Of a stretch of 64,000 nucleotides of DNA, positions 1 to 64,000 are shown in pieces (the first letter of the stretch is position 1; every line of letters begins with the position of its first letter). The stretch comes from Cellulophaga sp. BC115SP. GTDB taxonomy: Bacteria; Bacteroidota; Bacteroidia; Cytophagales; Spirosomataceae. Below the pieces are notes generated by a model that was given only the letters and a program-made list of their open reading frames with translations, had not been told where the DNA came from and made no database searches. A program made the position numbers and the translations under genes. Location of the stretch: contig NZ_JAAALB010000011.1 of NCBI RefSeq assembly GCF_009905545.1, positions 62,001-126,000 on the forward strand, given 5' to 3'.

Positions 1-1692
1 TCCAAAAGAACGACGACCTTTGCTATTCCATTTTTCCATGTCAATACCAGCACCATTATCTCTTACTTTTAAATAGATACCACCTTCTGTTTTGAATTTA
101 ATTTCCAAGGTTGGATCAGGAACTTGTTGATAGGCATATTTAAACGAATTTGTGACCAATTCATTCAAAATCAACCCGATAGGAATTGCTAAATCCACAT
201 CAATTTCAGTTTGTTCTATATCTAGTAACAGATTAAAATTCTGGCGAGAATATCCATAACTTTCCATAATATTTTCAACCAAATCAGTAATGTATTCCTT
301 GATATTCAACGCAGTAGTATGACTTGTCTGATATAATTTTTGGTGAATCAAAGACATTGCCTCCACCCTCTTTTGACCTGTTTGCACTGCTTTTATGGCA
401 TCTTGGTCGGTAAGCCCATACGTTTGAAGGTTGAGTAGACTTGCCACAATAGACAAATTATTTTTAACGCGGTGATGAAGTTCTTTCATCATCAATACAA
501 GTTTGTCTGACTGCTCCTGAATTTTCGCATTTTGGCTTGTCAACAAATCGTTATTTTGATGAATAATTCTATTTTTACGAATAAGTAAAAAACCCGCAAG
601 AACCAACACGGCAATTAAGACAAGCCCGAAAAAAATGATATTCTGTTTATTTTTATTTTGGTAATTTAGCTCCTTTATCTGAGTTTCTTTCTCGATGGTT
701 TTATTGCGTTCTTCAAGTTCAACCACTTTCGACTTGATTTCCAGATTGGTGATACTATCATTGAGGGCTACGTGGCTTTTGTAGGCTAAATAGGCTTTAT
801 CCCATTTTTTTTCACCTTCATAAAGTTTTGCCAAAACGTCATAGGCATCTGCTTGAAAGTATTTTCTTTCAGGAATATTATTGGCATATTCAATCCCCTT
901 CAACGCTGAACTGATACCTTCTTTGTAGGCTTTTTTTCCATTGTAGGCCCATGCAAGATTTATGTAAACGGCGGCTAAACTGAAAGCGTCTTTTTGAGTT
1001 ATTTCAAGGCTTAAAGCTTCTTCATACATCTGAATTGCTTTATCAAATTGTCCTAAATTTTTGTAGTGTATACCTATATTAACTAATCCAGAAAGATAAT
1101 CATCAGACATCTTCGCGGATTTAAGGTATTTTAAACCTATAAGACTCAAATCAAGCGCTTTTTGAGATTGACCTCTTTTGTCGTAAATAATACTTAAACT
1201 ATTATATGAGTAAGCAATGAGTTTGTCATTATGTAAATCCTTTCCTATTTTTTGGGTCAATACATACATTCGTTCTGCCTCATCCAATCTATTTTGACGT
1301 TCAAAAACATTGCCTAATTGAATATAGGTCGTTGCTACCCAATAGAGATCTTTTTGGACTTGAAATCTATGAAGCGCTGTATTGAAATTCTCTAAAGACT
1401 TTACATAATCCTCTAGCCCATAATTGGTTTGTCCTAGCTTATAGTACAAATGTCCCACTAAGGTATCGGCGGATTTTTCTGGAATGAGATTAACCGCCTC
1501 TTGTAATAAGTCACGCTTTACTTGATCTTCTAGATTACCTTCTTTACAGAATTGATATATGGCTAAGGCTCTTTTTTCATTTGAAGGTAATTTGTTCCAT
1601 TTTTCACGAGCACTTTCCAAATTTTGGGCTTTCGCACCAATAAAAAAGGATGATAGTAAGAGGAATATAAATAATGATTTTATATGATTCAT
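1..1692 (-). CDS. TPR-containing sensor histidine kinase (HisKA_2 type), 3' end cut by window edge
   Basis: The visible 564 residues start with a signal peptide (MNHIKSLFIFLLLSSFFIGAKAQ). A TPR-rich periplasmic region follows (about 60-320, with repeats of the form LGNVFERQNRLDEAERMY), then a transmembrane helix near 345-365. The phosphoacceptor domain carries ELHHRVKNNLSIV; H406 or H407 is the likely phosphorylated residue. An ATPase N-box follows (LILNELVTNSFKYA). The end of the ATPase domain lies outside the window. ELHHRVKNN is the hallmark of HisKA_2 kinases, which usually act on a separate response regulator; none is visible here. The TPR plus single-TM layout is common in Bacteroidota two-component sensors. 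The ligand is unknown. The family is certain; only the C-terminus is unseen. Confidence 0.93.
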   Translation of the reverse strand, partial: MNHIKSLFIFLLLSSFFIGAKAQNLESAREKWNKLPSNEKRALAIYQFCKEGNLEDQVKRDLLQEAVNLIPEKSADTLVGHLYYKLGQTNYGLEDYVKSLENFNTALHRFQVQKDLYWVATTYIQLGNVFERQNRLDEAERMYVLTQKIGKDLHNDKLIAYSYNSLSIIYDKRGQSQKALDLSLIGLKYLKSAKMSDDYLSGLVNIGIHYKNLGQFDKAIQMYEEALSLEITQKDAFSLAAVYINLAWAYNGKKAYKEGISSALKGIEYANNIPERKYFQADAYDVLAKLYEGEKKWDKAYLAYKSHVALNDSITNLEIKSKVVELEERNKTIEKETQIKELNYQNKNKQNIIFFGLVLIAVLVLAGFLLIRKNRIIHQNNDLLTSQNAKIQEQSDKLVLMMKELHHRVKNNLSIVASLLNLQTYGLTDQDAIKAVQTGQKRVEAMSLIHQKLYQTSHTTALNIKEYITDLVENIMESYGYSRQNFNLLLDIEQTEIDVDLAIPIGLILNELVTNSFKYAYQQVPDPTLEIKFKTEGGIYLKVRDNGAGIDMEKWNSKGRRSFG

Positions 1693-2042
1693 GGTAAAAT
1701 GTGTGTCAGCTTTAAGATGTTTTCAGATTCTTTGACAATGCTAATACTAGCAGAGTTTAGGCTTATATGAGATTTACTTACAAAACAGCATTCTTCGAAA
1801 TGTGGCAACACAATCCTAAAAATAGGCCTCTGAATTTGAGAAACCTATCCATTCTTATTCAACGGTAATTGATGAAGATATATAAATTAAAACTAGAGTG
1901 TATTTCAACTAAAGTGAGTTATGAAAGCAATTCTTATGGAGACAACTATGGTAAACAAACTCTTAAAGAGTGTAGAAAGAGGTAAAATTTACAGCTAGAA
2001 ATTTTAAACCTAAATGCAGTTAGAGATTCTTTTAATAAAGTG
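1693..2042. other. intergenic region with a possible 25-residue ORF
   Basis: This stretch between the sensor kinase and pyrE holds no recognisable gene. A short + strand ORF at 1921-1998 would encode a 25-residue peptide starting MKAILMETTMVNKLL. It lies upstream of a hairpin whose T-run is on the + strand. No homologue is recognised and the ORF may be chance. Confidence 0.3.
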
Positions 2043-2069
2043 AACGGTCGATAGAGTTTATCGACCGTT
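2043..2069. terminator. perfect 11-bp hairpin, likely bidirectional terminator
   Basis: The arms AACGGTCGATA and TATCGACCGTT pair perfectly around a 5-nt loop (GAGTT). TTTGTTTG follows on the + strand and a weaker T-rich stretch on the - strand. It sits about 35 bp past the pyrE stop, so it probably ends pyrE. The better T-run is on the other strand, however. Confidence 0.7.
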
Positions 2070-2104
2070 TTGTTTGAGCTGGTTAAAAACCAAACTATAT
2101 CGAA

Positions 2105-2743
2105 CTAAATATTCCAGTTAGCAGGATCATGACGCCACTCTTGAAGCGTAATCATCTGACTTTCTGTAACATAATTTTTCTTTTTAGCTTCCTCCAACAA
2201 GGTTTCGTAATCGCTTAATGTATAGAATTTCAAACCTTTTTCTGCAAAGTTTTGACTTGCTACGTTGAAACCATACGTAAAAATGGCCACCATACCCAAT
2301 ACATTTGCTCCTGCATCACGTAAGGCTTCAGCGGCTTTCAACGAGCTACCGCCAGTAGACACTAAGTCCTCTACTAATACGACTTTTTGTCCAGCTTTGA
2401 TTTCGCCTTCAATTTGGTTGCCCATACCGTGTTTTTTTGGCTCAGGGCGTACATAGCAAAAAGGTAAATCTAAGAAATCAGCTACCAAAGCACCTTGCGC
2501 AATACCTGCTGTAGCTACACCAGCAATAATATCAACCTCTGGCCAGTATGCTTTTACAGCAGCAGCCAAGCCGTCACGAATCGCAGTACGTACCTTTGCA
2601 TGAGAAAGGGTAATACGGTTATCACAATAAATAGGAGAATTCCAACCTGAAGCCCATTTGAAAGGCTTATCTGGGCTTAATCTTACGGCTTTTACGTCCA
2701 GTAGCATCGAGGCTACAGTTTGTGCAAGTGTTGCTTGTGTCAT
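2105..2743 (-). CDS. pyrE: orotate phosphoribosyltransferase
   Basis: This enzyme transfers the phosphoribosyl group of PRPP to orotate, giving OMP in de novo pyrimidine synthesis in the cytoplasm. The PRPP-binding signature VVLVEDLVSTGGSS lies at residues 121-134, with the two acidic residues E125 and D126. The N-terminal FKWASGWNSPIYCDNR is the usual orotate/PRPP contact region of PyrE. At 212 residues it has the normal length. The gene stands alone between a sensor kinase and a divergent NUDIX gene, and a strong hairpin follows its stop. The start ATG gives the family-typical N-terminus. Confidence 0.96.
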   Translation of the reverse strand: MTQATLAQTVASMLLDVKAVRLSPDKPFKWASGWNSPIYCDNRITLSHAKVRTAIRDGLAAAVKAYWPEVDIIAGVATAGIAQGALVADFLDLPFCYVRPEPKKHGMGNQIEGEIKAGQKVVLVEDLVSTGGSSLKAAEALRDAGANVLGMVAIFTYGFNVASQNFAEKGLKFYTLSDYETLLEEAKKKNYVTESQMITLQEWRHDPANWNI

Positions 2744-2971
2744 TGGATTACAGAATTTGTATAGGGCGATGAGATTTCTTTGTCTGTTTTGAGATTGTAT
2801 TCAAGCAAAGAAGGCAAATTTGGTTGCCGATTTTCAACTTTTATGCAAAAATAGGAAGAGTCGGGCATGTTTTACTAACAAAAATGTAATTTTGCTTTTA
2901 CAATGCAACAATATAGGTGGCTCAACTCGTGCTACGCAGAACCAAATATTTAAAGATATCTATTCACTAAG

Positions 2972-3667
2972 ATGATCATTTTCATTGACGACAGACCTAT
3001 CAAAGTGATAAGTCAAAAAAAAGCTAAGTCTCTGACAACCACAGATTTTGAACACTTGATAGACGCAAAACTTGAAAGTATTCGTCCTGAGAAATTGCAT
3101 GGCCATGTCTTGATATTAAACGTAATTTTACCAACAATCAATAAACTTTTTACGATTTTAAAAGAACACGATTTACCACACTTTCAATCTATCACATTGG
3201 TAACAGCCGACAGAGATTTGACTGAAGAGCAAATTAAAGCACAATATAAAGTGATTAAAGCGGCAGGTGGTGTAGTGCGAAATGAAAAAGGAGATTTATT
3301 ATTGATGTATCGTCTCAAAAAATGGGATTTGCCTAAAGGTAAACTCGACAAAGGCGAAAAATCTAAAAATGGTGCGGTGCGTGAAGTGGAGGAAGAATGT
3401 AATGTAAAAGTTCGTTTGGAAGAAAAAATCTGTACAACCTTTCACACTTATACTTACAAAAACGAACACATTCTCAAACAAACTAAATGGTATTCGATGG
3501 AGATTTTGGATGCTTCTAAAATGAAACCACAAATTGAAGAAGATATCGAAAAACTAGAATGGATGGACCGTAAGCAAGTTCATACGGCATTGATTAATTC
3601 TTACTCATCTATCCGTTATGTTGTAAAAAGGTATTTTTACGAAGGCGAAGACAAATGGGAGATATAA
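2972..3667 (+). CDS. NUDIX hydrolase with about 95-residue N-terminal extension
   Basis: The NUDIX box lies at residues 123-145: G123, E129, R137, E138, E141 and E142 fit GX5EX7REUXEEXGU, except that the Gly near the end is N144. The fold should bind Mg2+ and hydrolyse a nucleoside diphosphate linked to another group; the substrate cannot be read from sequence. The first 95 residues form a separate segment (MIIFIDDRPIKVISQKKAKS) seen in Bacteroidota NUDIX proteins of about 230 residues. The gene diverges from pyrE across 228 bp. A TAATTTTG (-7-like) box lies at 2887-2894, but no good -33 element was found at the right distance. Confidence 0.9.
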   Translation: MIIFIDDRPIKVISQKKAKSLTTTDFEHLIDAKLESIRPEKLHGHVLILNVILPTINKLFTILKEHDLPHFQSITLVTADRDLTEEQIKAQYKVIKAAGGVVRNEKGDLLLMYRLKKWDLPKGKLDKGEKSKNGAVREVEEECNVKVRLEEKICTTFHTYTYKNEHILKQTKWYSMEILDASKMKPQIEEDIEKLEWMDRKQVHTALINSYSSIRYVVKRYFYEGEDKWEI

Positions 3668-3668
3668 A

Positions 3669-3885
3669 GTGATGAGTTGTGAGTTCGTAGTTGGCAATTA
3701 GAGCTGTACGAAGGATTTCAAACAATTTCAGATTGGGGATTTCTGATTTCGGAAATATAGTAAAATACCTTTTTCTTTACAAAATAATAGAGGCTTACAC
3801 TTCCGAAATCCAGTATCCGAAATCTGAAATAAACAGTTTTCATAACCCTTCGTACAACCCTAATTCATCATTCACAACTCATCAC
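3669..3885. repeat. nested imperfect inverted repeat (hairpin-forming intergenic element)
   Basis: Outer arms GTGATGAGTT (3669-3678) and AACTCATCAC (3876-3885) and inner arms GTACGAAGG (3706-3714) and CCTTCGTAC (3847-3855) are nested. Related phrases between them (TCCGAAATCC and ATCTGAAAT types) also recur. Similar phrases appear near 21220 and 27140. No credible gene is encoded. The element fills the gap between the convergent NUDIX and metY genes. Confidence 0.75.
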
Positions 3886-3913
3886 TCACAACTCTGCACT
3901 CATACTCTGAAGA

Positions 3914-5517
<1,604 letters not shown>

Positions 5518-6393
5518 ATGTCAGATAAAAAAATAAATTTTCCCATTTTAGATATTTGCACATTATCCGAAACGAGAGATGAAGATTTTTTGGTGAGTAG
5601 ATTTGGCGCCTATTTGGAGCGACACAAAAACCTTCATCATGCACACCGACATAGTTTTTATCATTTGGTTTTCTTTACGCAAGGTGCTGGTTTTCATACG
5701 GTAGATTTTAGCAATTTTGATGTAAAACCTTATCAGATTTACTTTATGATACCTGGTCAGGTGCATAGTTGGAGTTTTGAAGGACCGATTGATGGATATG
5801 TTGTCAATTTTTCGGAAGAGTTTTTCCAGTCTTTTCTATTAAAAGCTGAATATTTAGCCAACTTTTCATTTTTCAATAATATCGCTCAAGATAGTGTCAT
5901 TAATTTGAGTTTTCCGCTTAATCAAAAAGTGAAGGGCTTTTTTGAAGAAATCCTTGAACAGGCACAGCAAAAGCAACCTTTTGCCCATGACATGATAAAA
6001 AGTTTGCTCATACAAATGTTTATTGCCATTGACCAGCAAACTATTACTGAAAAGCCAAAAAATATTCCTCAGTTCAATTACACCTTGTTAAAGAATTTTC
6101 AAAAGTTGATTGAAAAACATCATACTACCCTAAAGTTACCCATGGAGTACGCAGAATTATTATATATTACTCCTAATCATTTGAACGCCCTTTGTAAGGA
6201 GCATTTGGGTATGCAAGCAGGCGAGGTAATTCGTAATAGAATTGTGTTGGAAGCAAAAAGATTATTGGTCAACAAAAACACGAGTATTTCAGAAATTGCC
6301 TATTATCTCAATTTTGCGGACAATTCATATTTCTCCAAGTTTTTTAAAAAACATGTGGGGTCAAGTCCAGAAGAGTTTAGAAAGAAGTATTGA
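5518..6393 (+). CDS. AraC-family transcriptional regulator with cupin sensor domain
   Basis: The protein has 291 residues. The first ~150 form an AraC_binding-type cupin: HAHRHSFYHLVFFTQGAGFH and the IPGQVHSW turn are typical. Residues about 190-291 hold the two helix-turn-helix motifs (LLYITPNHLNALCKEHLGM, then ISEIAYYLNFADNSYFSKFFKKHVGSSPEEFRK). The second matches the AraC signature well. Such proteins bind a small molecule in the cupin and activate nearby promoters. The gene diverges from metY, a possible target, and is followed by a hairpin-forming repeat. The ligand is unknown. Confidence 0.93.
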   Translation: MSDKKINFPILDICTLSETRDEDFLVSRFGAYLERHKNLHHAHRHSFYHLVFFTQGAGFHTVDFSNFDVKPYQIYFMIPGQVHSWSFEGPIDGYVVNFSEEFFQSFLLKAEYLANFSFFNNIAQDSVINLSFPLNQKVKGFFEEILEQAQQKQPFAHDMIKSLLIQMFIAIDQQTITEKPKNIPQFNYTLLKNFQKLIEKHHTTLKLPMEYAELLYITPNHLNALCKEHLGMQAGEVIRNRIVLEAKRLLVNKNTSISEIAYYLNFADNSYFSKFFKKHVGSSPEEFRKKY

Positions 6394-6401
6394 GTAGCCT
6401 T

Positions 6402-6543
6402 GCTTTAAGCGGTAGGCCGTAAGCATTAGGCAAAAAAACTTCTACTTTCTGATAATAGTTACTTTAGCCGAAAGCTTTATAATTTAATTTTGCCCACTAA
6501 CTTATTATTTTCTACCTAAAGCCTACGGCATACAGCTTAAAGC
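6402..6543. repeat. inverted repeat with 29-nt arms
   Basis: Arms at 6402-6430 and 6515-6543 match at 25 of 29 positions, beginning GCTTTAAGC on one side and ending GCTTAAAGC on the other. The AGGCCGTAAGCATTAGGCA phrase resembles DNA near 27050-27080. It could end the AraC transcript, but no T-run follows directly, so a dispersed repeat is more likely. Confidence 0.75.
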
Positions 6544-6582
6544 ACATAAATACAATTTTGTTTCATATAAATATTTTTAGTC

Positions 6583-6993
6583 ATGAACGAATATCAAAAT
6601 ATAAAACTCGATGTCGAAAGAAGTAAAACACGTGCGATGATAGAAATGCGTTGTCCGCAATGTCGCCAAGGAAAAATGTTTAAATATGCTAACTGGCGCG
6701 TTAACAAATTTGACGAGATGCACGATAACTGTCCTGTTTGTGGGCTACATTTTGAAGTAGAACCTGGTTTTTGGTACGGCGCTATGTTTGTGAGTTATGG
6801 CTTTTCAGTGGCGATTTTGGCGATTATGGGTATCGTAATTTATTGGGGATTCAACGACCCATCAGTTTTAGGTTATATTATTCCTATTCCAATTGTATCC
6901 TTGATTGCGGTACCATTCAATTTTAGAATGTCGAGAAGCGTATTTTTACATCTATTTGGTTTTGTCAAATACAAACCAGAGCAAACCGCATAG
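6583..6993 (+). CDS. DUF983 family membrane protein
   Basis: The 136-residue protein has an N-terminal zinc-ribbon-like CxxC pair (MRCPQCRQGKMF and NCPVCGLHFEVEPGFWYGAM), then two hydrophobic helices (VSYGFSVAILAIMGIVIYWGF and IIPIPIVSLIAVPFNF). The CPxC...CPxCG...EPGFWYGAM pattern is diagnostic of DUF983. The function is unknown; members elsewhere often lie near respiratory genes, which is not the case here. It stands alone, convergent with a small lipoprotein gene across a hairpin. Confidence 0.9.
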   Translation: MNEYQNIKLDVERSKTRAMIEMRCPQCRQGKMFKYANWRVNKFDEMHDNCPVCGLHFEVEPGFWYGAMFVSYGFSVAILAIMGIVIYWGFNDPSVLGYIIPIPIVSLIAVPFNFRMSRSVFLHLFGFVKYKPEQTA

Positions 6994-7020
6994 AAATCTT
7001 TTCCCTTGTTATATAAAAAT

Positions 7021-7063
7021 GAATCCTCAAAGTAAAGACATAAATCTTTCACTTTGAGGATTC
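7021..7063. terminator. bidirectional terminator hairpin between convergent genes
   Basis: GAATCCTCAAAGT (7021-7033) pairs perfectly with ACTTTGAGGATTC (7051-7063), and AAAGA/TCTTT extends the stem towards the loop. It lies 27 bp past the DUF983 stop and before the end of the convergent lipoprotein gene. The T-run is weak on both strands. Confidence 0.7.
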
Positions 7064-7111
7064 TAAGCTTAAAAATGAGTCAATGACTTAGTCTTGGACA
7101 ATAGTTGTAAT

Positions 7112-7603
7112 TCAATACGAAAGACCTGTAACTTTGGTTATCAAAGTGTCCTGAGTCATAGGTTTAAAAGTACCCTTTTGTAATTTTTCGTAATTAAAAA
7201 AGCTTTTGTCTCGACTAAAAATTATAAATTCTTTCCAAGTCCTGACGCCCTTATACGAAAAATAGAGTATCTCATTATTATGCTTCACCACAAGAATATT
7301 TTTGTGAGAAATAACTTCTCCATCAGTGTAAATCTCGATTAGGTAAAATTCCTGATAAGGCGTATTATTGGGCACATCCCTCATATACTTGAAAAAGGTT
7401 GCCCTGTGGTAATAATCAACACTATCGCTTAGAAAGTGGGATAGATTATTTTTTTTCAAATTACGTGCATTGAAGTCTTGCCAATTAATTACCTTGAAAA
7501 AAGTTGATAGCAATACTTCTTCCTTTTTATGGTTACACTGTTGAAAAAAAACGATAAATAACATCATTGTAACCAAACCAAGATACCTCGTAAGATTGGG
7601 CAT
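7112..7603 (-). CDS. small predicted lipoprotein of unknown function
   Basis: The 163-residue protein starts with a hydrophobic signal followed by a lipobox-like FFQQC (Cys23), so it is probably a lipoprotein. The rest is basic and aromatic-rich with no family I recognise (LLSTFFKVINWQDFNARN). Flanking DNA on both sides carries fragments of a dispersed repeat (GACTTAGTCTTGGAC at 7085-7099 and a related stretch at 7662-7707), so the gene may sit in a mobile or rearranged spot. Confidence 0.7.
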   Translation of the reverse strand: MPNLTRYLGLVTMMLFIVFFQQCNHKKEEVLLSTFFKVINWQDFNARNLKKNNLSHFLSDSVDYYHRATFFKYMRDVPNNTPYQEFYLIEIYTDGEVISHKNILVVKHNNEILYFSYKGVRTWKEFIIFSRDKSFFNYEKLQKGTFKPMTQDTLITKVTGLSY

Positions 7604-7661
7604 TTTTCCTATTCTGTTTAAAACACAATATATATTCTAAACCTTCTACTTTAAGTAGTCC

Positions 7662-7707
7662 AAGTTTTAAACTTTTGAAAAAGTAGTCCAAGACCAAGCC
7701 CTGGACT
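7662..7707. repeat. fragment of a dispersed repeat shared with the 50.9-kb MITE; may also terminate the GH2 gene
   Basis: The stretch (AAGTTTTAAACTTTTG...GTCCAAGACCAAG...TGGACT) aligns at roughly 85% with the reverse complement of 50863-50918 by eye. AGTCCA (7685-7690) and TGGACT (7702-7707) can pair. On the minus strand a T-run follows, so it could act as terminator for the GH2 gene that ends 17 bp away. Confidence 0.65.
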
Positions 7708-7723
7708 AGGGTTTACATTCGTT

Positions 7724-10372
7724 TTACTTTATGTCTATATATCGGATAGGTAAATTCCAGCCTTCAATAGAAATTTGAGTTGGTTGAGCACCTGCTTTTG
7801 CCTCTAAAACTACCTTCTTGGTTGTTTTTGGCGTAATCGAAACGTAGTTATCATCGTAGAAAGTTGGTAAAATACGCTCTTTACTTTGACTATTTACTAA
7901 CGAAACTCGGTTGAAGAACGCTATAGTTTTTTCATCTTTATTCGTCAAGCTCACTTCTATTTTATCACCTGAAAGGCGTTTGGCTACTACCTCTACATTG
8001 GCAGTTGGCATGGTTTGTAAACCTGAGTATTTACCTTCGGCATTAGGATACCAATAGAAATTATCACTTATAATCTTTTGGTTTTCATCTAGCAATTGCA
8101 ACGAAAGAAATGAACCATCTTTAGCTCCTAACTCATCCAAGATATTTTTAACTGATAAAATCTTCTTAATGGATGTCGCTTCAATATAGGTAAATACTTT
8201 GGTAATAAGTTTGGAATTACCTTTAGTATCATAAGCTGTAGCCACCAGCATCAAATTTCGTTTTGCGGTAAAATCATTATTGACCATCATCAACATACCA
8301 TCAATTGGATTTGCCATGATATGCACCAATTCACTACCGCTACGCAATCCGTACAAACAAGCATTTGGATCAAGATAATAGTCATACATCTGTCCACGCA
8401 TGGCAGTCCAAGGGTTTTGGGTTTTCCAAATGATTACCCCTGTGTACCAATCCCACTGATGCGCACTAAAGCCTTCCATTAAACCACGATATTGGTCGTA
8501 GTTTACCAACTGTGCCTTTAAACCAAAATCCTTTATATCTTTTGGTTTTCCATAAGGGTCAATAAACTGGTTGTAGCCCACCCCCGTGTAAGTGTGATAC
8601 GTCCAAACAGTATCAGGCTTTGTTCCAGTATTGTGATATGGAACTTTCAAGTTTTCTTCGGGAATAAATCTTTTCAACGATTCATAATCCCCTGTTCCTA
8701 CCGAACCTACTTCAGAGTTGAATGGGAAAGTACGCTGTTGCCAAAATACCTCCAAAGGTTGAATTCCATAAGGCCCGTCGCCGTTACCACCAAGAAAGTT
8801 ATAAGACATCGCATCCGAATTAGAATAATCTACAAACCAACGAGTTCCGTCTAGTTCAGGTAAAATTTTGTCTCGCAATGGCACCAAAATATCTTCTGGA
8901 GGCGTAATTTCGTTTCCTCCGCACCACATAGCCAAAGAAGGGAAATTGCGTACCATTTTAATCATATCCGCTGCCGACTCCAAAAACAAAGGATGATTAT
9001 CAGGATATTTACGGCGTGTCCATTGGTCTTCTTTTTTCATAGGGTCAATCCAACGACCATTGCAGTCGCCCGACATCCAGAAATCTTGAAATACCAATAA
9101 ACCGTATTTGTCACAAGCTTCATAAAACTCAGGACGCTCTACTAATGCTCCTCCCCAAATACGAATCAAATTCAGGTTCATATCTCTATGATAGCGAATT
9201 TCGGCGTCATAGCGTTCTTTTGAAAAGCGCAACATTGCATCCGAAATAATCCAGTTGCCCCCTTTGATAAAAATCTTTTGACCATTTACTGCAATCTGAC
9301 GACTTTGGGTTGTTGTATTCCATGAGGTTTGAATTTCGCGAATACCTACTTGCAATTTCTCAAAATCAGATACTTTTTGACCGTTTGGCGTAAAGCTAAA
9401 CTCAGCATCATACAAATTTTGTGGACCATAACCCGCTGGCCACCAAAGTTTAGGATTGTTTACAATAAGGTCTTTGATTTTGTAAGTTTTGCTCGATTTG
9501 GCTGGTAATGTAAGTTTTTCAGAAACAGTTTGTCCATTTAGTTTAAAACTTAGAACTCCCGAAACAGGGATATCGCTAGTATTTTCCAACTCAGCAGTTG
9601 TTTTTACAGTTGCTGGTTGCTGAGTACCCTCTGGCGTGCGAACACCCGACACAAGCGTGATAACATGTGGGTCTTTGAGGTTGACCAAGCCAGTTTTTTC
9701 AATTTGAACTTTATCCCAAATACCTGTATTACGGTCACGAATAGGACGAATCCAGTCCCACCCTGCGGTGTATTGGATAGCTACATTTTTGGCAATAGTT
9801 CCATCTCCGCCTTGACCCCCATTGGGATTTCCTGGGGAATTAGAAGGATATACAATCACTGCCAAGCGGTTTTTGCCATTGCTTGACAATAAGTTAGTAA
9901 TATCAAATGCTTTGCGTAAAAACATCCCTTCGAATGGCTCTTTATTGACTTTTTGACCATTGACAAAGATCTCACAAGAGTAGTTGATACCTCTAAATTT
10001 CAACCAAACTTTTTCTCCTGATGCTGGCTTTTTTTCTTCAAAATCCTTTACAAACCAATAGGTATAATACTCTTTCCCGACATGATATATATCTGGAATT
10101 TTCTCATTATTGAGTCCGTAAAATGGATCAGGAATTTCTTTGTTGGCCAACTGAGTAGTCAAAACCGTTCCCGGAACTACCGCAGGTTTCCAAGCAGAAA
10201 GGTCGAATTGAGGACTTGAAATCTGCGTACCCGAAGCTTGAACAGTGTTTGCTTTGGTACATTTCCAGCCTTGATTTAGCTCATAACTTTGTTGTGCTAT
10301 TACAGGCAAAATGCCCGTTGATAGCAAACAAGCCGTAAGAGCAAGTTTGATTTTTTGTTTAAAAGAATACAT
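7724..10372 (-). CDS. glycoside hydrolase family 2 (exo-beta-D-glucosaminidase / beta-mannosidase-like)
   Basis: This secreted 882-residue enzyme has a signal peptide (cleavage near residue 26, VIAQ). A jelly-roll N-terminal domain is followed by two Ig-like domains, a TIM barrel (about 350-620) and C-terminal Ig-like domains. The acid/base is E488 in MWCGGNEITPPE and the likely nucleophile is E554 in FNSEVGSVG. FQDFWMSGDCNGRW and the GGNE motif resemble the CsxA exo-beta-glucosaminidase branch of GH2 more than beta-galactosidases, so it should remove terminal beta-linked glucosamine or mannose; the exact substrate is uncertain. It diverges from a GH78 rhamnosidase, so both may act on a complex glycan. 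Confidence 0.9.
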   Translation of the reverse strand: MYSFKQKIKLALTACLLSTGILPVIAQQSYELNQGWKCTKANTVQASGTQISSPQFDLSAWKPAVVPGTVLTTQLANKEIPDPFYGLNNEKIPDIYHVGKEYYTYWFVKDFEEKKPASGEKVWLKFRGINYSCEIFVNGQKVNKEPFEGMFLRKAFDITNLLSSNGKNRLAVIVYPSNSPGNPNGGQGGDGTIAKNVAIQYTAGWDWIRPIRDRNTGIWDKVQIEKTGLVNLKDPHVITLVSGVRTPEGTQQPATVKTTAELENTSDIPVSGVLSFKLNGQTVSEKLTLPAKSSKTYKIKDLIVNNPKLWWPAGYGPQNLYDAEFSFTPNGQKVSDFEKLQVGIREIQTSWNTTTQSRQIAVNGQKIFIKGGNWIISDAMLRFSKERYDAEIRYHRDMNLNLIRIWGGALVERPEFYEACDKYGLLVFQDFWMSGDCNGRWIDPMKKEDQWTRRKYPDNHPLFLESAADMIKMVRNFPSLAMWCGGNEITPPEDILVPLRDKILPELDGTRWFVDYSNSDAMSYNFLGGNGDGPYGIQPLEVFWQQRTFPFNSEVGSVGTGDYESLKRFIPEENLKVPYHNTGTKPDTVWTYHTYTGVGYNQFIDPYGKPKDIKDFGLKAQLVNYDQYRGLMEGFSAHQWDWYTGVIIWKTQNPWTAMRGQMYDYYLDPNACLYGLRSGSELVHIMANPIDGMLMMVNNDFTAKRNLMLVATAYDTKGNSKLITKVFTYIEATSIKKILSVKNILDELGAKDGSFLSLQLLDENQKIISDNFYWYPNAEGKYSGLQTMPTANVEVVAKRLSGDKIEVSLTNKDEKTIAFFNRVSLVNSQSKERILPTFYDDNYVSITPKTTKKVVLEAKAGAQPTQISIEGWNLPIRYIDIK

Positions 10373-10649
10373 ACGTTTAGATTTAAGAAAATTGGGAATT
10401 ATTGAGAGTGAAACCCTTCCCTTGGTTGGATACGGATTTTTCTCAGTATTATTTTAATATTAAATATACCTAAAAACAGCTTAAGCATCGAAGGCAAGGA
10501 AGTACTTCAAATATAGGTATTCGAGAAAAGTAATTAACCTGAATTATCTGGAAAATCTCTCCATCCGCTGATTATTAATGTTAACACATGACACTTTTTA
10601 TCCGAAAAAATGAAACCTTGTTTTCTTAAAATCACTCAATTCTATAATC

Positions 10650-13289
10650 ATGAAACGTATTCTATCACTCATCAGCGCTGGAATTCTTTTGAGCAGTATT
10701 TCCTTATTGGCTCAAACGCAAAAACTTCGCTGTGAATACTTGGAAAATCCCTTGGGAATAGACCAAACAGCCCCACGATTTACTTGGGAGTTTACCACTA
10801 AGCAAAACCCAGTCTCTGTCAAAATTTGTGTCGACACCGACTCTCTAGCACTGATAAAAGGGCGTAATAATACATGGACATCGAGCCAAATTACGTCTTC
10901 ACAACAACTAGCCATTTATGCAGGAAAACCCTTACAATCTTTCCAGAAATATTATTGGAAATTAATCGACAAAAACAATCAAACACTGAGTGCGATTGCG
11001 AGTTTCGAAATGGGTTTATTGAATCCTTCAGATTGGAAAGGTGCTTGGATAAGCGATAGCCAAGGCAAAGAAGAAAAAAATGCTCCCTATTTTAGAAAAG
11101 CCTTCGAAGCCAAAAAAGAAATTGTTTCGGCTCGCGCCTATATTGCGGTGGGTGGCTTGTATGAGTTAAGTATCAACGGACAACGAGTGGGCAATCACCG
11201 CCTCGACCCCATGTACACTCGTTTTGACAGACGAAACTTGTACGTAACGTATGATGTCACTAAGCACTTACAACATGGGAAAAATGCCATAGGTGTGTTA
11301 TTAGGCAATGGCTGGTATAATCACCAATCTACAGCGGTTTGGTTTTTTGATAAAGCTCCTTGGCGTAATCGTCCAACTTTTTGCTTGGATGTCCGCATTA
11401 CCTACAAAGATGGCTCAGTTGAAACCATTAGTTCTGGCAAAGGTTGGAAAACTTCAGAAAGCCCAGTAACATTTAACAGTATTTATACCGCAGAGCATTA
11501 TGATGCAAGACTAGAAAAAACAGGATGGAATTTGCCCAACTATGATGACAAAACATGGAAAGATGTCATTTATCGCGCCGCTCCTTCTACCCATATTGTA
11601 GCCCAAGCGCTTCATCCGATTAGACATACAAATGAGATTTTGAGCAAAAATTTAAAGACTTTTTCAAAACAAAACTATGTATTTGATTTAGGCGAAAATA
11701 TCTCTGGCGTTTCCACTATAACCGTAAAAGGCAACGCTGGAACTGTCATAAGGCTAAAGCATGCTGAAAGATTATTGCCAGACGGACACGTTGATCAATC
11801 AAACATTGATGTACATTATCGCCCAACAGACGATAAAGACCCTTTTCAAACTGATATTTTTATATTAGGTGGCAAAGGAGAAGAGACTTTTACGCCAAAA
11901 TTCAATTATAAAGGTTTTCAATATATCGAAATCAATAGTTCTGAACCGATTGAGCTTACGCAAAATAGTGTGAAAGGCTATTTTATGCACTCAGATGTAC
12001 CTGCTATTGGCAAAATCACCAGTTCTAACCCAACACTCAATAAAATCTGGGCTGCTACTAATCGCTCTTATTTGTCTAACCTTTTTGGCTATCCAACCGA
12101 TTGCCCACAAAGAGAAAAAAATGGCTGGACAGGCGATGCCCATATTGCCAGCGAAACAGGACTTTATAATTTTGATGGAATAACTATCTATGAAAAATGG
12201 CTCGCCGATCATCGTGACGAACAACAGCCAAATGGTGTGCTTCCTTCAATTATTCCTACAGGAGGCTGGGGCTATGAATGGGGCAACGGACCAGATTGGA
12301 CTAGTACGATAGCCATTATCCCTTGGAATATTTATTTGTTTTATGGAGACAGCAAACTGTTAAAAGATTCTTATGAACCCATCAAACGATATGTGGATCA
12401 TATTACAGATATCAGTCCGAACGGGCTATGCACTTGGGGATTGGGCGATTGGGTTCCTGTCAAATCCAAAACACCTGTGGAATTAACCTCAACGGCGTAT
12501 TACTTTGTGGATGTAACAATCTTGGCGAAGGCAGCCAAACTACTCGGAAACCAAGAAGATTATGCTAAATATTCAGCTTTAGCCGAAAAAATCAAAAAGG
12601 CATTTAATCAGAAATATCTCAACGAGCAAACTGGTATTTACGGTGCGGGAGTTCAGACCGAACTAAGTGTTCCTCTTTATTGGGGTTTAGTTCCTGAGGC
12701 GTTGAAACCCAAAGTAGCGAAAAACTTGGCTGATAGAGTTGCCCAAGACAATTATCACTTAGACGTAGGTTTGTTGGGAACAAAAGCTATTTTGAACGCT
12801 TTGAGCGAAAATGGATATGCCTCGGTTGCTTACAAAGTTGCTTCTCAGGAAAGCTACCCTTCGTGGGGTTGGTGGATAGTAAACGGTGCTACAAGTTTGT
12901 ACGAAAACTGGCCAATTGATGCCAAATCAGACATTTCGATGAACCATATTATGTTTGGTGAGATTGGTGCATGGCTATACAAAGGATTAGCAGGAATTTT
13001 TCCAGATGAGCAAGGGGCTGGCTTTAAAAGCATTATTCTAAAACCCAATTTTGTTGAAGGTTTAGCAACATTCTCAGCGGATTTCGAATCCCCAAGAGGT
13101 TTGATTCACTCTGAATGGGAACAAAAAGGTAATACCGTAATTTATAAAATCGTAGTGCCACCAAATGCCTCCGCTAAAGTACAATTACCAGAAGGATACA
13201 AGGTAAAAAGCATTAATCAAAAAGCTATCTCGACTCCACAAGTAGGTCTTTTATCTGCTGGTGAATATACCTTACTCATTGAAAAATAG
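10650..13289 (+). CDS. alpha-L-rhamnosidase (GH78)
   Basis: This secreted 879-residue enzyme removes terminal alpha-L-rhamnose. The signal peptide ends near residue 22 (SLLAQ). An Ig-like N-terminal domain and rhamnosidase N-domains (VGGLYELSINGQRVGNHRLDP) precede an (alpha/alpha)6 barrel. Catalytic acidic residues are spaced as in the Bacillus enzyme RhaB: D484, E489 and D496 in DCPQREKNGWTGDA. A further Glu is E771 in NHIMFGEIGAW. A beta-sandwich C-domain closes the protein. It diverges from the GH2 gene across 277 bp and is followed by an AraC-type membrane regulator on the same strand. Confidence 0.95.
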   Translation: MKRILSLISAGILLSSISLLAQTQKLRCEYLENPLGIDQTAPRFTWEFTTKQNPVSVKICVDTDSLALIKGRNNTWTSSQITSSQQLAIYAGKPLQSFQKYYWKLIDKNNQTLSAIASFEMGLLNPSDWKGAWISDSQGKEEKNAPYFRKAFEAKKEIVSARAYIAVGGLYELSINGQRVGNHRLDPMYTRFDRRNLYVTYDVTKHLQHGKNAIGVLLGNGWYNHQSTAVWFFDKAPWRNRPTFCLDVRITYKDGSVETISSGKGWKTSESPVTFNSIYTAEHYDARLEKTGWNLPNYDDKTWKDVIYRAAPSTHIVAQALHPIRHTNEILSKNLKTFSKQNYVFDLGENISGVSTITVKGNAGTVIRLKHAERLLPDGHVDQSNIDVHYRPTDDKDPFQTDIFILGGKGEETFTPKFNYKGFQYIEINSSEPIELTQNSVKGYFMHSDVPAIGKITSSNPTLNKIWAATNRSYLSNLFGYPTDCPQREKNGWTGDAHIASETGLYNFDGITIYEKWLADHRDEQQPNGVLPSIIPTGGWGYEWGNGPDWTSTIAIIPWNIYLFYGDSKLLKDSYEPIKRYVDHITDISPNGLCTWGLGDWVPVKSKTPVELTSTAYYFVDVTILAKAAKLLGNQEDYAKYSALAEKIKKAFNQKYLNEQTGIYGAGVQTELSVPLYWGLVPEALKPKVAKNLADRVAQDNYHLDVGLLGTKAILNALSENGYASVAYKVASQESYPSWGWWIVNGATSLYENWPIDAKSDISMNHIMFGEIGAWLYKGLAGIFPDEQGAGFKSIILKPNFVEGLATFSADFESPRGLIHSEWEQKGNTVIYKIVVPPNASAKVQLPEGYKVKSINQKAISTPQVGLLSAGEYTLLIEK

Positions 13290-13310
13290 AGATTGGGCAG
13301 AGATATTCTG

Positions 13311-13414
13311 AACACACCTAGCAATGACTTAGAAAAATGTGCTACGCATTCATCTCAATGGAATGAAAATAATCCCTAATTTTGTTCTATTCGTGCAAGT
13401 CTGCTAGGTGTGTT
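13311..13414. repeat. 13-bp perfect inverted repeat with 78-nt spacer
   Basis: AACACACCTAGCA (13311-13323) and TGCTAGGTGTGTT (13402-13414) are perfect complements, and GTTTTG follows. It fills most of the gap between the rhamnosidase stop and the next start. It may work as a terminator with a large internal loop or be a small element; the spacer has no ORF. Confidence 0.6.
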
Positions 13415-13433
13415 GTTTTGATTACCAATAATT

Positions 13434-15386
13434 ATGAAGTTTCAAAAAGTTATTTTTAGTACTATATATCTACTTTTGATAGGTCCTTGGCTCTATGCTC
13501 AAATCAGATTTGAAGTGCATATCCCAGCTCAGGACCGTTCAAAAAATCTTCCTATTTTCATTGCTTGTAGTTTCAATAACTGGTCTCCAGGCGACCCCAA
13601 TTTTCGGTTAGAAGCGATTGGGAATAATACCTACGCTATTAATCTTCCTGATACACTTTCCTATTTTGAATACAAATTTACCCAAGGTTACTGGACACAA
13701 GTAGAGGGCGACTCGCAAGGACATAGCCGCCCGAACCGCATATACGATCGACTGAAGGAACAAAATCCACAACTTTTGAGCCTGCAAATCGAAGGATGGG
13801 AAGCTCGTCCTACCTATCGTTTTTACATCAAAAGTCTTCCAAAAAACACGCCACAGGACGCAAGTATTTATATTTCTGGAAATTTCAATAATTGGGATCC
13901 GGGAAATGAAAGTTACAAGCTTCAAAAGCAGTTTGATGGCACTTACCGAGTAACTGTTTCTACTGAATTAGAAAAGTTAGAGTATAAATTTACAAGGGGA
14001 AATTGGGTAACAGTAGAAGGTCAGGAGAATGGTAAAGCTTGTCCAAACCGCACTTTATATCGGAAAAGTGACTTTCGATTGGAAGAAATTCCTGTAGATA
14101 TAAAAGGTTGGGAAGACCTTACGGGTACATTTAATTTTTACTCGATTTACGATTTATTAATTCTATTTTCAGCTTTTCAGTGTATTCTGCTGTTGGTGGC
14201 AATTCCAACAATGCAAGACTACAACCGTAAAGCTAATCAATGGCTATTACTTTCGATTGCCTTTACAGCTATCATTCTGATTATGAAAACCTTAATGGGA
14301 TATAGAGTAGTAGCAGAGCAATATAGTCGCCTACTGTTGATTCCTGATTTTGCGTTGTTTCTATATGCTCCATTATTCTATTTCTATTTACAAAAACTCC
14401 TTTTCAAAACACCGCAAATGCCAGTAAAATGGTGGCTACATTTTGTTCTACCAATTGTTCAAATATTGGTATACATGCCATTTATGTTGCTGGATTCCAA
14501 AGAGTTATTAATAAAGCTATTAAACAAAGAGCAAGACATTCACATTGTTTCGGTATTTGCAGGAACAATTTCTTGGTTTGTCAATCTTTTCTATTGGTTT
14601 CTCAACTGGAAAACAGTAGAGGGATACAATAAACAATATCCTAATCAAGCCTCGAATGAACAAAATACTGATTATTTGCATACCGTATTAATTCTACAAG
14701 CCATTTGTCTTGTACTTTGGGCTTTTACGGGTTTATTGATATTTGGGCAACGATTTTTTGACTGGGACACCGTTTTACTCGCCGACAAGAGTATTGATAT
14801 TATTTGGTTGGCATTTTCGGCAATTCCATACTTCTTGGGGTATTTTGCCATTCATCAACCTGAGATTTTCAAAATTGCCAAAACCAGTCTTACGCAGGTC
14901 AATATTTTGCCGAATAAGGTATCTACAGAAAATGCATTGGTGTCACCTAAATTACCTGAAGTTTTACCTGAAATAGCACCACAAGCAGACGAAACGCCTG
15001 TTCTGGATATTGAAAAAGATGCTAATCACGAACAACTGATTGCCAGCTGGAAGGAAAAAATTGATGAGTTTATGAACTCCGAAAAGCCTTACACCAATGT
15101 TGGACTTACCTTAAACGAGTTGGCAGGAATGTTGAAAATAACGCCACACTTACTTTCGAAGGTAATCAATGAGGCGTATCAAAAAAACTTTTTTGACTTT
15201 ATCAATTCCTACAGAATTGAGGAATTTAAAATTCGTTTTGAAGACCCTCGCAACCGACAATTCACCATGTTGGCAATAGCATTTGATGTAGGCTTTAACT
15301 CAAAAACTGCCTTCAATCGTGCCTTTAAAAAAATGACTTCCCAAAGCCCAAGAGAATATTTCTTTGACTCTCGAGCGGAAGAATAA
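13434..15386 (+). CDS. 7TM AraC-family regulator with two carbohydrate-binding-like N-terminal repeats (SusR-like role proposed)
   Basis: The 650-residue protein has four parts. First comes a signal peptide (1-22). Then come two tandem ~100-residue repeats (24-121 and 126-225), each with SFNNWSPG/NFNNWDPG, EYKFT-G-W--VEG and PNR motifs, resembling CBM48/AMPK-type glycogen-binding domains. Seven hydrophobic helices follow (about 235-258, 268-290, 300-323, 332-352, 371-393, 414-438, 453-474). The end is an AraC double HTH (about 555-650; LTLNELAGMLKITPHLLSKVI, then LAIAFDVGFNSKTAFNRAFKKM). This layout suggests binding of glucan in the periplasm and direct control of DNA from the membrane. It lies just before susC, susD, susE and a GH13 gene, so regulation of that starch-type locus is a reasonable inference. 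7TM-AraC proteins are known in Bacteroidota; the duplicated binding domain is unusual to my knowledge. Confidence 0.85.
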   Translation: MKFQKVIFSTIYLLLIGPWLYAQIRFEVHIPAQDRSKNLPIFIACSFNNWSPGDPNFRLEAIGNNTYAINLPDTLSYFEYKFTQGYWTQVEGDSQGHSRPNRIYDRLKEQNPQLLSLQIEGWEARPTYRFYIKSLPKNTPQDASIYISGNFNNWDPGNESYKLQKQFDGTYRVTVSTELEKLEYKFTRGNWVTVEGQENGKACPNRTLYRKSDFRLEEIPVDIKGWEDLTGTFNFYSIYDLLILFSAFQCILLLVAIPTMQDYNRKANQWLLLSIAFTAIILIMKTLMGYRVVAEQYSRLLLIPDFALFLYAPLFYFYLQKLLFKTPQMPVKWWLHFVLPIVQILVYMPFMLLDSKELLIKLLNKEQDIHIVSVFAGTISWFVNLFYWFLNWKTVEGYNKQYPNQASNEQNTDYLHTVLILQAICLVLWAFTGLLIFGQRFFDWDTVLLADKSIDIIWLAFSAIPYFLGYFAIHQPEIFKIAKTSLTQVNILPNKVSTENALVSPKLPEVLPEIAPQADETPVLDIEKDANHEQLIASWKEKIDEFMNSEKPYTNVGLTLNELAGMLKITPHLLSKVINEAYQKNFFDFINSYRIEEFKIRFEDPRNRQFTMLAIAFDVGFNSKTAFNRAFKKMTSQSPREYFFDSRAEE

Positions 15387-15416
15387 TTCATCGGAAACTT
15401 TCTTTTTATTCCTCTT

Positions 15417-15450
15417 TAGAGACGTAATGTTTGCGTCTCTATTTTTATAT
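15417..15450 (+). terminator. intrinsic terminator of the 7TM-AraC gene
   Basis: TAGAGACG (15417-15424) pairs perfectly with CGTCTCTA (15434-15441), followed by TTTTTATAT. The arms carry the AGAGACG...CGTCTCT phrase that also bounds the repeats at 25.4-25.7 kb, so the terminator may derive from that repeat family. Confidence 0.75.
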
Positions 15451-16159
15451 ATCTCTACGAGTCTATCAATAAATTTCCTTCTCTAAATTTTTTCTATTTC
15501 TTCCAATCCCATTTGTACAATTCCATCACTTTTTTGTTTTAAGTCGATATTGAAAAAAATATCCCGTACCTTTGCAGTCTTTTTCAACTAAAAATGAGAA
15601 AAAATTGTCAAAAATAAGTACCATTTTATAAAGTGGAATATCTAAATAGTTATACAAAAGATTGAAATACAACAAGTTAAATTTTACTTTAAAATAAATC
15701 TTTAAAAAGTACAAAATACATAAAGTGGGACGACTTATGATAGTAAGGCATAGTACTTTTGTAAGAAAATATTTGAAAATTTCTCACACTTAGAGAAAAT
15801 ACATTTTTATAAACTAAAACTATTTCTCTCTATTTTGAGAGTAATGTACCAATTAATTATATATGAATTTTATTTACTTCCTCAACGCTATTTCCCCAAA
15901 GATGCATCAGTCTTTAGGGCGATTACATTCACGAATTACACTTCATCTTTCCATATTTTTTCATTCCCTATCCCGAATGAAAAGCTTTCATTTTATAAGG
16001 TAAAATCTCAAAAACTAAAATTTCCAAAGGGCTTTTGAGATAGTCCAAATTCAATCCAATTATATTTTTCAGTAATGACGGAGTCGGCAAAAGTGATTTT
16101 GCTGATAGCTCCTTGATTACCTTTTTTAAACCAATAATCCATTAACCAATTTCAATTTT
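15451..16159. promoter_or_regulatory. long AT-rich leader region before susC
   Basis: About 700 bp without a credible gene. Two Bacteroidota-type -7 boxes are present on the + strand, TACCTTTG (15567-15574) and TACTTTTG (15754-15761), neither with an ideally spaced -33 TTTG. Long regulated leaders are common before susC genes. No known riboswitch was recognised. Confidence 0.45.
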
Positions 16160-19150
16160 ATGTTTCAACAGAACTACGGAGAAGAATCAAAAAATTCTCG
16201 TTCGGAAGCTAGATTTTCTTTCAGTAAGAAACTCTGGCTATTGATGATGTTTAGCTGGGTGAGCGTAGCTGCATTTGCCCAAAACAAGGTGACGGGTACT
16301 GTAAAAGATGCCAAAGATGGTTCGCCGCTTCCTGGGGTGACTATCCAAGTAAAAGGACAGACAAAAGGTACTCAAACTACAGGTGATGGTAAATACCAAA
16401 TCAATGTCGCTGATAACACGGTATTGGTATTTAGTTTCATCGGAAAAGCAACCAAAGAAGTAACAGTAGGTAGCCAGACAGTGATTGATGTAAGCCTCGA
16501 AGATGATATCAAAACATTGGGAGAGGTTGTGGTAATTGGTTATGGTTCGCAAAAGAAAAAGGACTTGACGGGTTCTGTGGCGGCGATTAACTCAGAAGAT
16601 TTTAACAAAGGTAACATTGCTTCGCCAGACCAATTGGTTGTAGGTAAAGTAGCAGGGGTTCAAATCACCTCAAACGGTGGTGCACCAGGTGCTGGTAGTA
16701 CTATTCGTATTCGTGGAGGTGCATCCTTAAATGCCAATAACGACCCACTTATCGTAATCGACGGTGTGCCTTTAGACAACTCAGGTATTTCTGGTGCGCC
16801 AAGTGCTTTGAGTTTGATTAACCCGAACGACATCGAGTCGATGAACATTTTGAAAGATGCTTCGGCAACGGCGATTTATGGTTCACGTGCTTCAAACGGA
16901 GTTATTTTGATTACCACTAAAAAGGGAAGCAAAAACGGTGGTTTGAAAGTAAATTTCAGTTCACAAGCTTCATTGGCACAAAGCACAGGCTTCACAAAAG
17001 TGCTTTCAGCTGACCAATTCCGCACAATGATTAATGAAAAAGGTACTGCTGCTCAAATCGCTGTTTTGGGAAAAGCAAATACTAACTGGCAAGAGCAAAT
17101 TTACCGTAATGCGTTGAGTTCGGATAATAACTTAAGTGTTTCGGGTTCTTTGAAAAGTGTTCCTTTCCGTGTATCGGTAGGTTATACTAACCAAGATGGT
17201 ATCTTGAAAACTTCAAATATGGGTCGTACGTCTGCCTCTATCGGTATTTCTCCTACCCTTTTGAACAACCACTTGAAAATTGATGTGAATTTGAAAGGCT
17301 CAAACGTTGACAATACTTTTGCTAACACAGGCGCTATTGGTGCGGCTATTGCCTTTGACCCAACTCAATCTGTTTATTCAGGCAATAACAACTACGGTGG
17401 CTATTGGGAATGGTTAAACTCAGACGGAAAACCAAATACGATTGCACCTCGTAACCCTGTTGGGTTGTTGAACCAAACTAGCGATAAAAGTACAGTTCAA
17501 CGTAGTATTGGTAATATTCAATTGGATTACAAATTCCATTTCTTACCAGAATTGCGTGCTAATGTAAACGCAGGTTATGATGTTAGTAAAAGTGATGGAA
17601 CAAGATTTGTTCCTGCAACGGCAGCAGCTAACTATAGCACAGCTGGAGAGAAAACGGTATATACGCAAAACAAGACCAACAAATTGTTTGACTTTTATTT
17701 GAACTATGCCAAGGAATTGAAAGAAATCAACAGTAGAATTGACGTAATGGCTGGTTACGAGTACCAAGATTTCTTGACTGAAAGTACTAATATTAGAACA
17801 AACGCTGAAGGTTCAACGACTTATACCAATAGTCCATATAAGACACAAAACACTTTGGTATCATTCTTCGGTCGTATGAACTATACTTTTGACGATGCCT
17901 ATTTATTGACTTTCACAGTTCGTAGAGACGGATCTTCAAGATTTAACCCAGACAACCGTTGGGGTACATTCCCATCAGCAGCATTTGCTTGGAAATTGAA
18001 TGAAATGTCTTTCTTGAAAAACTCGAATACCATTTCTGAATTGAAATTACGTGTGGGTTACGGTATTACTGGTCAGCAAGATATTGGTCAAAACTATGCT
18101 TATTTGCCAAGATATACTGCTTCTTTAGACAATGCTCAGTATCAATTAGGTAACACTTTCTATACAACACTACGTGCTGAAGGTTATGATGCTAATATCA
18201 AATGGGAACAAACAGCTACGTCTAACGCAGGTATTGACTTTGCTTTCAAAAAAGCAAGACTTTCAGGTAGTATTGACTATTACTACAAAAACACAACTAA
18301 TTTGTTGAACGTGATTCCAGTTGCCGTTGGTACTAACTTGACCAACCAATTGTTGACAAACGTTGGTTCAATGGAAAACCAAGGGGTTGAATTAGCCTTA
18401 AACTACAACCCAATCCATACAGACAAATTTGACTGGAATGTCGCTTTCAACGCAACATACAATGTTAACAAAATTACAAAATTGACCAACAACAACGACC
18501 CTTCTTACCAAGGTGTATTAGTTGGCGGTATTGCAGGTGGTGTGGGTAGTACTATCCAAATCCACTCGGTAGGTTATCCAGCATATTCATATTATGTATT
18601 ACAACAAGCTTATGATGCAAGCGGTAAGCCTATTGAAGGAGTTTATGTTGACAGAAACGGTGATGGTATCATCAACGTCGATGACCAATATCGTTACAAA
18701 TCTCCAGCACCAAAAGTATTCTTAGGCTTCAACTCACAAATGACTTATGATAACTGGAGTTTTGGTTTTGTATTGAGAGGTAACATTGGCAATTATGTGT
18801 ATAACAACGTAAAATCTTCGAATGGAGCATATATCAACTTCCAAGGTTCTAACGGATATATCGCTAACCTTTCACCAAGTGTGTTTGATTCTCAATTTGC
18901 GAAAAATCAATTTTTCTCAGATTACTACATGGAAAATGCTTCATTCGTGAGAATGGAAAACATCACTTTGGGTTATACATTCAAGAAATTCTTGGGTAAC
19001 AAAGTAAATATGCGCTTGAATGCCACTGCACAAAACGTATTTACTATTACTAAATACACAGGCTTGAACCCAGAAGTTTCGGGTGGTATCGACAACAACG
19101 TGTACCCAGTACCACGTACTTACTCTTTAGGTTTGAACATTGGTTTCTAA
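16160..19150 (+). CDS. susC: SusC/RagA-family TonB-dependent outer-membrane transporter
   Basis: The 996-residue protein imports oligosaccharides, here probably maltodextrins, across the outer membrane with TonB energy. A cytoplasmic N-terminal stretch precedes the signal peptide (WLLMMFSWVSVAAFAQ). Then come a carboxypeptidase-regulatory-like domain (about 42-120, VTGTVKDAKDGSPLPGVTI), the family signature LGEVVVIGYGSQKKKDLTGS, the plug (LVVGKVAGVQITSNGGAPGAG) and the beta-barrel, which ends in Phe (SLGLNIGF). The length fits SusC proteins. It is followed after 69 bp by susD and then by a SusE-like lipoprotein and a GH13 amylase. The function is firm; the substrate is inferred from its neighbours. 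Confidence 0.96.
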   Translation: MFQQNYGEESKNSRSEARFSFSKKLWLLMMFSWVSVAAFAQNKVTGTVKDAKDGSPLPGVTIQVKGQTKGTQTTGDGKYQINVADNTVLVFSFIGKATKEVTVGSQTVIDVSLEDDIKTLGEVVVIGYGSQKKKDLTGSVAAINSEDFNKGNIASPDQLVVGKVAGVQITSNGGAPGAGSTIRIRGGASLNANNDPLIVIDGVPLDNSGISGAPSALSLINPNDIESMNILKDASATAIYGSRASNGVILITTKKGSKNGGLKVNFSSQASLAQSTGFTKVLSADQFRTMINEKGTAAQIAVLGKANTNWQEQIYRNALSSDNNLSVSGSLKSVPFRVSVGYTNQDGILKTSNMGRTSASIGISPTLLNNHLKIDVNLKGSNVDNTFANTGAIGAAIAFDPTQSVYSGNNNYGGYWEWLNSDGKPNTIAPRNPVGLLNQTSDKSTVQRSIGNIQLDYKFHFLPELRANVNAGYDVSKSDGTRFVPATAAANYSTAGEKTVYTQNKTNKLFDFYLNYAKELKEINSRIDVMAGYEYQDFLTESTNIRTNAEGSTTYTNSPYKTQNTLVSFFGRMNYTFDDAYLLTFTVRRDGSSRFNPDNRWGTFPSAAFAWKLNEMSFLKNSNTISELKLRVGYGITGQQDIGQNYAYLPRYTASLDNAQYQLGNTFYTTLRAEGYDANIKWEQTATSNAGIDFAFKKARLSGSIDYYYKNTTNLLNVIPVAVGTNLTNQLLTNVGSMENQGVELALNYNPIHTDKFDWNVAFNATYNVNKITKLTNNNDPSYQGVLVGGIAGGVGSTIQIHSVGYPAYSYYVLQQAYDASGKPIEGVYVDRNGDGIINVDDQYRYKSPAPKVFLGFNSQMTYDNWSFGFVLRGNIGNYVYNNVKSSNGAYINFQGSNGYIANLSPSVFDSQFAKNQFFSDYYMENASFVRMENITLGYTFKKFLGNKVNMRLNATAQNVFTITKYTGLNPEVSGGIDNNVYPVPRTYSLGLNIGF

Positions 19151-19219
19151 TCAATTCAATCTAAGAGCGATAACAACAACTTAAATTTCCTATTCAAGTA
19201 TTATTAAGGATACAAAGAA

Positions 19220-20809
19220 ATGAAAACAAGATTTTTCAAAAATATAGCATTATTCGGAGGGTTAGCAGCCAGTTTATTGGTTAGCTCATGTACGGGTGAT
19301 CTCGACAGAACTCCATTTATTGAAGTAACCTCAGCTACAGTTTACAACGACCCTGCTGCGTACAAACAAGCTGCTGCCAAACTTTATGCTGGTCTAGCAC
19401 TCACAGGGCAAGAAGGTCCTGCTGGAAAGCCAGATTTAGGTGGTATCGATGAGGGCTTCTCTAGTTACTTGCGTCAGTACTGGCAATTGCAGGAGCTTCC
19501 AACAGACGAAGCTGTTATTGCTTGGGGTGATGCTGGTTTACCAGAAATGAATACGATGCAATGGTCTTCTAACAACCCATTCGTAAGAGGTTTGTATAAC
19601 CGTATTTTCTACCAAATTGCCGCTTGTAATGAATATATTCGTGAAGCAAGCGATGCCAAATTGAGTAGTCGTGGTATTACAGGAACTAACTTAACCGACG
19701 TAAAATACCTTCGTACAGAAGCTCGTTTCTTGCGTGCATTAAGCTATTGGCATGCGTTGGATATGTTTGGAGGAAATGTTCCATTTGTCACTGAAGCCGA
19801 TGCTATTGGCTCAACATTGCCAAAGCAAACAAATGCTTCTGCTTTGTTTACTTATATCGAAACAGAACTAAAGGCTATCGAACCAGAAATGATGGATGCT
19901 CGTAAAAATGAGTATGCACGTGCTGACAAAGCAGCTGTTTGGATGTTGTTAGCAAAACTTTACTTAAATGCTGAAGCTGCTGGCGTTGGAGCAAAATATG
20001 CAGACGCTGCGACTTATGCGAAAAAAGTAATCGATGCTGGTTATACCTTAGAATCGAAATACACAAATCTTTTCAGAACTGACAATAACAATTCTAAAGA
20101 AGTTGTATTTCCAGTTGCGTTCGACGGAGTTCACACAAAAACTTGGGGTGGTATGACTTTCTTAGTACATGCTCCAGTGGGTGGTTCTATGTCAGCATCA
20201 TCATTTGGTATCGATGGTGGTTGGGGTGGTTTGCGTACGACAAAAGCTTTTGTAAGTCTTTTTGCTGACCCATCTGGCAAAACAGATACTCGTGCTATGT
20301 TCTACACAGACGGACAAAAATTGGAGATTGACGATTTGACTCAATTCTCGAATGGTTATGCGATTTCCAAATGGAAAAATATCTCTTCGACAGGTGCTCA
20401 AGGTTCTGATATTGTTCACCCAGACACCGACTTCCCAATGTTCCGTTTGGCAGATGCTTATTTGATTTATGCTGAGGCTGCCGCTCGTGGTGCTGGCGAT
20501 CGTACATTGGCGTTACAATATGTAAATGCACTTCGTACACGTGCCTTCGGAAATACGAATGGAAACATTACGGCTGCCCAATTAACAGCTGACTTTATTT
20601 TGGACGAGCGTGCTCGTGAATTATACTGGGAAGGTTCTCGTCGTACTGACTTGATTCGTTTTAACAAATACACTTCAGCTACGTATGTTTGGCCTTGGAA
20701 AGGTGGCGTAAAAGACGGTAAATCAGTAAGTGATTACTTGAAATTTTACCCAATTCCTTCGACTGACTTAACGGCTAACCCGAACCTAAAACAAAATACA
20801 GGATACTAA
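19220..20809 (+). CDS. susD: SusD/RagB-family surface glycan-binding lipoprotein
   Basis: The 529-residue lipoprotein (lipobox LLVSSC, Cys24) acts as the lid of the SusC transporter and binds glycan at the cell surface. TPR-type helices run along the protein (YLRTEARFLRALSYWHALDMFG; KAAVWMLLAKLYLNAEAAG). The C-terminal SusD signature is clear (MFRLADAYLIYAEAAARG; LDERARELYWEGSRRTDLIRF; PIPSTDLTANPNLKQNTGY). It lies directly after susC in the same transcript. A strong stem-loop follows at 20821-20865. Confidence 0.96.
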   Translation: MKTRFFKNIALFGGLAASLLVSSCTGDLDRTPFIEVTSATVYNDPAAYKQAAAKLYAGLALTGQEGPAGKPDLGGIDEGFSSYLRQYWQLQELPTDEAVIAWGDAGLPEMNTMQWSSNNPFVRGLYNRIFYQIAACNEYIREASDAKLSSRGITGTNLTDVKYLRTEARFLRALSYWHALDMFGGNVPFVTEADAIGSTLPKQTNASALFTYIETELKAIEPEMMDARKNEYARADKAAVWMLLAKLYLNAEAAGVGAKYADAATYAKKVIDAGYTLESKYTNLFRTDNNNSKEVVFPVAFDGVHTKTWGGMTFLVHAPVGGSMSASSFGIDGGWGGLRTTKAFVSLFADPSGKTDTRAMFYTDGQKLEIDDLTQFSNGYAISKWKNISSTGAQGSDIVHPDTDFPMFRLADAYLIYAEAAARGAGDRTLALQYVNALRTRAFGNTNGNITAAQLTADFILDERARELYWEGSRRTDLIRFNKYTSATYVWPWKGGVKDGKSVSDYLKFYPIPSTDLTANPNLKQNTGY

Positions 20810-20820
20810 GGAGTGAAGAG

Positions 20821-20865
20821 TTTTGAGTGTGGAGTTGTGAAAATATCAAAACTCCACACTCAAAA
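20821..20865 (+). terminator. 16-bp perfect hairpin after susD
   Basis: TTTTGAGTGTGGAGTT (20821-20836) and AACTCCACACTCAAAA (20850-20865) are perfect complements. It lies about 10 bp past the susD stop and could stabilise or end the susCD transcript, so that susE is expressed less. The phrase GAGTTTTGAGTG recurs near 25385, hence it may be part of a dispersed repeat. Confidence 0.7.
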
Positions 20866-21303
20866 TATCAAAGCTTCAAAATTAAGTAAGAGGAAAGATT
20901 AAATGAGTGTCCGACAACTTAACCAATAACTTCCTTTTACTTGAGTATTAGTGCAAAATAAGATTTGCTCAGTTTTGAATGTAAAATATTGATAATGAAG
21001 CTTTTTAAACTTTCTTAAAAATTGCTTGCGTCAGCAATGAATTTATACTGTTTGAGCGAAGCGAGGTGGGACGCCACTCCGATTATAAATTCTTGAATTT
21101 TTTGCGGCCGCCGCTGCGGTTACTTTTTGTATCAAGGCGGGAACGCCTAGTTAAAAAGTAAGACGAAGAATTAATCAATAAAATATGATTTTTGAAAAGT
21201 TTAAACAGCTTCAATTAAAAAAATACATTCACAATTCACAACTCGTAATTCAGCACTAATGCTTACCTGATCAAAGTCAACTTTAACATAATTGGACTCA
21301 GAA
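20866..21303. repeat. repeat mosaic between susD and susE, including a 216-bp element with 17-nt inverted ends
   Basis: TAGTGCAAAATAAGATTT (20949-20966) recurs exactly at 27024-27041. The 20997-21212 element has ends GAAGCTTTTTAAACTTT and AAAGTTTAAACAGCTTC (16 of 17 complementary). Its core (TTTATACTGT, TGAGCG, TTATAAATTCTTGAA, TTACTTTTTGT, CGAAGAATTAATC) recurs at 51260-51391. A GC-rich patch with GCGGCCGC lies inside and is unlike the AT-rich surroundings. No coding sequence was found. Confidence 0.8.
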
Positions 21304-22617
21304 ATGAAAAAGATATTTAGTACTTCTTTAATCGTTTTGGCTTCTCTGTTTGTTTTCACTTCTTGTGAAAAAGAAGAAGAAAAAGCCATCTTGAATACGA
21401 ATGCAGTGCCTTCGATTCAACTTTCAGCAAACACAGTGGTGTTGACCAAAGACAATGCTGATAAAGATGCCGTAACGCTTTCGTGGCCAAAACCAGACTA
21501 TGGTTTCTCAGCAGCGGCATCTTATACTATTTTGATTGATAAAAAAGGCGGTACTTTCGTGGCTCCTGTTTCAATCATCACCAATACAGCACTTACTAAA
21601 ACCTTCAAAACGTCAGAATTAAATGCTATTTTGATTAAGTTGGGCTTAGTTGCTGGAACCGCTGGAGATATCGACATTCGTGTAGTTTCTAATGTAGGTG
21701 ACAATACCTCAAAAACGTCGTTTACTTCTCCAACAATTTCGTTGAAAGCTACTCCTTACTTGGATAAACTAGATTTAACTACTATTTGGGGAGTTGTAGG
21801 TAGCGCCGCGGTAAACGGCTGGAATGGTCCAGATATGCCTTTCTACAAAACGGATAAAACTGACGAAATCGTCGCTTATGTAACTTTGAATGACGGCGAA
21901 ATCAAATTCCGTAGCAACAACAAATGGGATGTAAACTACGGGGATGATGGTGCCAATGGTACACTGGAAGCTGGTGGTGCTAATATCAAAGTGACAGCGG
22001 GTACTTATAAAATCACCTTCAATACATCTTCTTTAACCTATACAATCGAGAAATATTCTTGGGGATTAGTAGGAAGCGCTACACCAAGCGGATGGAATGC
22101 ACCAGATGTACCATTAACGTACGACCCAACTACCGACACATGGAAAGCAACGGCTTTCTTGAAAGCAGGTGAAATCAAAGTTCGTAAAAACGAAGATTGG
22201 GGTGTAAACTATGGTGGTGCAGGTGGTACTTTGGTACTTGGTGGCGATAACATCGCTGTTACTGAAGGAAATTACAATATTACCATCGACTTCAAGAAAA
22301 TGAAATTTACCGTTGAAGCTACTAAGCCTTGGGGTGTAGTAGGTGATGCAGCGCCAAACGGTTGGAATGGTCCAGACGTGAAATTCCGTCCTGATTTTGT
22401 TACAGAAAATGTTTTTGTAATTGATAATGTAACTTTAGGTACAGGCGAAATCAAGTTCCGTTACAACGATGCATGGGCTGTGAACTATGGTGATGATGGC
22501 GCCGATGGTAACCTAGAAGCTGGCGGTGCAAACATTAAAGTTACAGCAGGCAAATACCAAATCATTCTTGACTTGTCTAATGCTAGTAAGCCCAAATACA
22601 CATTGACCAAAAAGTAA
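21304..22617 (+). CDS. susE: SusE/SusF-like surface starch-binding lipoprotein
   Basis: The ATG at 21304 gives a normal lipoprotein signal (MKKIFSTSLIVLASLFVFTSC, Cys21), so it is preferred to an upstream TTG. The 437 residues contain an N-terminal SusE-type Ig-like domain (about 35-150) and three tandem repeats of about 90 residues (162-249, 252-341, 343-437). Each repeat holds WG-VG-A--GWN-PD, GEIKFR, W-VNYG and L--GG-NI-VT-G-Y. This is the pattern of SusE/SusF starch-binding modules, which hold starch at the surface. The protein has no catalytic role. Its neighbours (susC, susD, GH13) support the assignment. Whether it is an orthologue of SusE or SusF cannot be told. Confidence 0.88.
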   Translation: MKKIFSTSLIVLASLFVFTSCEKEEEKAILNTNAVPSIQLSANTVVLTKDNADKDAVTLSWPKPDYGFSAAASYTILIDKKGGTFVAPVSIITNTALTKTFKTSELNAILIKLGLVAGTAGDIDIRVVSNVGDNTSKTSFTSPTISLKATPYLDKLDLTTIWGVVGSAAVNGWNGPDMPFYKTDKTDEIVAYVTLNDGEIKFRSNNKWDVNYGDDGANGTLEAGGANIKVTAGTYKITFNTSSLTYTIEKYSWGLVGSATPSGWNAPDVPLTYDPTTDTWKATAFLKAGEIKVRKNEDWGVNYGGAGGTLVLGGDNIAVTEGNYNITIDFKKMKFTVEATKPWGVVGDAAPNGWNGPDVKFRPDFVTENVFVIDNVTLGTGEIKFRYNDAWAVNYGDDGADGNLEAGGANIKVTAGKYQIILDLSNASKPKYTLTKK

Positions 22618-22645
22618 TTTTTACGTTTAGTCAATATAACAAAAA

Positions 22646-22684
22646 GCAAAGTGATTTAGCTAAAAGAATCACTTTGCCTTTTTG
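22646..22684 (+). terminator. intrinsic terminator between susE and the amylase gene
   Basis: GCAAAGTGATT (22646-22656) pairs perfectly with AATCACTTTGC (22667-22677), and CTTTTTG follows. The amylase start is only 30 bp further on, so the hairpin may lower read-through into it. Confidence 0.8.
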
Positions 22685-22713
22685 TCCTAGCATATTCTCC
22701 CCCCATATCTTTC

Positions 22714-24258
22714 ATGAAAAAGCTATTTTTATTGGGCATTGCTTTGCTCAGTACTTTCAATCCTTTTGCCCAATCCAAAACACCTGAGGTATGTTATGAG
22801 ATTTTTGTGCGCTCATTTGCAGACTCCAATGGCGATGGTATTGGTGACATCAACGGGATTACTTCGAAGCTAGATTACCTTAAATCACTTGGCGTTGATG
22901 CGCTATGGTTAACTCCTGTGAGCAATTCACCATCATATCATAAATATGATGTAACTGATTATAAATCCATTGACCCTGAATTTGGTACTATCGACGACTA
23001 TAAAAGACTTATTTCGGAGGCTCATAAGCGTAAAATCAAAATCATCAAAGACTTTGTCATCAACCATACAAGCGATAAGCACCCTTGGTTTTTAGAAGCA
23101 AAAAAAGGAAAATCAAATCCTTACCGTGATTATTACGTATGGATGACCCCAAAAATGATTGATTCGTTGGGTATTGCGACTCGTGAACAAGCAGGTGGTT
23201 CTTGGGAAGTTACTCCTTGGCACTTTGCCCATCAAGGAGATACCGAAAAGTACTATGCTTTGTTTTGGGGAGGTATGCCCGATTTGAATTATGATAATCC
23301 AAAAGTTCGTAAAGAAGTTTACGAGGCTGCCAAGTATTGGTTGAAAGAAGTGGGAGTTGATGGTTTCCGTTTAGATGCTGCGAAACATATTTATCCAGAT
23401 TGGGAGGCAGAAAAATGTCATGCTTTCTGGCAAGAATTCCGTAAGGAAATGACAGCTACAAAACCTGACGTATATATCGTAGGTGAAGTTTGGACTTCGG
23501 CAGACAAAGTTGCTCCTTATTTCAAGGGCTTACCTGCAAACTTCCATATCGATGAAGGATTTGCTATTCAGAAGGTGGTAAAAGACGGAAAAGAAGATAA
23601 TTTAATTCAAAAAATCCTATCTGATTACAAAGCCTTTGGCTCACAAAATCCTGATTTTATTGATGCTACTATTATTGATAACCATGACCAAGATCGTATT
23701 GGTACAGTCATGAACGACGATGTTAACAAAATGAAAGTAGCCGCTCAATTACTACTATCCTTGCCAGGTCAACCTTATATTTATTATGGAGAAGAGTTAG
23801 GGATGTTAGGCAAAAAACCTGATGAAAACATTCGTGAACCATTTCTTTGGGAAAAAGAAGCCAGCGATAAAGCTCGCACAAAATGGATGAAGCCTGTTTT
23901 TACAACTGAAAAAACAGTCCGTCCACTTTCTGAGCAAATCAAAGACCCTAATTCTGTTTTTAGTACCTATAAAAATCTCATCGCTTTCCGTAAAAGTCAA
24001 CCAGCGATGCGTCAAGTAATTCGTCCGAATTTACAAGAAAGTGCTATTAAACAAGAAGGTATCTTGGCTTTTGTCAGAAACCATACCTCAGGTAATTTGT
24101 TGGTGATTCATAACCTAACAGGCAAAGCTCAGGATATTCAATTGCCATCATCAGAACAAAAATATAAAGCTATTGTATTTACGACTTCAGGCAAAAAAGG
24201 AGCACTAAATTCCACAAAAGTTGCAGTTCCAGCGTTTGGAATGGTGGTTTTGAAATAG
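22714..24258 (+). CDS. GH13 alpha-amylase family glycosidase
   Basis: This secreted 514-residue enzyme cleaves alpha-1,4-glucans. The signal peptide ends near residue 19 (NPFAQ). The GH13 regions are complete: the nucleophile D221 in GVDGFRLDAAKH, the acid/base E258 in IVGEVWT, and the transition-state Asp D325 in IDNHDQDR. The region YEIFVRSFADSNGDGIGDING resembles oligosaccharide-type GH13 enzymes. The C-terminal beta domain ends in AVPAFGMVVL. As the last gene of the susCDE cluster it is the likely periplasmic or surface hydrolase for starch fragments. The exact product is unknown. Confidence 0.94.
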   Translation: MKKLFLLGIALLSTFNPFAQSKTPEVCYEIFVRSFADSNGDGIGDINGITSKLDYLKSLGVDALWLTPVSNSPSYHKYDVTDYKSIDPEFGTIDDYKRLISEAHKRKIKIIKDFVINHTSDKHPWFLEAKKGKSNPYRDYYVWMTPKMIDSLGIATREQAGGSWEVTPWHFAHQGDTEKYYALFWGGMPDLNYDNPKVRKEVYEAAKYWLKEVGVDGFRLDAAKHIYPDWEAEKCHAFWQEFRKEMTATKPDVYIVGEVWTSADKVAPYFKGLPANFHIDEGFAIQKVVKDGKEDNLIQKILSDYKAFGSQNPDFIDATIIDNHDQDRIGTVMNDDVNKMKVAAQLLLSLPGQPYIYYGEELGMLGKKPDENIREPFLWEKEASDKARTKWMKPVFTTEKTVRPLSEQIKDPNSVFSTYKNLIAFRKSQPAMRQVIRPNLQESAIKQEGILAFVRNHTSGNLLVIHNLTGKAQDIQLPSSEQKYKAIVFTTSGKKGALNSTKVAVPAFGMVVLK

Positions 24259-24316
24259 TCTTTTGCCCAAAAAACATAAAATATAATTGGTACAAAAGGA
24301 ATAGTTCGCACCTTAT

Positions 24317-24344
24317 AAAAAGCCATCCAATCGGATGGCTTTTT
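24317..24344 (+). terminator. intrinsic terminator after the GH13 gene
   Basis: AAAAAGCCATCC and GGATGGCTTTTT pair perfectly around AATC. This ends the starch locus. The remaining 264 bp up to kduD hold nothing recognisable. Confidence 0.88.
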
Positions 24345-24608
24345 GCATTTTTCCAATAAAGCAATAAATCACATTTCAACTATCATTTTGGTGGACTACT
24401 AACATAACTCCTCTCCTATTTCACATACAATGTCAAACCGAAAACGTTTACAAAAAAAAATCCTAAAAAATCTCAAAGCAAAGTTTGTTAGTTCTCCATA
24501 ATTGTCCCAACTTCCCTTAAGAACCTCTCAAAACCGTCTCCAAGACCACAAAATTTGAGATTTAGTTTCGAAAAACATTTTCAAGAAAATATAACTTTTT
24601 TAAGAACC

Positions 24609-25379
24609 ATGAGTATCCTCCAAATGTTTGATTTAACAGGAAAAGTAGCCCTAGTGACTGGCTGTAAAAAAGGTATTGGTAAAGCCATGGCTTTGGCTTT
24701 GGCAGAAGCTGGCGCTGATATTATTGGCGTTTCGGCGTCTTTAGAATTAAGTGGTAGCCAAGTAGAGCAAGAAGTAGTAGCTTTGGGACGTAAATTCAAA
24801 GCCTACCAAGCTGATTTTGGTAAACGTGATTCTTTATACAGCTTTATCAGTCAAGTAAAAGCAGATTTTCCTGTCATTGATATTTTGGTGAACAATGCAG
24901 GTTCTATTTTGCGTAAGCCTGCTGCGGAGCATCCAGATGAATATTGGGACGAAATCATGGAAATTAACCTTAATTCACAGTTTGTTATCACACGTGAAAT
25001 TGGTAAATCAATGGTTGAGCGTGGTAGTGGAAAAGTAATTTTCACTGCCTCATTATTGACGTTCCAAGGTGGTATCAACGTTCCAGGATATGCGGCAAGT
25101 AAAGGTGCTATTGGTAGTTTGACCAAAGCATTTGCCAACGAGTGGGCAAGCAAAGGCGTGAATGTAAATGCAATCGTTCCAGGCTATATTGCTACAGACA
25201 ATACCGAAGCACTTCGTAATGACCCAGAACGTTCGGCATCTATTTTGAGTCGTATTCCTGCCAACCGTTGGGGTACACCAGATGACTTTAAAGGCGCAAC
25301 TTTATTCTTAGCTTCTCAAGCTTCTTCTTATGTACACGGAAGCACGCTTATCGTAGACGGCGGCTGGATGGGAAGATAA
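24609..25379 (+). CDS. kduD: 2-dehydro-3-deoxy-D-gluconate 5-dehydrogenase (short-chain dehydrogenase)
   Basis: The ATG at 24609 gives 256 residues, the usual KduD length, starting MSILQMFDLTGKVALVTG; an upstream non-ATG start would add an unlikely extension. The NAD-binding TGCKKGIG motif, NNAG, and the catalytic Y161 and K165 in GYAASKGAI are all present. The C-terminal VDGGWMGR is typical of KduD. The enzyme interconverts ketodeoxyuronate intermediates in the breakdown of uronates (pectin, alginate). No kduI or kdgK gene lies nearby, so the pathway role is inferred from sequence similarity. A hairpin separates it from the starch genes. Confidence 0.85.
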   Translation: MSILQMFDLTGKVALVTGCKKGIGKAMALALAEAGADIIGVSASLELSGSQVEQEVVALGRKFKAYQADFGKRDSLYSFISQVKADFPVIDILVNNAGSILRKPAAEHPDEYWDEIMEINLNSQFVITREIGKSMVERGSGKVIFTASLLTFQGGINVPGYAASKGAIGSLTKAFANEWASKGVNVNAIVPGYIATDNTEALRNDPERSASILSRIPANRWGTPDDFKGATLFLASQASSYVHGSTLIVDGGWMGR

Positions 25380-25437
25380 TCAAGTGAGGAGTTTTGAGTG
25401 ATAAGTTTTGAAAATATTGAGTGATGAAAATCTTACT

Positions 25438-25672
25438 TAGTAGAGACGCATTGCTTTGCGTCTAAAGATGTGTCATTCAGAATTTGGGTATATTTATCCT
25501 GTTTCTGTTTGTCGGGATTCAGTAAAACATGAGTCATCCCGAATTTTTAGGATTGGGATTATTCTCCAAGTTTTTATCAAAAAAGCGGTCGAAAACTACT
25601 TTTCGACCGCTTTTTTGATGCTTCGATGTTAGATATGACTTGGCTTAAGAGGTAATCATTGCGTCTCTACTA
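25438..25672. repeat. dispersed repeat with 13-bp inverted ends and a 20-bp perfect hairpin core
   Basis: TAGTAGAGACGCA (25438-25450) and TGCGTCTCTACTA (25660-25672) are perfect inverted ends. The core hairpin ATCAAAAAAGCGGTCGAAAA (25576-25595) pairs perfectly with 25600-25619 around CTAC. Positions 25535-25670 read in reverse are homologous to 47033-47168. A further 18-bp inverted pair, ATGAGTCATCCCGAATTT (25529-25546) and its complement (25725-25742), extends beyond one end. It may also act as a terminator for kduD and the convergent DUF1361 gene. Confidence 0.85.
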
Positions 25673-25771
25673 CGATAATATAAATTTTAACATAATCACT
25701 CATCCACTCAATCACTAAATCGCTAAATTCGGGATGACTCATATCGAGATATGCCTTTTGGTTAATCTACA

Positions 25772-26440
25772 TTACATTTCCTCCTCTTCACCTGCCAAGC
25801 TCCATACCATCGCATAGCAAAAAGCTACAAAAAGACCATACTCCACTACAAACATCCAAGTAATTCGGTAGGTCATTGACCGTAATATATACTCCACAAG
25901 AGAGAAAGGTTGGGCAATGATATCCCATGAGTTCCAACGTTCAATTCTTCCCAAGTAGATACCATAACCACTCAAAGCAATGGATATGATTAAGGCTATC
26001 CAACTTATCTTTTTTGAGGTATGCTTTGCCCACAACTGTTTGATCCAATACATAGAAATCATTCCTGCAAATAAAGCAGACATAGCATATCCAAAGAAAG
26101 TTAACTGTTCATGCCAGTATAACCCAGAATCATATTGTGGAAATAAGTGTACAAAATCTGTAATGATATAGGGTGCATTCGGAAAAAATGCTAACCAAAT
26201 AATACTCAAAATCACCAATTTAGCTAAGCTTACTGTTCCTTTGTCAGACTGTCGTTGTAACCAAATCACACAAAAAAGCGGTACCCAAGCCAGAAATAAA
26301 TTCCAGTTAATACCCCACATGTATAAATCAGAATATATCACTACTCTAGTAGCAAAAAGCAATACGGCAAAGCCTGAAAGTAACATCAAGGAGAGAATAA
26401 CTCTCTCCTTGCGTTTTGAAATGAATAATTTCTCAAACAT
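25772..26440 (-). CDS. DUF1361 family membrane protein
   Basis: The 222-residue protein has six likely transmembrane helices. Signature stretches are FFPNAPYIITDFVHL, WHEQLTFFGYAMSALFAG and YGIYLGRIERWNSWDI, which define DUF1361. The function is unknown. A candidate operator, ACTTTGAATTACAAAGT, lies 11 bp before its start codon. It is nearly identical to that before the 27.6-28.2 kb operon, so both may answer to the winged-helix regulator nearby. Confidence 0.88.
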   Translation of the reverse strand: MFEKLFISKRKERVILSLMLLSGFAVLLFATRVVIYSDLYMWGINWNLFLAWVPLFCVIWLQRQSDKGTVSLAKLVILSIIWLAFFPNAPYIITDFVHLFPQYDSGLYWHEQLTFFGYAMSALFAGMISMYWIKQLWAKHTSKKISWIALIISIALSGYGIYLGRIERWNSWDIIAQPFSLVEYILRSMTYRITWMFVVEYGLFVAFCYAMVWSLAGEEEEM

Positions 26441-26451
26441 AATTTAAAAGT

Positions 26452-26468
26452 ACTTTGAATTACAAAGT
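26452..26468 (-). promoter_or_regulatory. candidate operator (copy 2) upstream of DUF1361 gene
   Basis: ACTTTGAATTACAAAGT differs by one base from the perfect palindrome at 28227-28243. The flanking DNA is also alike (TTTAAAAGT before, ATAA after, read on the + strand). Both copies lie 11-18 bp upstream of minus-strand start codons. This suggests a shared regulator. Confidence 0.6.
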
Positions 26469-26687
26469 TTATAAATAAAAAAATAGAAAGTGTAAAAAAC
26501 TAGATACTAGGCTTGCTCAGTCCTTGAAAAAAAGGGATAAGTCGGGCAAAAGTCAAGTGTCTATTCATGAGAACTAAATTGTTTAATCGTGATTAATTTA
26601 TTGCCAATAGGGCGATAGGGTTCAAACTATTAATATATACATTCAAAGTAGGTGCTTACCAAAATAAGTAGAATATGAAAAGGTGTG

Positions 26688-26999
26688 TTAGTTTCCAGCA
26701 AAAGGGGTTCCAAAAATACCTACTGCCAATTCTACCCAAATCAAGAAAAAGATGATAAATAGAATAGCTCCAGCAATAAAGCGCGTTTTGAAAGTTTTAA
26801 ATTTTCTTAGTAAAAGCTCAAGCGTAACGCCAGTACCACTCAATAAAACACCTGCCACAATAAAGTCAAATACCGACCATTGAACTTCATTGGTAAACTG
26901 CATGGCAATCAGAGGAATCAGTAAAATCGATAAAGATCCTCCCAAAATTAAGGCTAATCTCCTCGTTGGAGTCAGCTCAAATACATGGTTCTTTTCCAT
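26688..26999 (-). CDS. small hypothetical membrane protein
   Basis: The 103 residues form three hydrophobic helices: LALILGGSLSILLIPLIAMQF, FIVAGVLLSGTGVTLELLL and FIAGAILFIIFFLIWVELAVGIFG. The protein belongs to a widely conserved group of about 100-residue inner-membrane proteins with no known function. It ends GIFGTPFAGN. It lies on the same strand as the DUF1361 gene and the regulator operon, but at a distance of more than 240 bp from each, so separate transcription is likely. Confidence 0.75.
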   Translation of the reverse strand: MEKNHVFELTPTRRLALILGGSLSILLIPLIAMQFTNEVQWSVFDFIVAGVLLSGTGVTLELLLRKFKTFKTRFIAGAILFIIFFLIWVELAVGIFGTPFAGN

Positions 27000-27283
27000 A
27001 AGTGATTGATTTTAAATAAGTAATAGTGCAAAATAAGATTTAAGTTATATGCCTAGGCACGAGGCAACAGGCATTAGGCAAAGAGTTATAAAATATTTAT
27101 AATAAACAAAGACATGATTTTTTCCAAAGCCCACCGCCGAAATCCGCTATCTGAAAGCCTAATTCACAAAAAATAAAAATATCGCGGTGCTGCACCATAA
27201 GGTAATTATCTGATTATAAGTAACATATTATAACTGATTCCCTATTAACTAATAACTTTTTTACTTAACTCAAAACTCCGCGC
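27000..27283. repeat. short repeat mosaic
   Basis: The 284 bp hold TAGTGCAAAATAAGATTT (27024-27041, exact copy at 20949-20966), an AGGCATTAGGCAAA phrase like that at 6421-6434, and CCGAAATCCGCTATCTGAAA like the DNA at 3803-3830. No gene is present. It looks like a site where several dispersed elements have gathered. Confidence 0.6.
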
Positions 27284-27583
27284 TTATTTCATTCCTTTCA
27301 CTAATTCCTCTAAAGCTGCCAAATGGCTCTGAAATGCTTCTCTCCCCTCTTGAGTTACCTGAAAGGCTGTATTTGGCTTTTTTCCAATAAAGCTTTTCCG
27401 TACTACTATAAACTGCTCTTTTTCTAAAGCAGCAATATGTGAAGCCAAGTTTCCGTCTGTTAATGCCAAGGTTTCTTTGAGTTCACCAAAATCAACCCAG
27501 TCGTTTACCATCAATATTGACATTATCCCTAACCGAATCCGACTCTCAAAAGCTTTATTTAACTGTGTTATAAAGTTCTTCAT
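27284..27583 (-). CDS. winged-helix transcriptional regulator (HTH_34-like, MarR/PadR-type fold)
   Basis: The 99-residue protein is almost only a winged helix: RIRLGIMSILMVNDWVDFGEL, ALTDGNLASHIAALEKEQF and a wing at VVRKSFIGKKPNTAFQVT. Proteins of this kind typically act as dimers on a palindrome and are paired with a membrane protein. Here the partner gene lies 14 bp upstream in the same operon. The perfect palindrome before the operon is a likely autoregulatory operator, and a second copy lies before the DUF1361 gene. Confidence 0.9.
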   Translation of the reverse strand: MKNFITQLNKAFESRIRLGIMSILMVNDWVDFGELKETLALTDGNLASHIAALEKEQFIVVRKSFIGKKPNTAFQVTQEGREAFQSHLAALEELVKGMK

Positions 27584-27597
27584 TCTATCCTTCTATC

Positions 27598-28209
27598 CTA
27601 ATTTTCGTACTTACGATAGAGCAAAATTCCATACAAAATATGTAAAACCCCAAATCCAAAAGCCCAAAAGAACAGTCCTATATAATAATCGTTCATAAAA
27701 CCCGAAATAATTCCCAAAACCACTTCGGCAATTCCGAGGTATCGAATGTCATTGTAGGTGTACTTAGAAGCATTGATTAACGCTAATCCATAAAATAATA
27801 AAGTTGCTGAATCTATCAAATGCGGTGCATTCTGTAATAATATAATGCAAAATAATCCTCCTGCAACCAAGGGTAACATCAGGTTAGCTAATAATCTTTT
27901 AGAAGCTGTATTCCAGAGGGTTTGATTATTTTTCTTAACTCTTCTATAGGTCAGTACAAAAGCAGCAATCAAGGTCAAAATTAAGGCTGATACCCCAATT
28001 TTCACTAAATCTGATAACAGCGCTTGATTTTCGAGCAGACGATTATAGTTACCATTATAATCCTTTGCAATTCGAAAATAGGCTAAACCCGAGGCAATTA
28101 AACCAAACGTTCCTGCAAAAACGCCACTCAGTCCACTCAATGACAAAAATCTAGTGGAACGCTCCATCATAGCTCTGATTTCTGCAATGTCTTCTAAATG
28201 TTGATTCAT
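27598..28209 (-). CDS. membrane protein co-transcribed with the winged-helix regulator
   Basis: The 203 residues contain about six transmembrane helices (such as GLSGVFAGTFGLIASGLAYF and VSALILTLIAAFVLTYRRV), after an N-terminal cytoplasmic segment MNQHLEDIAEIRAMMERSTR. I do not recognise a named family. The N-terminus and the small regulator partner recall Bacteroidota pairs of a 200-residue membrane protein with a transcriptional regulator. It probably works with, or is controlled by, the regulator encoded 14 bp downstream. Confidence 0.8.
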   Translation of the reverse strand: MNQHLEDIAEIRAMMERSTRFLSLSGLSGVFAGTFGLIASGLAYFRIAKDYNGNYNRLLENQALLSDLVKIGVSALILTLIAAFVLTYRRVKKNNQTLWNTASKRLLANLMLPLVAGGLFCIILLQNAPHLIDSATLLFYGLALINASKYTYNDIRYLGIAEVVLGIISGFMNDYYIGLFFWAFGFGVLHILYGILLYRKYEN

Positions 28210-28226
28210 ATCTTATTTTTAAAAGT

Positions 28227-28243
28227 ACTTTGTATTACAAAGT
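28227..28243 (-). promoter_or_regulatory. candidate operator (copy 1), perfect 8-1-8 palindrome
   Basis: ACTTTGTATTACAAAGT is a perfect palindrome around a single central base and lies 18 bp upstream of the start of the membrane-protein/regulator operon. A 16-of-17 copy lies before the DUF1361 gene. The size fits a winged-helix dimer site. Confidence 0.65.
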
Positions 28244-28381
28244 TGATAATTAAAAAAGATTTTCCAAAATTTCAGTTGAATATTTTTCTAAAAATGGAGA
28301 GTTTTTTGTTAATCGATACTAAAATTGATACTTTCGAGCTATCAAATCTTGTATTTGTTTGCTCAAACCCTTACCTATATC

Positions 28382-29104
28382 ATGACGATAAAGCAATTTT
28401 TCATCCTTACAATTTTGCTCATTACAAGCAATACCATTTTGGCACAGACGCCTAAAAGTAAAAAAGTGATTACCCAATTTTTTGTTAAAGCAATAGACGA
28501 ACAAACAAAAGAAGAATTACCTGTTGAACTTGACATAAAGCTTTATAAAGCTAAAAAGACCTATCAGGCTAAAAATGAGCCTTTTTTAAGTCCGTTTATG
28601 TTTTTACTGTACGAATCTGATACAGTGGAAGTTAAAAGTAAAGTTGATGGCTATTACTCCTACACTGAGCTTTTGGTGGCTTCTTGTGATACCTGCCCTA
28701 TTTATCAGCATACGGTAACGATGGAAAAAAGAAAGCCACTTTTTGAAAATGCCAAAGTAAACGACGTAGTGAAATTAGATAAAATCTATTTCGATCAAAG
28801 TAGTTTCATCCTAAGAAGTGATTCCTATCCTCAGCTCGAAGAACTCTATAAAGCATTAGAAACAAATCCCAAACTTCGTATTGAAATATCAGGACATACC
28901 GACAATGTTGGTAATGCTAAGTTAAATCAACTACTATCCGAAAATCGAGCTAGAGTGATTAACAATTATTTAGTAGGAAAAGGAATTGATGCGAAACGGT
29001 TAAAATTTGTAGGTTATGGACAAACCAAGCCTGTATCGCCCAATGACACAGAAGAAAACAAATCCAAAAATAGACGTGTGGAATGTTTAGTATTGGCGAA
29101 TTAA
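28382..29104 (+). CDS. OmpA-family protein
   Basis: The ATG at 28382 gives a clean signal peptide (MTIKQFFILTILLITSNTILAQ) and a 240-residue protein; longer non-ATG starts are unlikely. The N-terminal ~110 residues are a beta-rich domain that I do not recognise. The C-terminal ~110 residues are an OmpA-like peptidoglycan-binding domain (IYFDQSSFILRSDSYPQL; IEISGHTDNVGNAKLNQLLSENRA; VGYGQTKPVSPNDTEENKSKNRRVE) with the conserved Asp and Arg that hold diaminopimelate. It should anchor the outer membrane or an associated complex to the cell wall. It stands alone with its own terminator. Confidence 0.92.
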   Translation: MTIKQFFILTILLITSNTILAQTPKSKKVITQFFVKAIDEQTKEELPVELDIKLYKAKKTYQAKNEPFLSPFMFLLYESDTVEVKSKVDGYYSYTELLVASCDTCPIYQHTVTMEKRKPLFENAKVNDVVKLDKIYFDQSSFILRSDSYPQLEELYKALETNPKLRIEISGHTDNVGNAKLNQLLSENRARVINNYLVGKGIDAKRLKFVGYGQTKPVSPNDTEENKSKNRRVECLVLAN

Positions 29105-29228
29105 GGATATCCTAACAAAAGCATTGTTTCCATTCCAAAAATTTGTGAATTAGTCATGCATTGGCTTATCTGGAAAAACCTGTATTCATAATGGGTCTTA
29201 AAATTCAAATCTAAAATTTTGCCGTATT

Positions 29229-29257
29229 AAAGGAGCTTTCGATAGGCTCCTTTTTTT
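29229..29257 (+). terminator. intrinsic terminator after the OmpA gene
   Basis: AAAGGAGC (29229-29236) and GCTCCTTT (29246-29253) pair, with a run of T. It lies 125 bp after the OmpA stop. The rest of the ~300-bp gap shows nothing else. Confidence 0.8.
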
Positions 29258-29411
29258 GTACTGAGCATTTTCGATAATCATAAATAATTTCGCACAAATC
29301 CCGTTTTTTCTACCTCTATTAGAATATTAATAGGGATAATTAAAATTCAAAATAATCCTATTATATTGCAAAACACTATCAACTGATATTTTTCAGTATT
29401 TTTTGCTATTT

Positions 29412-30170
29412 ATGAAAACTCTTAAAAATCTTATTCCATTTCTCTGCTGTTATTTACTAACTGGTCTTTTACTTTCATTTTCTCAAAGCAAAGATTTAGC
29501 TACTCAAGAAAATAAATTTGTGAAGCAATTCGCTACGCTTAGTAATGGTTCTGGTGATTCTGAAAAATTTGAAAAAGATTTTAGAAACTTCCTTTCTGCA
29601 AATCCCAACTCCCTTGATTTTTCTTTTAACAAGCTGAAAAACAACTCTTTTTATATTACCACATCAACGGATAGCAATTTCCGACACTATAGCTGGGACA
29701 ACGGCCAAGGTGGTTCGATGCGCTTTTTCAATGAAATCTATCAGTGGAGAGTTGGGGGAAAAGTATTTGTAAAGCAGGTGCAAGGTTCGGAGGAAGGTGA
29801 TAGCGGAGAGTTTTCTTCCAAAATTTACAGTATTAACATTCAAAACAAAGACTACTATTTAATCATCACAAATAGCATTTTCTCTAATCGTGACGCTCGT
29901 CAATCAGTGTTAGCTTTTGTGATTAACAATGACAAGCTAACTCCTGCCCCAATATTCAAAACCAAAACAAAGCTTTTAAGCAGAATTGATGTTGATTTTG
30001 ATTTTTTCTCAGTCGTTGACAGACCCGAACGTCCTCTCGAATTAATTACCTTCAATAGCAAGCAGGATACCCTTTTTATTCCTGTGGTTGATAAGGATGG
30101 TAAAGTGACCAAACGTAATATTCTTTATGTTTTTAATGGCACTTCTCTTGAGTTTAAGGGTATCAAGTAA
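29412..30170 (+). CDS. secreted protein of unknown function
   Basis: The ATG at 29412 gives 252 residues with a signal-like N-terminus (MKTLKNLIPFLCCYLLTGLL). The mature part is mixed alpha/beta with aromatic and polar stretches (NSFYITTSTDSNFRHYSWDN; YSINIQNKDYYLIITNSIFS). I recognise no domain. It is followed after 123 bp by a papain-like peptidase gene on the same strand. There is no sign that they form an operon. Confidence 0.75.
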   Translation: MKTLKNLIPFLCCYLLTGLLLSFSQSKDLATQENKFVKQFATLSNGSGDSEKFEKDFRNFLSANPNSLDFSFNKLKNNSFYITTSTDSNFRHYSWDNGQGGSMRFFNEIYQWRVGGKVFVKQVQGSEEGDSGEFSSKIYSINIQNKDYYLIITNSIFSNRDARQSVLAFVINNDKLTPAPIFKTKTKLLSRIDVDFDFFSVVDRPERPLELITFNSKQDTLFIPVVDKDGKVTKRNILYVFNGTSLEFKGIK

Positions 30171-30293
30171 TAATCTCTTTGAGGTTGGAAATATACCAGC
30201 CGACTGAAAGCTCTATGGCAGAAAAACTTTAAATAATTTTATTTTTCAAAAACGAATTTATCTCAAATCTTTCCAACCAAACACATCACCACT

Positions 30294-31685
30294 ATGGGAA
30301 ACAACCTAAGTAGTAACGGCGGTTACCGTTACATGGCAGCAAACCCTAATGCAGAAGAATTCAAACCTTCAAAACGTTCAAAGAAAAAACTTCCTCCCAA
30401 AGTAGACCTCCGCAAATACATGACCAAGGTAGAAAACCAGAAGTCATTGAGTAGTTGTACGGCAAATGCTACCGCTGGGGCTTATGAGTATCTTGCCAAA
30501 CGTCATTTGAAAAATCGTCAATTTGAAGTAAGTCGTCTCTTTGTTTATTACAATGCTCGATTAAGAGCTAGCAATGTTATCAAAGATGAGGGCAGTCATA
30601 TTCAGTACGCGGTTGAAAGTTTACATAAGCTTGGCGCATGTACAGAGGATGTATGGCCTTATGAATTGAAAAAAGTAAATAACAAACCTAATACAGCGAG
30701 TTATGATGAGGCGAGTTATTTTAAGGTACAGAAATCTAAATATGTACCAACTGACTTAAAATCATGGAAACAAGCATTGGCAGAAGGATATCCCATTATT
30801 TTTGGTATCGCTCTTTTTGAAGGTTTTGATAATTGTCAAAAATATGGCGGTGTAGTACCAATGCCTTCGCCAGATGAGGCTTCTCGTGCTGCTCATGGAT
30901 TACACGCGATGCTTTGTGTAGGATATTCGGAGGCTGACGAAATGTTCATTGTTCGTAACTCTTGGGGAGAAGAATGGGGAGATAAAGGATACTGTTATAT
31001 GCCTTATCAGTACGTAATCAATGAAAAGTTTAACCTCGGAGATAGCTGGCTTATCAAACGTACTGACCCAATTCCAGATTTTGAAGATACTTGGGTAAAC
31101 GATAAGAAGTCAATTATTGCTAAAAGTGGAGCTGCAAATGCGGCAAGTTTGCCTGTTTATTCGGCTGATGACTACGAAGACTTTGATGTTTGGACTATTT
31201 TCGAAGACGAATTAGTAGACGAATATGATGAAGTTGGCTGCGATGAATACGAAGAGCTTGAATACATAGAAAGCGACCTTGACGAAGAAGGTGAAGAGGA
31301 AGAGTACGATGAGGAGGAAGAAGAGGATGAAGACTCGGAAGACGAGGAAGAATACGACGAAGAAGAGGAAGAGGAGGAGTCTGATGAGGAGGAAGAATAC
31401 GACGAAGAGGAGGAAGAAGAAGAGTCGGATGACGAGGAAGAATACGACGAAGAGGAGGAAGAAGAGTCTGATGACGAGGAAGAATACGACGAAGAGGAGG
31501 AAGAAGAAGAGTCTGATGATGAGGAAGAATACGACGAAGAGGAGGAGGAGGAAGAGTCTGAAGACGAGGAAGAATATGACGAAGAGGAGGAAGAAGAAGA
31601 GTCCGAAGAAGAATCTGAAGACGAAGAGGAAGAAGAAGAATCCGAGGAGGAAGAATCTGGCGAAGAGGAAGAGGAGGAAGAATAG
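30294..31685 (+). CDS. papain-like C1 peptidase with a ~140-residue Glu/Asp-rich repeat tail
   Basis: The first ~260 residues are a C1-type cysteine peptidase. The oxyanion Q49, nucleophile C55 (NQKSLSSCTANATAGAYEY), H204 (HGLHAMLCVGY) and N222 (VRNSWGEEWGDKGYC) form the full active site. No signal peptide or propeptide is visible; the protein starts MGNNLSSNGGYRYMAAN. From about residue 290 the sequence turns acidic, and from about 325 it is a chain of SDDEEEYDEEEEEEE-type repeats to the end (463). About six tandem units of 13-14 codons can be seen. The tail is encoded by an almost pure-purine + strand, which creates long false ORFs in other frames. Substrate and role are unknown; the tail could bind cations or a basic partner. 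Confidence 0.88.
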   Translation: MGNNLSSNGGYRYMAANPNAEEFKPSKRSKKKLPPKVDLRKYMTKVENQKSLSSCTANATAGAYEYLAKRHLKNRQFEVSRLFVYYNARLRASNVIKDEGSHIQYAVESLHKLGACTEDVWPYELKKVNNKPNTASYDEASYFKVQKSKYVPTDLKSWKQALAEGYPIIFGIALFEGFDNCQKYGGVVPMPSPDEASRAAHGLHAMLCVGYSEADEMFIVRNSWGEEWGDKGYCYMPYQYVINEKFNLGDSWLIKRTDPIPDFEDTWVNDKKSIIAKSGAANAASLPVYSADDYEDFDVWTIFEDELVDEYDEVGCDEYEELEYIESDLDEEGEEEEYDEEEEEDEDSEDEEEYDEEEEEEESDEEEEYDEEEEEEESDDEEEYDEEEEEESDDEEEYDEEEEEEESDDEEEYDEEEEEEESEDEEEYDEEEEEEESEEESEDEEEEEESEEEESGEEEEEEE

Positions 31686-31762
31686 ATCATCCAAACTTAA
31701 TCACATGGAAATTTCATTTTCCAAACAGGGTGCGACTTAAATCGCATCCTGAGGTATTCATT

Positions 31763-31799
31763 AAAAAGCGGTCGAAAATCAATTTTCGACCGCTTTTTT
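31763..31799. terminator. hairpin terminator of the GCGGTCG repeat family
   Basis: AAAAAGCGGTCGAAAA (31763-31778) pairs perfectly with TTTTCGACCGCTTTTT around TCAA. The same core lies at 25576-25619 and 47089-47125. It falls between the convergent peptidase and channel genes and fits a bidirectional terminator. Confidence 0.85.
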
Positions 31800-31859
31800 A
31801 CACTAATATGTTTGGTTAGACGCAAAACACACATCTCAACCAGAAATAAATAAAGCTGA

Positions 31860-32435
31860 TTATTCGTCCTCATCTTTTCGAGCCTCTACGCGGGTAAGTA
31901 GGCTCTCTTTCAAACTATTAAAATCTGATAAGATGAACAATACTGTCAAAAATGAGATAGTTAATTCCAACATTGATAATATTTTGGCAAGCACTGAACT
32001 TGGCAATAAATTACCATAACCAAAAAATGTAAATTGTTGTAAACTGAAAAACAAAAATTCAAACAACAATCTTGGGTTGGAGTAATTTACGGGCATACCT
32101 TCATAATTGGTGGGATTGATAAGATATAGTCCAAAAAAGTCGAACGTAAATGAAAGAATGAATACAGAAATATTCATACAAGCAAAGACGATGAACTTAT
32201 GAAAAGGTGCATCTTTTATCGTTACATCTATGATTTTTTGATAGCCTACCCAGACGAAATAAATCGTTTTTGAAAAACATAATAATACCAATAAGAACGT
32301 CGACATTATTGGGCTAACTCCTTCTATTTCGTCAATATAAAAAAGCCAAATAGCCGAGATTACCACTATCATGCACCTCGCAAATATTCCTAATACACTC
32401 TGATTATTGGGATTGAGTAGTTTTATTCCATTCAT
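31860..32435 (-). CDS. ion-channel-like membrane protein with atypical selectivity filter
   Basis: The 191-residue protein has about four transmembrane helices. Between the last two lies a pore-like loop, LQQFTFFGYGNLLP (residues 132-145). It aligns with the potassium-channel filter TTVGYGD: G139-Y140-G141 are kept, but Val and one Thr are Phe (137-138) and Asp is Asn (142). After the last helix a charged tail follows (RVEARKDEDE). The layout resembles small Ion_trans_2 proteins. Whether it passes potassium is uncertain because of the Phe residues. It is a single gene, convergent with the C1 peptidase. Confidence 0.65.
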   Translation of the reverse strand: MNGIKLLNPNNQSVLGIFARCMIVVISAIWLFYIDEIEGVSPIMSTFLLVLLCFSKTIYFVWVGYQKIIDVTIKDAPFHKFIVFACMNISVFILSFTFDFFGLYLINPTNYEGMPVNYSNPRLLFEFLFFSLQQFTFFGYGNLLPSSVLAKILSMLELTISFLTVLFILSDFNSLKESLLTRVEARKDEDE

Positions 32436-32732
32436 TTTACTGCCAAACTTATATGTATCAATATGTCCGCAAATGTAGATTAATTCATAAGATTATTCAA
32501 TTGGGAATCAAGGATGTTGAGATGATTTTGTAAAATATTAGCTTCACAACCCCATAAAAAGATAAAAACAAAATTTTATTATTGTATTTTTCATCATTGA
32601 ATTCAGCAAATAATTGGGTAATTTTTTCATAGAGCTGCCCTTTATGAATCTGAATAATTACCTAAACTATTTGTTAAAACTGGCAAATTTCTTCTTAGAA
32701 GTTTTCCAATCCTATTTTATCCGCGACACAAC

Positions 32733-34091
32733 ATGAAAACTAATTTATCAATCGATATACTCTCGGCCACAATCAACAGCGTTGCCGAGAACTTTGTACT
32801 CATTGCTCCTGACCATAAGGTATTGATATGCAATACTACAATGGTCAAAACATTAGAAATGTTTTTTGGAAAAAAAATCCAAATAGGTGACGATTACCGA
32901 GATTTTGTCGTTGAGCCACTGAAGGAAATCTATTTTTCGGCGTTTGAAAATGCCATTCAAGGGGAGTCCACCTCGGTACAAAAAGAAACTTCGAGCAACG
33001 AGATTCATTTGTGGTTTGAATATAAAGCCAATCCCGTTTACGATGATGCTCGAAACCTTATTGGTGTTGCCATTTATGCGAAAAATATAGATGAGCAGAA
33101 AAAAGCAGAACTAGCCATTGAGTATCTAAAAACTACCTACGAGTCACTTATCAATAATATCTCCGACAGTATTTGTTTGCTGGATAAAGATTTTAAATTA
33201 ATTCAATTCAACACCCATTTTAAAAAGAGTATTTTCCTCAACATGGGAAAAGAAATCAACATTGGTGATGATTTTAGGCAATATCTATTTCCAAAAGAAA
33301 CAGATGCTTTCTACAAACAATTTAATAGTGCGATTGCTGGTACAACGGTAGAAGATGAAATATGTGTTCACAATATTCATGGAGATACCATCTGGATTTT
33401 GAGTAAAATGTATCCTGTTTACGATAAAAATCAGGTTATCATTGGAGTCTGTTTGGTGGCTATCAACATCAGCGCCAAAAAGAAAATGGAATTATCAATT
33501 TTAGAAAATGAACAACGTTTTCGGAAAATTATTGAAACGGCTCCTGTCCCAATCGTCATTGTGGATAAGAAAATGAAAATACAGTTGGTAAACCCTGAAA
33601 CGGAGAAAATTTTCAATTATGAGTCAAAGGAACTTCTAGACCAAGATATTAATATTTTAATCCCAAAGCGATTTCATGCAAATCATGTTCAATACCAACA
33701 GCAATATATTCAAGCACCCAAAATGTACCGAATGGGTATTGGTCGATTTACCCCTGCTGTCACCAAGGATGGTATCGAGAAAATTGTAGAAGTAAGTCTC
33801 AATTCATTTAAAGTAAATGACGAAACGTTTATTTTAGCCATTATTCAAGACGTTACAAAGCGAATCGAGCATGAAAATCAACTAGAAAATCAAGTTGAAA
33901 CCCTCGAAAAAATTGCTTGGCAGCAATCCCACGAAATGCGAAAACCTGTTGCCAATATCCTCGGCTTAGTCCAATTGATTGAATACGATCAAACTTACAA
34001 CCCATTGCTCATCAACCAGCTTCACCAAACAACAAAAGAGTTAGACGATGTTATTCATAAAATTGTGAATCTTACACATCTAAATCGATAA
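32733..34091 (+). CDS. PAS-domain sensor protein ending at a DHp domain (no ATPase)
   Basis: The 452 residues hold three PAS domains (about 1-130, 131-255 and 257-375; the third, RKIIETAPVPIVIVDKKMKI, is the clearest). A coiled segment (residues ~377-395) leads to a HisKA-like helix with H400 in WQQSHEMRKPVANILGL. The protein stops about 50 residues later (IHKIVNLTHLNR). The HATPase_c domain of a kinase is missing. The DNA after the stop contains no such domain in any frame, so this is not a fresh frameshift. It may serve as a phosphoacceptor or dominant sensor for another kinase, as known for some Bacteroidota PAS-DHp proteins. No transmembrane helix was seen. Confidence 0.85.
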   Translation: MKTNLSIDILSATINSVAENFVLIAPDHKVLICNTTMVKTLEMFFGKKIQIGDDYRDFVVEPLKEIYFSAFENAIQGESTSVQKETSSNEIHLWFEYKANPVYDDARNLIGVAIYAKNIDEQKKAELAIEYLKTTYESLINNISDSICLLDKDFKLIQFNTHFKKSIFLNMGKEINIGDDFRQYLFPKETDAFYKQFNSAIAGTTVEDEICVHNIHGDTIWILSKMYPVYDKNQVIIGVCLVAINISAKKKMELSILENEQRFRKIIETAPVPIVIVDKKMKIQLVNPETEKIFNYESKELLDQDINILIPKRFHANHVQYQQQYIQAPKMYRMGIGRFTPAVTKDGIEKIVEVSLNSFKVNDETFILAIIQDVTKRIEHENQLENQVETLEKIAWQQSHEMRKPVANILGLVQLIEYDQTYNPLLINQLHQTTKELDDVIHKIVNLTHLNR

Positions 34092-34102
34092 AAATCAGCT
34101 TT

Positions 34103-34133
34103 CTGTGTGAGTTTCTTATTGTGATTCACACAG
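34103..34133 (+). terminator. hairpin after the PAS gene
   Basis: CTGTGTGA (34103-34110) pairs with TCACACAG (34126-34133), followed by ATATTTT. It is a probable intrinsic terminator. Confidence 0.65.
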
Positions 34134-34188
34134 ATATTTTGGTATCTTCATTCTAAATTATGTTGATACTAACTCACCACTTCCTATC

Positions 34189-34920
34189 GTGCTTGAAAAA
34201 TACTATATCTTTGCCCTTTTGGCATTATTTGCAGAAATCATCGGAACAGTTTCAGGCTTTGGATCTTCTATCCTATTTGTACCTGTAGCATCCTTATTTT
34301 TTGATTTCAAGACCGTTCTTGGCATTACAGCCGTCTTTCATGTTTTTAGCAACGTCTCAAAAATCACCCTATTCCGAAAAGGCATCAACAAAGAAATAGC
34401 CCTCAAATTGGGGATTCCAGCGGTTATATTTGTGATGATTGGCGCTTGGATGACGACCTTTGTTCCAACAAAATCCATGGAATTGGCCATGAACATCATG
34501 CTGGTGGGCTTATCATTATATTTACTTTTTAATTTCAATAAAACTCTTAAACAAACTGACAGCAACCTATATCTTGGAGGAATCATGTCAGGCTTGTTAG
34601 CAGGCTTGGTCGGCACGGGCGGTGCTATCAGAGGTATCACTTTAGCAGCATTCCAACTTCCCAAAGAGATATTCATTGCCACCTCCGCACTGATTGATTT
34701 GGGGGTAGATAGTAGTCGAGCAGTGGTTTATGTAAGTAATGGTTATTTTGACAAACAATATATTGTATTGATCCCATTTCTAATTGTCATTAGTATTTTG
34801 GGAAGTTATATCGGAAAAGTAATTTTACAATATACTTCCGAAACGGTGTTTCGGTATATCGTTTTATCCATCGTCATTCTCACCTCTATCTTCCAAACTG
34901 TCAAATATTTTATGAATTAA
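34189..34920 (+). CDS. TSUP-family permease (TauE/SafE)
   Basis: The 243-residue protein is hydrophobic with about seven or eight helices in two halves. FAEIIGTVSGFGSSILFVPV is the first half's signature and GLLAGLVGTGGAIRGITLAA the second, both typical of TauE/SafE. The family exports sulfite or sulfur-containing organic anions. A GTG start is used here because no ATG in frame gives the N-terminal helix. A flavin monooxygenase gene follows after 17 bp, suggesting an operon. Confidence 0.88.
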   Translation: MLEKYYIFALLALFAEIIGTVSGFGSSILFVPVASLFFDFKTVLGITAVFHVFSNVSKITLFRKGINKEIALKLGIPAVIFVMIGAWMTTFVPTKSMELAMNIMLVGLSLYLLFNFNKTLKQTDSNLYLGGIMSGLLAGLVGTGGAIRGITLAAFQLPKEIFIATSALIDLGVDSSRAVVYVSNGYFDKQYIVLIPFLIVISILGSYIGKVILQYTSETVFRYIVLSIVILTSIFQTVKYFMN

Positions 34921-34937
34921 TTAACCCTCACTCCACT

Positions 34938-36230
34938 ATGAAAACTCCTCCCATTGCCATTATTGGAGCAGGTCCTTCTGGATTATCTATTGCTAGAGCC
35001 CTAGCCAAAGCGCAGCTTCCGTTTGTTATTTATGAAAAACATCACAATACAGGTGGTTTATGGGACATCGAAAATGAAGGTTCGCCCATGTACGAATCAG
35101 CGCATTTTATTTCTTCAAAAACCCTATCAGGTTTTCCAGATTTCCCTATGCCTGACGACTACCCTGATTATCCTACTCGCAAGCAGTTATGCGCTTATAT
35201 ACAGGCATTTGCCAAACATTTTGATTTAGAAAAAGATATTATTTTCAATACAAAAATTGAAAAAGTAGAAAAAGACAAGGATGGTTGGAAGTTGACAACG
35301 ACACAAGGTGAAAGTTATTTTCATCAGGAACTTATCTGTGCCAATGGTACACTTTGGCAACCCAATATTGCCCACTATCGTGGTACATTTTCAGGAATAA
35401 TTCGTCATTCAAATACCTTTAAAAAGTCTACAGAGTTTCTTAATAAAAAAATCTTAGTCGTTGGAGGTGGCAACTCTGGAGTAGATATTGCTTGTGAAGC
35501 TGCCAGTTTTGCAAACGAAGCCTATTTGAGTATGCGACGTGGTTATTACTTTATTCCGAAACACGTTTTTGGTGTGCCCTCAGATGTGTTTTCCCATGGC
35601 GGTCCTAAACTTCCTTTGAAAGTCAATCAATGGATTTTTAAAAAACTCCTCAAAATTGTGGTAGGCGACCAAACTAAATTTGGACTTCCCAAGCCAGACC
35701 ATGAATTGTTTGAATCGCATCCTCTGATGAATTCGCAAATCATGCACCACACTTCACATGGTAATTTGTGTATCAAATCCGACATTGATTATTTTGAAGG
35801 AAACAACGTATTTTTCAAAGATGGGAGTTCTATCGAAGTAGATGAAATAATTTTGGCAACGGGCTATAACTATGCAATCCCTTTTGCTGAGGAGTTTTTT
35901 GACTGGAAAGACCATCGTCCACAATTATATATGAATCTATTTAACCCTAAACACGACAATATCTATGTGATGGGTTTTGTAGAAACTAATTCGGCAGCGT
36001 ATGATATATTCACTCAACTAGCGACCTTACTAGCTAACCACCTGAAAGACAAGAAAGAATCGCCAGAAAAAGCAAAGATTTTCAGAAATAAAGTTACCTC
36101 CGAAACACTCGATTTAACAGGTGGCATCAAACTAGTAGCCTCCGAACGTCACACAGGTTATGTTGACAGCGATACAATCAAAGCGAAGCTTAAACAAATT
36201 CAGAAGCAAATGGGCTGGAGTAATCTATAA
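34938..36230 (+). CDS. flavin-containing monooxygenase-like protein
   Basis: The 430-residue protein has an FAD-binding GxGxxG motif (IIGAGPSGLSIA, residues 8-19), the FMO signature FSGIIRHSNTF (FxGxxxHxxxF form) and an NADPH-binding VVGGGNSGVDIACEA. These are the three landmarks of class B flavoprotein monooxygenases, which oxidise soft nucleophiles such as sulfur and nitrogen. The upstream TSUP gene, a transporter of sulfur-type anions, lies 17 bp away, so a sulfur compound is a reasonable but unproven substrate. A hairpin follows the stop codon. Confidence 0.88.
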   Translation: MKTPPIAIIGAGPSGLSIARALAKAQLPFVIYEKHHNTGGLWDIENEGSPMYESAHFISSKTLSGFPDFPMPDDYPDYPTRKQLCAYIQAFAKHFDLEKDIIFNTKIEKVEKDKDGWKLTTTQGESYFHQELICANGTLWQPNIAHYRGTFSGIIRHSNTFKKSTEFLNKKILVVGGGNSGVDIACEAASFANEAYLSMRRGYYFIPKHVFGVPSDVFSHGGPKLPLKVNQWIFKKLLKIVVGDQTKFGLPKPDHELFESHPLMNSQIMHHTSHGNLCIKSDIDYFEGNNVFFKDGSSIEVDEIILATGYNYAIPFAEEFFDWKDHRPQLYMNLFNPKHDNIYVMGFVETNSAAYDIFTQLATLLANHLKDKKESPEKAKIFRNKVTSETLDLTGGIKLVASERHTGYVDSDTIKAKLKQIQKQMGWSNL

Positions 36231-36269
36231 AACGTGCGTTTGTAAATACATATTTTTACTTTGTAACAC

Positions 36270-36305
36270 AAAACTCCCTATCCACCAAGGTCGATAGGAA
36301 GTTTT
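36270..36305. terminator. bidirectional terminator between monooxygenase and aconitase genes
   Basis: AAAACTCCCTATC (36270-36282) pairs with GATAGGAAGTTTT (36293-36305) with one mismatch. It lies between convergent genes, with T-rich ends on both sides. Confidence 0.7.
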
Positions 36306-36354
36306 GTTTATTTGCTCTGTAAGAAGTTTTCAAACTATTGCAGATTTCTCATAC

Positions 36355-38622
36355 TTATTTACCAACGCTAGCACGAATAATATTCAATGCACCACCTGCT
36401 TTGAACCATTCAATTTGTTGGTCGTTATAAGAGTGATTTGCTACGATAGTATCTGAACTCCCATCCTCATGATTCAAAACAATTTCCAATGGTTTGCCTG
36501 GTGCAAAATCTGCCAATCCATTGATATCGATAGAGTCATTTTCTTGGATTTTGTCGTAGTCAGCTTCGTTGGCAAAAGTCAGAGCTAACATTCCTTGTTT
36601 CTTTAAGTTAGTTTCGTGAATACGAGCAAAAGATTTTACTAATACTGCACGAACGCCCAAGTGACGAGGCTCCATAGCGGCATGCTCACGAGATGAACCT
36701 TCACCATAGTTTTGATCACCCACAACGATAGAACCAATACCAGCTGCTTTGTAGGCACGTTGGGTAGCCGGTACAGGACCATATTCGCCAGTCAATTGGT
36801 TTTTAACTTTATCAGTTTTCTCGTTAAAATAATTCAACGCACCAATCAACATATTGTTAGAAATGTTATCCAAGTGACCACGATATTTCAACCAAGGTCC
36901 AGCCATAGAGATATGGTCGGTAGTACATTTTCCTTTAGCCTTAATCAACAATTTTAGACCTTTCAAATCTGTACCTTCCCAAGGTGTAAATGGTTCTAAC
37001 AACTGCAAACGGTCAGAAGTTGGTGATACTTTTACCACTACTGATGAGCCATCTTCCGCAGGTGCTTGGTAGCCAGCGTCTTCTACAGCAAAACCTTTTG
37101 TTGGCAATTCGTCTCCTTTTGGTGGATCCAGTTTCACTTTCTCACCAGCTTCGTTTGTCAAATAATCCGTTAAAGGGTTAAATGTCAAATCACCTGCAAT
37201 AGCCAATGCCGTTACTAATTCTGGAGAAGCCACAAACGCATAAGTATTTGGGTTACCGTCTGCACGCTTAGCAAAGTTACGGTTGAATGAGTGAACAATA
37301 GTGTTTTTCTCTCCCTTCTCAGCACCTGCACGAGCCCACTGTCCAATACAAGGACCACAAGCATTTGAGAATACTTTACCGCCAATGCTCTCGAAAGTAT
37401 CGATAAAACCATCACGCTCAATGGTATAACGTACTTGTTCCGAACCTGGGGTAATGGTGTATTCTGCTTTAGTTTTTAAACCTTTTGCTGCCACTTGCTT
37501 CGCCAAAGACGCCGCACGTGAAATATCTTCGTAAGATGAGTTGGTACATGAACCTATCAAACCTACTTCCACTTTGGTTGGCCAACCGTTTTTCTCAGCC
37601 AATTCCTTCATTTGAGAAATAGGCGTAGCCAAATCTGGCGTAAATGGACCGTTTAAGTGTGGCTCTAAGGTATCCAAATCAATTTCGATAACTTGGTCAA
37701 AATAAGTAGCTGGATCAGCATAAACTTCTGGGTCAGCCGTCAAGTATTCTTTAATACCATTGGCTAATTCTGCTACATCTGCACGACCAGTGGCTGCTAA
37801 ATAACGAGCCATTGATTCGTCATAACCGAAAGTGGAAGTCGTTGCACCAATTTCAGCTCCCATGTTCGCAATTGTCCCTTTACCTGTTGCTGACATTGAG
37901 GTAACCCCTTCTCCAAAATATTCAACCACTGCTCCTGTACCACCTTTTACAGTAAGGATACCTGCTACTTTCAAGATTACATCTTTTGCAGAAGTCCAAC
38001 CGTTAAGCTTTCCTGTCAATTTTACTCCGATAAGTTTAGGAAATTTCAACTCCCATGCCAAGCCTGCCATTACATCACAAGCGTCGGCACCACCTACACC
38101 AATCGCAATCATACCCAAACCACCAGCATTTACTGTATGAGAGTCAGTACCAATCATCATACCACCAGGGAATGCATAATTTTCGATTACTACTTGGTGA
38201 ATGATACCTGCCCCAGCTTTCCAGAATCCGATACCGTATTTGTCAGAAACTGAAGAAAGAAAATCATAAACTTCTTTATTTTTATCAACTGCTACTGCTA
38301 AATCTGTCGCCGACGAAACTTTTGCTTCAATCAAGTGGTCGCAGTGTACTGTTGAAGGCACCGCAACTTTCGGACGACCAGCCTGCATAAACTGTAAAAG
38401 AGCCATTTGTGCTGTAGCATCTTGCATAGCAACACGATCTGGAGCAAAGTCGACATACGACTTACCTCTTTCAAATGTTTGAGTTGGAGTACCTTCCCAC
38501 AAGTGAGAATAAAGAATCTTTTCGGTTAACGTCAATGGTCTTCCTACCAATTTACGAGCTGCCTCCACACGTGCGGGCATTCTTTCGTAAACCGCCTTAA
38601 TCATTTCTATGTCAAAAGCCAT
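36355..38622 (-). CDS. aconitate hydratase, mitochondrial/AcnA-type
   Basis: The 755-residue TCA enzyme interconverts citrate and isocitrate with a [4Fe-4S] cluster. The cluster ligands are C359 ([11 protein letters not shown]), C422 and C425 ([10 protein letters not shown]), spaced exactly as in mitochondrial aconitase. The swivel domain holds the [15 protein letters not shown] loop. The length fits the mitochondrial-type aconitase found in many Bacteroidota. It diverges from a second aconitase (AcnB) across 995 bp, so the cell has two differently built forms side by side. Confidence 0.95.
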
Positions 38623-39617
38623 GATATTTTATTTAGTTATTAGTTATTGGAATTTTAGATTTAAAGAATGTAATATATAAAATCTGTGTTTTGAAAATTA
38701 TCAATAGATGCTAATTAATGAACATCCATTTGTCCTATTAGGTTCTTGTAAATTTAGGTGACTTTTGGAATAAACGAGTTTTTTGAAGTCTCCAAATGTT
38801 AAAAATGCATTTGAACTAACCGCAAGATTATTCCTTTTCCTAGTAAAGTAAAAATACATTACAAGCGCTATTTTTTTGCACATCAATCCTTATAAAAACA
38901 AAAATTAATACAAACATATTGCACCTGTAGAGTATGGCAGTTGCTATCGATGGAGCTGGCATTCGGTTTTCAAGAAGAAAACAACGGGTGTTTTCAGCTT
39001 ATTTTATATAGCTTCTTGCTGCATGATTCCCAAATTAAATATCAATAAAAATAGCCTTCGAGTCTTCATAAACTAAGTTAAGAATCTTTGGAGAATCTAC
39101 TTGAGAATATTTGTACAAAAAGTAAAACTTTTACACGTAATAAAGTTGAGCCAATTGATATATTTAGAGAAAAAAGCAAACACAATACAATACAACCACC
39201 TAATTATCAATACTTTAATATGCATCTCAAAATATACTACCTTAATTTCATCCTAATTTGCCCACGCGCCAATACCAGCTTAACAACAACATAGAAGAAA
39301 TTTTATATCAACTCAAAAACGTGACTATATTTCAAATTAACAGCTAAAATCTGTAGGTAAAGCCACTAAAATGAATTTAGGACTAATCTAATGTTTACCA
39401 TGAAAATTAATGAATAAAGCAAATAAAAATTAGATATATTCAAGAAAATATATACCTAAACCGTCTATTCTCTAAAAAATTTTTAATTCGAACTTCGTTT
39501 TCATAAATTTGTCAGACAACTTCTTCTCAAAAAAACTAGTATCTATTTTGTAGAAAAAGTTGGTTTAACCAAAAATTACTCACGGATTAATACTATAATA
39601 ACTGTAAATAATTCAAC
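38623..39617. promoter_or_regulatory. 995-bp AT-rich gap between the two divergent aconitase genes
   Basis: No convincing gene was found; short ORFs here lack start context and protein-like composition. A TAAATTTG (-7-like) box lies at 39504-39511, about 107 bp before acnB. A slightly less AT-rich patch near 38935-39020 could encode a 25-residue peptide (MAVAIDGAGIRFSRRKQ...) on the + strand, but nothing supports it. The length suggests elaborate control of both genes or remains of a lost gene. Confidence 0.4.
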
Positions 39618-42389
39618 ATGAACTTTTATAACGATTACCTTAAGGAAATTGAGGAAAGAAAAACACAGGGACTTCATCCTAAGCCAATTGATAGTGCAGA
39701 ATTGGTAAGCGAAATCATTGAACAAATCAAAGATTTGAGCAACGAGCACCGTGCTGATTCACTTCAGTTTTTTATATATAACACATTGCCAGGAACAACT
39801 CCTGCAGCAGGTGTAAAGGCTAAGTTTTTAAAAGAGATTATACTTGGTCAGTCTGTTGTAGAAGAAATCACTCCTCTATTTGCTTTCGAATTGTTGTCAC
39901 ACATGAAAGGTGGTCCATCAATCGAAGTATTGTTAGACTTAGCTTTGGGAGAGGACGCATCCATCGCAACTCAAGCAGGAGAAGTATTGAAAACACAAGT
40001 TTTCTTGTACGATGCAGATTTGAAGCGCTTGAAAGATGCGTTTGAAAGTGGTAACACAACAGCGAAAAATATCATTGAAAGCTATGCTAAAGCAGAGTTT
40101 TTCACAAAACTTCCTGATGTACCTGAAGAAATTAAAGTAGTAACATTTATTGCAGGTGAAGGAGATATTTCAACAGATTTACTTTCTCCAGGTAACCAAG
40201 CTCACTCTCGTTCTGACCGTGAATTGCACGGAAAATGTATGATTTCTCCTGCTGCTCAGGCTGAAATCGAGGCATTGAAAGCGCAACACCCAGACAAATC
40301 GGTAATGTTGATTGCTGAAAAAGGAACAATGGGTGTAGGTTCTTCAAGAATGTCAGGTGTAAACAACGTGGCACTTTGGACAGGTAAACAAGCTAGTCCT
40401 TATGTTCCATTTGTAAACTTTGCTCCAATTGTTGGTGGTACAAACGGTATCTCTCCTATCTTCTTGACTACGGTTGACGTAACTGGTGGTATCGGTATCG
40501 ACCTTAAAAACTGGGTGAAGAAAGTTGATGCTGACGGTAAAGTGGTTCGTGATGAAAACAACGAACCAATCCTTGAGCAAGCTTATTCTGTTGCTACAGG
40601 AACTGTTCTTACCATTAACACAAAAACAAAAAAATTATATAATGGCGACCAAGAGTTGATTGATATTTCAAGATCATTCACTCCGCAAAAAATGGAATTT
40701 ATCAAAGCAGGTGGTTCTTACGCTATCGTATTTGGTAAGAAAATCCAAACGTTTGCTTCTCAGCTATTAGGTATTGCAATTGCACCAGTTTTTGCTCCTT
40801 CTAAAGAAGTTTCAATCGAAGGTCAAGGTTTGACAGCTGTTGAAAAAATCTTCAACAGAAATGCTGTAGGCGTAACGCCAGGAAAAACTTTACATGCTGG
40901 TTCAGACGTACGTGTTACAGTAAACATCGTAGGTTCTCAAGATACTACAGGTTTGATGACGGCTCAAGAATTAGAGTCAATGGCGGCTACTACTATTTCT
41001 ACGATTGTAGATGGTGCTTATCAGTCAGGTTGTCACACGGCATCTGTTTGGGACAAAAAAGCGCAAGCTAACATTCCAAAATTGATGAAATTCATGAACG
41101 AGTTTGGTTTGATTACTGCTCGTGACCCTAAAGGTGTATATCACTCAATGACTGACGTAATTCACAAAGTATTGAATGATATTACTGTAGACGACTGGGC
41201 AATCATCATCGGTGGTGACTCACACACACGTATGTCAAAAGGTGTTGCATTTGGTGCTGACTCAGGTACAGTTGCATTGGCATTGGCTACGGGTGAGGCT
41301 TCTATGCCAATTCCTGATTCTGTAAAAGTTACTTTCAAAGGTAGCATGAAAGAATACATGGACTTCCGTGACGTGGTACACGCTACACAAGCTCAAATGT
41401 TGCAGCAATTTGGTGGTGAAAACGTATTCCAAGGAAGAATCATTGAAGTACATATCGGTACATTGACTGCTGACCAAGCCTTCACATTTACAGACTGGTC
41501 TGCTGAAATGAAAGCTAAAGCATCTATCTGTATTTCTGAAGATGCTACGTTAATCGAGTCATTGGAAATTGCGAAAAGCAGAATCCAGATTATGATTGAC
41601 AAAGGCATGGACAACAAAAACCAAGTGCTTCAAGGATTGATTGATAAAGCAAATAAGAGAATTGCTGAAATTCAATCTGGCGAAAAACCAGCACTTAGAC
41701 CAGATGCTAATGCAAAATATTACGCAGAAGTAGTCGTTGACTTAGACCAAATCGCTGAGCCAATGATTGCCGATCCAGACGTAAACAATGCTGACGTTTC
41801 AAAAAGATATACACACGATACTATCAGACCGTTATCTTACTATGGTGGCGACAAAAAAGTTGACCTTGGTTTCATCGGTTCTTGTATGGTTCACAAAGGC
41901 GATATGAAAATTTTGGCTCAAATGTTGAAAAACATTGAAGCTCAAAACGGTAAAGTTGAATTCCAAGCACCTCTTGTAGTGGCTCCTCCAACTTACAATA
42001 TCGTAGATGAATTGAAAGCTGAAGGCGACTGGGAAGTGTTACAAAAATACTCAGGGTTTGAGTTTGACGACAACGCCCCTAAAGCAGCAGCTCGTACTTC
42101 TTACGAAAAAATGTTGTACTTAGAGCGTCCGGGCTGTAACCTTTGTATGGGTAACCAAGAAAAAGCCGCTAAAGGTGATACTGTAATGGCAACATCTACA
42201 CGTTTGTTCCAAGGACGTGTTGTGGAAGATACAGACACTAAAAAAGGTGAATCTTTGCTATCATCTACGCCAGTAGTAGTACTTTCGACAGTTTTGGGTA
42301 GAACTCCAACTATCGAAGAGTATGTAAAAGCGGTAGAGGGTATCAATTTGACTAAATTCTCTCCATCACACATCAAGTTGGTGAAATAA
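39618..42389 (+). CDS. acnB: bifunctional aconitate hydratase 2 / 2-methylisocitrate dehydratase (AcnB)
   Basis: The 923-residue protein starts with an alpha-helical HEAT-like domain and the swivel domain, the domain order specific to AcnB. Cluster ligands are C756 (GFIGSCMVHKGD), C840 and C843 (RPGCNLCMGNQ). It is longer than the E. coli protein (865), as in other Bacteroidota. It works in the TCA cycle and possibly in the methylcitrate cycle. It lies divergent to the AcnA-type gene and ends in a strong terminator before topA. Confidence 0.95.
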   Translation: MNFYNDYLKEIEERKTQGLHPKPIDSAELVSEIIEQIKDLSNEHRADSLQFFIYNTLPGTTPAAGVKAKFLKEIILGQSVVEEITPLFAFELLSHMKGGPSIEVLLDLALGEDASIATQAGEVLKTQVFLYDADLKRLKDAFESGNTTAKNIIESYAKAEFFTKLPDVPEEIKVVTFIAGEGDISTDLLSPGNQAHSRSDRELHGKCMISPAAQAEIEALKAQHPDKSVMLIAEKGTMGVGSSRMSGVNNVALWTGKQASPYVPFVNFAPIVGGTNGISPIFLTTVDVTGGIGIDLKNWVKKVDADGKVVRDENNEPILEQAYSVATGTVLTINTKTKKLYNGDQELIDISRSFTPQKMEFIKAGGSYAIVFGKKIQTFASQLLGIAIAPVFAPSKEVSIEGQGLTAVEKIFNRNAVGVTPGKTLHAGSDVRVTVNIVGSQDTTGLMTAQELESMAATTISTIVDGAYQSGCHTASVWDKKAQANIPKLMKFMNEFGLITARDPKGVYHSMTDVIHKVLNDITVDDWAIIIGGDSHTRMSKGVAFGADSGTVALALATGEASMPIPDSVKVTFKGSMKEYMDFRDVVHATQAQMLQQFGGENVFQGRIIEVHIGTLTADQAFTFTDWSAEMKAKASICISEDATLIESLEIAKSRIQIMIDKGMDNKNQVLQGLIDKANKRIAEIQSGEKPALRPDANAKYYAEVVVDLDQIAEPMIADPDVNNADVSKRYTHDTIRPLSYYGGDKKVDLGFIGSCMVHKGDMKILAQMLKNIEAQNGKVEFQAPLVVAPPTYNIVDELKAEGDWEVLQKYSGFEFDDNAPKAAARTSYEKMLYLERPGCNLCMGNQEKAAKGDTVMATSTRLFQGRVVEDTDTKKGESLLSSTPVVVLSTVLGRTPTIEEYVKAVEGINLTKFSPSHIKLVK

Positions 42390-42406
42390 GAGTCAAATAC
42401 ATATAT

Positions 42407-42437
42407 AAAAGCCTGAGCACACACTCAGGCTTTTTTT
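42407..42437 (+). terminator. intrinsic terminator of acnB
   Basis: AAAAGCCTGAG and CTCAGGCTTTT pair perfectly around CACACA, with a T-run. The remaining ~295 bp before topA hold no gene; TATATTTG at 42601-42608 is a possible -7 box. Confidence 0.92.
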
Positions 42438-42731
42438 ATGGTCAATAAAAGCAAAACAAATGGAGTTTGTTAGATGTTTATTTAAACAAATGATCAATTT
42501 TGAGTTATTTATACATCATTTTTATAGCAAATAAGTAACCGAATTCGTCAATTTTATGACTGTTATCAAAAAAATGGACTACATTTTGAAATGAAGTTTA
42601 TATATTTGGCAAAATATAAAAGGTAGTGGCCTTTTATCAACCAAGAGGGCACTAGTATCAATAGATTTGTGCTTTAACGAATAAAATCTGTAAATGATTT
42701 CGGTTGTTTACTCCACCAATCAAAATAATTA

Positions 42732-45215
42732 ATGTCAAAAAACTTAGTAATAGTAGAGTCTCCTGCCAAAGCAAAAACCATTGAAGGCTACTTAGGAAAA
42801 GATTTCACCGTGAGATCTTCCTTTGGTCACGTGCGTGATTTGCCAGATAAAGGAATGGCTATTGATATTGAAAATGGGTTCAAACCTACTTATGAAGTAT
42901 CTCCAGATAAAGTCAAGGTTGTCAACGAATTAAAGAGCATAGCAAAATCATCTGAAGAGGTGTGGCTAGCAACCGATGATGACCGTGAAGGAGAATCTAT
43001 TTCATGGCACTTGAAAGAAGCCCTTGGATTGGCAGATAACACAAAACGTATTGTTTTCCGTGAAATCACTAAAAAGGCCATTCAAAATGCGATCCAAAAT
43101 CCACGTACAATTGACATGGATTTGGTAAACGCCCAACAAGCACGTCGTTTACTCGACCGTTTGATTGGTTTTGAACTTTCGCCAGTACTTTGGTCTAAAG
43201 TAAAGAAAGGTCTATCGGCTGGTCGTGTACAATCCGTCGCTGTAAGAATTATTGTAGAACGTGAACGTGAAATTGAAAACTTCAAAACAAAGTCTTCTTT
43301 CAAAATCGTAGCGCAGTTCTTATTAGAAGGAAATAAAATTTTACAGGCTGAGCTTCCTAAGAATTTTGAAACAGCGGGTGCCGCTAAAGAATTCTTGGAA
43401 AAATGTTTAGGTGCGACTTTCAAAATTAAATCGCTCGAAACCAAACCTGCCAAAAAATCTCCTTCGCCTCCTTTTACGACCTCAACGCTTCAGCAGGAAG
43501 CTTCTCGTAAGTTGGGATACTCAGTAGCATCGACCATGATGTATGCGCAAAAATTATACGAAGCTGGTAAGATTTCGTATATGCGTACTGACTCAACAAG
43601 CCTTTCAGAAGAAGCGATTGAAAAAGCCAAAAATGCGATTACAGACCAGTTTGGTGCTCAGTATGTCCAAACTCGCCAATACAAAACCAAAAACGAATCT
43701 GCTCAAGAAGCGCACGAAGCCATTCGTCCGACCGATTTCTCGGTTACTTCTGCTGGTGCAGACCTCCGTGAGAAACGCTTGTATGAGTTAATCTGGAAAC
43801 GTTCTATTGCATCCCAAATGGCTGATGCTCAACTTGAACGTACTACAGCAACCATTGGTATCTCCAGTACTTCTGAGGAGTTAATCGCACAAGGTGAGGT
43901 TATCAAGTTTGATGGTTTCTTGGCAGTATATCTTGAAAGTAGTGACGAAGAAGAGGATGAAGAAAATTCAAAAATGCTTCCTCCTTTGAATATTGGACAA
44001 ATATTGAATTTGGACAATATGAAGGCTACCGAGAAATTTACGCGTCCTTCAGCAAGATATACCGAAGCTAGTTTAGTAAAAGCCCTTGAAGAAAGAGGTA
44101 TTGGTCGTCCTTCTACCTACGCTCCTACCATCTCGACTATTATTAAAAGAGAATACGTGGTCAAAGAAGACCGCCCTGGTAAAGAACGTACTTTCAAAGA
44201 AATGGTTTTAAAGAATGAAACTATTTCGGAAAAAGAAGGTAAAGAAACCTATGGTACCGAAAAGGGTAAACTTTTCCCTACTTCTGTTGGTATGGTTGTG
44301 AATGATTTCTTAGTCAATAATTTCAGCGAAGTAGTAGACTTTAAGTTTACTGCCGAAATGGAAAATGAGTTTGACGAAATTGCTCATGGCAAAATGGGAT
44401 GGTCTGATATGATTGATAATTTTTATCAGGGATTCCATAAAACCATTGAGGAAAGTAAAAGTGCCGAAAGAAGCTCTTCAGGCTCAACTCGTGAGCTAGG
44501 TATTGACCCAAATTCTGGTAAAACTATCTCTGTTAGATTAGGAAAATATGGTCCTTATGTACAGCTAGGAGATACGAAAGATGAAGAAAAGCCAATTTTT
44601 GTCAATTTACCAAAAGACAAATTGATTTCGTCTATTACTTTAGAAGAGGCTTTAGAATTATTTGAAAAACCAAGACTTCCTCGTGAGGTTGGTTTCTTCG
44701 AGGATAAACCTGTGATCATCGGTGCAGGCAAACTAGGTCCTTATGTAAAGCATGATGACAAATATGTTAGTTTGGAAGCAACTGACGACCCTTTCACTAT
44801 TGAAGAAGCTCGTGCTATAGAATTAATTCAGGCAAAACGTTTGGCAGATGCTGGCGATGCGCTAGGAGAATTTGAAGGTAGCTCAATCACTACTGGTAAA
44901 GGAAGATTTGGCCCTTATGTAAAACATGATGGTAAATATTTTTCACTTGCCAAAACTGATTCACTTACCACTATTACCTTAGAAAGAGCCATCGAAATTA
45001 TTCAGGCAAAACGTAATCAGGAAGCTAATAAATACATTAAAGAATTCCCTGAAAACGAAACCATTAAGGTTGTAAATGGAGTCTATGGTCCATATATTCA
45101 AATTGGAAAGCGTAATGTGAAAATTCCAAAGGATATGGTCGCAGCAGATTTAACACTTGAAGATTGTATTCGTTTAGGTGAAGAAGCGCCAGCTCCGAAA
45201 GGAAAGAAAAAATAG
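42732..45215 (+). CDS. topA: DNA topoisomerase I
   Basis: The 827-residue type IA enzyme relaxes negative supercoils. The TOPRIM domain comes first (NLVIVESPAKAKTIEGYLG; ATDDDREGE with the metal-binding Asp residues). The active-site tyrosine is Y283 in ISYMRTDSTSLS. The C-terminus carries four repeated beta units with the core GPYV (GKYGPYVQLG, GKLGPYVKHD, GRFGPYVKHD, GVYGPYIQIG) in place of the Cys4 zinc fingers of E. coli TopA; no Cys pairs are seen. This repeat type is normal in Bacteroidota. The gene has its own terminators on both sides. Confidence 0.97.
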   Translation: MSKNLVIVESPAKAKTIEGYLGKDFTVRSSFGHVRDLPDKGMAIDIENGFKPTYEVSPDKVKVVNELKSIAKSSEEVWLATDDDREGESISWHLKEALGLADNTKRIVFREITKKAIQNAIQNPRTIDMDLVNAQQARRLLDRLIGFELSPVLWSKVKKGLSAGRVQSVAVRIIVEREREIENFKTKSSFKIVAQFLLEGNKILQAELPKNFETAGAAKEFLEKCLGATFKIKSLETKPAKKSPSPPFTTSTLQQEASRKLGYSVASTMMYAQKLYEAGKISYMRTDSTSLSEEAIEKAKNAITDQFGAQYVQTRQYKTKNESAQEAHEAIRPTDFSVTSAGADLREKRLYELIWKRSIASQMADAQLERTTATIGISSTSEELIAQGEVIKFDGFLAVYLESSDEEEDEENSKMLPPLNIGQILNLDNMKATEKFTRPSARYTEASLVKALEERGIGRPSTYAPTISTIIKREYVVKEDRPGKERTFKEMVLKNETISEKEGKETYGTEKGKLFPTSVGMVVNDFLVNNFSEVVDFKFTAEMENEFDEIAHGKMGWSDMIDNFYQGFHKTIEESKSAERSSSGSTRELGIDPNSGKTISVRLGKYGPYVQLGDTKDEEKPIFVNLPKDKLISSITLEEALELFEKPRLPREVGFFEDKPVIIGAGKLGPYVKHDDKYVSLEATDDPFTIEEARAIELIQAKRLADAGDALGEFEGSSITTGKGRFGPYVKHDGKYFSLAKTDSLTTITLERAIEIIQAKRNQEANKYIKEFPENETIKVVNGVYGPYIQIGKRNVKIPKDMVAADLTLEDCIRLGEEAPAPKGKKK

Positions 45216-45243
45216 ATAGAGATTTTTCAAATTCAATCTCAAC

Positions 45244-45280
45244 AACAGCACAAAGTTTAATCTAACTTTGTGCTGTTTTG
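45244..45280 (+). terminator. intrinsic terminator of topA
   Basis: AACAGCACAAAGTT (45244-45257) pairs perfectly with AACTTTGTGCTGTT (45264-45277) around TAATCT, followed by TTG and TTTA. Confidence 0.9.
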
Positions 45281-45309
45281 TTTATTCATTAAATACATAA
45301 TCAAGCAAA

Positions 45310-46005
45310 ATGGCTAGAAAAAAGAAACTCGTCGTGCTTACTGGGGCAGGGATTTCTGCGGAAAGTGGTATTTCTACCTTTAGAGATTCAAATGGCTTAT
45401 GGGAAAATCATTCTATTGATGAGGTAGCAACCCCACAAGGCTGGCAAAAAAATCCTGGGCTGGTATTAGAGTTTTATAACCAGCGTCGAGCACAATTAGC
45501 AGAGGTTGTGCCTAATCAAGGTCATACGATTCTGAAAGATTTTGAAAAGTATTTTGATGTAACCATTATTACGCAAAATGTAGATAACCTTCACGAAAGA
45601 GCTGGATCAAACGATATTATTCATTTACACGGAGAATTGACCAAAGCGAGAAGTTCGGTATCGGCATCTATGGTATATGAAATCGGTACGAAACCAATCA
45701 AATTAGGGGATAAATGCAAGAAAGGCTCACAACTTCGCCCGCATATTGTATGGTTTGGCGAGTCGGTACCAATGATTGAAATTGCCTCTGAAATGACCGC
45801 TATGGCCGATATTCTCATTATTGTAGGCACATCGATGCAAGTATATCCAGCAGCAGGGTTGATTGACTGCGTAGGCAAAAATGTACCAATTTATATTATT
45901 GACCCCAACAAGCCTAATGTATCGTTGCGTTCTAATATGACCTTTATCGAAGAAATGGGTAGTGTGGGACTCAAACAGCTTTTTGACAAGCTCACCAAAA
46001 AATAA
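45310..46005 (+). CDS. cobB: sirtuin-type NAD-dependent protein deacylase without the usual zinc cysteines
   Basis: The 231 residues have the Rossmann NAD motif [20 protein letters not shown] (12-31), [12 protein letters not shown] and the catalytic H107 in HLHGE. Y56 and R59 in FYNQRRAQL match the Tyr/Arg pair that lets E. coli CobB and human Sirt5 accept succinyl or malonyl lysine. The zinc module normally has four Cys; only C136 remains, and SSVSA sits where a Cys pair is expected. The fold may hold without zinc. The gene lies between the topA terminator and a clear promoter for folD, so it is probably transcribed alone. Confidence 0.9.
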
Positions 46006-46007
46006 AA

Positions 46008-46039
46008 TTTGTCCAAAGACAAACAATCCCGTATTTTTG
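46008..46039 (+). promoter_or_regulatory. promoter of folD (Bacteroidota consensus)
   Basis: A TTTG -33 box (46008-46011), exactly 20 bp, then TATTTTTG (46032-46039) match the Bacteroidota consensus TTTG-N19-21-TAnnTTTG. The start codon lies 43 bp downstream. This is the best promoter seen in the window. Confidence 0.75.
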
Positions 46040-46082
46040 CGCTTTCAATTTTTACTCGAATACATCCCCCACAAGTCTAATC

Positions 46083-46964
46083 ATGCAAATCATCGACGGT
46101 AAAGCCGTAGCAGACGAAATAAAAAAAGAAATTGGTGCAGAAGTTGAAGCTATCAAAGCATCAGGAGGTAAAATTCCTCATTTGGTTGCTATTCTCGTTG
46201 GAAACAACGGTGCTTCAGAAACTTATGTAGCAAATAAGGTTAAATCTTGCGAAGAATTAGGCTTTAAATCTACTTTGTTGCGTTTTGACCCAACAATTTC
46301 GGAGGAAGAGCTTTTGGACGAGGTTCGCAAAATCAACCAAAATGATGACATGGATGGTTTGATTGTTCAGCTTCCACTTCCTGACCATATCAATCCAGAC
46401 AAAGTAATGGAAACAATCGACCCAAGAAAAGATGTTGATGGTTTCCACCCAATCAATATTGGTAGAATGGCTAAAGGATTGCCTGCTTACATTTCGGCTA
46501 CTCCTCAAGGCGTTCTTGATTTGTTGGAGCGTTACAACATCGAAACAGCAGGAAAACACTGTGTAGTAGTAGGTCGTAGTCAAATCGTTGGTTTACCAAT
46601 GACTATTTTGATGCAACGTAATACTAAAATTGGTAACTGTACTGTAACCATTACGCACTCAAGAACTAAAAATTTGGCTGAGGTATGTGCATCAGCAGAT
46701 ATTTTGATTGCGGCACTAGGTCGTCCAGAATTTATCACAGCTGACTACGTAAAAGAAGGTGCTGTAATCATCGACGTAGGTTTGACTCGCGTAGAAGATA
46801 GCTCAAAGAAAAGCGGTTTTGCCTTGAAAGGTGACGTTAAATTTGATGAAGTAGCACCAAAATGCTCATTCATCACTCCAGTACCAAAAGGTGTTGGTCC
46901 GATGACTATCGTTTCGCTTATGAAAAACACATTACTTTCTGCTAAAAAAGTAATTTATCAATAG
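46083..46964 (+). CDS. folD: methylenetetrahydrofolate dehydrogenase / methenyltetrahydrofolate cyclohydrolase
   Basis: This bifunctional 293-residue enzyme interconverts methylene-, methenyl- and formyl-tetrahydrofolate in the cytoplasm. The catalytic Y48 and K52 are in [26 protein letters not shown] and [14 protein letters not shown] are the substrate loops, and [17 protein letters not shown] is the dinucleotide site (Ile replaces the usual Val). The C-terminal [18 protein letters not shown] is the family signature; the Gly normally written PGGVGP is Lys-Gly here, a change often seen in Bacteroidota. It has its own promoter and is followed by a terminator-like repeat. Confidence 0.96.
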
Positions 46965-47032
46965 CATTTCAAACTCATTTAGTGAATTGAGATTGAGTGA
47001 ATAAGTGATTATTTTTAATATGAAATTTACTT

Positions 47033-47168
47033 GTAGATACGCAACGCTTTGCGTCTTAAGCTGAGTCAGATATAGCATAGTAGTATTTAAAAAGCGGTCG
47101 GAAAACAATTTCTGACCGCTTTTTTGATGAAAATTTAGAGAATAATCCCAATACTAAAATTCGGGATG
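47033..47168. repeat. second copy of the 136-bp GCGGTCG-hairpin repeat
   Basis: Read forward, it aligns along its length with the reverse complement of 25535-25670. Matching landmarks are GTAGAxACGCA, CTTAAGC, AAAAAGCGGTCG hairpin, GACCGCTTTTTTGAT, GAGAATAATCCCAAT and AAAATTCGGGATG. The hairpin (47089-47125) contains one G-T pair in place of G-C. It lies between folD and the esterase gene and may also end folD transcription. The following ~190 bp up to the esterase start show only a non-convincing open frame. Confidence 0.85.
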
Positions 47169-47360
47169 CCTCCTATTTCTTTTCTTCTACAACCCTTCTT
47201 TTTGCACACCATCATTTTTAAGACTTTTTACAGATTTTTACCAAAAGAATCCATTTTCGTAAAATTTCAAAAAATCTTGCGAGATGGCATTGCTTTTGTA
47301 GAGTTTTCTATAATTTCATGTCTTCAGGAGCCTTTACTCCTTGTCCTAAGTAGCTTATAA

Positions 47361-49049
47361 ATGAGACATATATACATTTATTCACTCCTATTCATCTACC
47401 TATTAGCCACCCATTCGGGAATGGCTCAGATAAAAATTCGCTATCCTGAAAGCAGATTTGTATTTCAACGAAATAATAACAATAGGGCTGATGTCCCTGT
47501 AGTATTACAATTTGATAAACCTGTCCAAAAAATTGAGATTCAAGCGATTGCTCGTTCGATGAATTCTCCACAAGGTACATCTACGGACTGGATTCCTGTT
47601 CAAAAACCTTCCCAATCCAATACTTGTTACACTAAAATTACCCTAGCGGGAGGTTGGTACGACTTAATTGTTAGGGCATTTGACGGTCTTAACTTTGTGG
47701 GTATAGACACGCTCAAAAGAGTAGGTGTTGGCGAAGTTTTTATTGTAGCAGGACAATCAAATGCCACAGGCGATAATGAACTTAGAAATCAAAATATATT
47801 TGGCCCCAGTGCTACCGACGATAGAGTCGAAACCATCAATTATTTCAATGGCGAAACCACTACTTATGGGGCAACAAAATATCCCTACCCCATCATCTCC
47901 CAAATAGATTCTACTTTTCGTTTGGCTCCCTTTGGTAACAGCGCATGGTGTTGGGGTGTGTTAGGGGATTCCTTGGCAAAAAAATTGAATGTGCCTATTC
48001 TCTTTTTTAATGCAGGTTGGTCAGGCTCAGGCATAAGTTCTTGGGTGTCGTCTGCCGAAGATAGTAGCGCCACTCCAAGTGAATTCATTACCTATCCGAG
48101 AGGCTTACCCTACGGAAACCTAAGAAGTTCCTTACGCTTTTACACAGCTCAGTTTGGTCTAAGAGCAATTCTGTGGCATCAGGGCGAAACCGATAATTTG
48201 TATCAAACCGACCGTGATACTTACGGAAAAAAACTAAAAAGACTTATCGAAAAATCAAGAGAGCACAGCAATGCCCCTAATTTAGCATGGGTAGTGGCTC
48301 GTGCTACAAGATTTAGAGGATTAAGTATTCAGTACTCCAGAGTTTGGCAGCCCGTTATTGATGCACAAAACGATGTACTTGGCATTAACGGGCAAGGACA
48401 GGCAAACTACCTATCTAATACCTTTATAGGACCTGCAACAGACTCATTGATTGGTCCTTCTATTCGAACGATTGATTCAGTTCATTTTCAAGGAAAGGGG
48501 ATTGTAAAACTGGCTCAAGCATGGAATACATATTTGGATAGTCACTTTTTTGAAGCGTCAACACCTATCCTTAGCACATCATTACCCGAAATTAATAGCG
48601 CTTGTGCGAGTATTACTAGTCTAAAATTTACGCTAACCAATCCTACAGTATATTCAGTATCTGAATGGAGTAATGACCCTTTTGCCAAACAGGTTTTTAG
48701 TAACAGTACTAGTATAAATTTATCTCAAAACCAGTTTGCTAGAGTCCGAGTGAAAGATATGCAGGATCGGGAATTGTTTAGTCCATTGCTATATACTCCC
48801 AACAATTTTGCGGGTTTATACCCTTTAGAGTCCACTCAATCGGGCTATTGGCACGACACAGGTATTTGGAGTTGTGGCAGAATCCCTACTGCGTTGGACG
48901 AAGTAACCATTTTGAAGAATCATGAAGTCGTTGTTGGAACAGGCTTGTCAGCACAGTTTAAGAAGCTTAATTTGTTAGGGAATTTATATCTTTTTGGCGA
49001 TACTCATTTGTTTTCAAATAAGGTAGTTCCCAAATCTGTGAAAGAGTAG
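47361..49049 (+). CDS. secreted SGNH/SASA-type carbohydrate esterase
   Basis: The 562-residue protein has a signal peptide (MRHIYIYSLLFIYLLATHSGMAQ). After an N-terminal beta domain (about 25-120) lies a SASA-type esterase domain with S133 in VAGQSNATGD, GWSGSGISSW, LWHQGETDN, and the D372-x-x-H375 pair in TIDSVHFQGKG. These are the Ser-Gly-Asn-His blocks of sialate O-acetylesterase and related polysaccharide esterases. The ~150-residue C-terminus is a beta-rich region ending in a GYWHDTGIWSCGRIPT stretch typical of Bacteroidota secreted proteins. It should remove acetyl groups from a glycan; the exact glycan is unknown. Confidence 0.85.
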   Translation: MRHIYIYSLLFIYLLATHSGMAQIKIRYPESRFVFQRNNNNRADVPVVLQFDKPVQKIEIQAIARSMNSPQGTSTDWIPVQKPSQSNTCYTKITLAGGWYDLIVRAFDGLNFVGIDTLKRVGVGEVFIVAGQSNATGDNELRNQNIFGPSATDDRVETINYFNGETTTYGATKYPYPIISQIDSTFRLAPFGNSAWCWGVLGDSLAKKLNVPILFFNAGWSGSGISSWVSSAEDSSATPSEFITYPRGLPYGNLRSSLRFYTAQFGLRAILWHQGETDNLYQTDRDTYGKKLKRLIEKSREHSNAPNLAWVVARATRFRGLSIQYSRVWQPVIDAQNDVLGINGQGQANYLSNTFIGPATDSLIGPSIRTIDSVHFQGKGIVKLAQAWNTYLDSHFFEASTPILSTSLPEINSACASITSLKFTLTNPTVYSVSEWSNDPFAKQVFSNSTSINLSQNQFARVRVKDMQDRELFSPLLYTPNNFAGLYPLESTQSGYWHDTGIWSCGRIPTALDEVTILKNHEVVVGTGLSAQFKKLNLLGNLYLFGDTHLFSNKVVPKSVKE

Positions 49050-49210
49050 AGATAAAGTTGTTCTTGGCAAATGTAAGCTATCTTTAAAGGTAAAATGTTA
49101 CATCCAAATATAATAAACTAGGTTCTTTCAATTTAAATATTTACTATGAGAACATTTAGAAGAGATATTAACTCTATGTTCTCATTCATACACTTGCATG
49201 TTTATACTTT

Positions 49211-50458
49211 TTAAAAATTATAATTTACTATATCTTTAACATCTTTAGGTTTTATAACAACTTCAGATTCATTAATTGGAATTTTTAAAATCTCAGTACT
49301 CACGCTATAACATGGTTCTGACATTGGAATTTTCATTGGATCTAAATAGTTTCTTTTAAAATCTTGAAAACTCATTTGTGTAAAAGTAAGATTTTCTTTT
49401 GATTCTGAACTTGGGTGCAGGTTGTAGGAACCTGTTAGCACCTCTACATAACTATTTGTACCATCAGGAATAATTCCAGCATAGAATTTAGCATGAAACT
49501 TAGTTGTACTACTGTTAACCTTTTCGATATTTTCATTCAATAAATTATATCCTTCATACAACTTAAAAGTTTCTTTACTGAAAACTTCTCTAATTTTGCC
49601 ATACTCAGATTTCCTTATTGTTATTTGAAATTTTTTGAATGTATCTAAGCTTAAAAACCACTTAAGTAGTTCATTAAATTTATCAGGATTTTTAATTGAT
49701 AATTTTTTATCGAAACCAATGAATGGAGATACTATTATTATGTTTGAAGCAAGGAGATTCCACCGTAAAATAAACTTTTCAAGAATTCTTTTACACTGCT
49801 CTCTTGTATAAACTCCATTAATATTCGGTTCAAATTTCTGAGTATCTACAATGAAAAAATCTTCTTTTGAGTATCTTTTCTCTAAAGTACTAAATTTTGA
49901 ATAGGCTGTGTATTCAATCTCTCTTTTGCACTCAGAACAATTAGTACTTGAGTTAAAAGAGATTATATTGGGATTATACCAATCTCGCATATAAGCTTGA
50001 AAACAGCCTTCGTAGTCATTATTTATTAAATCAAGATTGTTCTCTAAATCATTAAATACCTCTTTTTCAATATTATTCTTACATTCCGAGCAAATAAAAA
50101 TCTTATCGTTATGATTAATGCTAAAAATAGGGTTTACTTGCCAAGCATTTTTAAATATTGGATTGGAATCTTGTCCTGTAGTGGTTATAATCTCTCTAGC
50201 TGTTGGATAGTTGTTCGACCAGCTAAAATCAGTAATATCTTTAACAGTAAAATTATTCCCTATTATTCTTGAGCCAACTCCAATATTATGAATTGGGTTT
50301 TGGGCTTCAATGAAAAACGTGGTATTACATTGATTACAATAAAGGATAAACCCTCCTTCGTCATTTATCCCTCCTTTAAAAACAACTTCATCAATTTCAC
50401 CTTTATTTGTACAAGATGAACATTGAAAATATATTGATCTATTCACTATATTTTGCAT
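49211..50458 (-). CDS. orphan protein with two CxxC zinc-ribbon pairs and an HKD (phospholipase D-like) motif
   Basis: The 415-residue protein has four CxxC pairs in two sets, C13/C16 with C41/C44 and C123/C126 with C174/C177, likely two zinc ribbons. The C-terminal part carries a single HKD-like motif: H322-x-K324 (TKFHAKFYAG), then a GSYNLHPSS block; the Asp normally found in HxKxxxxD is not at its expected place. IIVSPFIGFDKKLS fits the start of a PLDc_2-type fold. Single-HKD proteins include nucleases that act as dimers. Very Asn/Lys/Ile-rich, it stands alone between an esterase gene and about 1 kb of repeat-rich DNA, which suggests recent transfer. No helicase or partner gene is next to it. 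Function unknown. Confidence 0.75.
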   Translation of the reverse strand: MQNIVNRSIYFQCSSCTNKGEIDEVVFKGGINDEGGFILYCNQCNTTFFIEAQNPIHNIGVGSRIIGNNFTVKDITDFSWSNNYPTAREIITTTGQDSNPIFKNAWQVNPIFSINHNDKIFICSECKNNIEKEVFNDLENNLDLINNDYEGCFQAYMRDWYNPNIISFNSSTNCSECKREIEYTAYSKFSTLEKRYSKEDFFIVDTQKFEPNINGVYTREQCKRILEKFILRWNLLASNIIIVSPFIGFDKKLSIKNPDKFNELLKWFLSLDTFKKFQITIRKSEYGKIREVFSKETFKLYEGYNLLNENIEKVNSSTTKFHAKFYAGIIPDGTNSYVEVLTGSYNLHPSSESKENLTFTQMSFQDFKRNYLDPMKIPMSEPCYSVSTEILKIPINESEVVIKPKDVKDIVNYNF

Positions 50459-50653
50459 ATCATACCAAGTATTTACTGTTGCTAATGAATTATGCCTTAA
50501 AGAATATCAAAGTTCAAGATATTTTAAGTTTTTATTAGTGTGATTAGAGGACACTTTGGATAAATACTATTTCGTAAATCTGGTAATTAATTTGAAAATA
50601 AATACTCTCTCTTCCTCGGGTAAATGATAAATATCAAAAATTTAGATGTATAA

Positions 50654-50832
50654 TAGACTTTATCACGGTTTGTAACAAGTAGGTTTAATTAATGATAATG
50701 CTTACATACAACTCAGTCTATTTTGATAAGTAAAAACAGTAAATTAGCGAAATTTAAGGCATTTATATATCCTTAGAAAATCAATGCAGATTACGCTCTT
50801 ATCCTATAATAAATAAACCGTGATAAAGTCTA
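50654..50832. repeat. 18-bp perfect inverted repeat, 179 bp span
   Basis: TAGACTTTATCACGGTTT (50654-50671) and AAACCGTGATAAAGTCTA (50815-50832) are exact complements. The span contains no ORF. The AT-rich stretch before it (50459-50653) holds nothing recognisable. The arms could be the ends of a small non-autonomous element, but no flanking direct repeat was seen. Confidence 0.75.
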
Positions 50833-50843
50833 ATATATCTCAT

Positions 50844-50986
50844 CTGATTACTGGACAAAATTGAATTTACTAGTTCAAGACTTAGTCTTGGACTTACTTT
50901 TTTAACAGTTTAAAACTGTTTTTAAAAAAATCTCTGAAAAAGTCGATACACCTGAATCAGACTTTCTCGTTTTGTCCAGTAATCAA
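50844..50986. mobile_element. 143-bp MITE-like element with 15-bp TIRs and 9-bp flanking direct repeats
   Basis: GATTACTGGACAAAA (50846-50860) and TTTTGTCCAGTAATC (50970-50984) are perfect terminal inverted repeats. ATATCTCAT occurs on both sides (50835-50843 and 50987-50995), each 2 bp from the repeat, as expected for a target-site duplication. The interior has no ORF but contains a stretch related to 7662-7707 and 15 identical bases (GACTTAGTCTTGGAC) also at 7085-7099. No transposase is present, so movement would depend on one elsewhere. Confidence 0.8.
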
Positions 50987-50995
50987 ATATCTCAT

Positions 50996-51259
50996 AATTA
51001 AAACACTCTAAAAGTTTACTAATCTAACAAGTTGGAATAGTTATTCTAAAACGTATCACCTGTAGACTTTATTTAGCATAAAATTATAATCATTTTAAGA
51101 GTTCTGTGAGTTCTCATTTCTTGTCTACCTCTAATAAATAGTACAACCAAGTCTGGACAAAGCACTTTAACAGTGCTAAGGAAAGACAGAAAGAACTTTT
51201 GTAAAAATGATCAAAAAAACGTAAGGTTAATGATGACCATTTGCCATATAATATACATA
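50996..51259. other. AT-rich intergenic DNA between two repeats
   Basis: No gene is visible. A small AGCACT/AGTGCT hairpin lies near 51162-51180. The composition suggests decayed or mobile DNA like its surroundings. Confidence 0.4.
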
Positions 51260-51391
51260 GAACCTATTTATACTGTCTGAGCGCAGCGAGTTTATAAATT
51301 CTTGAATTTTTTGTTACTTTTTGTTTCAAGACAAAAAGTAAGGCGAAGAATTAATCGATCAAACTGTTTTTGGAAAAGTTTAAACAGGTTC
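51260..51391. repeat. short copy of the repeat found at 20997-21212
   Basis: The left end GAACCTATTTATACTG and right end AAAGTTTAAACAGGTTC are imperfect complements. The inner landmarks (TGAGCGCAGCGAG, TTATAAATTCTTGAATTTTTTG, TTACTTTTTGTTTCAAG, AAAAAGTAAGGCGAAGAATTAATC) follow those of the longer copy in the same order. Compared with it, this copy lacks the GC-rich insert. It lies just after the kinase gene (51449-52477, minus strand). Confidence 0.85.
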
Positions 51392-51448
51392 ATAATTTAA
51401 AAAAGAGTATTTTCGTTTTTAGGAGGAAACATTAAATTTTCCTCTTTT

Positions 51449-52477
51449 TTACGAATAATGAATCAAAACCTGCGAAACCACTTTATCTTCTTCTTGCAAT
51501 AATTGTAATTCTGCTTTTTCTTGAAAATTGATAGAAAGTCGGCGTTGAAGGTTTTTCATTCCTACTCCTATTCGTTTGTTCTCTAAACTTAGCGTTCCAG
51601 CATTGGTAACCCTAATCATCAAAACTTTCTCCGACATTCGGGCTTGAATCATAATATCTCCCCCATTTTTCGTTTTCCCAACACCATGTTTGATGGCATT
51701 TTCGACTAATAATTGCAACGACATGGGTGGTACTTTACAGCCCATAGTGGCTCTTTCTATCATAAACTGGTATCGTAACCTTTCTTCATATCTTAATTTT
51801 TCTAGAAAAAGATAGTCTTTTACTAATTTCAACTCCTCCTCAAAACTTACCAGTTGATGATTACCCATGGACAATGAGGTACGCAACAAATCTGATAATT
51901 CCGTTAGTGCATGGCGTGCCAAAGCTGGGTCTGTCAAGGTGAGCGCCTTGATGCTATTGATTGCATTAAAGAGAAAATGCGGATTAAGCTGGTTTTTAAG
52001 GTTTTCTAATTCCGCAATTTTGAGGAGCGTTTCAGCCTTACTTAGCTGAATCTCCTTTTGATGTGAAACCCTTTCCATGATGATTAAATGGAAAAACAAA
52101 AACCAAATAATAACATAACGGATAGACTCTACGTAAAACTGAAGATAATCGCCCAATTCGAGCGGCAAACCCATACTTGGTTTTCTATATCGCTGAAAAC
52201 CAAAAGCAAAGTCTTGTAAATAAAATGCACCTCCTACTACCACGATTCCTAAAAGGGCATAGGGTATTACATTTCTTTTATTAGCAAGCTTTTTATTGAA
52301 TATCTCTTTATAAATATGTGTAAGAACTAATCCAATAAAAAAACTAATTACTAAATAAATAGGCAAATTGTAGCCCTGCTCAAAATACTTTGAGTTAGGT
52401 TGTCTGAGTACAAAAGTGGTAAATATCCACCAGCTAAACTGTCCTATCCAGTAAACTCGTGAGTCTAGTAACTTCAT
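51449..52477 (-). CDS. LytS/YehU-type sensor histidine kinase
   Basis: The 342-residue protein has four N-terminal helices (within residues 10-135) and no extracellular sensor domain. The His_kinase block has H167 in NQLNPHFLFNAINSIKAL. The ATPase domain carries LQLLVENAIKHGV and GVGMKNLQRRL. Such kinases normally pair with a LytTR response regulator in the next gene. Here the downstream DNA is repeats, so the partner is missing from this locus. The gene lies 74 bp after a large peptidase-propeller gene and may be in its operon. Confidence 0.9.
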   Translation of the reverse strand: MKLLDSRVYWIGQFSWWIFTTFVLRQPNSKYFEQGYNLPIYLVISFFIGLVLTHIYKEIFNKKLANKRNVIPYALLGIVVVGGAFYLQDFAFGFQRYRKPSMGLPLELGDYLQFYVESIRYVIIWFLFFHLIIMERVSHQKEIQLSKAETLLKIAELENLKNQLNPHFLFNAINSIKALTLTDPALARHALTELSDLLRTSLSMGNHQLVSFEEELKLVKDYLFLEKLRYEERLRYQFMIERATMGCKVPPMSLQLLVENAIKHGVGKTKNGGDIMIQARMSEKVLMIRVTNAGTLSLENKRIGVGMKNLQRRLSINFQEKAELQLLQEEDKVVSQVLIHYS

Positions 52478-52551
52478 TTTTTCTTTTTTAAGGATGTAAA
52501 TAATTTGCGGTACACCCCTGTTTGGCTATTTGGTTAAGGAAGACTTTTTTA

Positions 52552-55461
52552 TTAGAATCCTATATCTAAAACTACAGGCTGTATCAAAAATTGGTTCAGG
52601 TTTTGCAAATATACGAATCTTATACCGGCCTCAAAAGATTGAGAAAATCTCATCCAATGAAAATCTCCAGAAATATCCAGACCAAAAGATTTAAAGTTAC
52701 CTATATCACTACCTTTATAATTTAAAACTTTTGTTCCTTGACGAACAGTAAAGTCATAATTAGTTTCTCCATGTGATAAATCTGCAAAGAAATTAGTCTT
52801 AATACGCTTCAAATATACCCATCTTCCGATATTCCAGTCAGGTGTTGCTAGTGGCATTTTATAGTCAACACTAAGTGTATTGAGGTACTCATAATTACGA
52901 TACGAATAGCCTCTGGTGTAGGCGATAGGGCTTCCATACACATATAATTTATCATTTGGCGAACCATTCTGATTTTTAAAACCAAACTGCTGTTGGAACC
53001 CTCCACGTAATCTCAAACTATGATGAGGAGCTAACCCTGGTGTATAAAGACTTGCCTGTACTGCCGCCAAGCCTCCATCGATTACACTAGCAAAAGCATT
53101 TCTATAATAAAAGTTTACACTCTGTGCCCATTTGGGAGCGATGTCTCTAACAGACTGCTTTAGTTGCCTTGCATACGAGAATGTATAAATCATTGACTGA
53201 TTGAGTCCATTATATGACTCCGTCACATATCTTTTACCTAAATCATAACCATTTACTTGCATCATTGCCCAGTTGGCTGAGAAAGATAATGATTGAATAT
53301 ATTTTGATTTGGTAAAATTTAATGGTACTCTCAAGCCTACCAACAACTCTTGCTGATTCCATCGGTCAGAGGCTAGGCTATCCAAAGGCTGTGCATTGTC
53401 CAAATAAATGGAAGTCTTTCGTTGGGTATTTCGCAACGAGACATCTAGCATTGGGTAAAATGTTTGAAAACTCAAATTGGCATACGTTCCACTGGTTTGC
53501 TCATTCATATTGTAAGAATAACCTCCAGAGATAGCAGTAGTTCCCAACAAATCCTGAGACGACAACCCTGCGTAAAGCGTATTACCAGAAGAGGTAGTCA
53601 TAGCACCCCACGAATAGATATTGAAGATGTTGAATTTACTATACTTGCTGACTTCATAAGACTGATTAGGGACTTGTTTCAACAAATTTTGATGAGCTTC
53701 TTTCAGCACCATTTCCCCAAAATATCGTTTTGTCGAAACGGGATTAACTTCTTTCAGATCTGAATCATGCAAAGGCATATAAGCTAATCTATGACCATTT
53801 TTAGTGAAATCATTAAAAATTAACTCTTTCCCATCTTGTGAAATGGCAGGATTAAATCCTCCTAGTTTACGATTAGTGACCTGATAACGAGCTTGTTTAT
53901 CCAAACAAAACAAATACACATTATCTATCCCAGTCACTCCTGAATTAAAAAACAGGCTATCTCCAATCAAGACAGGATGTGCTAAATTTTCTTGACTACT
54001 CGCAAATAAGGCAGTCTCTTTACCTGACAAGTCTGTTTTTGTAATGGTTTTCTTTCCATCTTTTAGTTTTACAAAAACAATTTCATTCTGTTTTGTCCAT
54101 CTTGGATGAAGTAAAAAAGCATTGGTTGGATTTGATATTTTTTGTAAAACTTGTCCAGACTGGGCATCCAAAACGACCAAACTATATTTTTGTTCTGGTG
54201 TACTTTCTACACAGACAATCTTTGTAGCATCGGTATTTAGGCTAGGCGCTGCATATTTAGTTTTATGAGTGAGTGTTCTGATTTTCCCCTCATTGAAATC
54301 ATACGTTTTAATCACAGAATAATCCTTACGCGCCCAACGTGCATCATAAGCAATCTCTGCCCAAACTACTTTTGTTCCTTGTAAAGAAAGCATTCCTGCA
54401 TCGTTCCAAATCCCTAATTCTGCTATTTTTTCTTCTTCACCGTTTTTATCAACTGCGACTAATTGCGAAATAATATCTAAACCAGTTTTGACAACCAAAA
54501 TTCTACCGTCAGGCAAATATTGAGGATATAGATAATTGGAAAAGTATTTATCCTTACTCGCAATCTGAGTAGCAGGATTCTCCGTAATCTTACTTTGTTC
54601 TTCAATCCATTCTTTTTGAATATCTAAAAATGCATTTTTGTACAAATCTTCAACCCTAAGTCCAGTCACCTTTTTGATATTATTCGAAAAAGAAAAAGGA
54701 TAAAATGGAAATTGATAAGTTCCTGTCAATACTTTATCCCAAGCATCATTTCCATATTTCTTCTTCAAGTAAGTCGTTAAAAAATAACCACTTACATAGT
54801 AATTAGGAATATAATCTTTATAGGATTCTGTAACAGCTTTGGCGTAAGGATATATCTTACCAGAAGTCAACTGCGCACGCAAAGCCATATCAAAACTAGG
54901 AATTCGTCCTCTACCTGATGGTGTCATAGCAGTTTCTACTCCTACGGCATCTCCTTCTTTAAACCAATTAGGGGCTGTCAAACTGCTTACTACACCTAAG
55001 CCATTGTTTCCAAATAAATAATAAGCCAATTTTGAAATACCCGTCAAAGCTTTGTCATTTTGTACTACATGACGAAACTCATGTACTGCTAGTAAATCAA
55101 GCCAGTTGTTAGTTCCCAACAAATTAGGGTCTTGGGGTGGTGTCACAAAAAATTCACTTCTGCGCGGTAATAGCGTCACAAAACCATTAGATATGGTCGT
55201 CTGATTTTGTAATAACACTGAAATTTTCCGAGGATTTTTTCCGAGTGAGGAAGATACTGGTTCGTAAACCGTTTCCAAAACATTGGCCAAACGTTGCCCT
55301 TCTTCTGTATTGGTGGTAGGAAAAATAAGTCTGAAGTGTGGGGTATTGATTTTTGACCAGCGAACTGATGGAGGATTTTGTTGTAAACTATTTGTAGAAA
55401 CCTGAGCCAAATCCAAAAATGGACTCAATAGACCAAACACCAACAAAAGACTTTTTTTCAT
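52552..55461 (-). CDS. metallopeptidase - TolB-like propeller - outer-membrane barrel fusion
   Basis: The 969-residue protein has a signal peptide (residues 1-19). Residues about 35-290 look like a gluzincin peptidase: HEFRH (127-131) fits HExxH, and WFKEGDAVG supplies E169 as a likely third zinc ligand. Residues about 290-580 are a TolB/WD40-like propeller with repeated blades (YPQYLPDGRILVVK, LNTDATKIVCVES, ISQDGKELIFNDF). The C-terminal ~370 residues form beta-strands of an outer-membrane barrel that ends in Phe (QPVVLDIGF). The order peptidase-propeller-barrel is known from Bacteroidota but its role is not. It may cleave or secrete a surface protein. Confidence 0.8.
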   Translation of the reverse strand: MKKSLLLVFGLLSPFLDLAQVSTNSLQQNPPSVRWSKINTPHFRLIFPTTNTEEGQRLANVLETVYEPVSSSLGKNPRKISVLLQNQTTISNGFVTLLPRRSEFFVTPPQDPNLLGTNNWLDLLAVHEFRHVVQNDKALTGISKLAYYLFGNNGLGVVSSLTAPNWFKEGDAVGVETAMTPSGRGRIPSFDMALRAQLTSGKIYPYAKAVTESYKDYIPNYYVSGYFLTTYLKKKYGNDAWDKVLTGTYQFPFYPFSFSNNIKKVTGLRVEDLYKNAFLDIQKEWIEEQSKITENPATQIASKDKYFSNYLYPQYLPDGRILVVKTGLDIISQLVAVDKNGEEEKIAELGIWNDAGMLSLQGTKVVWAEIAYDARWARKDYSVIKTYDFNEGKIRTLTHKTKYAAPSLNTDATKIVCVESTPEQKYSLVVLDAQSGQVLQKISNPTNAFLLHPRWTKQNEIVFVKLKDGKKTITKTDLSGKETALFASSQENLAHPVLIGDSLFFNSGVTGIDNVYLFCLDKQARYQVTNRKLGGFNPAISQDGKELIFNDFTKNGHRLAYMPLHDSDLKEVNPVSTKRYFGEMVLKEAHQNLLKQVPNQSYEVSKYSKFNIFNIYSWGAMTTSSGNTLYAGLSSQDLLGTTAISGGYSYNMNEQTSGTYANLSFQTFYPMLDVSLRNTQRKTSIYLDNAQPLDSLASDRWNQQELLVGLRVPLNFTKSKYIQSLSFSANWAMMQVNGYDLGKRYVTESYNGLNQSMIYTFSYARQLKQSVRDIAPKWAQSVNFYYRNAFASVIDGGLAAVQASLYTPGLAPHHSLRLRGGFQQQFGFKNQNGSPNDKLYVYGSPIAYTRGYSYRNYEYLNTLSVDYKMPLATPDWNIGRWVYLKRIKTNFFADLSHGETNYDFTVRQGTKVLNYKGSDIGNFKSFGLDISGDFHWMRFSQSFEAGIRFVYLQNLNQFLIQPVVLDIGF

Positions 55462-55538
55462 AGAGATTATTTGGTTTGCGAGAATGGATGTATTAGTAAC
55501 GCTTGTTGAGTCGAACTCAACAAGCGCTATACGGTGTT

Positions 55539-56306
55539 TTAGTCAACCCAAGGGTCAAAAGTTTTTTCTAGTTCAGTCAAATAGCCCTTATTGCCATTTG
55601 GTCTTTTTAAGCTTTTGGTAAATTCATACCAATAACCGTCACCTACAGAGATATATTTTCCTGTATGCTTAGGTTCATTTTTCAAAGCTGCATCAGGGAT
55701 AAACTCACCGATAAAAACCTGTTGAATAATAGCATTAGCTTGCGCCCAAGTAATTGGTTTTGAGTCAGTTTTTCCAATACTATTGATACCCTCAGCTTGA
55801 CGCTTGGCATAGTAAAGGTTTAACTCAAAGTTTTTCATATTTTTATCTTTATCGATTCTGCGGTATTCCAAATGAAAAGGTGCTTCTTTTTGGGAAGTTT
55901 CATAAATAGCCTGAATCAATTCTTGAAGGAAATATTCCCAATCTGTTTGGTTAATAGGATTACCCGCAGATTGTTGATTTACTTCAATTTCGAAGAAGTT
56001 CATTTCCTCCTCCAACGCTTTATGATTAAATTTATTTGGCGTTTTTTTCAATATCTCTTTAATGGGTTCAAGCCATGCATTGTCAATCTGACCTTTCCAG
56101 CTGTAATCATCATTGAGAGAAAATCCTTCTTCCAAAATTTCCTCTTCGCTCAAATCTTCTCTATCGATATAGGCAATTTGGAAATCTACCCCGATGCCCT
56201 GCCCAGCAAATTGCATTTTTAGCAAAATCTGATGTGAAAATGGAGCACCGACCATATCGGCTGTCTCAAATTTTATTACTAATGATGATAATTGATTAAT
56301 TTCCAT
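55539..56306 (-). CDS. protein of unknown function
   Basis: The 255-residue, acidic protein shows no signal peptide and no membrane helix. It begins MEINQLSSLVIKFETADMVG and has a conserved-looking patch at TEWEYFLQEL-like residues 125-135 (INQTDWEYFLQELIQ). I recognise no family. It lies 77 bp upstream of the peptidase-propeller gene on the same strand and may share its transcript. Confidence 0.7.
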   Translation of the reverse strand: MEINQLSSLVIKFETADMVGAPFSHQILLKMQFAGQGIGVDFQIAYIDREDLSEEEILEEGFSLNDDYSWKGQIDNAWLEPIKEILKKTPNKFNHKALEEEMNFFEIEVNQQSAGNPINQTDWEYFLQELIQAIYETSQKEAPFHLEYRRIDKDKNMKNFELNLYYAKRQAEGINSIGKTDSKPITWAQANAIIQQVFIGEFIPDAALKNEPKHTGKYISVGDGYWYEFTKSLKRPNGNKGYLTELEKTFDPWVD

Positions 56307-56441
56307 TGGATACTTTTTTTGGTAAAATTGTGTTTTGTCACACTAACATTGTTGCTCATGCTCAAAGCATTGTTTTGTAGCAAATAGCAAAGTCACAAAG
56401 GTACAAAGGCTAATTTTGAAGGCAATGAATTGTCCAAAATT

Positions 56442-57533
56442 TTATGAGTTGGTATCCAAAAGCAAACGTTGAGCAATGACCCTTTTATCAATTTTACCCG
56501 AAGCTGTTTCAATAAATGTATTTACTAAAAAAATGGCTTTCGGGATTTTAAATTTGGATAATTTTTCAGCACATTTTTCTAAAATACTCTTTTCCTCTGT
56601 TTTCGTGATTTGGTTTGTTTCCCAAATCAACACGAGTTTTTGCCCTAATTTATCGTCGGGAATCCCCCAAGCAAAAAATCTTTTGTTCGACAATTCCTCA
56701 AAATACTCTTTGCAGATTTCTAAAACAACTTTCTCAACCTCCTCCAATTGTATCTTGACTCCTCCACTATTAATAATGTTGTCGTATCGACCTAAAATTT
56801 TGAATTTCTTATCCTCGGTTAATTCTACCACATCATTGGTAAATATCCATTCGTTATTAGAAGCAGGCGCTTTTATAGACAAACAAGAGCGCTCATCCAA
56901 CTTAATTTCGACTCCATCGAGTATCTCAAACTCATCAGAAATACTTTCGTTATTCAGTCTTTTGATAGCAATATGTGAAACCGTCTCTGTCATACCATAA
57001 GTGCTGAACACTGGCACGGAAAGTTGCTGAATTTGTGACTGTAAGGCCGCATTCACGGCTGCACCACCTACGATAATGGCTTTCATTTGGTTGATTTTTT
57101 GTAAGCCTATACCCCCATTTTCAATAATCTGTTGAATTTGTAAAGGGACAAGTGCCACAAAATCAAAATCATATTGAGATATCATTGGGTATTTCACAAA
57201 GGGATTTGAAACAGGTGGTACAATTACCAATTTCAAGCCTAGCGTCATCCCTCTTACTAGCATCATCACCCCTGCAATATACTCGATATTCACACAAACC
57301 AAAGCTGTATCACCCTTGTTTAAATCAAATGTTTTTCCTGTCAATTCGGCGCTTGCCTTCATCTGAGCACGGGTCAATTCAATCGGCTTGGGCGTACCAG
57401 TTGAGCCTGAGGTGTGGAGGACAAAAGTCTCAGCGCCAGACAACCATTTTTTACAAAATTCCAATGCTCGTTGCTCGTAGGCATCGTTGGAATTGGGTAA
57501 ATTTTCGTAAGAATCAATATATAGCATGCGCAA
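56442..57533 (-). CDS. menE: o-succinylbenzoate-CoA ligase-like AMP-binding enzyme
   Basis: The 363-residue protein is a compact adenylate-forming enzyme. The ATP loop TSGSTGTPKPIELT, STYGMTETVSHIA, LGRYDNIINSGGVKIQLEEVE and the C-terminal SGKIDKR (catalytic Lys region) are all there. Bacteroidota MenE proteins are of this short type, with a reduced N-terminal domain. The reaction activates o-succinylbenzoate for menaquinone synthesis. menB lies about 1.6 kb away on the other strand, which supports the call. A general acyl-CoA ligase role is the alternative. Confidence 0.82.
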   Translation of the reverse strand: MRMLYIDSYENLPNSNDAYEQRALEFCKKWLSGAETFVLHTSGSTGTPKPIELTRAQMKASAELTGKTFDLNKGDTALVCVNIEYIAGVMMLVRGMTLGLKLVIVPPVSNPFVKYPMISQYDFDFVALVPLQIQQIIENGGIGLQKINQMKAIIVGGAAVNAALQSQIQQLSVPVFSTYGMTETVSHIAIKRLNNESISDEFEILDGVEIKLDERSCLSIKAPASNNEWIFTNDVVELTEDKKFKILGRYDNIINSGGVKIQLEEVEKVVLEICKEYFEELSNKRFFAWGIPDDKLGQKLVLIWETNQITKTEEKSILEKCAEKLSKFKIPKAIFLVNTFIETASGKIDKRVIAQRLLLDTNS

Positions 57534-57614
57534 AAATACAAATCGACTGTAGCATTGTCTACCACAGTCGATTTTTTATGGTGAATATTAGAACCCAACC
57601 TTCTAAGATGGATT

Positions 57615-58103
57615 CTATTTGATTGCAACTTTATTCGATGCTGAGTCGAATGTAGCGGTGTATTGCTTCAACGGACTGCTTGCAGGAGCAGAAAGAACAG
57701 CACCAGTAGTCGAAAATTCGGAACCATGATTCGGGCATCTAAATTTGTTGTCATCTGCTACAAAATTAATCGTAGTACCTTCATGGGTACAAGCTTTGGC
57801 CAATGCAATAAAATTTCCAGCTTTTGTACGAGCAACTATTACATCGCCAACCACCAAGGCTGAGCCATTAGTTTTTAAAGTCGCATAATCTGAAGTGGAA
57901 ATATCAATGGTAAAATCAATTGTTCCTTTCGAACTGGCAGCATTGCCAGTAAACCCTGTACTAGTTGGATTGGTTGTAGTACCGCCTGTAGTACCACCTG
58001 ATGGCGTAGGGTCAGACTTGCTACTGCACCCTGATAAACAATTTTGTAAAATTATAGCACCCACACTGATGCCCACGAGCGACATGAATTCTTTACGTTC
58101 CAT
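57615..58103 (-). CDS. Rieske [2Fe-2S] lipoprotein
   Basis: The 162-residue protein has an N-terminal lipoprotein signal (ISVGAIILQNCLSGC, Cys near 26) and a Ser/Thr/Gly linker. The Rieske domain has the cluster ligands C105-x-H107 in ACTHEGTT and C123-x-x-H126 in RCPNHGSEF. It should sit on the membrane and carry electrons. No cytochrome b gene lies next to it, so it is not a classical bc1 subunit. It may work with a menaquinol pathway, but no partner can be named. Confidence 0.88.
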   Translation of the reverse strand: MERKEFMSLVGISVGAIILQNCLSGCSSKSDPTPSGGTTGGTTTNPTSTGFTGNAASSKGTIDFTIDISTSDYATLKTNGSALVVGDVIVARTKAGNFIALAKACTHEGTTINFVADDNKFRCPNHGSEFSTTGAVLSAPASSPLKQYTATFDSASNKVAIK

Positions 58104-58584
58104 GATAGATTGAAGAAGTTGTTTAAATAAGACAATATTACGAGAGTCGAGAATTTACATCCTCTTGCACAAGTTGATTTAGTACCACTTTCGTTAGAAA
58201 ATAGCACAATACGTTTTAAATGAAGAAATTATAAATTGCAACGCTAGAGAAAACGGTCAAGTATAAAAGAGAATAAACAGATATATGTAAGTAAATTAAA
58301 TGTATTTACAGATAAAAGCAAAGTAAAATGTGTAAATTATTTATTACGATTTTATACTCAAAATCAACTCTTTAGTAAAATTCTGTTTAATCCATTTTTG
58401 GGCACTAATCTATAACTTCAAAAACAATTTATAAGTCTCCAAGGTTACAACCTTGATTGAATTCTTGGAAAATCTCCAAAATTTGGTCTACCCAATAGAT
58501 AATATCCCTATTTTTGTAAAAGATTTCACAGGGATTTGAAAAACTTATCTATTTGCTTAAACACAAATAGATATATTATCTAAA
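58104..58584. other. intergenic region with small hairpins
   Basis: No gene was found in about 480 bp. TATCTATTTG (58546-58555) pairs with CAAATAGATA (58564-58573), and CAAGGTTACAACCTTG near 58440 is a short palindrome. The first lies just before the candidate operator of the DUF2452-menB unit. Confidence 0.5.
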
Positions 58585-58625
58585 ATTTACTAGTCTAGTA
58601 AATAAAAAATCTTGTTCTAGTAAAT
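58585..58625 (+). promoter_or_regulatory. candidate operator plus -7 box for DUF2452-menB
   Basis: ATTTACTAG-T-CTAGTAAAT (58585-58603) is a perfect 9-1-9 palindrome. A third copy of the half-site CTAGTAAAT (58617-58625) overlaps TAAATTTG (58621-58628), a Bacteroidota -7 box. The gene starts 38 bp downstream. This layout would allow a repressor to cover the promoter. Confidence 0.55.
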
Positions 58626-58665
58626 TTGTGGTAATCATAAACAGTACACAATTTTCACTAAGATT

Positions 58666-59124
58666 ATGTCCGACGATAAATTTATCAATCCCATTAATAA
58701 AGATAAAGTAGCCGAAAACCCAGGTTTATTACCATACGCACACACCGCAGGTGGGGCAGTAATCAGACCAGAGGATATGGGCAAAACCAAAGGTCGTTCT
58801 GTTACAGCGATGCGCCAGCAAACTGACCGTCAAATGAACCAGTTGTATGAACAAATGGAGACTTTGGCAAGGCAGGCAAAAGCACTGGCTCAGCGTCGTG
58901 AGATTTCTGAGAGGATTTACACTGCTACCGTAGGATTCGAACCTATCATCAACGAAACCTACTATATGTACGAGAAAGAAGACGGTACAGATTTATTGTC
59001 ATTGGTAGCACCACACGAGTGGGGTCGTTCGTTTAAGTATGTAAGATATGTCGCAAAAGTATTACTTTTAGCAGATCATACTTGGGACGTCACATATAAT
59101 GAAGAATTAGACAAAGAACAATAG
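58666..59124 (+). CDS. DUF2452 family protein
   Basis: The 152-residue soluble protein begins with NPINKDKVAENPGLLPYAHT, then a Gln/Arg-rich helix (MRQQTDRQMNQLYEQMETLA) and GFEPIINETYYMYEKEDG, the DUF2452 landmarks. The function is unknown. menB follows 36 bp downstream, so the pair is probably one operon, read from the operator-like site upstream. Confidence 0.85.
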   Translation: MSDDKFINPINKDKVAENPGLLPYAHTAGGAVIRPEDMGKTKGRSVTAMRQQTDRQMNQLYEQMETLARQAKALAQRREISERIYTATVGFEPIINETYYMYEKEDGTDLLSLVAPHEWGRSFKYVRYVAKVLLLADHTWDVTYNEELDKEQ

Positions 59125-59160
59125 GGCATTAATGCTTATTCATTATTTAATTATACAATT

Positions 59161-59979
59161 ATGATTCAGTGGGAAACCATCAAGGAATATCAAGAAATCC
59201 TGTTTCAATTTCATGAGGCTGGGATTGCAAAAATCTCAATCAATCGCCCTCATGTACACAACGCTTTTACGCCATTGACCGTAAAAGAAATGATTGACGC
59301 CATGAATATCTGTCGTGACGACGAGCGTATTGGTGTGATTATTTTGACAGGTGAAGGTGGTCGTGCTTTTTGTAGTGGTGGCGACCAGTCTGTGCGTGGA
59401 CACGGCGGATACATCGGTACAGATGCTGTACCTCGTTTGAACGTATTGGATTTGCAAAAACAAATTCGTTCAATTCCTAAACCAGTAGTAGCTATGGTTG
59501 CAGGTTGGGCAATTGGCGGAGGTCACGTTTTGCATGTAGTTTGTGACTTGTCTATCGCTGCTGAAAACGCTCGTTTTGGACAAACTGGTCCAAACGTAGG
59601 TTCTTTCGACGGTGGTTTTGGTGCATCTTACTTGGCTAGAGTAGTAGGTCAGAAAAAAGCTCGTGAGATTTGGTTCTTATGTGACCAATATAATGCTCAA
59701 GAGGCTTTGGATATGGGATTGGTCAACAAAGTAGTTCCTTTAGAAAAACTAGAAGAAACAACTGTTGAGTGGTGTTTGAAAATGTTAGGGAAAAGTCCTT
59801 TGGCACTTCGTATGTTGAAATCTGCATTTAATGCCGAATTGGACGGACAAGCAGGTATTCAAGAATTGGCAGGTAACGCAACTTTGTTGTATTACTTATC
59901 TGACGAAGCTAAAGAAGGTAAAAATGCTTTCTTGGAAAAAAGAAAACCTGACTTCAGTAAATTCCCTAAATTCCCATAA
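59161..59979 (+). CDS. menB: 1,4-dihydroxy-2-naphthoyl-CoA synthase
   Basis: This 272-residue crotonase-family enzyme closes the ring to form dihydroxynaphthoyl-CoA in menaquinone synthesis. Conserved blocks are [50 protein letters not shown] and the [13 protein letters not shown] region. The length and motifs match MenB rather than general enoyl-CoA hydratases. It is preceded by a DUF2452 gene and followed by a strong terminator. Confidence 0.95.
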
Positions 59980-60042
59980 GAATCGAATACTGAGATTTAG
60001 AGAGGAGACAATCCTATTTTCGATAATCTGTATTCTCAAACG

Positions 60043-60076
60043 ACGCCCAATCATATTTTTATGGTTGGGCGTTTTT
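60043..60076 (+). terminator. intrinsic terminator of menB
   Basis: ACGCCCAATCAT (60043-60054) pairs with ATGGTTGGGCGT (60061-60072) with one wobble pair, followed by a T-run. The remaining ~245 bp before the EVE gene hold nothing recognisable. Confidence 0.88.
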
Positions 60077-60320
60077 GATTATTGACTCATATACAACATT
60101 TTAGATTTTATTCGAAAAAAACTTATCACCGCAAATCAACCTTTTATCTACAAATAGTGTCTATAGTGGAAGCAAATACTTCCAAATTTTAATAACAAGA
60201 TTCAAGACCAAAGCGTTAAGTATATCAAGATTTCTTTTAGTTTTGGGGAAATAACAAACGAAGAAGATACATTGGATATTTTCTTTCATAAAATTTGTAC
60301 AATACTTAATTCTTATCAAA

Positions 60321-60728
60321 ATGAACTATTGGTTAGTAAAGTCTGAGCCTTTCAAATATTCGTGGGATGATTTTGTAGCGCAAGGAGTCGGTATGTGGGA
60401 CGGCGTTAGAAATTATCAAGCTCGTAATAATATGAAAAGTATGAAGCTTGGAGATTTAGTGTTTTTTTATCACTCCAACGAAGGACTTGAAGTTGTTGGT
60501 ATTGCGAAGGTGGTTAAAGAACATTATCCCGACCCTACCACAGACGATGAGCGTTGGGTTGTTGTAGATTTATCACCTGTTGAAAAATTACCAAAAACAG
60601 TTACACTTAAACAAATGAAGAATGATGAAAGACTACAAGATTTAGCATTAATCAAACAATCTCGCTTGTCGGTGACTCCTGTAAAATCAGAAGAATTTGA
60701 CATCATCGTGGGATTGGCTCATGAATAA
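60321..60728 (+). CDS. EVE domain-containing protein
   Basis: The 135-residue protein is a single EVE domain (MNYWLVKSEPFKYSWDDF; GMWDGVRNYQARNNMKSM; DLVFFYHSNE; ESLSV-like end SRLSVTPVKSEEFDII). EVE domains belong to the PUA-like fold and bind modified DNA or RNA bases; fusions to nucleases act in restriction, but single-domain members are common in bacteria with no known defence role. Nothing nearby suggests a restriction system. Confidence 0.92.
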   Translation: MNYWLVKSEPFKYSWDDFVAQGVGMWDGVRNYQARNNMKSMKLGDLVFFYHSNEGLEVVGIAKVVKEHYPDPTTDDERWVVVDLSPVEKLPKTVTLKQMKNDERLQDLALIKQSRLSVTPVKSEEFDIIVGLAHE

Positions 60729-60777
60729 ATAGCTGGTCTACAAGCTTTTGTTAATCTATAACCCAATCACAACATAT

Positions 60778-62382
60778 ATGAAAAAGATATTGTTGATTTT
60801 AAGTTGGCTACTTTGTACCACTACAATGTATGCCCAAAGTGTAAAGCGCGTAGAAATTCCGCTGCCTTCGGCCTCGTCGGAATACTTTACGATTCCTTTG
60901 CAAAAGCAAGGTGTGCTTCTTTTGTCCCAAATCAACAAAAATCAGTTTAACCTCATTAAACTTGATACCAACCTTGAAACTGTTTGGAATATAACTGGCA
61001 CAATTGATGGCAACCTTGATTATGTAAAGCACTCTTACGATGGCAAAAATGTGTACTTACTTTTTAGCCGTTACCGTAGCAATGTGTTTGAGGTAATCAA
61101 AGTAAATCTTGGTCCAGGGTTTGTCGAAAAATTCCAAATTATGTCAGTCGACAGACTTGAAGTATCTGATTTTCAAGCACTCAACTCATCCGTATTTATC
61201 GGAGGACTTGTCAATAGTCAACCCATTATCTTGTACACAGATTTGGCCGCTCGCAAGACCAAAGTATTGCCTTCTGCCTTGAAAAATCAAGCAGAATTAC
61301 AATCAATGGAGCTTGATACGGTAAACCATTTCGTGAATGTAACATACGCTGTTGGCAACAAAGGAAAGAATTACCAATTGGTCGTAAAATCATTTGACGA
61401 AGAAGGTACGCCAATCAATCAAATTGTGATGGATACCCAAGAAGATTTTGCCATGATGAACGGGCGCCTCAATATGGTTTCGGATAGCACTCAAATCATG
61501 TTTGGAACCTATGGTCACAAAAACTCCATCGGTACACAGCGTGGTCCTACCTCACAAGGAATTTATTTCAGCAAAATGCTTGACAATGAGCTAACTGAAC
61601 TGAAGTTTTATAGCTTTACAGACTTCAAAAACTTCTTTAATTATCTTAGTGAAAAACAGCGTTTGAAGCAAGAAAGGAAAATTCAAGACAAAAGAGACAA
61701 AGGTGAAGACCTTCGTTTAGATTACCGTTTCTTGGTTCATGATATTGTTAAACAAGGTGATAAATACATTCTTGTAGCAGAGGCATTTTATGCGGATTAT
61801 CGTTACAACAACTTCAATAACCCGTATAGTCCGTTTAGTTCATGGGGCTCTGGCTTGTATGGTAGCCCTTGGAATTCCTTCTATAATCCATATCGTTGGG
61901 GATATGGTTACTACGGTTTGTATTCGCCATTTAGTAGCTACTACAGTCCGTGGGGATATGGCAATAGATATTACAGCAACTCGCAAACATTTGATGGTTG
62001 GATCTATACCCATGCCATCGTAGCAGCTTTTGACGAAAAAGGAAATTTGTTGTGGGACAATAGTATTCCACTGAAAGATGTGAAAGAGCCTAAATTAGTA
62101 GAGAAAGTTCAAGCCTCTATCAAAGGCGATCAAATTACTTTAACTTACAGTAGCAAAGGGCAAATTTTCACCAAAACTATTGCCAAAGATTTAACACTTG
62201 ACGAATTAACACCTAAACAGGTGGATACTCAGGTAGAAGGCGATGTAGTAAAAAGAACGACGTCTGACCATATCGATTATTGGTTTGATAACTACTTTTT
62301 GGCGTCTGGTATTCAACGAATTAATAATGATTCTGAAAACTTAAGAAGAAATGTATTCTATTTGAATAAAGTTTCATTCTAA
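60778..62382 (+). CDS. secreted protein with a Tyr/Ser/Gly/Trp-rich segment
   Basis: The ATG at 60778 yields 534 residues with a signal peptide (MKKILLILSWLLCTTTMYAQ); an upstream start would hide it. The protein is beta-rich, with a segment around 345-400 made of NNPYSPFSSWGSGLYGSP, YRWGYGYYGLYSPF and SYYSPWGYGNRYY. The segment lies between charged stretches and looks like an exposed aromatic loop. I recognise no domain. Its N-terminal half may be a propeller-like fold (NQFNLIKLDTNLETVWNI). It lies 49 bp after the EVE gene. Confidence 0.78.
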   Translation: MKKILLILSWLLCTTTMYAQSVKRVEIPLPSASSEYFTIPLQKQGVLLLSQINKNQFNLIKLDTNLETVWNITGTIDGNLDYVKHSYDGKNVYLLFSRYRSNVFEVIKVNLGPGFVEKFQIMSVDRLEVSDFQALNSSVFIGGLVNSQPIILYTDLAARKTKVLPSALKNQAELQSMELDTVNHFVNVTYAVGNKGKNYQLVVKSFDEEGTPINQIVMDTQEDFAMMNGRLNMVSDSTQIMFGTYGHKNSIGTQRGPTSQGIYFSKMLDNELTELKFYSFTDFKNFFNYLSEKQRLKQERKIQDKRDKGEDLRLDYRFLVHDIVKQGDKYILVAEAFYADYRYNNFNNPYSPFSSWGSGLYGSPWNSFYNPYRWGYGYYGLYSPFSSYYSPWGYGNRYYSNSQTFDGWIYTHAIVAAFDEKGNLLWDNSIPLKDVKEPKLVEKVQASIKGDQITLTYSSKGQIFTKTIAKDLTLDELTPKQVDTQVEGDVVKRTTSDHIDYWFDNYFLASGIQRINNDSENLRRNVFYLNKVSF

Positions 62383-62548
62383 AATCCAAAGCCAGACAAA
62401 CTTATAATTTAGCAGAAAAGAACTTTAGCTCATCAAACAATCTATTGTTTTTCAGCAGTTTAAAGAAAAAAGTAAAAATAATCTAAAACAGCGAAGAGCT
62501 TATCGTTCAATTTGCACGCATTCTAACAACTCTTTTTTGTAAATTTGT

Positions 62549-62577
62549 AGCGGTATCCGAAAAGGATACCGCTTTTT
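62549..62577 (+). terminator. 10-bp perfect hairpin before the methyltransferase gene
   Basis: AGCGGTATCC and GGATACCGCT pair perfectly around GAAAA, followed by a T-run. It lies 166 bp past the previous stop and 33 bp before the next start. TAAATTTG (62540-62547), a -7-like box, lies directly upstream, so the hairpin could be inside the methyltransferase leader. Confidence 0.75.
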
Positions 62578-62605
62578 ATTTGCAGAAGTTTAATCAACAG
62601 AACCA

Positions 62606-63502
62606 TTGAGCACAACCGTAATACAAACAGCAACGCCCAAAAACTGGAAAGCTTATCAACTTTTAGATTCGGGTGGTTTTGAGAAATTAGAGAAATTTGG
62701 AGACTATATCTTACGTCGTCCCGAACCGCAAGCGGCTTGGGATAAGTCACTTTCTGAACTAGAGTGGCAAAATCGAGCGAATGCTTATTTCAAAAAAGAC
62801 AAAGGATCTCAAGAAAAAGGCGAATGGATGCTAAAGAAAGGCATGGTAGAGCGCTGGTATATGCCTTATCAAACACCCACCTTGAATCTTAATTTTAAGC
62901 TGGCATTATCTTCTTTCAAACACGTTGGTATTTTTCCAGAACAAGCTATGAACTGGGATTTTATCATGGAGAAGGTAAAGAAAATGCCCGTTAAAAATCC
63001 AAAAGTATTAAATCTCTTTGCCTACACAGGTGGTGCGTCTATTGCCGCCAAACAAGCGGGAGCCGATGTAACCCACGTGGATTCGATCAAACAAGTAATT
63101 AGCTGGTCGCGCGACAATATGGAAGCTAGTCAGCTTGACAATATTCGTTGGGTAGTCGAGGATGCTATGAAATTTGTACGTCGTGAAGCAAAACGTGGCA
63201 ATGTATATCAAGGAATTATCCTTGACCCTCCTGCCTATGGTCGTGGTCCTGATGGAGAAAAATGGGTATTGGAAGAACAGATTAATGAAATGCTCAAAAC
63301 TGTTGCACAAATTTTAGATAAAGAAAATTACTTTCTCATCTTGAATATGTACTCAATGGGTTTTTCTTCTCTTATTGTCGAAAATCTAGTAAAGTGTAGC
63401 TTTGAGCATTCCAAAAATCATGAATTCGGGGAGCTTTACTTAGAAGATTCTTTCAAAAAGAAACTTCCTCTTGGGGTGTATTATCGTTTTGCGAGCATCT
63501 AA
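62606..63502 (+). CDS. class I SAM-dependent methyltransferase (RlmI/RlmK-like)
   Basis: The 298 residues have the SAM motif VLNLFAYTGGASIAAKQAGA, then THVDSIKQVISWSRDNMEAS and the catalytic LDPPAYGRGP. This order is typical of 23S rRNA cytosine methyltransferase-like proteins of the Methyltrans_SAM family. The N-terminal PUA domain of RlmI is absent. A TTG start is used: a stop codon lies five codons upstream in frame and no ATG lies between, so translation must start at TTG or a later codon. The RNA target cannot be told. Confidence 0.88.
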   Translation: MSTTVIQTATPKNWKAYQLLDSGGFEKLEKFGDYILRRPEPQAAWDKSLSELEWQNRANAYFKKDKGSQEKGEWMLKKGMVERWYMPYQTPTLNLNFKLALSSFKHVGIFPEQAMNWDFIMEKVKKMPVKNPKVLNLFAYTGGASIAAKQAGADVTHVDSIKQVISWSRDNMEASQLDNIRWVVEDAMKFVRREAKRGNVYQGIILDPPAYGRGPDGEKWVLEEQINEMLKTVAQILDKENYFLILNMYSMGFSSLIVENLVKCSFEHSKNHEFGELYLEDSFKKKLPLGVYYRFASI

Positions 63503-63587
63503 AAATAGTACAAACTGGAGGATTTATTAAAGAAAGTCATATCTTACTTTAGTATCTTTTGTTAGTAACTATTTTACTGCTTAAAAA

Positions 63588-63653
63588 CTAAATAAATACT
63601 TCTAATGCTTTGAGTAGCAACAAGAAAAGCGCTAAAAGATAAAATTTTTTCAT
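63588..63653 (-). CDS. possible 21-residue hydrophobic peptide
   Basis: On the minus strand an ATG opens a 21-residue frame (MKKFYLLALFLLLLKALEVF...). It resembles a signal peptide or a single membrane helix and ends at a TAG. It may be a remnant of a lost secreted-protein gene or a small membrane peptide. Nothing else supports it; the rest of the ~300-bp gap is AT-rich and empty. Confidence 0.25.
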   Translation of the reverse strand: MKKFYLLALFLLLLKALEVFI

Positions 63654-63804
63654 AACAACAAAATCAGTGATTAGTTAAGGTTTTACTAATAGCAAATATA
63701 TTGTTATTTATATTTTCAAACAATAATTTTTCTTTTGTTTTGGGAACTTTTAAATGTTTTTTAATACAGCAATAATTTACGTGGTAAAGGCTGTAATTTT
63801 GAGA

Positions 63805-64000
63805 ATGATGAAAAGACTGTTTTTCTACTATATATTCTTATTGGGAGTAGTACTTTTTTTGGCAAGCTGTAATAGTGAATCAAAAAAAGGGCTTTCTATT
63901 CCTGCTGTTCCTGAAGTTACTGAAAAAGCACGCAGAGCTGCCGCAATTGAATTCTTAACCGATTTGATTAATTCGTCGTCCAGTTCTTCTGAAATTTATT
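63805..64000 (+). CDS. lipoprotein N-terminus, cut by window edge
   Basis: The visible 65 residues start MMKRLFFYYIFLLGVVLFLASC, a clear lipoprotein signal with lipobox LASC (Cys22). The mature start is NSESKKGLSIPAVPEVTEKA and then a helix-like ARRAAAIEFLTDLI. The rest lies outside the window. The second Met (63808) is an equally good start. Function unknown. Confidence 0.75.
   Translation, partial: MMKRLFFYYIFLLGVVLFLASCNSESKKGLSIPAVPEVTEKARRAAAIEFLTDLINSSSSSSEIY

Follow-up and report, generated by a model that had tools for sequence, protein, structure and literature searches.

Among the closest described systems is SusR (BT3705) of Bacteroides thetaiotaomicron, a membrane-spanning regulator of the starch Sus locus with periplasmic maltose sensing, far-apart paired DNA sites (67 or 77 bp between centres), and a DNA-binding domain described as dissimilar to those of other known transcription factors (PMC3878776). 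The HTCS of Bacteroidetes combine a periplasmic glycan sensor with an AraC-type output in the control of SusC/D loci (PMC3878776), and the RsgI anti-sigma factors of Clostridium thermocellum are membrane proteins relaying substrate sensing outside the cell to gene expression inside (PMC12203970). Some RsgI anti-sigma factors use carbohydrate-binding modules (CBMs) as sensors. Domains of the AMPK beta/CBM48/CBM20 type form part of a kinase or of enzymes such as BoGH13ASus, the secreted CBM98-CBM48 alpha-amylase of the Bacteroides ovatus Sus, in which only the CBM98 binds maltooligosaccharides and the CBM48 does not (PMC11633381). No paper on a CBM-7TM-AraC regulator and no account of starch-locus regulation in Spirosomataceae and kin was found in the literature searched, which was mostly without subscription journals.

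The window (the whole stretch of 64,000 nucleotides of Cellulophaga sp. BC115SP that was analyzed) encodes a seven-helix transmembrane (7TM) AraC-type protein next to a susC-susD-susE-GH13 locus (Table 1). The likeness to SusR lies in predicted control of a starch locus from the membrane, putative periplasmic sensing, and far-apart paired DNA sites. The protein differs from SusR in carrying an AraC HTH_18 domain (a contrast drawn from the published description of SusR and not from the BT3705 sequence) and in its operator, a palindrome plus a half-site compared to the direct repeats of SusR. Since the SusR DNA-binding domain is described as unlike those of known transcription factors, the 7TM-AraC arrangement is not the SusR layout, supporting what a preliminary description made from sequence alone had proposed. 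In contrast to RsgI, whose output is a sigma factor after proteolysis, the AraC domain is covalently attached to the seven helices, and unlike the AMPK beta/CBM48/CBM20 domains the modules would form the tandem sensor of a transcription factor.

Table 1. Features of the regulator, the operator, and the adjacent starch locus (window coordinates).
Feature	Position	Strand	Evidence
650-aa 7TM-AraC regulator carrying two glucan-binding-like modules in the periplasm	13434..15386	+	ORF, ATG start; HTH_18 49 bits; AlphaFold model pLDDT 79
Signal peptide MKFQKVIFSTIYLLLIGPWLYAQ, residues 1-22	13434..13499	+	Sequence; hydrophobic peak; A|Q cleavage inferred
Module 1, residues 23-123, CBM48/AMPK/BoGH13A-like	13500..13802	+	Profile and repeat alignment
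Module 2, residues 124-232	13803..14129	+	Conserved residues, profile matches, Foldseek
Seven transmembrane helices, residues 238-474	14145..14855	+	AlphaFold; hydropathy
Disordered cytoplasmic linker, residues 478-528	14865..15017	+	pLDDT<50
AraC-type double HTH (HTH_18), residues 563-642	15120..15359	+	Pfam; Foldseek
Distal palindromic operator GTACCATTTTATAAAGTGGAAT, 1 mismatch to GTNCCAYTTTNNAAARTGGNAC	15618..15639	.	Sole place at <=1 mismatch in the 7.08-Mb genome
Promoter-proximal half-site AAAGTGGGACGAC	15722..15734	+	
-7 promoter box TACTTTTG (TAnnTTTG), 19 bp past the half-site	15754..15761	+	Sequence; column profile
susC, TonB-linked outer membrane protein, predicted target	16160..19150	+	TIGR04056 785.8 bits
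susD	19220..20809	+	PF07980; NF033071 SusD 442 bits (cut-off 725 not reached)
susE, three X25-like repeats	21304..22617	+	PF14292, PF22058
GH13 alpha-amylase with SusG_C domain	22714..24258	+	PF00128 5.3e-104, PF23915

The open reading frame was bounded exactly as listed in Table 1. A hydrophobic peak at residues 6-24 matched the signal peptide, and Q23 was conserved in at least 90% of 45 aligned sequences. The two repeats (residues 22-123 and 124-232) shared 33% identity across 99 residues (E=2e-22), their family profiles matched each other with 100% probability (E=1.7e-45), and FNNW-PG, EYKFT-G-W--VEG, and PNR motifs were present in each. The transmembrane helices of the AlphaFold model (238-260, 265-288, 298-324, 333-351, 367-404, 412-442, and 447-474) coincided with hydropathy peaks, and this segment was common to AraC proteins of approximately 400 aa. 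The HTH_18 match exceeded its cut-off of 33.6 bits, meeting the criterion for the AraC/XylS family, and the top Foldseek matches included AraC-type DNA-binding domains. The signal peptide, the odd number of transmembrane helices, and the cytoplasmic HTH place the modules in the periplasm. In contrast to HTCS, no Pfam match to a histidine kinase, receiver, or Reg_prop domain was found in the regulator at E<=10 (HMMER filters drop most weak matches), nor was any 7TM family such as 7TMR-DISM listed at that threshold; Pfam gave no FecR domain and profile searches gave no RsgI-type anti-sigma domain.

Kinship of the modules emerged from orthologue matches, solved-structure profiles, and the N-terminal model. 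No starch-binding Pfam family reached its curated cut-off on the window protein, the best sub-threshold matches being CBM53, X25_BaPul_like, and AMPK1_CBM (14-21 bits compared to about 27). Among 32 double-module N-termini, 22 matched AMPK1_CBM, 20 X25_BaPul_like, and eight CBM_48 at E<=0.01 (best E=2.3e-8), and module 2 alone seldom matched (AMPK1_CBM 3/38, X25 1/38, and CBM_48 2/38). The best solved-structure match of the module-1 profile was BoGH13ASus, with a whole-sequence E=1e-5 summed over weak stretches that did not resolve the CBM98 from the CBM48 part, and AMPK beta was matched at E 0.06; the module-2 profile had hardly any PDB matches (best E 0.065). FNNW and YK/GxW motifs aligned with those of the AMPK beta/CBM48/CBM20 domains. 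The N-terminal model (pLDDT 90) displayed the beta-sandwich fold of starch-binding domains, and 40 of the 50 displayed Foldseek rows, at E 5e-6 to 9e-4, belonged to enzymes acting on alpha-glucans or to modules that bind them; TM-scores in this list were low, many entries were redundant CGTases, and the remaining ten rows were other proteins, mostly Ig-like. A Pfam match of the isolated N-terminus to Chibby, marginally above its cut-off (26.8 versus 24.8 bits) and seen in 3/38 module-2 copies, was treated as spurious. The nearest other copy of the module domain in the genome was fused to an esterase.

Within module 2, W154, K185, and W191 were invariant (38/38 sequences) and N205 was conserved in at least 90%; in the 42-row alignment W154 and W191 remained invariant, with K185 and N205 at 90% or above. 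These residues, which are taken as equivalents of the AMPK beta1 glucan contacts W100, K126, W133, and N150, meet the ligand-contact residue criterion (W, K, W, N) for CBM48/AMPK1_CBM/CBM20-like modules. The equivalence was derived from the motif alignment of module 1 and the alignment of modules 1 and 2 without a superposed structure, and for N205 it is based on motif order only. An unrelated Ig-like family was set aside because profile and fold evidence favour alpha-glucan modules, and the computational data support placing the repeats with the alpha-glucan-binding modules (AMPK1_CBM/CBM48/X25/CBM26). Glucan binding itself is inferred, with no bench data, and kinship is no proof of it because the CBM48 of BoGH13ASus, a near solved relative, does not bind maltooligosaccharides. 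The signal peptide, the two repeats of approximately 100 residues with their motifs, the seven helices, and the AraC double HTH claimed in the preliminary description all held (sequence, alignment, AlphaFold, and Pfam). Its carbohydrate-binding-like reading held in kinship, since the profile search it had proposed stayed below the cut-offs for the window protein and succeeded with orthologues, and the structure prediction it had proposed returned mostly alpha-glucan proteins. The outcome it had named as refuting, a match to a non-carbohydrate Ig-like family, was not borne out, though ten of the 50 fold rows were other proteins.

Orthologues were identified in 72/222 genomes of the family, as defined by a match to the N-terminal part (with two copies in G126), and also in Hymenobacter, Flavobacteriaceae, Saprospiraceae, and others. 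Module 1 was absent from the Fibrella-type and Hymenobacter orthologues, module 2 being the only one in five family genomes (L126-L130) and in Hymenobacter. In named genomes, 29/42 orthologue loci lay near SusC/D/E or GH13 genes by tblastn, increasing to 34/42 when Pfam-detected amylases were added (L141/L118, L156, L158, L166, and L170); the 42 include a truncated copy (L155) that entered no alignment, and alignment A3 left out L136, L157, L167, and L171. Pfam scans at exceptional loci covered one or two neighbours each and not every locus. For 72 loci in other family genomes, SusC, SusD, and SusE were found together at 54 and any Sus or GH13 match at 59 within approximately 10 kb, with 13 lacking any such match. 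Relatives matched outside the modules only, over the transmembrane and/or HTH part, were near SusC/D/E or GH13 genes at 0/31 loci (tblastn test only), and the alpha-glucan association therefore travels with the modules; some of these 31 were truncated at contig ends and they were not individually checked for transmembrane helices or other domains. Co-occurrence in the 222 genomes gave 66 with regulator and SusD, six with the regulator only, seven with SusD only, and 143 with neither. This count missed a regulator copy cut at a contig end (G170), left out four weak SusD matches of 77 (G122, G183, G203, and G208; E 1e-41 to 1e-43), and used a SusD search that scored only six candidates per genome. 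Such counts overstate independent events since the genomes are related. Computationally, the link of the regulator to susC-susD-susE-GH13 is conserved across genera.

A bipartite operator was identified ahead of susC in the window (Table 1), including a -7 box matching TAnnTTTG, the Bacteroidetes -7 consensus. Palindromes with a 3-bp gap were not found in the window's genome at <=2 mismatches, and no Rfam element was detected in the susC leader up to E=1. A wider regulon in the same genome was rejected: the half-site at <=1 mismatch was not commoner than its reversed control (19+17 versus 17+15), and at <=2 mismatches the window held seven compared to 6.2 in shuffles, giving no excess.

The half-site AAARTGGNACGAC was conserved 18-19 bp ahead of the -7 box, with a palindrome GTNCCAYTTT-N2/3-AAARTGGNAC further upstream, 69-95.5 bp from palindrome centre to half-site and with helical phasing. 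Upstream regions were hand-picked among loci with the half-site and -7 box, excluding two loci without a -7 match (L091 and L142) and one without a primary site (L099), and were reduced from 54 to 46 by dropping near-duplicates. The distal palindrome was present in 44/46 of these regions, chosen for having the half-site, compared to a mean of 0.75/46 in random windows, and a position weight matrix of 30 chosen half-sites reached 19.7 bits. A second half-site beside the proximal one was discarded, no conserved column being found upstream; the second site is the distant palindrome. The operator was also identified at unlinked susC genes (G048 and G130) and at a susC several genes off (G131) in regulator genomes, ahead of the GH13 gene of L075, a locus without SusC/D/E, and ahead of a different susC at L094; a weaker form preceded cyclomaltodextrinase-type genes at two of three Hymenobacter loci (L154 and L157; not L171). 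A GH53 gene preceded susC and carried the operator in three loci scanned (L077, L100, and L119). Its suggestion of a galactan locus was rejected, with alpha-amylase and/or cyclomaltodextrinase genes following SusE in L140, L145, and L135, the last being the L077 locus; at L140 and L145 the scan left out the first gene.

A blind scan identified the exact half-site with the -7 box in 35 genomes, 33 of which hold the regulator (34 if a contig-end truncated copy is included); of the five exact sites outside known loci, four lay ahead of alpha-amylase genes and one ahead of a SusC-like gene. The scan's reversed control pattern also gave scattered matches (about 26), such that chance may account for most sites with one mismatch in genomes without the regulator. 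In G168 the site was present and the regulator was not detected. The composite site at <=1 mismatch was absent in 18/72 regulator genomes, including the window's own (gap 19, not 18), and four unlinked susC regions in regulator genomes lacked the site (G041, G046, G141, and G146). In five genomes without the regulator, six susC regions had no half-site with -7 box. Three of these negative controls (G040 twice and G044) have FecR or Reg_prop genes alongside and probably represent paralogous loci controlled by different regulators, leaving G152, G199, and G212 as the cleaner controls. The conserved bipartite operator at starch-locus promoters, shown computationally, is new here and permits prediction of alpha-glucan targets from sequence alone; its binding by the regulator is inferred.

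Architecture, domain kinship, conserved synteny, operator, and regulator co-distribution being shown computationally, the likeliest role of the protein is that of a one-component transmembrane activator for the starch/maltodextrin locus, SusR-like in action with a different DNA-binding domain; ligand, DNA binding, looping, and activation as opposed to repression are inferred. The periplasmic modules would bind maltodextrins brought in by SusC/SusD, and binding would be relayed via the seven helices to AraC domains tethered by the flexible linker of approximately 50 residues. A dimer or higher oligomer may occupy the distal palindrome and bridge about 7-9 helical turns to the single half-site, where a -33 element would lie, recruiting RNA polymerase for transcription of susC-susD-susE-GH13 and, in other species, of other alpha-amylase genes. 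The starch-locus neighbourhood given in the preliminary description held (TIGR04056 and Pfam), its claim of periplasmic maltodextrin sensing has computational support only, and its claim of control over the locus is supported by the conserved link and the promoter operator. Confidence in the sensor-activator reading is reduced by the three probably paralogous control loci and by the non-binding CBM48 of BoGH13ASus. A bolder reading, which could equally prove right or wrong, is that of a separate Bacteroidota class of glycan receptor-regulators beside SusR, HTCS, and ECF/anti-sigma systems, looping DNA at the inner membrane via a bipartite operator upon maltodextrin outside.

Three alternatives, all considered unlikely, were weighed. 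The operator may be the target of a different transcription factor from elsewhere in the genome, such as a soluble palindrome-preferring dimer, with the 7TM-AraC protein merely co-occurring with starch loci or acting on other genes. Near-perfect palindromes, as at the distal site, are seen more often with simple dimeric regulators than with AraC proteins, and G168 and the four regulator genomes lacking the site at an unlinked susC also favor this view. Against it, exact sites track the regulator (33-34/35 genomes), the six susC regions of regulator-less genomes lack the half-site with -7 box, and L075 and two Hymenobacter loci retain regulator and site without SusC/D/E at the locus. Secondly, the ligand of the modules may not be maltodextrin: they could recognize a different glycan, or their fold could have been recruited for interaction with a partner protein, for instance SusE. 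No solved relative close in sequence has a ligand, the CBM48 of BoGH13ASus fails to bind maltooligosaccharides (PMC11633381), the nearest genomic copy of the domain is esterase-fused, and GH53 genes carry the operator in three loci; against this, neighbours and operator targets in scanned loci, Emticicia and Lacihabitans included, are alpha-amylases, cyclomaltodextrinases, and SusC/D/E, and the glucan-contact residues known from AMPK beta are conserved. Finally, sensing may reside in the seven-helix domain, a possibility also for the approximately 400-aa 7TM-AraC relatives, with the modules only holding the receptor near glucan or dimerizing it. This is suggested by the dispensable module 1 and by module-less relatives being common in the search list, and is opposed by the absence of such relatives from alpha-glucan loci (0/31).

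The sensor-activator reading provides a widespread candidate regulator, a residue-level ligand hypothesis, and an operator with coordinates, so that sensing, DNA binding, and looping become testable within a single strain. It would provide a further example of a transcription factor whose sensory domain consists of carbohydrate-binding modules, and it hints at a possible role for the many membrane-bound AraC proteins related to this one. If the bolder reading is true, the many module-less AraC relatives would represent the same chassis with other inputs.

The regulator encoded beside the starch locus begins with a signal peptide and two modules of about 100 residues that are 33% identical to each other across 99 aligned residues (E = 2e-22). 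Its AlphaFold model (mean pLDDT 79; 38 sequences in the alignment) displays two beta modules, seven long helices at residues 238-474 that coincide with the hydropathy maxima, a low-confidence linker at residues 478-528, and a helical C-terminal domain identified by Pfam as HTH_18 (49 bits against a cut-off of 33.6). The neighbouring genes code for SusC, SusD, SusE, and a GH13 protein bearing a SusG C-terminal domain. The layout in the preliminary description (signal peptide, two repeats, seven hydrophobic helices, AraC HTH, and starch-locus neighbours) held by sequence, Pfam, hydropathy, and the model. The window also codes for a papain-family cysteine peptidase (PF00112; 30294-31685) with a long C-terminal tail that is mostly Asp/Glu.

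Coordinates of the regulator gene and of the putative operator elements in the window
Feature	Position	Strand	Remark
Regulator ORF	13434-15386	+	650 aa
Distal palindrome	15618-15639		no other site in the genome comes within one mismatch
Promoter-proximal half-site	15722-15734		
-7 box	15754-15761		gap of 19 from the half-site

The preliminary description likened the repeats to CBM48/AMPK domains, proposing a profile search (CBM48, CBM20, AMPK1_CBM) and structure prediction as checks. The window protein scored 14-21 bits against the Pfam families CBM53, X25_BaPul_like, and AMPK1_CBM, none reaching the cut-off, and many orthologues matched at E<=0.01: of 32 double-module N-termini, 22 matched AMPK1_CBM, 20 X25_BaPul_like, and eight CBM_48 (best E for these families 2.3e-8). 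Module 2 alone matched them in 3/38, 1/38, and 2/38 cases, respectively. The module-1 profile matched BoGH13ASus, the Bacteroides ovatus Sus amylase, at E = 1e-5 for the whole sequence, a value that adds up weak stretches, and reached AMPK beta at E = 0.06; the module-2 profile matched BoGH13ASus with an E of merely 0.07. Foldseek with the N-terminal model (mean pLDDT 90) listed alpha-glucan enzymes or binding modules in 40 of 50 rows, including tandem CBM26, CBM41, CGTases, branching enzymes, and BoGH13ASus, the remaining 10 being other proteins, Ig-like for the most part. Since TM-scores were low and CGTase entries redundant, this shows fold kinship with alpha-glucan-binding modules and does not resolve a subfamily; there are no binding data. 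Module 2 keeps W154, K185, and W191 in every one of 38 sequences and N205 in at least 90% of them; in a 42-row alignment K185 is likewise conserved in at least 90%. By motif, these four are the counterparts of AMPK beta1 W100, K126, W133, and N150, residues that contact the sugar. A glucan-binding reading calls for caution, as BoGH13ASus binds maltooligosaccharides by its CBM98 and not by its CBM48 (PMC11633381).

The nearest other module copy (47% identical over 75 aa) lies on contig C158 of the same genome (locus L016, 1462-2538), fused to a putative esterase (PF00756) with no signal peptide apparent; open frames of ~360-400 aa with a similar match are present in many family genomes. Module matches without the AraC part, mostly as tandem copies, occur in Bacteroidota MAGs (L173, L175, L176, L182, L183, L201, and L206).

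Recognised by its N-terminus, an orthologue was identified in 72 of 222 genomes of the family (73 with a truncated copy in G170), including same-genus genome G119, and the Flectobacillus sp. BAB-3569 protein (L131) is 94% identical. Named relatives, from which the family is taken as Spirosomataceae, include Runella, Spirosoma, Dyadobacter, Emticicia, Hymenobacter, Chryseolinea, Daejeonella, Saprospiraceae MAGs, Maribacter, Zobellia, Cellulophaga, and Flammeovirga. Module 2 occurs without module 1 in the Hymenobacter copies and in those of Fibrella/Fibrivirga type (L126-L130). A gyrase/topoisomerase A gene lies directly upstream of the regulator gene in three genomes (L106, L111, L119). Among 72 loci from other family genomes (G126 included twice), 54 had SusC, SusD, and SusE near the regulator and 59 at least one Sus or GH13 match within about 10 kb. 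For orthologue loci from named genomes, tblastn gave a Sus or GH13 match in 29/42, rising to 34/42 with Pfam-detected alpha-amylase genes near L141 (which shares its length and gene coordinates with L118), L156 (amylase start ~2 kb downstream), L158, L166, and L170. Control loci whose match lacks the modules gave 0/31 by tblastn only, without Pfam. Across the 222 genomes, regulator and SusD co-occurred in 66, with regulator only in six, SusD only in seven, and neither in 143 (uncorrected for relatedness).

Dyad counting revealed GTGG-N2-CGAC in 19/41 susC upstream regions against 0.1 expected. The aligned half-site is AAARTGGNACGAC, followed at almost fixed spacing (18 in most regions other than the window) by TAnnTTTG, the -7 box consensus of Bacteroidetes promoters. 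Position beside the regulator gene does not explain the half-site, since it is found at susC unlinked to the regulator (G048, G130) or several genes distant (G131), and before other genes: the GH13 immediately downstream of the regulator (L075), a different susC (L094), and the gene upstream of susC in Emticicia and related genomes (a GH53 in the loci scanned). Of three Hymenobacter loci, L154 and L157 have a weaker form of it before cyclomaltodextrinase-type genes, and L171 does not. No half-site with -7 box was found in six susC regions of five regulator-less genomes; three of these (two in G040, one in G044) are probably paralogous loci, with FecR or Reg_prop genes beside them, which leaves G152, G199, and G212 as cleaner controls. 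Counting against this reading, unlinked susC genes of regulator-bearing G041, G046, G141, and G146 lack the half-site, and G168 has it with no regulator detected.

Scanning the 222 genomes for the exact half-site and box at gap 18 identified 35 genomes, of which 33 carry the regulator (34 if G170 is counted). Allowing one mismatch raised this to 65 genomes, 54 of them regulator-bearing; the reversed control pattern gave about 26 scattered matches at one mismatch. The window's own genome was missed because its gap is 19. Of the five exact sites outside the loci already analysed, four lie upstream of alpha-amylase genes and one upstream of a SusC-like gene. A GH53 gene (endo-beta-1,4-galactanase family) with the operator precedes susC in L077 (7226-8338), L100 (15401-16525), and L119 (16404-17564); Lacihabitans and others have genes of about that size at the corresponding position. 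GH53 is an odd partner because scanned downstream genes are alpha-amylases and cyclomaltodextrinases.

The window's susC leader (15762-16159; about 390 nt from -7 box to susC) has no match in Rfam, and the half-site lies 438 bp from the susC ATG against ~110 bp in most relatives; the leader is also long in other genomes of the genus. A second susC-susD pair of this genome (L248, contig C144; SusD 53% identical) has no operator and lies next to a gene whose product bears a Reg_prop sensor domain of the kind present in HTCS regulators.

In 46 non-redundant regions chosen for having half-site and -7 box, a further half-site core (<=1 mismatch) lay 60-130 bp upstream in 45, compared to one in a 160-230 bp control interval; shuffled sequences averaged 2.1 such regions, with 6 at most. 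This distal site is a palindrome, GTNCCAYTTT-N2/3-AAARTGGNAC, matched at >=16/20 positions in 44/46 regions (L100 and L292 fail), whereas 46 random windows gave 0.75 such matches on average and 3 at most. Its centre lies 69-95.5 bp upstream of the proximal site, clustering at 69, 77-86, and 91-96, with phase coherence at p of about 0.003 (10 bp), 3e-4 (10.5), and 2.5e-5 (11), uncorrected for relatedness. Such helical phasing suggests that a single protein complex may touch both sites, a possibility without DNA-contact data.

Each part of the regulator is known singly: SusR is likewise a one-component membrane regulator, HTCS have AraC outputs at polysaccharide loci, and RsgI is a carbohydrate-sensing membrane regulator. 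Some RsgI proteins use CBMs as sensors. SusR motifs are reported to be paired sites with a spacing of 67 or 77 bp, interpreted as six or seven helical turns (PMC3878776), a similar logic; however, they are direct repeats rather than palindrome plus half-site, and the DNA-binding domains are unlike, so the earlier claim of a layout unlike SusR held for the DNA-binding domain. The CBM-7TM-AraC combination and its operator were not found in the literature searched, itself incomplete in coverage, and the regulator is assigned to neither SusR nor HTCS, nor to any named CBM family.

In the proposed mechanism, periplasmic maltodextrin would bind the modules, the seven helices would carry the signal across the membrane, and the flexibly tethered AraC domains would sit on the distal palindrome and on the half-site, located where a -33 element would be, activating susC transcription. 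The case for activation is an inference that draws on where the site lies and on the precedent of SusR. The best reading, and a likely one, is that the regulator activates susC on maltodextrin, with ligand, DNA contact, and direction all inferred.
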